DNA of 27,699 bases from IMG/VR virus record IMGVR_UViG_3300042549_001733, positions 1-27,699 of that record; one strand, 5' to 3'. The translations under genes and the position numbers were made by a program. The notes under the pieces are model-generated. The model saw nothing but the letters and a program-made list of their open reading frames with translations, was not told where the DNA came from and searched no databases. Positions within the stretch are counted from its first letter, which is position 1. Each line of letters starts with the position of its first letter. This stretch comes from a virus. Positions 1 through 27,699 of the stretch are shown here, in pieces.

Positions 1-1338
1 AGTTGATCGCGTGTTTATTGTTGTTGGAATAACAGGTATTGCGTCCCAAATTGCGGCAGCAAGTGGGGCGCTTGTGAACCGCAATGTTGTGTTCATGTTG
101 CTGCTATATTCCAGAAGCACCAAAAAAAAGTTTGCGTTATTTGGCATTGTGTTTGTCACCATTGACAAACTTGCAAAACCACCAGTTGTCAACGCTTCAA
201 CTTTTTGCGCTTCAGTGTCTGGAAATGTTCTGGCAAATGAACCAGAAGGCGTAAAAATGCTGTATGCCATATCACGCCCAAAATGATTTGGAGTGATTTT
301 ATAGGCATAGTTTTTGACGGGAAACAAATTATACAGGCCAGAGATAAGTTCTGTGCCGTATGCGTTACCGTTTATGACTGTGGAATCCTGAATCGTCAAT
401 CCGCCGACGTTGTTTGAGCTTTGGTGATATAGGTATTCATACGAATACAAAGCGATGCTGCAATCCTGAAAAATCGCTTCGCCGTTTGCTCTCCAAAACA
501 ACGCCATGCCGCCATTAGTTTCAGGAGAAACTGCTGTGTCTTGGCAAAAAATCTCAGTGCCATTAAAAACGGCTTTGCCTGAAATGACTTTAACAAATGC
601 GGCAATGCCAAGCGTGTTAAAAGCATACTCACCCATATAACCGCTGTTAAAAGTAACTACGTTGGTGTTAACGCCCATTTCAACAACAATTTGAGTGTTG
701 CTGCAATTGTCAATTAGCAAATTGTTAAAAGTAATGTCACTGTTTCCGTCAAGTCGGTTTGTCCCACCCACATACAAAGGAACTCCACTGGCTCGGAAAA
801 TATGGCAGTTATTGAAAATGCTATTGTGGTTTGCGCCTTCAAGATGAAATCCATTTGTGTTTGTGTGGCTGCGTATATTTGCAAACGAGCAAATCCAAGC
901 ATCAGCAGCCCAAATTGCAGTTGTGCAATTGTCAATGTAGACGTTTTGTGCATCTACCAAATGACGATAGCGAATATGGATGCCGTATGTAGCTAAATTG
1001 TTACCGTCGAGTTTTATGTTTTGAATTGGGTATTCTGAAATACCCTCGTATATATCAACTGTATCGTACAAGTTGATCAAGCCTGTCATCGCAGCGCCTG
1101 CTTTAATCGTAACTTGTTCATAAGCCACGCCGTAAAGACCAGCAGAGGCGTATGATTTTAAGTCAACGGGGGTGTTTACCAAATATGTTCCAGCAGGAAA
1201 ATATACAAATCGCTTGGCCGCAATTGCTGCGTTGATTGCTGGTGCGCTATCTGCAATACCCGTAGGGTCAGCGCCATAGTCCAAGACATTTCCCATCATG
1301 CCTTGAATCATCGAAAAAGTGACTTTGGTCAAAGACAT
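1..1338 (-). CDS. Tailspike with pectate-lyase-type beta-helix fold (3' end cut by window edge)
   Basis: The frame is open from an ATG at 1338 (preceded by AAGGAA) to base 1, giving 446 residues with no stop, so the C-terminus lies outside the window. A short N-terminal anchor (about residues 1-18) is followed by DYGADPTGIADSAPAI near residue 20 and FVYFPAGTYLV near 45, the classic start of pectate-lyase-superfamily beta-helices found in phage tailspikes. Asn-rich rungs follow (repeated N-x-T and DNC patterns). Such proteins bind and usually cleave host surface polysaccharide; the substrate cannot be read from sequence. Sampled lines are 33-43% GC, well below the terminase and portal genes, which suggests acquisition from another source. 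It probably docks through the adaptor encoded upstream. The fold class is fairly sure; enzymatic activity is inferred. Confidence 0.8.
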   Translation of the reverse strand, partial: MSLTKVTFSMIQGMMGNVLDYGADPTGIADSAPAINAAIAAKRFVYFPAGTYLVNTPVDLKSYASAGLYGVAYEQVTIKAGAAMTGLINLYDTVDIYEGISEYPIQNIKLDGNNLATYGIHIRYRHLVDAQNVYIDNCTTAIWAADAWICSFANIRSHTNTNGFHLEGANHNSIFNNCHIFRASGVPLYVGGTNRLDGNSDITFNNLLIDNCSNTQIVVEMGVNTNVVTFNSGYMGEYAFNTLGIAAFVKVISGKAVFNGTEIFCQDTAVSPETNGGMALFWRANGEAIFQDCSIALYSYEYLYHQSSNNVGGLTIQDSTVINGNAYGTELISGLYNLFPVKNYAYKITPNHFGRDMAYSIFTPSGSFARTFPDTEAQKVEALTTGGFASLSMVTNTMPNNANFFLVLLEYSSNMNTTLRFTSAPLAAAIWDAIPVIPTTINTRST

Positions 1339-1347
1339 TTGAATTCC

Positions 1348-2082
1348 TTATGCCAGTAAATAAGTTGCTGCAAATACATATTTAGCGTTTGTGCTCCAGT
1401 TTGCACCAAGCATTGTTGCAGTTGTAGCATTGTTGTTCACGAGTACGTTAAAAATACCACCCGTCACATTACCCTCACGAGCATTAACAACCGCAACATA
1501 ATCACCCATGTTTTTAGACGCAAAGGGTAATGCACCAATGGTTGCGTTACCAGACGCAGTGCCCCCGTTAGTGACCATAAACGTGACAAATACCGTGATT
1601 GTGTTGCCAATTCGCGTGTAGAAGCCGCTTGATGTGTATGACGTAAGACTTCCGGCACTTGGCGTGATTGTCGGCGTAAACGTACCTTCCTCATACCAAT
1701 TGAGCAACTGGCTCGTCATCCCCGCTGCGGGGGTGTTGGCGGTGAAATTGACGCCTTTGGTTGCTGTGCCTTGGATTAGGTTGTCAGAAAATGTGGCATT
1801 TCCGATCAATTGACTTGTGCCTGAGACGGACAGATTCACGCCATTCAAGTCAGCGCCGCCCTCGACGCGCTGCCAGACGGAGCCGTTGAACGTGGCCCAA
1901 TCACCAACGCCCCAGGTGCTGATGCCGTTCAGGTTGGTTGTGCCAGCAGTGCCAACAACGTAGTAGTCTCCCTTTGTGCCCACACTGGAAGCCAGCGCAG
2001 GGCTGTTGGCATTGGCATCCCATGTACCCTTGAAGTTCAACGCACCGATTGCGTTTGTAATTGACGATACTGTCTTGAGCAT
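1348..2082 (-). CDS. Short tail fibre protein
   Basis: 244 residues. The ATG at 2082 has AAGGAGA upstream, overlapping the stop of the adaptor gene. The N-terminal part carries a FKGTWDA motif (about residues 18-24), then GTKGDYYVV and GVGDWATFNGSVWQ, a pattern frequent in phage tail-fibre and spike proteins. The C-terminal part begins at EEGTFTPTITPS (about residue 130) and continues GFYTRIGNTITV, a common beta-rich tip domain of phage fibres. It has no catalytic signature, so a binding role (receptor or glycan) is more likely than hydrolysis. It lies between the adaptor and tailspike genes, so the three probably form one adsorption apparatus. It could instead be a chaperone-like or decorating fibre. 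Confidence 0.7.
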   Translation of the reverse strand: MLKTVSSITNAIGALNFKGTWDANANSPALASSVGTKGDYYVVGTAGTTNLNGISTWGVGDWATFNGSVWQRVEGGADLNGVNLSVSGTSQLIGNATFSDNLIQGTATKGVNFTANTPAAGMTSQLLNWYEEGTFTPTITPSAGSLTSYTSSGFYTRIGNTITVFVTFMVTNGGTASGNATIGALPFASKNMGDYVAVVNAREGNVTGGIFNVLVNNNATTATMLGANWSTNAKYVFAATYLLA

Positions 2083-2092
2083 TTCGGTCTCC

Positions 2093-2584
2093 TTAAACCA
2101 AGAATTCGATCACCGAGGTGAATGGTGGTGCTTCGGAGAACGTCACGTTTCCGCCAGCAAGTGTGTAAGTGTTTTGATTCTGGTACACGCCGTTGATGTA
2201 GATCAGACTTGGCCTGAAGGCGACAGCAAAAACTGTCTGCGATCCGGTGCCTGTTGCGTTGGCATACAAATTACCAGCGGAGCCTGGGAAGGTGTTTCCA
2301 TTCAGCGATGTATACACAACGCTGCCTTTGCTGTCCAACACCTGGATGCTGTAGTCGCTACCTACATAGAAGCGTGATGGTGTGCCCCGGTAAACCGGGT
2401 ATCCATTAAGCGTTCTGATAGGCAGTGCTGCTGGGATGGTCTTGGCATCATCCCAATAGACTGCGATGGGGTTGACCTGGGGGTTAAGGTTGACCGTGCC
2501 GATCCAGATGTAACCATTCTCCAACGGCAGGCCGTCAGTGCCAGCGAATGCTGGGTACGGTGGTTGAACTTCAATCGTGGACAT
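2093..2584 (-). CDS. Stand-alone P22-tailspike-type head-binding adaptor
   Basis: 163 residues from an ATG at 2584 with AGGAG upstream. Residues about 8-95 match the layout of the P22 tailspike head-binding domain: PYPAFAGTDGLPLENGYIWIG, then NPIAVYWDDAKTIPA, then YRGTPSRFYVGSDYSIQVLDSKGSVVY. In P22 that domain plugs the spike into the tail hub. Here it ends after a second short beta domain (about 105-163, INGVYQNQNTYTLAGGNVTF) instead of running into a beta-helix. The likely role is an adaptor tying the downstream fibre and tailspike to the gp4/gp10-like tail. The domain call is by motif recognition; the adaptor role is inferred from size and gene order. Confidence 0.75.
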   Translation of the reverse strand: MSTIEVQPPYPAFAGTDGLPLENGYIWIGTVNLNPQVNPIAVYWDDAKTIPAALPIRTLNGYPVYRGTPSRFYVGSDYSIQVLDSKGSVVYTSLNGNTFPGSAGNLYANATGTGSQTVFAVAFRPSLIYINGVYQNQNTYTLAGGNVTFSEAPPFTSVIEFLV

Positions 2585-2615
2585 TTACTGGTTCTCCTGG
2601 ATGGTGGATTGTCGC

Positions 2616-5027
2616 TCAAGGCTGCACTGGTGGCAATGCGTTGAGGGCTTCATTGATTCTGGCCTTGGTGCGCCCTTCCTGGCGCATCTTGATGATCTGG
2701 CGCAGTCCAGAGGCCACTGGCAATGGCAGGCCTGTAAGCGCTCCTGTAGCCCCAGCTTCTGCCATGGCTGCGAGCAGCGTGCCTGCTGTGCCTGAGCTGT
2801 TGACCAGTGTGCCTGGTGGAACTGTGGTGACGTAGCGCACAACGTCGTCAAGGTCGCGCACGATCTGTGCGTTCTTCTTGCCAAGGATCACATCGAGTCG
2901 GCCATTGGCATCGAGAGCCTGCACGGACTGGTGCAACTTGGCCGGGGAAATCAAAGGACGATCTTGTGAGTCCATGCCCATTCCCTTGGTGGCCTCATCT
3001 CTGATGTGGCGCACGGTGGCACCTTGCAACTCTTTGAGGGCTTGCTGGCCATCTTTTCCGCTGGTAACCAAGACTCGCTTCAGGAACGTGATTTCCTCTG
3101 GTGAGGAGTTCAGCACGGACTTGCGGAAAACCTGGTCGGCTGCGACCTGTGGATCTTCCATACCTTTGCGGTTCTTGATGAGACGGGCGACGATGGCACG
3201 GTTCTCGAACTTGCGTGCCTGGTCGATGCGAGTCTGACGGGCCTTCTTGTAGAGGTCTCCGCCCATGCCTTCGGTTTCAACGTCAAAGACCCGGCGCAGG
3301 CTTCCACCGTGGAACTGGTCTGCACCTTCAAAGCCTGCACGCTGGAAGGTCTGACGCAGGCTTTCCGCCTGGCGCAGTGTGACGGGCTGGGCCACCAGTC
3401 TGCCGTCTGCATCTGGGGCTGCTGCACCGATTGCAATAGCCTTCTGCTGGGCTGCCTTGAGGACTGGAGCAAGATCGCCCTCTGGGATGTTCTCATTGAT
3501 GTAATCCACCACCGAGTTGAGGGTAACGTTGTTCTCCAGCTCGCCAGCTTTTTCGGCTGCTTTATAGGCGGCGCGAGTCTTATTCTTAGCTGCTGTGAGT
3601 CCTTCGGTCAAAGACTTGACGACAGCTCCGCCAGTGCTGGACAAATCCATAAGCTGGGCGTCTGTCATGTCAACCAAAACGTCGAAGTTCTGTAAGGCTT
3701 GTAGGTTGTTTTCCTCTGCACGCTGGCGTAGTGGTCCACCCAAATCGCTCTTGATCTGTTCCTTCTCGAAAGCCAGTTGCTGTGCGTCCCTGGTGGCCGC
3801 GCCTTTGGTGAGGGTGACGGGAACGGGCAGGCCTTCTGCTGTGGTGGTACGACGCAAAGCCTCTGGGGTGGCTGCTGCACCACCGGAAACCCGCGCACCG
3901 GCTGCTGCTGGTATCTTTTGTGCAAAAATTGGAGCGCCTTGTTTTATGGAATCCAAATTTACGACTTTTCCAGTACCTTTCCCAACTGGGACAAGAGCTT
4001 GGATGTATTCATCTTTGTTGAGAACGGCTGCGGCATGACGGTGATTCCCGTCAATAATTCGCATGTTCTCATCTAGTCTAATTGGAAGCAAATCCTCAAC
4101 GCGATTAATATCTTGGATGGATTTTGATTTAGCGATCACTTTGGCTGTATTCATTGATGAAGGATTAAGATAATCCTCACCAACTTGAGTTGGAATTGCA
4201 TCAGAAATCTTGACCATTCTTAACTCAAAATCAACATCAGGAGCTGCTTGCGCCCTTCTGCTAATAGCACTGAAAACGTCCTTGGTTTGCGGTTCTTGCT
4301 CACGGCTTTTTTGCACCCAGTCATCAAACAAAGTTGCTGTCTTACTTTGCCCAACTGGAGCTTCTGGCATTGACACAGGCTTTGGAACTGCTGTGGTGGT
4401 CACGGCTGGGGTCTCCATGCCTAAAGTCTCGCGCACGGCTGTGGTGGCCGCTTGCACCGGCTTAACGATGGCTTGACCTGTTGCTGTCGCCGCACGCTGG
4501 CCTGCTGCACCTGCAATCTGACGAGCTGCGCCAACTGTTGGGGCTGCGGTGCGTGCGGCTTGCAACATAGCGCCTGGGGCTGCGATTGCAGGCAGGACTG
4601 GTGGTAGGACATTGGCCAGAACTTGGCCCACTGCTTGTACTTGTTCCTGGCCAGCTTGGGTGCGTGGCTGGTAGGTGAGCGCCTGTGCGCCTTTTGCCGC
4701 GGCTTGCTCGACTGCACGCATGGCTTCTGGCGTGCCGAACTGACCGGAGAGGATCTGCTGGGACAAGCCCTGGAGAGTTCCGGCCAGTGTCCCGAGCGTG
4801 CCACCGACTGCGCCAGTGCCAAGGGTCAGGGCTGTTTCACCAGCACCAACGATTTGCTCGCCAATGCCTGGCTCTTGCGGAATTGGCACGTTTTGCGCTG
4901 TAAATGCTGCTTGGCCTTCGTCTGACTTGGCAAGTTGGTAGGCCTGCGCCACGGTGTCGAACTCAGGCGTTCCGCGCTTGGCGGAATTCTTAACAATCCA
5001 GGCTGCGTATTCGTCGGCTGTTGCCAT
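2616..5027 (-). CDS. Large ejection-type virion protein with internal ParB-like domain (P22 gp16 position)
   Basis: 803 residues from an ATG at 5027 preceded by GGAGG. It starts with EYAAWIVKNSAKRGTPEFDTV, a motif I know from ejection or internal virion proteins of podoviruses. Gly/Ala-rich stretches at about 60-190 could be membrane-interacting. A ParB-like domain sits at about 265-355 with IDGNHRHAAAV at 325-335. The remainder (about 375-803) is helical and charged, ending in an Ala/Gly-rich tail. It is third in a row of three ejection-type genes, matching the order of P22 gp7-gp20-gp16 (gp16 is 609 residues, so this one is longer). It is probably packaged in the head and injected with DNA. 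No lytic transglycosylase motif was seen. The ejection role is inferred from position and composition. Confidence 0.65.
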   Translation of the reverse strand: MATADEYAAWIVKNSAKRGTPEFDTVAQAYQLAKSDEGQAAFTAQNVPIPQEPGIGEQIVGAGETALTLGTGAVGGTLGTLAGTLQGLSQQILSGQFGTPEAMRAVEQAAAKGAQALTYQPRTQAGQEQVQAVGQVLANVLPPVLPAIAAPGAMLQAARTAAPTVGAARQIAGAAGQRAATATGQAIVKPVQAATTAVRETLGMETPAVTTTAVPKPVSMPEAPVGQSKTATLFDDWVQKSREQEPQTKDVFSAISRRAQAAPDVDFELRMVKISDAIPTQVGEDYLNPSSMNTAKVIAKSKSIQDINRVEDLLPIRLDENMRIIDGNHRHAAAVLNKDEYIQALVPVGKGTGKVVNLDSIKQGAPIFAQKIPAAAGARVSGGAAATPEALRRTTTAEGLPVPVTLTKGAATRDAQQLAFEKEQIKSDLGGPLRQRAEENNLQALQNFDVLVDMTDAQLMDLSSTGGAVVKSLTEGLTAAKNKTRAAYKAAEKAGELENNVTLNSVVDYINENIPEGDLAPVLKAAQQKAIAIGAAAPDADGRLVAQPVTLRQAESLRQTFQRAGFEGADQFHGGSLRRVFDVETEGMGGDLYKKARQTRIDQARKFENRAIVARLIKNRKGMEDPQVAADQVFRKSVLNSSPEEITFLKRVLVTSGKDGQQALKELQGATVRHIRDEATKGMGMDSQDRPLISPAKLHQSVQALDANGRLDVILGKKNAQIVRDLDDVVRYVTTVPPGTLVNSSGTAGTLLAAMAEAGATGALTGLPLPVASGLRQIIKMRQEGRTKARINEALNALPPVQP
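3918..4340 (-). other. AT-rich ParB/sulfiredoxin-like domain cassette inside the ejection gene
   Basis: This stretch codes for about residues 230-370 of the 803-residue protein. A hand count over 3961-4260 gives 125 G+C in 300 bases (42%), while lines at 4501-4620 of the same gene give 76 in 120 (63%). The protein switches from Ala/Gly/Pro-rich to a compact domain: FELRMVKISDAIP, then LLPIRLDENMRIIDGNHRHA. The DGNHR motif is typical of ParB-N/Srx-fold domains. The reading frame is intact across both junctions. It is best read as a domain inserted by recombination. Confidence 0.6.
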
Positions 5028-6545
5028 TTATTGACCTCCACGCAAGATAGCGTCAGCTTGCGACCGAATGTTATTTGCGGCTGCTGCTGGTCGTGGCGTG
5101 CGATCTGTTGGGATTTGCTCGACCAGTGGGGTTTGAGTGGCTGGGTTGTATCTCTTAGACACATCACCAACTACGCGCTGTGAAAAATCATTAAATGTTT
5201 CACCAGGCTTGGCTGAATAGTCGCCAGCAATGAATGTGTTTTTGGCTCTGGTAAGAGTGCCGTTGTTGTTGGCAAGCCAGTCTGTCTTGGCATTGGAAAC
5301 CGCTGAGTCGATGTCTTGCAACTTGGCCATGCCACGCAGGAAAGAAGCCACCAACTTTGAGTCTGAGGTTTCTTTTGGAAAGCCTCGCAAAGCCAGTTCA
5401 ATGTCTTTGTCTGTGGCTGGGCCTGGTGGCAGTGACTTGATGGCCGCCTGGTTGCGCAGGCGCGTGTATTCCTGACGCAGTGAGGTTTCGTAACCTTCAA
5501 CGCCAAGGGTTGATTTGGCAAACTCGCCAAGTCTTGCGGCTGCACCATAACCACCAAGGCCTTCAATGCGTTTGGCCAAATCGTTCATCTGGTTTGCAGA
5601 CTGCTTTGAGGTGGCTGCTAAGGTTGCTGATTCGTTAATCAGTTTGCGTGTGTCAGCAGGGATTTCATTCAGTTTGTTCTGAATGGTTGCCATTTTTTCG
5701 GCAACTGTGGCAATCGTAGTTTGTTTGTCCAAGTTGAGACGCTGTGAACGATCGCTGATTTGGCTTTTCAGATTCTTGACGTCCCAACCTGTTTTTTCCA
5801 AACCGGCCAATTCAACTTTTTCGGCATATTGAGCTTTGACCTTGGCAGCATTTGCGTCTGCCGTTGCCTTGGCCGCGTCTGCTGCTGCTTTTTCTGCTGC
5901 ATTGGTGGCTGTGGCCTGCGCTGTGGTGGCATCGGCTACGGCTTTGTCAGCTACTGCCACGGCTTCACGCAACTTGCTTGGCGCTTGTGCCTCTGTCCTA
6001 GTGGTGGACAAAGTTTTATCAATGTTTTCCAGCATTTCCTTGCCGCCTGGCACGCCAGCAAGCATTAAACCTACGGTGGCTTTTGCTCCTGCTGGGTTAA
6101 GGTCGATCAATTTAATGTAAGTATCAATCGCCTTGGCTTCATCTGGACGACCTGATGCTGTGTAGGCCTCAGCCTGCTGTTGGAGCAGTGATTTTGCCAC
6201 CTCTGGTTGACCGGCTTGCATGGCTGAATAGACTTGACCACTTTGCGATAGGCGGTTCTGTTGCTGTTCGGTATTAAGCATTTCAAAAGACTTGCGCACG
6301 CTTTCGGCTTGATCTTTTGGTAAGAAAGCCGTAGCGCGTGCATAGTCTGCTGCTTTTGCATTTGGATTTGAAAACAGTGTTTTTAATTCTGTTTGTGCTG
6401 TTTTTGCCTGTTCACGTGCCTGTGCTTGTGCTTGCACATCTGCAACGGCTGCGCCAACTTTCATGCCACCGATTGCTGCCTCAAAAGGGCTTTGCACATC
6501 AACTGCATAGTTAATTGGGCCTTGGAATGGATTGATCTGTGCCAT
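5028..6545 (-). CDS. Ejection-type virion protein, Ala-rich coiled coil (P22 gp20 position)
   Basis: 505 residues from an ATG at 6545; its stop directly abuts the next ATG at 5027. The N-terminus (INPFQGPINYAVDVQSPFEAA) resembles the start of podoviral internal proteins. Residues about 195-250 are a low-complexity Ala/Lys/Asp heptad-like stretch that should form a long helix. About 55-150 looks like helical repeats (KAADYARATAFLP, AGQPEVAKSLLQQQAEA). Length is close to P22 gp20 (471 residues), and its place between the gp7-like and gp16-like genes supports a role in forming the DNA ejection conduit. No enzymatic motif was seen. Family membership rests on synteny and composition rather than a clear signature. 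Confidence 0.6.
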   Translation of the reverse strand: MAQINPFQGPINYAVDVQSPFEAAIGGMKVGAAVADVQAQAQAREQAKTAQTELKTLFSNPNAKAADYARATAFLPKDQAESVRKSFEMLNTEQQQNRLSQSGQVYSAMQAGQPEVAKSLLQQQAEAYTASGRPDEAKAIDTYIKLIDLNPAGAKATVGLMLAGVPGGKEMLENIDKTLSTTRTEAQAPSKLREAVAVADKAVADATTAQATATNAAEKAAADAAKATADANAAKVKAQYAEKVELAGLEKTGWDVKNLKSQISDRSQRLNLDKQTTIATVAEKMATIQNKLNEIPADTRKLINESATLAATSKQSANQMNDLAKRIEGLGGYGAAARLGEFAKSTLGVEGYETSLRQEYTRLRNQAAIKSLPPGPATDKDIELALRGFPKETSDSKLVASFLRGMAKLQDIDSAVSNAKTDWLANNNGTLTRAKNTFIAGDYSAKPGETFNDFSQRVVGDVSKRYNPATQTPLVEQIPTDRTPRPAAAANNIRSQADAILRGGQ

Positions 6546-6549
6546 GTTT

Positions 6550-7395
6550 TTAGACCTTGCTGTAGTCGACCATCAAGTAGCCGCCAGATTCAGAAACAGC
6601 GCCTGGGTAAATGATCTGGACTTCTTGAGCCATAAGGCCGATTTGACGACCACCGCCCCAGATGTAATCAAACTCGTAGACGTGCAAGCCATCGGGTCGT
6701 GTGCTGATCTGTTTGATGTTTTTCTTGAGTCGACGATCGCTGAACATGTTGCCTAAGCCCATTCCAGCTTTTCCACCAGCACCCATTTGCATCCCAAGGA
6801 ATTGTGCTGGCATGTTCAAAATCTGGCCATAGGCTTTGGCCTGGCCAAGTTCGCCGCCTGCTAAAGCTGCACCTTGCTGGCCGAGTAGGTTGGCCACGTT
6901 GACGCCCATCTCGGTGCCAGCAGCGCCAACACCAGCAGCAGAGCGCTGACCCATGGAGGCAAGGCCACCCAAACGGCCATATTGCTGCTCGATGAGGCTG
7001 GACAAGAGCTGCGGCTGGAACTGAGCCAGTGCGCCTTGGATGTTGCCACCACGAAGGCCACCAGTGGCTGATGCGCGAGCAAGCAAGGCTTCTTCGCCTT
7101 GCTGTGCCATGGCTTTGAAGGTCTCACCGCCTCGGATGCGCTCAATGGCTGCACGTTCGGCCTCTGGGCCTTGTAGACCAAGGAATGCTTGCTGACCTTC
7201 AAGTGCTGGGACGCCTGCTTCTGTGTATGGCTTGAGGAGAGTTTGGAGAGCATCAAACTGCCTGCGCTGTTCCTCGATGCCTGCACCTGCTGCGCCTGCT
7301 TGAATTGAAGCTGCGTCACCGGCTGCATCTGCCTGCATCAAGCCACCGACAAGTTGGCTTCCACCAACGACCATTGCTGTTATTGGATCAGGCAT
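6550..7395 (-). CDS. Ejection-type protein with C-terminal S74 chaperone domain (P22 gp7 position)
   Basis: 281 residues. I chose the ATG at 7395 because AGGAG lies seven bases upstream; an in-frame TTG at 7401 is only one base from that ribosome site. Residues 1-215 are Gly/Ala/Gln-rich with a hydrophobic N-terminal stretch and an EEQRRQFDALQTLLKPYTEAG motif I know from phage DNA-transfer proteins. The end (about 217-281) is a peptidase S74-type intramolecular chaperone: SDRRLKKNI with Ser219 and Lys224 at the spacing of the family's Ser-Lys dyad, then YEFDYIWGG and GLMAQEV. In tailspikes this domain assists trimer folding and cuts itself off. The start overlaps the preceding stop by eight bases. 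Confidence 0.7.
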   Translation of the reverse strand: MPDPITAMVVGGSQLVGGLMQADAAGDAASIQAGAAGAGIEEQRRQFDALQTLLKPYTEAGVPALEGQQAFLGLQGPEAERAAIERIRGGETFKAMAQQGEEALLARASATGGLRGGNIQGALAQFQPQLLSSLIEQQYGRLGGLASMGQRSAAGVGAAGTEMGVNVANLLGQQGAALAGGELGQAKAYGQILNMPAQFLGMQMGAGGKAGMGLGNMFSDRRLKKNIKQISTRPDGLHVYEFDYIWGGGRQIGLMAQEVQIIYPGAVSESGGYLMVDYSKV

Positions 7396-7837
7396 TGCCA
7401 AACTCCTTCATGTATTCTTCAAATGTTTCGCCATATAGATCCATGACCAAGTGTGCGTTCTTTGTGGCAAAGCCTGGGCCATGCGTGAGTGATACGGCCA
7501 TCAGGATCAGGTCATAGAAGCCAGCACGCCAGACGAATGATCTGGCATCGGCTTGGCCTGCACGTTCTGCTGTGTCGGATGCTTGCCACTTCATAACTGC
7601 TGTGGCCAACAGTGGAACAAGGTGATGGCTGTTAGTCATGAAAAATGCGTTTTGATGCATTCCAACCATGGTGTTCCAAATGGTTGCATTCAGGTCTTTT
7701 CTCTCGACGGTATCGCCATCGGCAACATCATCAAACACCTGAATGGCATCGTAGACCATAACAAGCCATTCCACGACTGGCGCAGGCAGCATGAAAACCT
7801 TTTGCAGGTTCTCTTTGAGCCAATCAATACCAGTCAT
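7388..7837 (-). CDS. Conserved-looking helical phage protein of unknown function
   Basis: 149 residues from an ATG at 7837 with AGGAG upstream. I do not recognise the family with certainty. It is mostly helical and rather hydrophobic (VVEWLVMVYDAIQVF; FYDLILMAVSLTHG), with several His and Trp residues. A DDVAD motif at residues 36-40 recalls the metal-binding DDxxD of isoprenoid synthases, but the protein is far too short for that family and the match may be chance. It sits between the Cys-rich gene and the ejection genes, so it is likely a virion or assembly protein in the region where P22 has gp14. Its stop overlaps the next gene's start. Confidence 0.55.
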   Translation of the reverse strand: MTGIDWLKENLQKVFMLPAPVVEWLVMVYDAIQVFDDVADGDTVERKDLNATIWNTMVGMHQNAFFMTNSHHLVPLLATAVMKWQASDTAERAGQADARSFVWRAGFYDLILMAVSLTHGPGFATKNAHLVMDLYGETFEEYMKEFGNA

Positions 7838-7856
7838 GCATAACTCCTGTTAAGGG

Positions 7857-7891
7857 CAAGCCGCTGGTGGCTTTTAAAACTCAGCGGCTTG
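7857..7891 (-). other. Intergenic hairpin
   Basis: A perfect 10-base inverted repeat (7857-7866 CAAGCCGCTG and 7882-7891 CAGCGGCTTG) with a 15-base loop containing the self-complementary TTTTAAAA. It lies in the 78-base gap between the stop of the Cys-rich gene and the start of the 149-residue gene. No T-run follows in the leftward direction, so it is more likely an RNA-stability or processing hairpin than a strong terminator. Confidence 0.55.
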
Positions 7892-7915
7892 ATTTTCGCA
7901 CATTTTGACAAATCG

Positions 7916-8314
7916 TCAATCCATCTCAAATTCACGTTCTTCCCATGCTTGGCAGGAGCGCAAGTCGTGGCAGATGAAGTCGAATTTGTTGCAGTAGCCA
8001 CGGAAACCGGCATCGGTGTCCCAATCGTTGCGCGGGATGCGCTCCATTTTGGCCTGGGTCATGGTGCTGTTGTCGTAATACTCGCAATTGCTGCACCGAC
8101 GACGACGGGCTTCTTTTTCATCAACCTGCATGGCTTTGCCCAAAGCAACCCAATAGACCTTGTTGGCTGTGGGCTCGTTGGATGGCTTTTCAGGGCCGAG
8201 CATCCAGTCGTCGATCACGACCTGGGTGTTCTTCTTGTTTTCGGCTGCGGTGATGAATTCTTCCTCGACCGGCAGGCCCATGAAGCCCTTTGGCATCATC
8301 ATGAATTTGTCCAT
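7916..8314 (-). CDS. Cys-rich small phage protein, possible metal site
   Basis: 132 residues from an ATG at 8314 with AAGGAG upstream. Residues 1-70 include WMLGPEKPSNEPTANKVYW. The C-terminal half has RRRCSNCEYYDN (Cys74, Cys77), then Cys108, Cys115 and Cys121 in GYCNKFDFICHDLRSCQAW. This spacing suggests a zinc or iron-sulfur site, somewhat like small high-potential iron-sulfur or rubredoxin-like proteins. I recognise it as the kind of gene found among podoviral structural genes, but no function is known to me. It is flanked by virion genes on the same strand. Confidence 0.55.
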   Translation of the reverse strand: MDKFMMMPKGFMGLPVEEEFITAAENKKNTQVVIDDWMLGPEKPSNEPTANKVYWVALGKAMQVDEKEARRRRCSNCEYYDNSTMTQAKMERIPRNDWDTDAGFRGYCNKFDFICHDLRSCQAWEEREFEMD

Positions 8315-8326
8315 GCTGTTTCTCCT

Positions 8327-8662
8327 TTAAGTGATTTCGCGGCCAGATGCGCGGATGGTCAGCGAGGTGGCTGCGCTGGCTATTGTTGAAATGAATCCAC
8401 CAGACTCCAGCGCCTGGCCAACCAATTCTGGGCAAGTGTATGTTTCATCGGGTGCAATGCTGCGAGTGTCAAGAATCAGATTATTTGCGCCTGCACTGCC
8501 GCCACTTGTAACCAAGTTGGCGCTGAATGTGATGTTGGCCGCGCTGGTGTTGGTCACGGTGAACTTGTCAATGATGGCCTTGCAGTTCACTGCGGTGTAC
8601 TGCGTGGTCTGGGCGTTCTCGGCTTGTTTGGCTGGGATCAGCACCTTGATTGATACGGTCAT
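8327..8662 (-). CDS. Small beta-rich virion-type protein
   Basis: 111 residues from an ATG at 8662 preceded by AGGAG. The sequence is short beta strands (KAIIDKFTVTNTSAANITFSA, then NLILDTRSIAPDETYTCPELVGQ), ending in TLTIRASGREIT. Such proteins occur among tail and decoration genes of phages and look like immunoglobulin-like or jelly-roll modules. It lies between the needle-position gene and the Cys-rich gene. Exact function is unknown; decoration or tail-tip assembly is a guess. Confidence 0.55.
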   Translation of the reverse strand: MTVSIKVLIPAKQAENAQTTQYTAVNCKAIIDKFTVTNTSAANITFSANLVTSGGSAGANNLILDTRSIAPDETYTCPELVGQALESGGFISTIASAATSLTIRASGREIT

Positions 8663-8671
8663 TGGAGGCTC

Positions 8672-9907
8672 CTATTGTTCGGTCTGGGTGACGGCAAGAA
8701 TAACCGCTGGTGCTGCTGGCGCAAATGCGGTGGCCGCAACAGTGGCGATGCTGACGTTGGTATTATCGGCAGCGTACATAACTTCGATGAAATCACCGGC
8801 CAGCAAGGACGCAACTTCGTTCAGCGTCACCACCAAATAACCATTGTTTAGTGTAATAGATGCTACACGGGCTGAATTGGGAAAATCTGTCGTACCGTTT
8901 TTGCGCAACCAAACCCAAATAGATTTTTGTGCGCTGTTGTTAGAAGTAATCTGTACAGAAACGGCGATGTTGTACAGGCCAGCTTGAGCTACGTAAATTT
9001 CAGAGGTTGTCGTGCCAATGGATACGCCGTTGGCGATCTCTGTGTTGGTGAACAGTAATGGGTAGGCTGTATTGGCCGCAACAGGGCTTTGGCTGTTTGT
9101 CTTGGTGAACTCGCCATAGTAAATCTGTTGCTCGATGGTGGGCCGGACAAAGATCACGCCATCAGTTGCGCTGACTTGCAGCACGGCTGCGATGGGCACC
9201 ACGTTATTCGGCGCGGTTGGCTTGACGTTGGTAAGTCCACCCGCCACTGTTGGGCTGGCGTACAAAATGTCACCAAGGGTAAACCCGCTGGTGTCTACGT
9301 CACGCACAAAGCCCCAGACGGTGCAGTAGCCTTTTTGCCCTGTGTCTGGCAGGTCGTGCGTCATCACGCCCACGACGTACAGCGTGTTTGTTGCGCCATT
9401 GGCTAGATAGGGTGCCACTGACAGTGCGCTGTCCGGTATGGCCCCGGTAAACCCTACCACGGTGCCGTTTGGGATGGTGACCCCGGTGAAGTTAGCCACG
9501 CGAGCGTAAGTTTCTAGTCCAACCTGCTGCACCACGTCGTATTCCATCCCGAGGTCAACGGTCTGGTCTGTTTCATTCCAAGCCATGCGTCGAATGCGTG
9601 AAACGTGCGGGGCTGATCCGTTGAAGTCAAGGTAGTCGGTCACCACTGAGTTGTTGTTCTCGATGACTGGTGCGTCAGCAAGCAATTCCAAAGCCTGGGC
9701 AAGCCTGCTGATCTGAGCTAGTGCCTCGTTTGCGGCTGCGGCTGCACTATCTGCCTGATATTCAAAGTCTGTTCCTGTGATGACTTGGAGTTCATCGACG
9801 ACAGAAAACAATAGCTCGAACTGCCTGATCTGTTGCTGATCGGTCAAGAACTGCGCAAGCTGATCTCGCGTCAGATTGAGTTTGCGTGAATAGGGTGCGG
9901 TTGCCAT
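8672..9907 (-). CDS. Tail needle or fibre candidate with C-terminal C1q/TNF-like knob
   Basis: 411 residues; its ATG overlaps the gp10-like stop by one base (TGATG). Residues about 9-36 (LNLTRDQLAQFLTDQQQIRQFE) are a motif common at the start of phage fibre and structural proteins. Residues 55-80 are an Ala-rich helix. Residues 135-258 form a beta module (NFTGVTIPNGTVVGFTGA; GDILYASPTVAGGLTN). Residues about 262-411 resemble a C1q/TNF-type jelly roll (LYNIAVSVQI, WVWLRKNGTTDF, GDFIEVMYAADNTNVS). In P22 the gene after gp10 is gp26, the tail needle; the Sf6 needle ends in a TNF-like knob. Position and end domain therefore suggest a needle or plug, though a tail fibre is also possible. Confidence 0.55.
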   Translation of the reverse strand: MATAPYSRKLNLTRDQLAQFLTDQQQIRQFELLFSVVDELQVITGTDFEYQADSAAAAANEALAQISRLAQALELLADAPVIENNNSVVTDYLDFNGSAPHVSRIRRMAWNETDQTVDLGMEYDVVQQVGLETYARVANFTGVTIPNGTVVGFTGAIPDSALSVAPYLANGATNTLYVVGVMTHDLPDTGQKGYCTVWGFVRDVDTSGFTLGDILYASPTVAGGLTNVKPTAPNNVVPIAAVLQVSATDGVIFVRPTIEQQIYYGEFTKTNSQSPVAANTAYPLLFTNTEIANGVSIGTTTSEIYVAQAGLYNIAVSVQITSNNSAQKSIWVWLRKNGTTDFPNSARVASITLNNGYLVVTLNEVASLLAGDFIEVMYAADNTNVSIATVAATAFAPAAPAVILAVTQTEQ

Positions 9908-11319
9908 CAGAACGCCAGTGGCTCGATTTGAGCTTCAAGTCGAATAAACGAGATGTGAGCGTCACTGTCACCCGTGAAGCGCTGGATGCGCCAGTTGCGC
10001 ATGTGGCCCTGCTGAAACCACGCGAGGCGCTTGGCTGTGTTGCCTGTAGTGCCTACGCTGATGCTGCGATCTTGACTCCATGCAACGCCGTTGACGCTGT
10101 AACTGGTGCTGATTTGTGGGTTCTTGCCAAGCGCCACGCTGCCGGTCAAGCTGACCAGTTCTAGGCGGTTGAATATTGCGCCGTTGCCTTCGTTGTAGGC
10201 AATGAGTGTGCCGAACTCCCAGCGCACTTGCTGGCCCCAATGGTGGCCGGTGTCCTGCACAAAGTAGCCTATGGCACTTGATTCTGGGTCGCCTACCAGC
10301 CATTTGTCATAGGCCCAAACCATGTTGCGTGCGCGAAATTGGCTGAAGCCAACCACTGTGCTGGTGAGGGTAAACCAGACTTGATCGCCAAGCGCCTCAG
10401 ATGCAGAAGCGTCGTAAACCACGGTGCGATCTGGCAGATGCACATAAAGGTGTTGATGGTTTTTTTCGTTGCGTGCTTCGAGCTTGACCAATGCAAGCTG
10501 TGCTTCGCTGTAATTCAGGAGCAGATTGTCAATTTCCTGCGTGCTGAGTTTCTGCGTGGTGGCTGCTGCCCCGATGTAGATGCCTGGCGCTTCGTTGCGG
10601 CCACTTCCTAAAAATGCGATGCGCTCTAAGTAGACGCAGCAAGCAAAGGTGCCGATTACGCCCTTTTGAATCTGAGCGCCATCAATACGCTGAAATGGGA
10701 ATAAATCTCCGCCTACGTTGTCGAACACCTCGATGGTGTTACGGTTCATGGCGTAGATTTCGTTGCGGAGCTTGAGCAGTGCCACCACTGGATCTGGGTC
10801 AATCTCTGATGCGCCGTACTTCAAGGGGTTGACCTGCAAGGGGTCTGTCAGCTCAGTGACGATGAGGAATTCACCGTCGGTGGTCATGAAGTAGCCATCA
10901 ACCCAGCAGAAGTCCAACACCACGCCGAGGTCTGGGTCGGTGTTTTGTGTGAGTGTGGATGCGAGTGGATTCCAGAAGTACAGACGACCACCGGATGCGA
11001 TGCCTAGCAGTTCAAAGCTGTAGTCGAATGTCACCAAGGTGTTGACTGGCCCACCAACGTCACCCAGAACTGTCACAGCGCCGTTGCTGGCCACAGTTAC
11101 CAGCTTTGTGCCCATTACCCGGTAGCAGATGCTATTCCAGTTGATGCCGCCACGGTCTGTGCCTGGGCCCATGCCATTGGCCACGATGCCATCGCCAGGG
11201 CGCAAGAATCCATTACTGATGCCGGACTGCTTGGGCACGGGAATCATGTTCACCGGGTAAGCGGTGCGCAGCTCTGGAGTAGTGTCAGCGTAGATGCCGT
11301 TAAGAATTGGGATTTGCAT
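9907..11319 (-). CDS. P22 gp10-like packaged-DNA stabilisation / tail hub protein
   Basis: 470 residues, against 472 for P22 gp10. From an ATG at 11319 it opens MQIPILNGIYADTTPELR and YPVNMIPVPKQSG, as in the Phage_stabilise family (compare YLPVNMLATPK in P22). Propeller-like repeats follow (GPGTDRGGINWNSICYRVMG; DGEFLIVTELTDP), then RNEIYAMNRNTIEVFDN, KGVIGTFACCVYLERIAFLG and HLYVHLPDRTVVYDAS, the last matching HVLVYDASSS in P22. In P22, gp10 binds the gp4 ring below the portal, closes the filled head and carries the tailspikes. Its neighbours (gp4-like upstream, needle candidate downstream) keep the P22 order. Confidence 0.88.
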   Translation of the reverse strand: MQIPILNGIYADTTPELRTAYPVNMIPVPKQSGISNGFLRPGDGIVANGMGPGTDRGGINWNSICYRVMGTKLVTVASNGAVTVLGDVGGPVNTLVTFDYSFELLGIASGGRLYFWNPLASTLTQNTDPDLGVVLDFCWVDGYFMTTDGEFLIVTELTDPLQVNPLKYGASEIDPDPVVALLKLRNEIYAMNRNTIEVFDNVGGDLFPFQRIDGAQIQKGVIGTFACCVYLERIAFLGSGRNEAPGIYIGAAATTQKLSTQEIDNLLLNYSEAQLALVKLEARNEKNHQHLYVHLPDRTVVYDASASEALGDQVWFTLTSTVVGFSQFRARNMVWAYDKWLVGDPESSAIGYFVQDTGHHWGQQVRWEFGTLIAYNEGNGAIFNRLELVSLTGSVALGKNPQISTSYSVNGVAWSQDRSISVGTTGNTAKRLAWFQQGHMRNWRIQRFTGDSDAHISFIRLEAQIEPLAF

Positions 11320-11322
11320 GAC

Positions 11323-11607
11323 TTACCACTTGACCTTATCTGACCAGTACGCTGCGCTTAGTTTGCCCTTGGCAATGTTTTCAGCGTGCCGAGCTTTGAA
11401 TGATTCGCGCCGCGCTTGGCTGGCCTTGGATTCGCCCTCTTTTTTGGGAGAGCCAGACACGCCTTGCTGACCGAAGCGAATGGTTTTCACCTCGTCCCCA
11501 GACTTGGCCACGACGACGTGGCTTTTGGTGGGATGCGATGGCGTGCGCTTGGGCTTGTTATAGCCCTCAACGCCAACACGGGCAAGTCGTGTGTCTTTGG
11601 TGGCCAT
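11323..11607 (-). CDS. Small basic conserved phage protein
   Basis: 94 residues from an ATG at 11607. It is rich in Lys, Arg and Ser, with motifs GYNKPKRTPSHPTKSHVVVAK, KTIRFGQQGVSGSPKKEGES and FKARHAENIAKGKLSAAYW. I know this combination from small proteins in many phage structural operons, but no function is established to my knowledge. The strong positive charge suggests nucleic-acid contact or a packaged protein. It sits between the 151-residue gene and the gp10-like gene with three- to four-base gaps, so it is cotranscribed. Confidence 0.65.
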   Translation of the reverse strand: MATKDTRLARVGVEGYNKPKRTPSHPTKSHVVVAKSGDEVKTIRFGQQGVSGSPKKEGESKASQARRESFKARHAENIAKGKLSAAYWSDKVKW

Positions 11608-11610
11608 GGC

Positions 11611-12066
11611 TTATGCGACGCGATACCAGCTATTGGTGGCCTGATAGAAGCGCATGGTGAAGAAGGCATTAGCGGCCAAGGTTGTGGGTGCGCCGAAGGT
11701 TGCTGCTGCACCATTCAGGGCCAGCGTGAAGCTGGTGATGATCTGGGTGGTGGTAACCAGCACCTGAGTGCCATCAGGCGTGCCAGTGTTCAATGGCAGG
11801 GTAATCGTGCCAGTGGCCAAGGTTCCAGCAGGCTGAATGACCATCCATTGCTGTTCGCTTACGGGCGTTGGCACTGTGACGTTGAAGCCTGTGCCTGGCG
11901 TGTACAGGTTAGTGGCTACGGTCGGGGCTGCAAAGGTGCTTTGAAAGTAGGTCAGCAGTTGCGTAATCGAGACCTTACGTGCATCGCCGTTGTTGGAGAC
12001 GTAGACCGGGAGGAGATCGCCGCCAGAGACTTGGCTGATTCCAGATAGCTGGTTGATGGTTGGCAT
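11611..12066 (-). CDS. Beta-rich virion structural protein
   Basis: 151 residues from an ATG at 12066 preceded by AAGGAG. The N-terminal INQLSGISQVSGGDLLPVYV and NGDARKVSITQLL are typical of small phage fibre or decoration proteins that begin with a short anchor. The rest alternates beta strands and Gly/Thr-rich turns and ends FTMRFYQATNSWYRVA, a common tip. It lies between the gp4-like and gp10-like genes, a place with no P22 equivalent. A tail-associated or decoration role is inferred. Confidence 0.6.
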   Translation of the reverse strand: MPTINQLSGISQVSGGDLLPVYVSNNGDARKVSITQLLTYFQSTFAAPTVATNLYTPGTGFNVTVPTPVSEQQWMVIQPAGTLATGTITLPLNTGTPDGTQVLVTTTQIITSFTLALNGAAATFGAPTTLAANAFFTMRFYQATNSWYRVA

Positions 12067-12075
12067 GGTTGCTCC

Positions 12076-12558
12076 TTAATAGAATTCGAGAGGGCCATCG
12101 CCGCCAGCCAATACTGGATCGACGGGTTGGCGTAGGAATGGATTGTCGTAGACGCGCCACGGCTTGTTCCCTGAGCCGCTTGGCATTGTGCCCGGCATCT
12201 GTTGCTGGTTTGGCATGGCCGCGATGGACAAAAGTGTGTTGTAGGACTCTTTGGCTGTGGTCTTGGTGTCGGGCATAACCTGTTTGCCGTAGCTTGGGGC
12301 CAGCTTGATTGCCAAGTTGGTGTAGATGGCCTCGTTGGAACTATCGGGCACGTTGGTTTGCTCGTCCAGATCGCTGTCCTGGGGGCTGGATGGCAAAGGA
12401 TAGCCAAGGCGGATGCCGAGGGCGTTCCATGCTGCGATCATGGTGTCCAAGCGCCGGATGGCGGATTGCATTTGCTCTGGCCCGAGGTCAAAGGCGTAGG
12501 AGGCCAGTCCGATCTCGTCGAAGGCCTGCTCGATAAATTGGCGCTTGGTCCATCCCAT
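12076..12558 (-). CDS. P22 gp4-like tail accessory factor
   Basis: 160 residues, against 166 for P22 gp4. From an ATG at 12558 with GGAG upstream, it starts with WTKRQFIEQAFDEIGLAS and continues with LDTMIAAWNALGIRLGY, YTNLAIKLAPSYGKQ and MPSGSGN; P22 gp4 has the matching LACRIAPDY, YGK and MPTGSGN. In P22 gp4 forms a ring on the portal after packaging, seals the head and is reported to have muramidase activity. Order relative to coat and gp10-like genes agrees. Confidence is high in the family and lower for enzymatic activity. Confidence 0.85.
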   Translation of the reverse strand: MGWTKRQFIEQAFDEIGLASYAFDLGPEQMQSAIRRLDTMIAAWNALGIRLGYPLPSSPQDSDLDEQTNVPDSSNEAIYTNLAIKLAPSYGKQVMPDTKTTAKESYNTLLSIAAMPNQQQMPGTMPSGSGNKPWRVYDNPFLRQPVDPVLAGGDGPLEFY

Positions 12559-12560
12559 TG

Positions 12561-12851
12561 TTATTCTCCAGTTGGCGCGGACAATCTGTCCTGGATCAAT
12601 TGTCCCAGTTTTTTGTCCTTTGTGCGACCGTCAAAGCGAATGCCGAGTTCTGTGGCCTTGGCCTCCAGCTCTGTGCGGGTGGGCGCTGCGTCGTCAATGA
12701 CTGGTTCAGGCACTGGTTCGGGTTCAATTGCTACTGCTGCCTGCTCGCGCAGTAAACGATGGTTGATGCCATCGATGGGCTTGGAGGGCTTACGTTTTTT
12801 CACAGGATGTTTTCCACGCAAGTGTTTGCGGGTTAGAACTGTCTTTTCCAT
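12561..12851 (-). CDS. Small protein with C-terminal LEM/HeH-like helix-extended-helix domain
   Basis: 96 residues. The ATG at 12851 overlaps the stop of the 53-residue gene by one base (TAATG). The N-terminus is very basic (HLRGKHPVKKRKPSKP), followed by a Pro/Glu linker (EPEPVPEPV). Residues about 57-92 (PTRTELEAKATELGIRF then KLGQLIQDRL) fit the HeH/LEM/SAP-like two-helix fold often found at ends of phage proteins. The likely role is a nucleic-acid or protein contact in head assembly or packaging; nothing more precise can be said. Confidence 0.65.
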   Translation of the reverse strand: MEKTVLTRKHLRGKHPVKKRKPSKPIDGINHRLLREQAAVAIEPEPVPEPVIDDAAPTRTELEAKATELGIRFDGRTKDKKLGQLIQDRLSAPTGE

Positions 12852-13012
12852 TACTTGGCCTTCTTTTTCATGGGCTTGGCGGTCTTAGCGGCTGCTTTGA
12901 ATGCGGCTGCTGTGGGAGCGCCTTTAGTGCCAGGTTTGCGCATCTTTTCTTTGCTACCTTCGGCGATTCGCTCGCGCTTGGCTGCGATGTTAGCGTAGAG
13001 ACCTGGTTTCAT
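12851..13012 (-). CDS. 53-residue basic phage protein
   Basis: A short gene starting with ATG at 13012 inside the ATGA overlap with the upstream stop and ending with TAA at 12851-12853, which overlaps the next start. The product reads MKPGLYANIAAKRERIAEGS, then KEKMRKPGTKGAP, then an Ala/Lys tail with KPMKKKAK. Small Lys-rich proteins with the ANI-x-AKR-x-R-I and EKMRKPG-x-KGAP motifs are frequent next to phage coat genes. Function is unknown; the charge suggests DNA or scaffold contact. Stop-start coupling on both sides supports it as real. Confidence 0.75.
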   Translation of the reverse strand: MKPGLYANIAAKRERIAEGSKEKMRKPGTKGAPTAAAFKAAAKTAKPMKKKAK

Positions 13013-13179
13013 TTCATGGCCTTCTTGGGTGCTTTGCTGGGCTTGCCTGCTGCCTTGGCTGCTTTCTCGGCTGTGCTGAGTGCAATGGCCACGGCTTGCT
13101 TCATGGGCTTGCCTGCTTTCTTTTCCATCTTGATGTTCTTGCCGATGGACTTGCTCGAATAACCTTTGGTCAATGGCAT
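13009..13179 (-). CDS. 56-residue Lys/Ala-rich phage protein
   Basis: I chose the ATG at 13179 (MPLTKGYSSKSIGKNI) because AAGGAG lies just upstream; longer forms of this frame would run back through the terminator hairpin and into the coat gene. The product has KAGKPMKQAVAIALSTAEKA, and the KQAVAIALS motif is seen in many small phage and bacterial basic proteins (DUF6496-like). It ends in Lys-rich GKPSKAPKKAMK. It is the first gene after the coat terminator hairpin and is translationally coupled to the 53-residue gene. Function is unknown. Confidence 0.75.
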   Translation of the reverse strand: MPLTKGYSSKSIGKNIKMEKKAGKPMKQAVAIALSTAEKAAKAAGKPSKAPKKAMK

Positions 13180-13197
13180 GGGGTTCTCCTTGATGAG

Positions 13198-13218
13198 AAA
13201 GGGGGGCCGAAGCCCCCC
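13198..13218 (-). terminator. Post-coat hairpin terminator with UUCG loop
   Basis: Read leftward, GGGGGGC-TTCG-GCCCCCC is a seven-pair G/C stem closed by a C(UUCG)G tetraloop, followed by TTTCTC. It lies between the coat stop (13233) and the ribosome site of the next gene. The T-run is short, so it is probably a partial terminator or mRNA-stability element that raises coat expression over downstream genes. Confidence 0.7.
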
Positions 13219-13232
13219 AATCATTTCACAGC

Positions 13233-14531
13233 TTACTGGTTGAACAACAGGATGCCCGACATTTCGGGGTTCTTGTTGACCACGCCGAACAGCGTGTCCA
13301 TGCGGTACTTGATCGACATGGTGTTGATGTCGTACCACTTCTGCATCACCAGTTCAATGCCCTGGTCTGTGCTTGCGCGCATCACTGCGACACCAGCGTC
13401 AGATGGCACTGCGTAGCGGCCTGGCAAGATTTCCAGGGAGTCACGTTGCCAGAACACGTTGATAGCAGATGCGTTTTCGTTCAGGAACGTGATGGCGGCT
13501 GCATCGGCTGCGATGGCCACTTCAACGTTCTTGTACTGCAACTGTGCATCAGTTGGGCCAGTTACACCGATGGTTTGGGCACCGATGATTGGAGGCGTGA
13601 TAACCAGGCTAGTGCCACCGGCTGGGACGCTCACGACACGGAATGTCTTGAGTTGGCCAGTGGATTGCTTGGTGATGTGATGCACTGCATACACTTCGGC
13701 GATCGTGAAGGCATCACCTGGGGCAACGCTTGCCGAGGTGTTGACAGTCACGGTCTGGAAGCGGTTGTCTACGTTGATCTGGCCACCGACGGAGGTCGAT
13801 GTGGCTTGAGGAGCGTAGTTTGCCTGAGTGTTTGCGCCATTGGTGTCGATGCGGATACCAGCACCACCAGCAGCAGCGGCAATACGGTTGGCGTAGTCGA
13901 ACTTGTAGGTATCGAAGCCAGCGACCATACCGACGAAGTTGCGCTCGTAGGCTTTGTCGGACTTAGCGTTGCCGAATGAACGGCTGGCTTGCGACAAGTT
14001 ACCGGCCAGACCGTTGTAGTCACGGCTGGACAGACCCAAGAAGCGATCGTAATCTGGCACGCCTTGTTCGTTCATGATGGTGTCGCACAGGGAGACGTCA
14101 TCGTAATCACCAGCAGCGGCAGCGATCGGCACGACCAACGAACCCAGAGTTGCGGCTGTGTTCATGATGGCGACGTTGATGTCGGAAGCCAGTTTTTGCT
14201 TGGCGCTTTCACCCAGACGGCCTTCTTGCAACGCATCGCGCAGTTCGAGGGTAGTCATTTCCCAAGGCACAGTTTGACTGAAACCCAAGGTGGCAGGGAC
14301 GGCCAACTGTGTCATGCCTTGGTATTGACCAGCAATGCTATTGCCAGGGGTGCTGGAAATAGATTGGGCAATGTAAGGCTGGGGACGCCAGATGGTGTTG
14401 TTGGCGCGTTCCATCATTGTCTGGTCTGTGTTGTAGATCGAGACGTGACGGGACAAGACCAGCGCGTCTTGGAAACCTTCAAGAAGGTCTTCAAACGCGA
14501 CTCGTTCTTCTTTGGAAAATGCATTGGACAT
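13233..14531 (-). CDS. Major capsid protein, P22 coat family
   Basis: 432 residues (P22 coat is 430) from an ATG at 14531 with TAGGAG upstream. Shared landmarks with P22 coat include NNTIW-x-P at about 44-50, GSLVV near 130, VAGFD at 203-207, and INVDNRFQTVTV at 252-263 followed by APGDAFTIAEV, matching VNVDNRFATVTL and RGDKISFAGV in P22. It therefore has an HK97 fold and probably the inserted I-domain in the 220-350 region. It assembles on the scaffold encoded just upstream and around the portal. A strong hairpin follows the gene, consistent with high expression. Confidence 0.92.
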   Translation of the reverse strand: MSNAFSKEERVAFEDLLEGFQDALVLSRHVSIYNTDQTMMERANNTIWRPQPYIAQSISSTPGNSIAGQYQGMTQLAVPATLGFSQTVPWEMTTLELRDALQEGRLGESAKQKLASDINVAIMNTAATLGSLVVPIAAAAGDYDDVSLCDTIMNEQGVPDYDRFLGLSSRDYNGLAGNLSQASRSFGNAKSDKAYERNFVGMVAGFDTYKFDYANRIAAAAGGAGIRIDTNGANTQANYAPQATSTSVGGQINVDNRFQTVTVNTSASVAPGDAFTIAEVYAVHHITKQSTGQLKTFRVVSVPAGGTSLVITPPIIGAQTIGVTGPTDAQLQYKNVEVAIAADAAAITFLNENASAINVFWQRDSLEILPGRYAVPSDAGVAVMRASTDQGIELVMQKWYDINTMSIKYRMDTLFGVVNKNPEMSGILLFNQ

Positions 14532-14550
14532 GGTTAACTCCTAAAAAAAA

Positions 14551-15444
14551 TCATTTGGATGCTGCTCGTTTCTGCGCCCTGTACTGGATGACTTTCGTCA
14601 TGTTGCCAGTACGGGCAGCTTCTTCTCGCAGCCGTTCGAGGGTTGAGTCCACCGCCCCAGAGGATCGGCCAGTTCCTGACACGATTCTTTCGGGCGGCGG
14701 GGCTGCCCTGCGGTTTGTAACTTTCAATTCTTTCTCCAGTTTCGCTACCGCAAAGGCAAACTTTACGGGGTCTTTAATGTCGGACAGTTCTTTGGCTTTC
14801 TTTGGGTTCTTGCCAAGTGCGTAAACCACCAGCGCCGGATTATCGGCACCTTGAAGCATGATTCCTTGCTGGGTGACGTTGAATAATTCCTGGGCCACGG
14901 CCTCGGCATCTTCAAAGTCTTTGACTCGCAGTTCAGCTTTCGCTTTGCCGTAGCCATCCAGTTTGGCTTGCCAGGCTTTTTGCTGAGTCATAACTTCAGC
15001 TTCTTGCTTGGCGTTGACGTCATCGGCTTGTCGCTTGCGCTCAAACCAGTTGGTCAATGCTTCTTCGTACTTGTCAGCGTCGTAGTCGTGGTCTTCAAGT
15101 TTTGGCTTTGCTCCCAGCGTGACTGGTTTGTTCTCAGTCTGTGCGGTAGTTTGTAGCTTGCTTTGAAGTTCACGGTTTTGGCGTTGCAGTTCGCGGTTGG
15201 TTTTTCGCAGCTCGCGTACCCATTCAGGCGCATGAGTCTGTTCTTCGGGAGGCGGCGCTTCCTCACCAATGGAAACGATCACTTCGTCCGAGTCGCCTTC
15301 GTCATCTTCGGTGCTCTGGCCTTCGCCCTGGTCGCCAACGGATTGTTGCTCGTCGGTGGTTTGCTCAGTGCTTTGGCCTTCGTCCTCAATGACGATGGTG
15401 TCATCGTCCTCGTTTTCGTATCCTGTATCTGCCTTTTTATTCAT
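14551..15444 (-). CDS. Capsid scaffolding protein
   Basis: 297 residues (P22 scaffold is 303). The ATG at 15444 has only a weak ribosome site. The N-terminal 75 residues are extremely acidic (NEDDDTIVIEDEG; a GQSTE unit occurs twice). A coiled coil follows at about 78-100 (RELRKTNRELQRQNRELQSK), then helical charged segments, ending in a basic segment (LEKELKVTNRRAAPPPER; YRAQKRAASK). In P22 the basic C-terminal helices bind coat. Position between portal and coat is exactly that of P22 gene 8. Sequence similarity across scaffolds is low, so the call rests on composition and order. Confidence 0.85.
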   Translation of the reverse strand: MNKKADTGYENEDDDTIVIEDEGQSTEQTTDEQQSVGDQGEGQSTEDDEGDSDEVIVSIGEEAPPPEEQTHAPEWVRELRKTNRELQRQNRELQSKLQTTAQTENKPVTLGAKPKLEDHDYDADKYEEALTNWFERKRQADDVNAKQEAEVMTQQKAWQAKLDGYGKAKAELRVKDFEDAEAVAQELFNVTQQGIMLQGADNPALVVYALGKNPKKAKELSDIKDPVKFAFAVAKLEKELKVTNRRAAPPPERIVSGTGRSSGAVDSTLERLREEAARTGNMTKVIQYRAQKRAASK

Positions 15445-15506
15445 CTGCTGACCCCATCAAACTCACCCATTGAAACGGCTGGGTGGAAACCGTATGTGTG
15501 CAATTG

Positions 15507-17579
15507 TCACTCAATTGTGGGTTGATTGACAATAGGCTGTGTTTGTTGTTGGACAAAGCCGCCGATTTGTTCGGCCAAGTTCAGGGCGTGGTCTTGAGAA
15601 TCCATGTCCACGTTGCTGAGGGTCTCGACCGTTTTGGCCCGGCTGAGTTCAGCATCGGCAATGGTTTTGACGGTGTTGGCACGGGCTTGGGCTGCTTTGG
15701 CTGTGGCTTCCTCTGCCGCGGCTTGCAGGTACATCGCGTTCGGGTCTTGCGGCTGGCCTTGCATTTCGGCCATGAGTTCTTCGGCTTCTTTCTCTGAGGG
15801 CTTGACTACGCCCATGCGCAAAAGTTTCTTGCGGAAATAGGAGTTGGCGTCGCTGATGCCTTCGCCTTCCATGTTCATCATGGCCATGCCGCCGAGAACT
15901 TGCAGGGTTTCTGGGTCTTGGGTGATTTGCATCATGCCGGTGAGGGCGCGAACGGTTGCCTGCTTCTTGCTGCTGCTGGATGGGCCGACGTCTACGTTCA
16001 CATCAAATGATGCGCTGGTCAGATCGTTTGCCATAACCATCTCGCCGGTTTCTTGGTTGATGGTTGGCTGCATTAACTCGACCATGCCAACATCGCCAGT
16101 AGGGGCGACGGTTTTCATGTTGCGCTTGTCCTCGATATAAACCTCTTTGGCCATGGAGAGCCAGATCTCGCCGCAGCGCTTCATGCCCTTGGCGAAGTTG
16201 CTCATGTAGATGAAGGCCTGGCCATCAACACGGGCCTGGATCATTTCAACGGCCTTGCCTGAAATGTTGCTGACCATTTTTTCAGCACCGGCTTGGTTAC
16301 CCAGGATGTCTTGCATGTCGGTTTCGGTGATCTGCAAGAGCGCGGCCATTGCTGGCGGGATGTTTGGGGCACGGGTGTAGGCGACGGGGCCACTGACTGC
16401 CTGGTTGCCGTTCTGGTCGGTGATCGGGTTGATCAGCAAATACGGGTAGTCTTTGAGGTTGTCCTCTGACCACATGACTTGATGGCCTGCGACCTGCTCT
16501 GGGGTTAGGATTGGTTTCTCCACCGACGACAGGGCAGAAATCTCGCCCAGCTTGGAAAGCTGCATATTCTTGAGGCGCTGGGCGTCTTTGGCTAGACGAA
16601 CGTGGCCCATGCAACGCTCGACGTTATCAACGAACCAGCGTTTGCCATAAACGACAACGATCGGGATGCACTTTCCGGCAATGTATCCAACGTCCTCCAG
16701 TACTTTGCCGCCGCTGAGGATGTATTTACGAACCTTCTTGCGCTTGACGCGCTTTTGACGAATTTCGACCGTTCCGATGGCCATCAAGGTTTCTTCCAGG
16801 GTTTCGTCATTGGAAAAGTCTGCTTGGCTGTAGCGTTCTTCCTCGCCTGCGATGTTCTGGAAAATGCGGATGGTCTCTGTTTTTTCCTCGACTTTGTAGT
16901 ATTCGGCTACGTAGACAACATCGGGTGTACACCAGTCGAATTCGTACTGGTGGATGATCTTGGGCCAGTCTGTGGGATCGTCGCCCCAGGTGTCTTTGTA
17001 GGCTTGGCGCGTCATTGAGGTGACGACAAAGCAGAATTTAGCGTCGGACTTGTCCTGGCGCTTGGCCCCGAGGTCAAAGAACACTGAGCTGTCAGCGTCA
17101 AAGATGGGTTCGATCATGATTCGCTGGCGATCATCGTCTGAATCTTCTTCGTCTTCGTAAACCGTGCGCAGGCGCCATGCACCAATGCCGCCGCCTACTG
17201 CCTCCTCGAAGGCGTTGTCGTAGGCTTCATCGGCCACGGATGCTTGTTCATCTGCACGATACAGACCGTCGCAGACCTCGGCCAGCTTGTCGTTTTCCTT
17301 ACCGTCTTTGGACACAAAGTCAACGGTAATGCGGTTATTTCGGTATTCGTTGACCACGCGAATCACGGACAACATGATTTTGTTGACCTCAAACTTGGGC
17401 TTGTTTTCGTATTGATCCCAAAGTGGGCCTTCCCATTGAGCGCCTGCTAGGGAGTAGAAGCGCCGGTCTTGCAGGCATTGCAGACGTTCATCACGAAGTG
17501 CGCTTTGCACATCGTCGAACTGTGCCAGTGCTTCATCGTGCAGGTTGGCAAGGCGTTGGTCGTTGGAGATTCTGGCCAT
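15507..17579 (-). CDS. Portal protein, P22-like
   Basis: 690 residues (P22 portal is 725) from an ATG at 17579 with GAGGAAA upstream. It begins with an Arg/Asp-rich helical stretch, then RRFYSLAGAQWEG, KPKFEVNKIMLSVIRVVNEYRNNR and DEAYDNAFEEAVGGGIGAWRL, the signature blocks of the P22_portal family. The C-terminal part (about 600-690) is an Ala/Gln-rich helix (YLQAAAEEATAKAAQARANTV) comparable to the barrel or crown of P22. As the dodecameric ring at one capsid vertex it takes DNA from the terminase and later binds the gp4-like ring. It sits 30 bases after the large terminase stop. Confidence 0.9.
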   Translation of the reverse strand: MARISNDQRLANLHDEALAQFDDVQSALRDERLQCLQDRRFYSLAGAQWEGPLWDQYENKPKFEVNKIMLSVIRVVNEYRNNRITVDFVSKDGKENDKLAEVCDGLYRADEQASVADEAYDNAFEEAVGGGIGAWRLRTVYEDEEDSDDDRQRIMIEPIFDADSSVFFDLGAKRQDKSDAKFCFVVTSMTRQAYKDTWGDDPTDWPKIIHQYEFDWCTPDVVYVAEYYKVEEKTETIRIFQNIAGEEERYSQADFSNDETLEETLMAIGTVEIRQKRVKRKKVRKYILSGGKVLEDVGYIAGKCIPIVVVYGKRWFVDNVERCMGHVRLAKDAQRLKNMQLSKLGEISALSSVEKPILTPEQVAGHQVMWSEDNLKDYPYLLINPITDQNGNQAVSGPVAYTRAPNIPPAMAALLQITETDMQDILGNQAGAEKMVSNISGKAVEMIQARVDGQAFIYMSNFAKGMKRCGEIWLSMAKEVYIEDKRNMKTVAPTGDVGMVELMQPTINQETGEMVMANDLTSASFDVNVDVGPSSSSKKQATVRALTGMMQITQDPETLQVLGGMAMMNMEGEGISDANSYFRKKLLRMGVVKPSEKEAEELMAEMQGQPQDPNAMYLQAAAEEATAKAAQARANTVKTIADAELSRAKTVETLSNVDMDSQDHALNLAEQIGGFVQQQTQPIVNQPTIE

Positions 17580-17609
17580 GGTTGGATTTCCTCAATTTGT
17601 GCGATTGTC

Positions 17610-18836
17610 TCACCACTTCTTGACATTGGCGATAGGGGTGAAAATAGCGGGTTTTGATGTGTTGGCCCGGCGGACGGCTTCGCAGGCGTAGCGCAGGGCG
17701 TCAATAACGTGGTTTTTCTTGTCCTCCAGCACTGGCAATATTCTGCCGGTCAGGGGGTCTTGCTTGTAACTGTACAGGGTTAGTTCGTCAATGGTGTGGA
17801 TGCAACGGGGATGAACAACGATGTCGTAGTTTTTCAAAAACTCGATGCCTTCCTCGACCGACTTTGGCCCTTTGACTGCTGTCATGATCTTGGGGAAACC
17901 GTTTTTGCGCATGTGGCTGATCGTCTCGGGCCTTGCTGAGTCGGCCACGATGGGCCACTTTTCTGCCTCTGGCACCTGCATGAACAGTTCGGGGGTGTTG
18001 ACGATCTCGCACCCGACCATGTAGGCCTCGTGGTCAATGTAGAGGGTGCGGCCAATGATGTGGCAGCGCACCAGGGTAGTGGGATCAACTGCGAAGCCCC
18101 AATCCGCACCAAGGCGGTGAATGGCGTCTGGTGGCGCGTCGAAGTCCTCAACACGCCAGTTCTTGAACACACGGGTATTGCTGTTTGTGAGGTAGCTGCC
18201 CATCCAAACGTGGCTGTATTTGTCTGGGTCACGCCGCTTGTCGTATTCCATTTCATCGCGTAGGACGTCTGGAAACCAGGGATTGTCGGTGAAGTTGACC
18301 TTCAAGACCTGGGCGTCTTTGGGTGGCGTTGGGCCACGAAGCAAGAAATCCACCGGGTCGGACTGCTGGCGTGGGTTCCAGGTGAACCAGAGTTCAGACG
18401 CTGGTTTACGGATAGTTGGGCGTAGCAGGTCAAGGCTGGTTTGGCTCAGGCTTTGGGCTTCCTCCACCCAGGCGCAGTCGTAGCCCTCCAGCGACTTGAT
18501 CGAGTCCGCGGTGTGGTTCTGCATACCCTGAAAGATGATCGCCCCGTCGCCCTTCTTGGACTTGATGACGACATCCTGCACCTCGAAATAAGCCCCGGCG
18601 TTCATGTCCTGAATCTTGGTTTCTAGCAGGCGCTTGACGGATTGGCTCAGAGACTTCTGGATCTCGCGCACGCAAACCGAGCGCCGCTTCTGATCCATGA
18701 TGTGGGCCTCGACCATAAGCTCGGCAAACATGTGGGATTTTCCAGAGCCTCGGCCACCCCATGCGCCTTTGTAGCGGCTGGGGTTTAGAAGGGGCAACGC
18801 CCACTCTGGGGTTTGAAGCTGGAGAACCTTACCCAT
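17610..18836 (-). CDS. Terminase large subunit
   Basis: 408 residues; its ATG overlaps the small subunit stop by eight bases. Walker A is GGRGSGKS at 27-34, Walker B is YDCAWVEEAQ with acidic residues near 125-126, and the coupling motif TWNPR is at 152-156. The nuclease half has DWGF (Asp245), VADSA (Asp299) and KKNHVIDALRY (Asp379), the three acidic positions of the RNase-H-like fold. This is the PBSX-type Terminase_3 family: the ATPase pumps DNA into the head and the nuclease cuts concatemers. Family sequence alone does not settle headful versus cos packaging here; P22 synteny favours headful. Confidence 0.93.
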   Translation of the reverse strand: MGKVLQLQTPEWALPLLNPSRYKGAWGGRGSGKSHMFAELMVEAHIMDQKRRSVCVREIQKSLSQSVKRLLETKIQDMNAGAYFEVQDVVIKSKKGDGAIIFQGMQNHTADSIKSLEGYDCAWVEEAQSLSQTSLDLLRPTIRKPASELWFTWNPRQQSDPVDFLLRGPTPPKDAQVLKVNFTDNPWFPDVLRDEMEYDKRRDPDKYSHVWMGSYLTNSNTRVFKNWRVEDFDAPPDAIHRLGADWGFAVDPTTLVRCHIIGRTLYIDHEAYMVGCEIVNTPELFMQVPEAEKWPIVADSARPETISHMRKNGFPKIMTAVKGPKSVEEGIEFLKNYDIVVHPRCIHTIDELTLYSYKQDPLTGRILPVLEDKKNHVIDALRYACEAVRRANTSKPAIFTPIANVKKW

Positions 18837-19245
18837 TCTTGACGATCACCCGTTCGATCTTGGCAAACTCCAGGGGAGCTCCATCGGCCCCGGTCAGTTC
18901 ATGCTTCTGTGTTTCGGCCCAGCGCATTTGGGTCTTGCTCCACCAGATCATGGCTGTAGTGTCGCCGCCCATGGCTTTCTGAAATAGGGTTTTCCCTACA
19001 TGCCCGTTTGCCTTGGCCTTGCCTGAGACCAGCTCGGTGGCAAAGTGGGCGCGGAGCGTGTCAACGTGGATGCCGTCGCGCACCAGAACTGCGATCTGGT
19101 CGATGGGCAAGCCGTAGCCTGAGAGCGCCTCGACTTGTTTGCGCTCGGCGTCGGTAGGTTCAAACTCAGGTCGGCCAGCGCCTGGTCGAGCGCCACCATT
19201 GCCGCCAATCTTTTTATAAGTGGGTTTTTCAGTTTTAGTTGCCAT
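18829..19245 (-). CDS. Terminase small subunit
   Basis: 138 residues from the ATG at 19245, chosen because GGAGG lies at the right distance; an upstream in-frame extension would run 144 bases into the methyltransferase gene. Residues 14-26 (GGNGGARPGAGRP) form a basic Gly/Pro arm typical of this group. About 30-75 is a helix-turn-helix-like segment (DAERKQVEALSGYGLPIDQIA; VDTLRAHFATEL). The tail (TGADGAPLEFAKIERVIV) is typical of terminase small subunits. It recognises the packaging start and loads the large subunit. It overlaps both neighbours by about ten bases. Confidence 0.85.
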   Translation of the reverse strand: MATKTEKPTYKKIGGNGGARPGAGRPEFEPTDAERKQVEALSGYGLPIDQIAVLVRDGIHVDTLRAHFATELVSGKAKANGHVGKTLFQKAMGGDTTAMIWWSKTQMRWAETQKHELTGADGAPLEFAKIERVIVKNG

Positions 19246-20458
19246 TTGTAACCTCCGCGAAAGTCTTGCCGGTTTCGGCGTGTGTGGCTTTTTTGCCTGT
19301 GAAGTCCTGCCAGCGCTTGATGATGACATCGCAATACTTTGGGTCAAGCTCCATGAGGCGTGCCTGACGATTGGTTTTCTCGCAACCAATCAGGGTACTG
19401 CCGCTGCCTCCGAATAGGTCTAAGACCACCGCCCCTTTGCGGGTGGTTTTGTCCAGCGCTTCTTCGGAAAGCGCCACGGGCTTCTGTGTTGGGTGAACGT
19501 AGGTGCTGGAGCCGTCCTTGTTGATAGTCCAGACAGAACCAATGCGCTTGCCGCACAGTTCAGCACCACGGTGCCAGACCAGCGCCACCTCGTAGTCGCT
19601 GCTGAATGTCTTTTTAAGGTCACCCATGCCGCCGCCTGGCTTGTGCCAGATAACAATGTTGGTCGGATAGCCAAAACCGTTGAGACTTTCTATCCAGCGT
19701 GTCTGAACAGCCCAACTTGTCCAGACAAAAACCCAGCCGGTCGAAAACATTTCAATGATGGGGGCGATATCTAGGATCTGGTTATCGTTGGCCAGAACAT
19801 CAAATTGTTGTGACTTTGGCCGCCAATTTGATTGGTACTCGATCCCATAAGGCGGGTCAGTAAACACCATATCGGCCTTGCCGCCATCCATCAGCTTGTC
19901 TACCGCATCAATGCTGGTCGAATCCCCACACATCAAACGATGTTGCCCAAGAATCCAAACATCGCCCAGCACCGTGACCGGCTGCTCTGGCACTTCTGGC
20001 ACCGCATCCTCATTGGTCAGGCCAGGCTCGATTTCCTCTGGCATCAGCGCCGCAATTTCTTCGGCTGTAAATCCAGTTAGATCAAGATCAAAATCCATTC
20101 CTTGAAGCTCGCCAAGCTCAAGCCGCAACATCTCATTGTCCCACCCAGCATTCAGCGCCAACTTGTTGTCAGCAATGATGTAAGCCCGTTTCTTGGCATC
20201 GCTCCAGCCTTTGGCAACCATGACCGGGACTTCGGTCATCTTGAGGCGTTGGGCTGCGAGAGTGCGCCCGTGGCCGGCAATGATGCTGCCGTCCTCATCC
20301 ACCAGGACTGGTGTTGTCCAACCCCATTCCTTGATGCTGGCTGCAAGCTGGCTGATTTGTTCGTCGGAGTGAGTGCGGCTGTTGCGTGCGTAGGGCACCA
20401 GCTTAGTGATGGCCCACTTTTCCACTTTATCGGCTGGGTTGTAGGTTTTCTCAGCCAT
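19235..20458 (-). CDS. ParB-N/DNA methyltransferase fusion (beta-class N4/N6)
   Basis: 407 residues. The ATG at 20458 overlaps the stop of the 43-residue gene by one base. Residues about 15-140 are a ParB-N domain (LVPYARNSRTHSDEQI; IAGHGRTLAAQRL, with GHGRTLAA at 62-69). The methylase half has the catalytic DPPY at 201-204, then PTQKPVAL at 323-330 and the SAM-binding DLFGGSGST at 347-355, so motif IV precedes motif I, as in beta-class N4-cytosine/N6-adenine enzymes. Such ParB-fused methylases are common orphan enzymes in phages and prophages. It probably modifies phage DNA against host restriction or to mark packaging. No partner restriction gene is present. Target sequence is unknown. Confidence 0.9.
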   Translation of the reverse strand: MAEKTYNPADKVEKWAITKLVPYARNSRTHSDEQISQLAASIKEWGWTTPVLVDEDGSIIAGHGRTLAAQRLKMTEVPVMVAKGWSDAKKRAYIIADNKLALNAGWDNEMLRLELGELQGMDFDLDLTGFTAEEIAALMPEEIEPGLTNEDAVPEVPEQPVTVLGDVWILGQHRLMCGDSTSIDAVDKLMDGGKADMVFTDPPYGIEYQSNWRPKSQQFDVLANDNQILDIAPIIEMFSTGWVFVWTSWAVQTRWIESLNGFGYPTNIVIWHKPGGGMGDLKKTFSSDYEVALVWHRGAELCGKRIGSVWTINKDGSSTYVHPTQKPVALSEEALDKTTRKGAVVLDLFGGSGSTLIGCEKTNRQARLMELDPKYCDVIIKRWQDFTGKKATHAETGKTFAEVTNGN

Positions 20459-20589
20459 CAGAAGCCACCACCGCTGCGAGTGGTGCAGCTAACGCTGCCA
20501 TCCCAGTTCTTAACGCATCGGGTGGTTTGTGTTTGAGCCTGGGCAAATGTTGCGGCCAAGGTGATGGCGATGATGATGATGGCTTTCAT
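20458..20589 (-). CDS. 43-residue predicted secreted peptide
   Basis: A short gene with ATG at 20589, AAGGAAG upstream, and a TGA that overlaps the methyltransferase start. The product opens MKAIIIIAITLAATFAQAQT, a clear signal peptide with a likely cut after the AQA at 16-18. The mature part is about 25 residues with two Cys (CVKNWDGSVSC) and a Gly-rich end, so a disulfide loop in the periplasm is possible. Small Cys-containing exported peptides are known from phages of Burkholderiales; function is unknown. No stop-free alternative explains the signal and the ribosome site equally well. Confidence 0.7.
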   Translation of the reverse strand: MKAIIIIAITLAATFAQAQTQTTRCVKNWDGSVSCTTRSGGGF

Positions 20590-20600
20590 GATGCTTCCTT

Positions 20601-20804
20601 TTAAATTGTGGGTTTTTGTGTGACGTTTGCATTTTGCCCTAAATTTTGCTGGCGTGCTAGTTTCATGGCATCTTTGAGATCGAGTCTGAGTTGTTCGTTT
20701 GCGGCCTGTTCGTCTTGGAGTCGAATGTAGCAGTCGGTGGCGAACTTGGCCAAGTTGCCATGTTCCCAGTTATAAAAATATGGTGTTTCTCTTTGGTTGT
20801 TCAT
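20601..20804 (-). CDS. Small hypothetical protein
   Basis: 67 residues from the ATG at 20804 (MNNQRETPYFYNWEHGNLAK). In-frame ATGs at 20843 and 20870 would give longer forms of up to 89 residues, but those have no better ribosome site and would code across a perfect DnaA box. The product has ATDCYIRLQDEQAANEQLRLDL, a short coiled-coil-like helix, and a Gln/Asn-rich tail. I do not recognise it. It is the first gene leftward of the origin-like region and leads into the secreted peptide and methyltransferase genes. Confidence 0.55.
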   Translation of the reverse strand: MNNQRETPYFYNWEHGNLAKFATDCYIRLQDEQAANEQLRLDLKDAMKLARQQNLGQNANVTQKPTI

Positions 20805-20815
20805 TTCAATCTGCC

Positions 20816-21014
20816 TGTGGATAACTTTTTTGATGGATGACATGAGGTTGAGTATCGAATTTCGCTGCATCGATCGGTAACTGGTAACTCTCTCTAAAGA
20901 GAGAGTTACGTTACGTTACCGGATATCGCTGCTTTTGCCCCCGGTAACAGTTACGTTTTTTTACGTTACAGTTACCAGTTACCGCTATTCCTTCTGTGGA
21001 TAACCTGTGGATAA
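20816..21014. other. Putative replication origin: DnaA boxes plus GTTAC repeats
   Basis: Three perfect DnaA boxes (TTATCCACA on the minus strand) lie at 20816-20824, 20995-21003 and 21006-21014. Between them are ten GTTAC/GTAAC units (20877, 20884, 20905, 20910, 20915, 20944, 20950, 20965, 20971, 20978), some in direct tandem, and a T7 run near 20956. The region is non-coding apart from optional N-terminal extensions of the small gene on its left and lies immediately beyond the primase-helicase gene. Tandem units with DnaA boxes and a replication gene alongside are what a phage or plasmid origin looks like. Function is inferred. Confidence 0.6.
20884..20909. repeat. 26-base palindrome within the origin-like region
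   Basis: GTAACTCTCTCT and AGAGAGAGTTAC are perfect 12-base arms separated by AA. Its arms end in the GTTAC unit that then repeats at 20910 and 20915. It may form a cruciform or bind a dimeric initiator; no T-run follows in either direction, so a terminator is unlikely. Confidence 0.75.
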
Positions 21015-21020
21015 CTTTGT

Positions 21021-23036
21021 TCATGGCATTGATTTCCTGATCAGCATGGCGCTGGCTTGAACTTGGTCGATGACGATCCAACCATGCTCAAAGGACTCGA
21101 TGATTTGCGCGGTAAGTAGGTCTGCGATGGGTTTTCCTGGCACGCTTGGTTTGATGTATTGCTTGGCTGAGGCCTCGCTGACGTTTAGCTTTTGAACAAA
21201 GTATTCCATGATGGCTGATCGGCTGAGGTAGGGTAAACCATTACGTTCTTCAGCACCAGAGGCCCACCAAGCGTTTTCAAAGGTCTTGCGATGGCTATCT
21301 AGCTTGTTGTCCTTTTTGTCGGCTTTGATGGGCGCTGAGGCCTCCACAATCACTGCGCTGGTGACTTGCTGATCGTCCTCATCGCGCCAGCCTGGGATCT
21401 CGACTGTTTGAAGGTTCACATAAACGGTTTCGGCAAGTTCTGCGTCTTTTGACTTGCGCTGGACGATTTGCATGGGCTGGTCGTCTTTGCCTGGGATGAT
21501 GCTGATCTCAATATCCAGAGCGCCGCGCCATGCACTGGATCCCCTGGCCCGGTGCTGGGCTTCGTCTGACACGCCGGTGTGATGCACCAAGATGACTGAG
21601 CAGTTGAATTCCATCATGAGGGCGTTGCAGGCATCCAGCATGGTTTTGGCATCTTGGGCTGAGTTCTCATCGCCCTGCAAGAATCTGTGCAGGGTATCGA
21701 CCACGATGACGCTGGGGCATTCTTGAAGCATCCTGACCTGCTCAACAACTTTGAGGTATCCGGCGGGGGTGTTGAGATCGCATCCGTCTTTGGAGAGCCA
21801 CATCTTGAGCTTGCCTGCTTGGTGGTGGTGCTTCCAGGCTGCGACCCTGCCACGTAGACCGTGATGGCCTTCGCCGGCCAGATAGACCACGTTGCCTTGG
21901 CGTACTTTGTGGCCTGCCCATTCCTCGGTTCCGCTGGCCATCCTGAGACACCAGTCCAGCACCACGAAGGTCTTGCCGCCACCTGATGGGCCGTGAACCA
22001 TCACCAGTGCTTGGGACTGAATCCAGCGTTTGACCAGCCAACTGATGGGGGAGGGCTGGGCGCAGAAGTCGTCCGCAGGGATAAGCCAGTCATCATGGGA
22101 GGGCATGAGAAGGCTGGCCAGATCATTGCCTGCTTGGGCGTAATCGTTGGCATCGCCTTGGATGGGTGGCATGACCATCCTGGCCCCAAACTTGGCGCTG
22201 GCCTGTTCTGCGTAGCGTTGGCCGACGCCGGAGCTGTCATTGTCTGCCACGATAACGATGTCCTGGGTTGCGCCGTGCATTTCTCTGAGTGTGCCTGTGA
22301 CTGGCACGAGGTTGCTGGCGCTGTAGGCGACCACGACTGGCCGGTTGGTGGTTTCATGGATGGTGGCCGCGGTTGCGAAGCCTTCGGCCACGTAGAGTGT
22401 GCCCGGCTCGTCCATGGTGCCGATCTGCCAGAACTTGCCCCCGGTCTGGCCGCCAGGGTGGTAGAGCTTGCCGCCTTGGTGGTCTATGTATTGAAGGCTG
22501 GAGATTGTGCCGTCTGGATCGTAGAGGGGGACGACAAGCCGACCGTCTCCTGTGGCCCTAGCCCCATGAACGCCGATGCCCTTCTTGGCTAGGTAGGGGT
22601 GATCGGGTAGCGCTGCCTGAGCGCCTGTCCAGATTTTCTCCACTGTGTCGCTGGCCAGTTGGTGCTGACGTTCCAGGGCTGCATCGCGCATGGCTTTGGA
22701 CTCGCTAAGGCGTCTGGCATGTGACATTTCCTCTGCCTGGGTCAGTTTGCGCCCTACGTCTGCACGCCATGTGACTTCTATGCCTGAGCGCCAGCAACCA
22801 AACCGACCGGCTGGGATGCCATCACCAAACACCAAGTACCAGCCCGGCTTGTCAATGCCTGGTGTTCCTTTGGTTCCTGATTTGAAGCGGTGAATCTTGC
22901 CGTCCATCTCGATGTGATCTGGAGGTTCGAGGCCTGCTGCTTTGATGGCATCTAGGAGCTGCGCCTCTGGTGGTGCTACCAGTTTTTCGGGGGATGGCGA
23001 CCAAGGGCCGCCGAGGATGTTTGAGAGGTCAGCCAT
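21021..23036 (-). CDS. TOPRIM primase-helicase (RepA-like AAA ATPase)
   Basis: 671 residues from an ATG at 23036, overlapping the HTH stop by eight bases. Residues about 1-140 have FKSGTKGTPGIDKPGWYLVF and GCWRSGIEVTW, seen in phage bifunctional primases lacking a zinc finger. TOPRIM spans about 210-300: VAEGF with Glu218, then ADNDSSG with Asp265 and Asp267. The RecA-like ATPase has Walker A GPSGGGKT at 349-356, Walker B VIVVD at 443-447 and VILVHHTG at 481-488, as in RepA-type hexameric helicases. About 570-671 is a winged-helix-like tail. It would unwind and prime phage DNA. It borders the origin-like region, which supports an initiator role. Confidence 0.88.
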   Translation of the reverse strand: MADLSNILGGPWSPSPEKLVAPPEAQLLDAIKAAGLEPPDHIEMDGKIHRFKSGTKGTPGIDKPGWYLVFGDGIPAGRFGCWRSGIEVTWRADVGRKLTQAEEMSHARRLSESKAMRDAALERQHQLASDTVEKIWTGAQAALPDHPYLAKKGIGVHGARATGDGRLVVPLYDPDGTISSLQYIDHQGGKLYHPGGQTGGKFWQIGTMDEPGTLYVAEGFATAATIHETTNRPVVVAYSASNLVPVTGTLREMHGATQDIVIVADNDSSGVGQRYAEQASAKFGARMVMPPIQGDANDYAQAGNDLASLLMPSHDDWLIPADDFCAQPSPISWLVKRWIQSQALVMVHGPSGGGKTFVVLDWCLRMASGTEEWAGHKVRQGNVVYLAGEGHHGLRGRVAAWKHHHQAGKLKMWLSKDGCDLNTPAGYLKVVEQVRMLQECPSVIVVDTLHRFLQGDENSAQDAKTMLDACNALMMEFNCSVILVHHTGVSDEAQHRARGSSAWRGALDIEISIIPGKDDQPMQIVQRKSKDAELAETVYVNLQTVEIPGWRDEDDQQVTSAVIVEASAPIKADKKDNKLDSHRKTFENAWWASGAEERNGLPYLSRSAIMEYFVQKLNVSEASAKQYIKPSVPGKPIADLLTAQIIESFEHGWIVIDQVQASAMLIRKSMP

Positions 23037-23214
23037 GTGACACCTTGCGGCTTTCTAAGTAGTCAGAAAGAGCCTGCAAGACTTTGTGTGTGGGGTTTGC
23101 GTCTGGGTTGTCGCGCACCTTGCGGATGGTGTTGTAGTGCACGCCGGTGGCCTCTGCCACCTTCATGGGCATTCGGTCTGAGAGGGCGTCTCGTATCTGT
23201 TCGAGGGTCATCAT
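23029..23214 (-). CDS. Small HTH transcriptional regulator (Cro/XRE-like)
   Basis: 61 residues; ATGs at 23214 and 23211 both follow AGGAGAAACC. The core PMKVAEATGVHYNTIRKVRDN (about 16-36) is a helix-turn-helix, followed by a third helix (THKVLQALSDYLES). Single-domain proteins like this act as Cro-like repressors or as initiator partners. It is the first gene of the leftward arm, is translationally coupled to the primase-helicase, and faces the divergent operon, so it probably regulates the 23215-23342 region. It lacks a dimerisation or cleavage domain, so it is not a CI-type repressor. Confidence 0.8.
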   Translation of the reverse strand: MMTLEQIRDALSDRMPMKVAEATGVHYNTIRKVRDNPDANPTHKVLQALSDYLESRKVSHG

Positions 23215-23342
23215 GTTGGTTTCTCCTGTTGAAAAAAAATCTTTCGATGTGTGGATATTACCTTAAAAAATGGTTTATGATTCGATCACACCACAAACAG
23301 ATTCCCTGACAGTGGTGCAAACAAAGAAAAGGAGAGCCAATC
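23215..23342. promoter_or_regulatory. Divergent control region with candidate operator
   Basis: These 128 bases separate the leftward HTH/primase genes from the rightward recombination operon, so two promoters are expected. The stretch is AT-rich with an A8 run at 23232-23239. TGAT-TCG-ATCA at 23278-23288 is a perfect inverted repeat that could bind the HTH dimer. TATGAT at 23276-23281 is a plausible rightward -10 and TAATAT (minus strand, about 23256-23261) a leftward -10, but neither has a convincing -35. TGTGGATAT at 23250 is one base off a DnaA box. Ribosome sites AAGGAGA and AGGAGA flank the region. Confidence 0.45.
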
Positions 23343-24020
23343 ATGGCGATCAATTTGAAGACGACCGGAGGCTTGACAGCCAATGGTGTGAAGTTGTTGG
23401 TTTATGGGCAGGCGGGGGCTGGCAAGACAACGCTGGTCAAGACTTTGCCCAATGTGGTGGTGCTGAGTGCTGAGGGTGGTTTGTTGTCGATCCAGGACGC
23501 TGATCTGCCCTACATTGAGATCGCCAGCATGGATGATCTGCGCGAGGCTTATTCCTGGCTGACTTCCAGCGAAGAAGCTGGGGGCTTCCAGTCGGTGGCC
23601 TTGGACTCGATCAGCGAGATCGCTGAGGTGTGCTTAAACACTGAGAAGAAGGCGAACAAAGATCCGCGCGCGGCCTACGGTGCGATGCAGGAACAGATGG
23701 CCGACATCATCCGTGCCTTCCGTGACCTGCCCGGCAAGCATGTCTACATGAGCGCCAAGCTGGAAAAGACGCAGGACGAGATGGGCCGTGTGTTGTATTC
23801 GCCCTCGATGCCTGGCAACAAGACTGGCCAAGCGCTTCCGTATTTCTTCGATGAAGTGCTGGCGCTGCGTGTTGAGCGTGATGCTGAAGGCGTGACCCAG
23901 CGCGCCCTGATGTGTGATTCGGATGGCCTGTGGCTGGCCAAGGATCGCTCGGGCAAGCTGTCTGGCTGGGAAGCCCCAGACCTGGGCGCGATCATTGCCA
24001 AGATCGGGGGCAAAGCATGA
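23343..24020 (+). CDS. Sak4-like RecA-fold ATPase (phage nucleotide-binding protein, AAA_24)
   Basis: 225 residues from an ATG with AAGGAGA upstream. Walker A is GQAGAGKT at 22-29, VVVLSAEGG follows at 38-46, and Walker B is SVALDSI at 84-90. KHVYMSAKLEK at 132-142 and PSMPGNKTGQALPYFFDEV are typical of the AAA_24/Sak4 group. These single-domain RecA-like proteins work with a single-strand-binding protein in phage recombination. The DUF669 gene three places downstream is the usual partner. It starts the rightward operon and overlaps the next gene by four bases. Confidence 0.85.
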   Translation: MAINLKTTGGLTANGVKLLVYGQAGAGKTTLVKTLPNVVVLSAEGGLLSIQDADLPYIEIASMDDLREAYSWLTSSEEAGGFQSVALDSISEIAEVCLNTEKKANKDPRAAYGAMQEQMADIIRAFRDLPGKHVYMSAKLEKTQDEMGRVLYSPSMPGNKTGQALPYFFDEVLALRVERDAEGVTQRALMCDSDGLWLAKDRSGKLSGWEAPDLGAIIAKIGGKA

Positions 24021-24484
24021 AACTGACCAAGTACGAAAAAGAAGCCATCATCCGATCAATCATGCAGGACGTGCCAACAAAGCTGGACAACGTGCTGAAA
24101 GCGGAGATTCAAGCAGCGTTTGTTGCTGGCATGAGCGACATCATTAAGAAGCTGTACAAGACACACCCCAAGGCGCTTAGAACAGAGAGTGTTGCCGGTT
24201 GGGACAGTGGGTTGTCATACCGCACAGAATTTATCGTTGGCGATGCGGATGTGAACAAAGCCATGATCCCATTTAAAGCACAGAAGGAGGCCAAGGACAG
24301 TGCGCAAAGTAAGCTAAGTGCAGCAATAAATGGATGCAGCACGCTGGCCCAACTCAAAAAGCTGCTGCCTGAGTTCATCTCTTATTTCCCATCCGAGACA
24401 GAGCCGACCAAGAACTTGCCTGCTGTGGCCAACATGGTTGCAGACCTGAGCAAACTCGGCTGGCCGAAAGGAGGTGCAGCATGA
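24017..24484 (+). CDS. Hypothetical protein, possibly Nmad5-like
   Basis: 155 residues from the ATG at 24017, which overlaps the previous stop (ATGA); an upstream in-frame extension would overlap the ATPase gene by about 90 bases. The opening MKLTKYEKEAIIRSIMQDVP resembles the start of Nmad5 (nucleotide modification associated) phage proteins. The rest is helical with no clear catalytic motif (AAFVAGMSDIIKKLYKTHPK; LSAAINGCSTLAQLKKLLPEF; LPAVANMVADLSKLGW). Two sampled lines are 47-50% GC, a little lower than its neighbours (60%). The Nmad5 link is by recollection of the N-terminal pattern only. Confidence 0.6.
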   Translation: MKLTKYEKEAIIRSIMQDVPTKLDNVLKAEIQAAFVAGMSDIIKKLYKTHPKALRTESVAGWDSGLSYRTEFIVGDADVNKAMIPFKAQKEAKDSAQSKLSAAINGCSTLAQLKKLLPEFISYFPSETEPTKNLPAVANMVADLSKLGWPKGGAA

Positions 24485-24873
24485 TGCAGCCCGACCTGAA
24501 AGAACTGTCGCGCCAGTGGTTGCAGCACAAGTTCGATGAGGAGCTGGCCACGACTGAGCGCCGCAAGATCGAGGACCAGATTGTCAAGCTGTTGGCTGTG
24601 GCCGAGAACTTCGAGGGCACTGAGACTGCGGAGCCCGAGGGCTTTGTGGTGAAGATCTCTGGCCGCATTGATCGCAAGGTCGATGGCGACAAGGTGCAGG
24701 AGCTGGCCGCCGAGTTTGGTTTGACAGACCACTTGGCCAAGCTGTTCCGCTGGAAGCCTGAGCTGAACATGGCGATCTGGAAGGCGACAGACGCAACGAT
24801 CACTGGGCCTTTGGCCGGTGCAATTACGGCCAAGCCTGGCCGCCCATCTTTCAAAATCATTCCTAAGGAGTAA
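24481..24873 (+). CDS. Conserved small phage protein in recombination operon
   Basis: 130 residues. Two adjacent ATGs follow GGAGGTGCAGC, and the start overlaps the previous stop. The product opens with a charged helix (LKELSRQWLQHKFDEELATTERRKIEDQIVKL) and then a beta-rich part with FVVKISGRIDRKVDGDKVQEL and ending AKPGRPSFKIIPKE. Proteins with an R-I-x-R-K-V-D block and a KP-x-F-x-I ending occur next to Sak4 and DUF669 genes in phages, where their role is not established to my knowledge. An accessory role in recombination or DNA binding is inferred from context only. Confidence 0.65.
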   Translation: MMQPDLKELSRQWLQHKFDEELATTERRKIEDQIVKLLAVAENFEGTETAEPEGFVVKISGRIDRKVDGDKVQELAAEFGLTDHLAKLFRWKPELNMAIWKATDATITGPLAGAITAKPGRPSFKIIPKE

Positions 24874-24878
24874 ATATC

Positions 24879-25373
24879 ATGGCATTTCTCAACGAAGCAT
24901 TTGACGTCAACGAACTGCCCCAGGGCACTGGTGGAAACTTTGACCCGCTGCCAGCTGGTTGGTACACGGTGACGATCACGCAGGCCGAGCTGAAAGACAC
25001 CAAGGCTGGCAATGGCCAGTACATCAAGCTGCGCTACGACGTGACTGGCCCAAGCCACCAAGGGCGCGTGGTGTTTGGCAACTTGAACATCAAAAACCCA
25101 AACCAGAAGGCTGAGGAGATTGGTCGCCAGCAACTTGGCGACATCATGCGTGCGATCGGCTTGGCCAAGGTTACGGACACTGACCAGTTGATTGGTGGTC
25201 AGATTGGCATCAAGTTGGAGATTAAACAAGACGCTGAATATGGTGCTAGCAACGAAGTGAAGGGCTTTAAATCTGTATCAGGCAGTGCAGCGCCATCCGC
25301 TGCGTCTTTTAATGCACCGGCTTCTGCGCCAATTAGTGTTGCCAAGGCCGCGCCGCCTTGGGCTAAGAAGTAA
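24879..25373 (+). CDS. DUF669 protein, probable single-strand DNA-binding protein
   Basis: 164 residues from an ATG preceded by AAGGAG. Residues 1-115 fit DUF669: LPAGWYTVTITQAELKDTKAGNGQYIKLRYDV, GRVVFGNLNIKNPNQKAEEIGRQQL and IGIKLEIKQDAEY, an OB-fold-like pattern. The C-terminal 40 residues are a Ser/Ala/Pro linker ending PPWAKK, not the acidic tip of bacterial SSB. DUF669 proteins commonly travel with Sak4-type ATPases and are taken as the phage SSB. It is followed by the hairpin at 25384. Confidence 0.8.
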   Translation: MAFLNEAFDVNELPQGTGGNFDPLPAGWYTVTITQAELKDTKAGNGQYIKLRYDVTGPSHQGRVVFGNLNIKNPNQKAEEIGRQQLGDIMRAIGLAKVTDTDQLIGGQIGIKLEIKQDAEYGASNEVKGFKSVSGSAAPSAASFNAPASAPISVAKAAPPWAKK

Positions 25374-25383
25374 GCAAAAAAAA

Positions 25384-25409
25384 TGCCCAGGCTGTTGAAG
25401 GCCTGGGCA
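25384..25409 (-). terminator. Strong intergenic hairpin, terminator-like only in leftward direction
   Basis: TGCCCAGGC (25384-25392) and GCCTGGGCA (25401-25409) are perfect nine-base arms around an eight-base loop. An A8 run (25376-25383) lies on its left, so the leftward transcript would have a stem followed by U8, a textbook intrinsic terminator. In the rightward direction no U-run follows. It sits between DUF669 and the nuclease gene, both rightward. It may stop antisense transcription or act as an RNA-stability element for the upstream half of the operon. Confidence 0.65.
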
Positions 25410-25431
25410 AATTACCTCAAGGAGAGACAAC

Positions 25432-26460
25432 ATGAAGATTCCCGAGTCAGAGCATAACATCCAAGCCTTGATTGACAAAGTGCATGAGGCCAAGAAGGAG
25501 GAGCCGCGCCCTCACATGGGGGCCAGTGGCTTGGGCCACCCTTGTGACCGTTGGCTGTGGTTGTCGTTTCGCTGGGCGGTGCAGCCCTCGTTCCCTGGCC
25601 GCATCCTGCGACTGTTCCGCCGTGGGCATGAAGAAGAAGCCAACATCATCAGTGACCTGCGTGCCATTGGTATGGACGTGCGTAAGGTATCGAGCCAGCA
25701 CCGGGTTGACTTTGGCAGCCATGTGTCTGGAAGCCTGGACGCGATCATCGACTCTGGCGTGCCTGATGCACCCAAGACCAAGCATGTGGCCGAGTTCAAG
25801 ACGCACAGCAAGAAGTCCTTTGATGCTCTGGTGAAAGATGGCGTGGAGAAGTCAAAGCCAGAGCATTTTGTGCAGATGCAGGTCTACATGGCCGGGACTG
25901 GCCTGGACCGTGCCTTGTATCTGGCCGTGTGCAAAGACGATGACCGGATTCACACCGAGCGTGTGAAGTTCAACAAGGATGTGGCGCTACCTGCTATTGC
26001 GCGTGGTCAGCGCATTGCACTGACTGACCGGATGCCCGAGCCATTAAGCGCCGACCCGAGCTGGTATCAGTGCAAATTCTGTGATGGCCACGACCAATGC
26101 TTTGGAAGCAAGACGACCAAGCACGTGAACTGTCGCACCTGCGCGATGGCCACCCCGTTGTCGGACTCGACCTGGCACTGCGCCAAGTGGGATGACGTGA
26201 TCCCGGTGGATGCACAGCGTACCGGCTGCGAGGGCCATGTCTTGCATCCTGATCTGGTGCCGTGGCAGCGCAAGGATGGGCCGGACGAATACACCGCCGT
26301 GTATGAGATCAATGGCAGGACTGTGGCCAATGGCGATCCTGAGCAGGAGGGCGTGTTCAGTTCGCGTGAGTTGCTGGCCAATGCTGCCGCCTGCTCTGAT
26401 AAGGGCTGGACGCAACTGCACGATATGCGAAAGCAGTTTGGTGGAAGGGTGGTGGGTTGA
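25432..26460 (+). CDS. PD-(D/E)XK nuclease with Cas4/AddB-type Fe-S cysteines
   Basis: 342 residues from an ATG with AAGGAG upstream. Nuclease motifs are HEEE near 66-69, Asp103 in SGSLDAI, the E-x-K of AEFKTHSKK (Glu121, Lys123) and the FVQMQVYM Gln (about 148-150). Cysteines 38 (GHPCDR), 214, 217 and 223 (CKFCDGHDQC) have the C...CX2CX5C layout of the iron-sulfur staple of Cas4 and AddB. Further Cys at 234, 237, 250 and 266 may form a zinc site. It likely resects DNA ends for the Sak4-type recombination system encoded upstream. It overlaps the helicase start by one base. No CRISPR array is present, so this is not an adaptation gene. Confidence 0.85.
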   Translation: MKIPESEHNIQALIDKVHEAKKEEPRPHMGASGLGHPCDRWLWLSFRWAVQPSFPGRILRLFRRGHEEEANIISDLRAIGMDVRKVSSQHRVDFGSHVSGSLDAIIDSGVPDAPKTKHVAEFKTHSKKSFDALVKDGVEKSKPEHFVQMQVYMAGTGLDRALYLAVCKDDDRIHTERVKFNKDVALPAIARGQRIALTDRMPEPLSADPSWYQCKFCDGHDQCFGSKTTKHVNCRTCAMATPLSDSTWHCAKWDDVIPVDAQRTGCEGHVLHPDLVPWQRKDGPDEYTAVYEINGRTVANGDPEQEGVFSSRELLANAAACSDKGWTQLHDMRKQFGGRVVG

Positions 26461-27699
26461 TGCTGAGAGAATACCAACAGCGCACCATCGACCAGCTGTA
26501 TGCCTGGTTCGAGGCCGGTGGCCGGGGCAATCCCTGCCTGGTGCTGCCGACTGGATCTGGCAAGAGCCACATTGTGGCCGCGCTGTGCAAGGATGCCTTG
26601 CAGAACTGGCCCGAAACCCGTGTTTTGATGTTAACGCACGTTAAGGAGCTGATCGAGCAGAACGCCGAAAAGATGCGCCAGCACTGGCCCGGTGCACCGA
26701 TGGGTATCTACAGCGCGAGTATTGGCCGCAAGGACTTGGGGGAGCCGATCACGTTTGCTGGCATCCAGTCGGTGCGAAGCAAGGCGCGAGAGTTGGGGCA
26801 TATTGACCTGGTGATCATTGACGAGTGCCACCTGGTCAACCACAAAGACGAGGGCGGATACCGCAAGCTGCTGGCCGAATTGAAAGCGATCAACCCTGCG
26901 CTGCGCGTGATTGGCCTGACTGCCACGCCGTACCGCTTGGGGCATGGCCTGATAACTGACAAGCCTGCCATGTTTGATGACCTGCTGACGCCTGTGAGCA
27001 TCGAGGAGCTGGTGTTCAAGGGGTATCTGTCCACGCTGCGCTCGAAGGTCACAAGCGCCAAGCTGGACACGACCGGGGTGAAGAAGCGCGGGGGTGAGTT
27101 CATCGAGTCCGAACTGCAAGCCGCTGTGGACACGGACGACAAAAATCAGGCTGTGGTGCGGGAGGTGGTGGCCCTGGCCGGAGAGCGCAAGGCGTGGCTG
27201 TTTTTCTGTGCTGGTGTGAAGCACGCGCAGCACGTTGCCGAAGCGCTGCGACAGCAGGGAATCACCGCTGAGTGTGTGACCGGGGAAACCCCAAAGAAGG
27301 AGCGCGAGCGCATCCTGACCGACTTCAAGGCCGGGCGCTTGCGTGCGCTGACGAACGCCAATGTACTGACCACTGGATTTGATTATCCTGATATTGATCT
27401 GGTGGCCATGCTGCGCCCAACCATGAGCGCCAGCCTTTATGTGCAGATGGCTGGCCGTGGAATGAGGGTCAAGAGCCACACCGATCACTGCCTGGTGCTG
27501 GACTTTGCTGGGGTGGTGGAGACCCATGGCCCGATCACCAACGTGCAGCCACCCAAGAAAGGTGGTGATGGCAATGGCGAAGCGCCGGTTAAGGTTTGCG
27601 ACGATTGCGGGGAGCTGGTGCATATTTCAGCGATGGTTTGCCCATCTTGTGGTGCGCTGTTTCCTGAGCCGGTTAAAAAGTCAATGGTGCTGCGAAATG
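26460..27699 (+). CDS. SF2 DEAD/DEAH-box helicase, RadD-like (cut by window edge)
   Basis: The ATG at 26460 overlaps the nuclease stop, and the frame stays open to the window end, giving 413 residues. Motifs in order: REYQQ near 3 (Q-motif-like), Walker A PTGSGKS at 30-36, DECH at 121-124, TAT at 154-156, TTGFDYPDIDLV near 304-315 and motif VI QMAGRGMR at 329-336. A zinc ribbon follows, with Cys380, 383, 394 and 397 (VCDDCGELV; CPSCG). Helicase core plus late zinc ribbon resembles RadD/YejH. It would unwind or remodel recombination and replication intermediates together with the nuclease. The C-terminus is not seen. Confidence 0.88.
   Translation, partial: MLREYQQRTIDQLYAWFEAGGRGNPCLVLPTGSGKSHIVAALCKDALQNWPETRVLMLTHVKELIEQNAEKMRQHWPGAPMGIYSASIGRKDLGEPITFAGIQSVRSKARELGHIDLVIIDECHLVNHKDEGGYRKLLAELKAINPALRVIGLTATPYRLGHGLITDKPAMFDDLLTPVSIEELVFKGYLSTLRSKVTSAKLDTTGVKKRGGEFIESELQAAVDTDDKNQAVVREVVALAGERKAWLFFCAGVKHAQHVAEALRQQGITAECVTGETPKKERERILTDFKAGRLRALTNANVLTTGFDYPDIDLVAMLRPTMSASLYVQMAGRGMRVKSHTDHCLVLDFAGVVETHGPITNVQPPKKGGDGNGEAPVKVCDDCGELVHISAMVCPSCGALFPEPVKKSMVLRN

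Follow-up and report, generated by a model that had tools for sequence, protein, structure and literature searches.

A putative replication origin directly downstream of a phage primase-helicase gene and its probable recognition by the C-terminal winged helix of the encoded enzyme

The DNA analysed here (hereafter the window) is a complete IMG/VR record of 27,699 bp, which represents a linear fragment of a P22-like phage and encodes P22-type portal, head and connector genes as well as terminase genes. A minus-strand gene (21021-23036) encodes a primase-helicase of 671 amino acids, composed of Pfam domains Toprim_3 (residues 214-302) and AAA_25 (residues 320-490) and a C-terminal winged helix (residues ~572-671). 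The AAA_25 part resembles RSF1010 RepA (1g8y matches residues 324-503), i.e., a RepA-type hexameric helicase. The start of this gene is overlapped by a Cro-like HTH gene on the same strand (23029-23214). Past its end at 21021 lies the mostly non-coding stretch under study (20816-21014), followed by a small conserved ORF (20601-20804, minus strand), the start of which was deduced from relatives, where the next gene begins ~217-228 nt past the primase-helicase stop codon. A gene encoding a ParB_N domain fused to a DNA methyltransferase (N6_N4_Mtase; 19235-20458) adjoins this region and the terminase genes. An Rfam search of the window returned no match.

The original prediction had described this stretch as a compact origin next to a primase-helicase gene, with three exact DnaA boxes, ten GTTAC/GTAAC pentamers and a 12+2+12 palindrome, and each of these elements was recovered. 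The DnaA box TTATCCACA is present as three exact copies on the minus strand, including box 1 (21006-21014) and box 2 (20995-21003) at conserved places ~7 and ~18 nt past the primase stop codon, and box 3 (20816-20824) ~198 nt past this stop and ~10 nt ahead of the start of the next gene; no further exact copy exists in the window (Poisson P ~2e-10 for three in 199 bp). All ten GTTAC pentamers (both strands counted) fall within 20877-20982, where the window-wide shuffle rate predicts 0.08 per 106 bp (Poisson P ~4e-18). They are arranged in two sets without assigned strand, the first of which (20944-20982; units at 20978, 20971, 20965, 20950 (+) and 20944 (-)) surrounds an A7/T7 tract and the second (20877-20919; units at 20915, 20910, 20905 (+), 20884 and 20877 (-)) a hairpin. 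This hairpin is the perfect palindrome (20884-20909, minus strand, 26 nt) with CTTTAG at its centre, and it is nested in a larger perfect 15-nt inverted repeat (20875-20889/20970-20984). The array region has a GC content of 42%, compared with 54% in the window, and contains no long AT-rich stretch.

Alignment of origins from relatives reveals one plan common to both main unit types, which reads on the minus strand as two DnaA boxes, an inverted unit set around A7, the non-unit element GGGCAAAAGCAGCG, a second inverted set around the hairpin, the element CGATGCAGCG, the third box and then the next gene. Three elements other than units and boxes are conserved in both types, namely the A7 tract GTAAAAAAAC (20955-20964, minus strand), which is a possible melting site, GGGCAAAAGCAGCG (20927-20940, minus strand), which separates the two unit sets, and CGATGCAGCG (20863-20872, minus strand) past the array. 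No function could be assigned to the latter two, which may be bound by a further protein of the host or phage. The arms of the hairpin differ among relatives and yet pair (98.4% of cells paired), with both sides changed in six of the seven pairs and a covariation score of 0.905, compared with 0.273 in shuffles and reached by none of 500 shuffles. Judging from these alignments, the palindrome has been kept through compensatory changes.

The same gene was gathered from public phages, IMG/VR and MAGs, which yielded ~300 loci in total (for MAG contigs, a single-protein query detected no locus and an alignment query 22). Public relatives include Salicola CGphi29, Idiomarinaceae 1N2-2, Alteromonas PB15 and XX1924, and two metagenomic genomes, one of which is P22-like; we found no paper describing the origin in the cultured relatives. 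Many of the loci are metagenome contigs, some of which may be misassembled. Two contigs each carry two primase-helicases of the window's family, 87% and 81% identical to that of the window in one case (L018, 60,673 bp) and 86% and 55% in the other (L031, 39,666 bp), and they may represent chimeric assemblies, concatemers or two replicons.

In most of the ~300 loci, an array of short units lies directly 3' of the primase-helicase gene, and the unit varies by clade (GGTAAC, GGGAAC, AGGGGGC, GGGGACA, GGTACA, GGTTCA, GGGACA and others). Among 106 representatives sharing <90% identity, the median count of the top 6-mer is 7 downstream of the gene and 3 inside it, and this 6-mer exceeds all 100 shuffles in 64 of them; for the window itself, the top exact 6-mer was equalled by one of 100 shuffles. 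In nine genome-length relatives, units cluster only beside the primase-helicase gene, as do DnaA boxes in several of them. Within the window's clade, two or three exact boxes at constant spacing are found in 59 of 60 loci, and 162 exact boxes occur in the 60 origins versus a single one in the remaining 539 kb of these loci. Conservation in relatives, which the original prediction had put forward as a test of an array of iterons for a phage initiator acting together with host DnaA, thus supports that proposal, with an almost universal array, a varying unit and boxes kept in the clade, while DnaA binding and the start of replication remain inferences. However, no exact box was found downstream of the gene in CGphi29, 1N2-2, PB15 or XX1924 although arrays are present there, implying that DnaA cannot be essential to the mechanism across the family. 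Two insertions separate the gene from the array, one of ~960 bp (L009) and the other of ~270 bp (L052), and in both loci the array and boxes remain intact as one block. The longer insert, which follows the primase stop codon, contains an acyltransferase-like gene as judged by eye.

Comparison of primase-helicase sequences with array units offers a way to name the initiator. Among close relatives (35 of GTTAC type and 28 of GTTCC type), only two of the 671 residues separate the types perfectly, namely residue 626 (Q versus V/T; codon 21159-21161) and residue 633 (P/Q versus T/N/S/K/V; P633 codon 21138-21140, minus strand). Both map to the C-terminal winged-helix domain (codons 21024-21323, minus strand). 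An AlphaFold2 model of the last 100 residues predicts a winged-helix-like fold with high confidence (pLDDT 94, pTM 0.84; strand 30-34, helices 35-45, 50-56 and 65-71, hairpin 75-84), in which residue 626 lies on the helix formed by residues 621-627 (EASAKQY; codons 21156-21176, minus strand) and residue 633 just past it. That this is the recognition helix is predicted from the usual winged-helix topology. A Foldseek search against the PDB retrieved generic winged-helix regulators only, as a match of fold class (best E 0.05), and no homologue with a known DNA complex. A tree from which the C-terminus was left out implies about ten changes of the unit, with at least seven changes forced by supported branches, and residue 626 changes likewise in seven of seven independent pairs (p = 0.016).

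A similar relationship extends to part of the wider family. Among representatives with <90% identity, Q at residue 626 is accompanied by a G-T core in all 23 cases that could be classified, and a G-G core accompanies V, T or I in 27 of 28; the remaining locus, L099, has a different C-terminus. In addition, Q, L or M followed by Y corresponds to GTAAC, and Q followed by another residue to GTACN or GTATA. The pairing of glutamine with adenine would suit such a rule. However, K or N at this position is paired with either base, and arrays made of C and G only (AGGGGGC type) go with a different helix; the residue-to-base rule derived from these alignments is therefore partial, and the code is incomplete. 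In a family-wide tree test of the rule, all differing pairs point in the same direction, but only four are on supported branches (p = 0.125), which is not significant alone. A further 29 related loci (L116-L127, L129, L134-L137, L140, L143-L144, L146-L150, L153-L155 and L189) have lost or replaced the recognition-helix motif (SRRN and similar) and lack an array, and in those that were read the next gene follows almost directly after the stop codon. In another branch (L006, 2227-4119; L291, 2791-4692), Prim-Pol and PriCT_1 replace Toprim, and the AAA_25 helicase, winged helix and downstream array are unchanged in kind; a Prim_Pol-containing phage protein was also the one strong Foldseek match among viral models. 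The stable module, as far as gene comparison can define it, is helicase, reader and array. This covariation allows the initiator to be identified as the neighboring primase-helicase, whose C-terminal winged helix almost certainly reads the array, although binding is inferred from covariation only.

Only ~135 nt separate the codon of residue 626 from the stop codon, which made it necessary to rule out co-inheritance, i.e., the possibility that unit and residue co-vary merely through adjacency and are exchanged together as one recombination block. Some switches do have sharp borders. For example, between L016 and L023 the gene is 95.5% identical, the helix 82%, the segment between helix and array 74%, the array 57.5% and the following DNA 97.6%, which looks like a single block swap from the gene end through the array. 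However, L044 and five GTTCC relatives (L046, L056, L057, L060 and L061) share only 78-80% identity in the helix patch and 65% in the array, but 99.2% in the 121 nt that separate these two. Identity in the DNA beyond the array is 91-94%, and the arrays of same-type control pairs at like distance are 97-99% identical; a similar trend is seen for L066/L069. These two patterns indicate that some switches exchange a single block and others two distinct patches. At third codon positions, mean MI with unit type is 0.15-0.18 over the last 50 codons versus ~0.08 in the rest of the gene, indicating some linkage that is far from 0.99, and residues closer to the array associate less with unit type. Moreover, the residue-base rule described above holds in distant clades as well, and linkage could account for the movement of a block but not for which residues match. 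Linkage as a full explanation was ruled out by the third-position control together with the L044 case, and we consider that adjacency alone very probably does not underlie the association.

Other products encoded nearby were examined as candidate readers of the array. For the Cro-like HTH protein, no alignment column separates the unit types (maximum MI 0.33) and its promoter region is devoid of GTTAC units; Sak4 does not track the unit (maximum MI 0.30); and the small downstream ORF reaches an MI of 0.65 without perfect separation. The ParB-methyltransferase gene, which is located only 0.5 kb from the array, raises the question of whether this enzyme might read the array as a site for partition, incompatibility or methylation. 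The enzyme could be detected in just 33 of 63 clade loci. Its highest-scoring columns are covered by few aligned sequences and separate the unit types incompletely, whereas separation by the primase-helicase C-terminus is complete, and we give this explanation hardly any credence. It could also be argued that the array is a transcription-control site (an operator or terminator region) bound by the primase-helicase winged helix or the Cro-like protein and controlling the operon or the packaging and structural genes that lie downstream, given the hairpin after the gene, the small HTH gene within the operon and the position of DnaA box 3 just ahead of the start of the next gene. However, neither a T-run nor a terminator call was obtained at the array and hairpin, which indicates that the hairpin is not an intrinsic terminator; the HTH protein fails to follow the unit type; about ten units plus exact DnaA boxes seem excessive for an operator; and the boxes remain with the array in the loci where an insert has displaced it. 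A role confined to transcription control is therefore unlikely, while added autoregulation by the initiator is not excluded.

Taken together, we propose with a probability of roughly 0.86 that 20816-21014 is a replication origin bound by the C-terminal domain of the primase-helicase itself with the help of host DnaA, a reading that rests on comparative sequence evidence in the absence of data on replication starts, binding or coverage. The anatomy, its conservation, and the covariation of unit with recognition-helix residue and of the two hairpin arms are observed in the alignments, and binding, loading order, melting, DnaA use, the strand of first priming and the start of replication are inferred. 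In the model that we put forward, the primase-helicase, whose gene lies immediately upstream on the minus strand, would be the initiator, and its monomers may bind the GGTAAC/GTTACC units of the two inverted sets by their C-terminal winged helices. The bound initiator would then load its own RepA-type ring helicase and, once rings have assembled, the A7 tract or the hairpin might be opened by the helicase and the fused primase might begin synthesis. In the window's clade, host DnaA on the flanking exact boxes may aid assembly or opening, as at iteron plasmid origins (PMC4980987); this use of DnaA is deduced from box conservation and cannot be general. The original prediction had also suggested looking for an extremum of cumulative GC skew here, and this test gave no support, since the nine genome-length relatives show no consistent turning point at the array. 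GC skew is a weak test of origins at this genome size in phages. In the same nine relatives, the minimum of AT skew always falls ~2.2 kb upstream of the primase stop codon at a divergent promoter, where gene orientation predicts a turn. Neither skew was thus retained as evidence for the origin.

Several known replication systems share features with this module. The C-terminal domains of SaPI Rep and of SCCmec Cch2 mediate binding to repeats located downstream (PMC7581432), and PICI origins are located 3' of rep (PMC6092414); in both SaPI and PICI systems, the C-terminal domain of an initiator helicase recognises short repeats directly downstream of its own gene, and alleles with different repeats exist. 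The phage meets this plan in array position, with iterons immediately 3' of the initiator helicase gene, and, by covariation only and without binding data, in recognition by the C-terminal domain. SaPI/PICI-type origins also have an AT-rich melting site with an iteron set on either side of it; in the phage, two unit sets are present, each inverted, one around the A7 tract and one around the hairpin, and a long AT-rich stretch is missing. The differences are that the helicase is of DUF927 or D5 type in these islands and of the AAA_25/RSF1010-RepA type in the phage, that satellite islands lack full virion genes of their own whereas the phage module resides in whole P22-like and other tailed phages (including a complete P22-like genome, MW202867), and that, in the clade of the window, the array lies between DnaA boxes. 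Satellite P4 uses an SF3-type helicase and has a second, distant repeat site (crr). The P4 alpha protein with ori/crr (PMC4234260, PMC6092414) resembles the phage system in uniting a Toprim primase, a helicase and a C-terminal winged helix in one repeat-binding protein (binding being inferred for the phage), but the nine genome-length phage relatives have a single repeat cluster and the helicase families differ. At the origins of iteron plasmids such as RK2 and P1 (PMC4980987), initiator repeats are likewise combined with DnaA boxes, the latter missing in several distant phage relatives; however, their Rep proteins are winged-helix initiators without a helicase that recruit host DnaB, while the phage reader carries its own AAA_25 helicase and primase and its units are of 5-7 bp. 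Plasmid pRN1 requires a stem-loop located 3' of the replication gene (PMC4234260). The origins of pRN1 ORF904 and phage BIP-1 resemble that of the window in this position and in a stem-loop whose structure, but not its sequence, is conserved, as well as, for pRN1, in having a repressor gene ahead of the replication gene in the operon. In contrast, iterons are absent there, whereas an array of units encloses the phage hairpin, and the phage has Toprim as its primase domain (Prim-Pol in the L006 branch). Helicase family, host element or repeat plan sets the module apart from each of these systems, and the best reading by analogy is that the phage origin may work like those of SaPI/PICI and P4 but is a member of neither.

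These comparisons yield a probable origin, a named initiator and a residue-to-base rule from sequence alone for a large, common and hardly studied group of aquatic phages, and widen the plan of an origin 3' of the initiator-helicase gene, which had been described in satellites and in a small number of plasmids, so that it takes in whole tailed phages, one clade of which adds host DnaA. The repeated coupled switches represent a natural experiment on how initiator and origin can evolve jointly and stay functional; two domains and two DNA fragments taken from the natural alleles would suffice to test the model. One tentative explanation, which we hold with less than even confidence, is that the module provides a switchable private origin code, in which the recognition helix and every array unit have been exchanged together repeatedly, at times as two patches, driven by diversifying selection that co-infecting relatives, satellites or nucleases directed at origins (such as Odn, known from the ICP1-PLE conflict; PMC8263062) would exert, with the DnaA boxes as a fixed frame.
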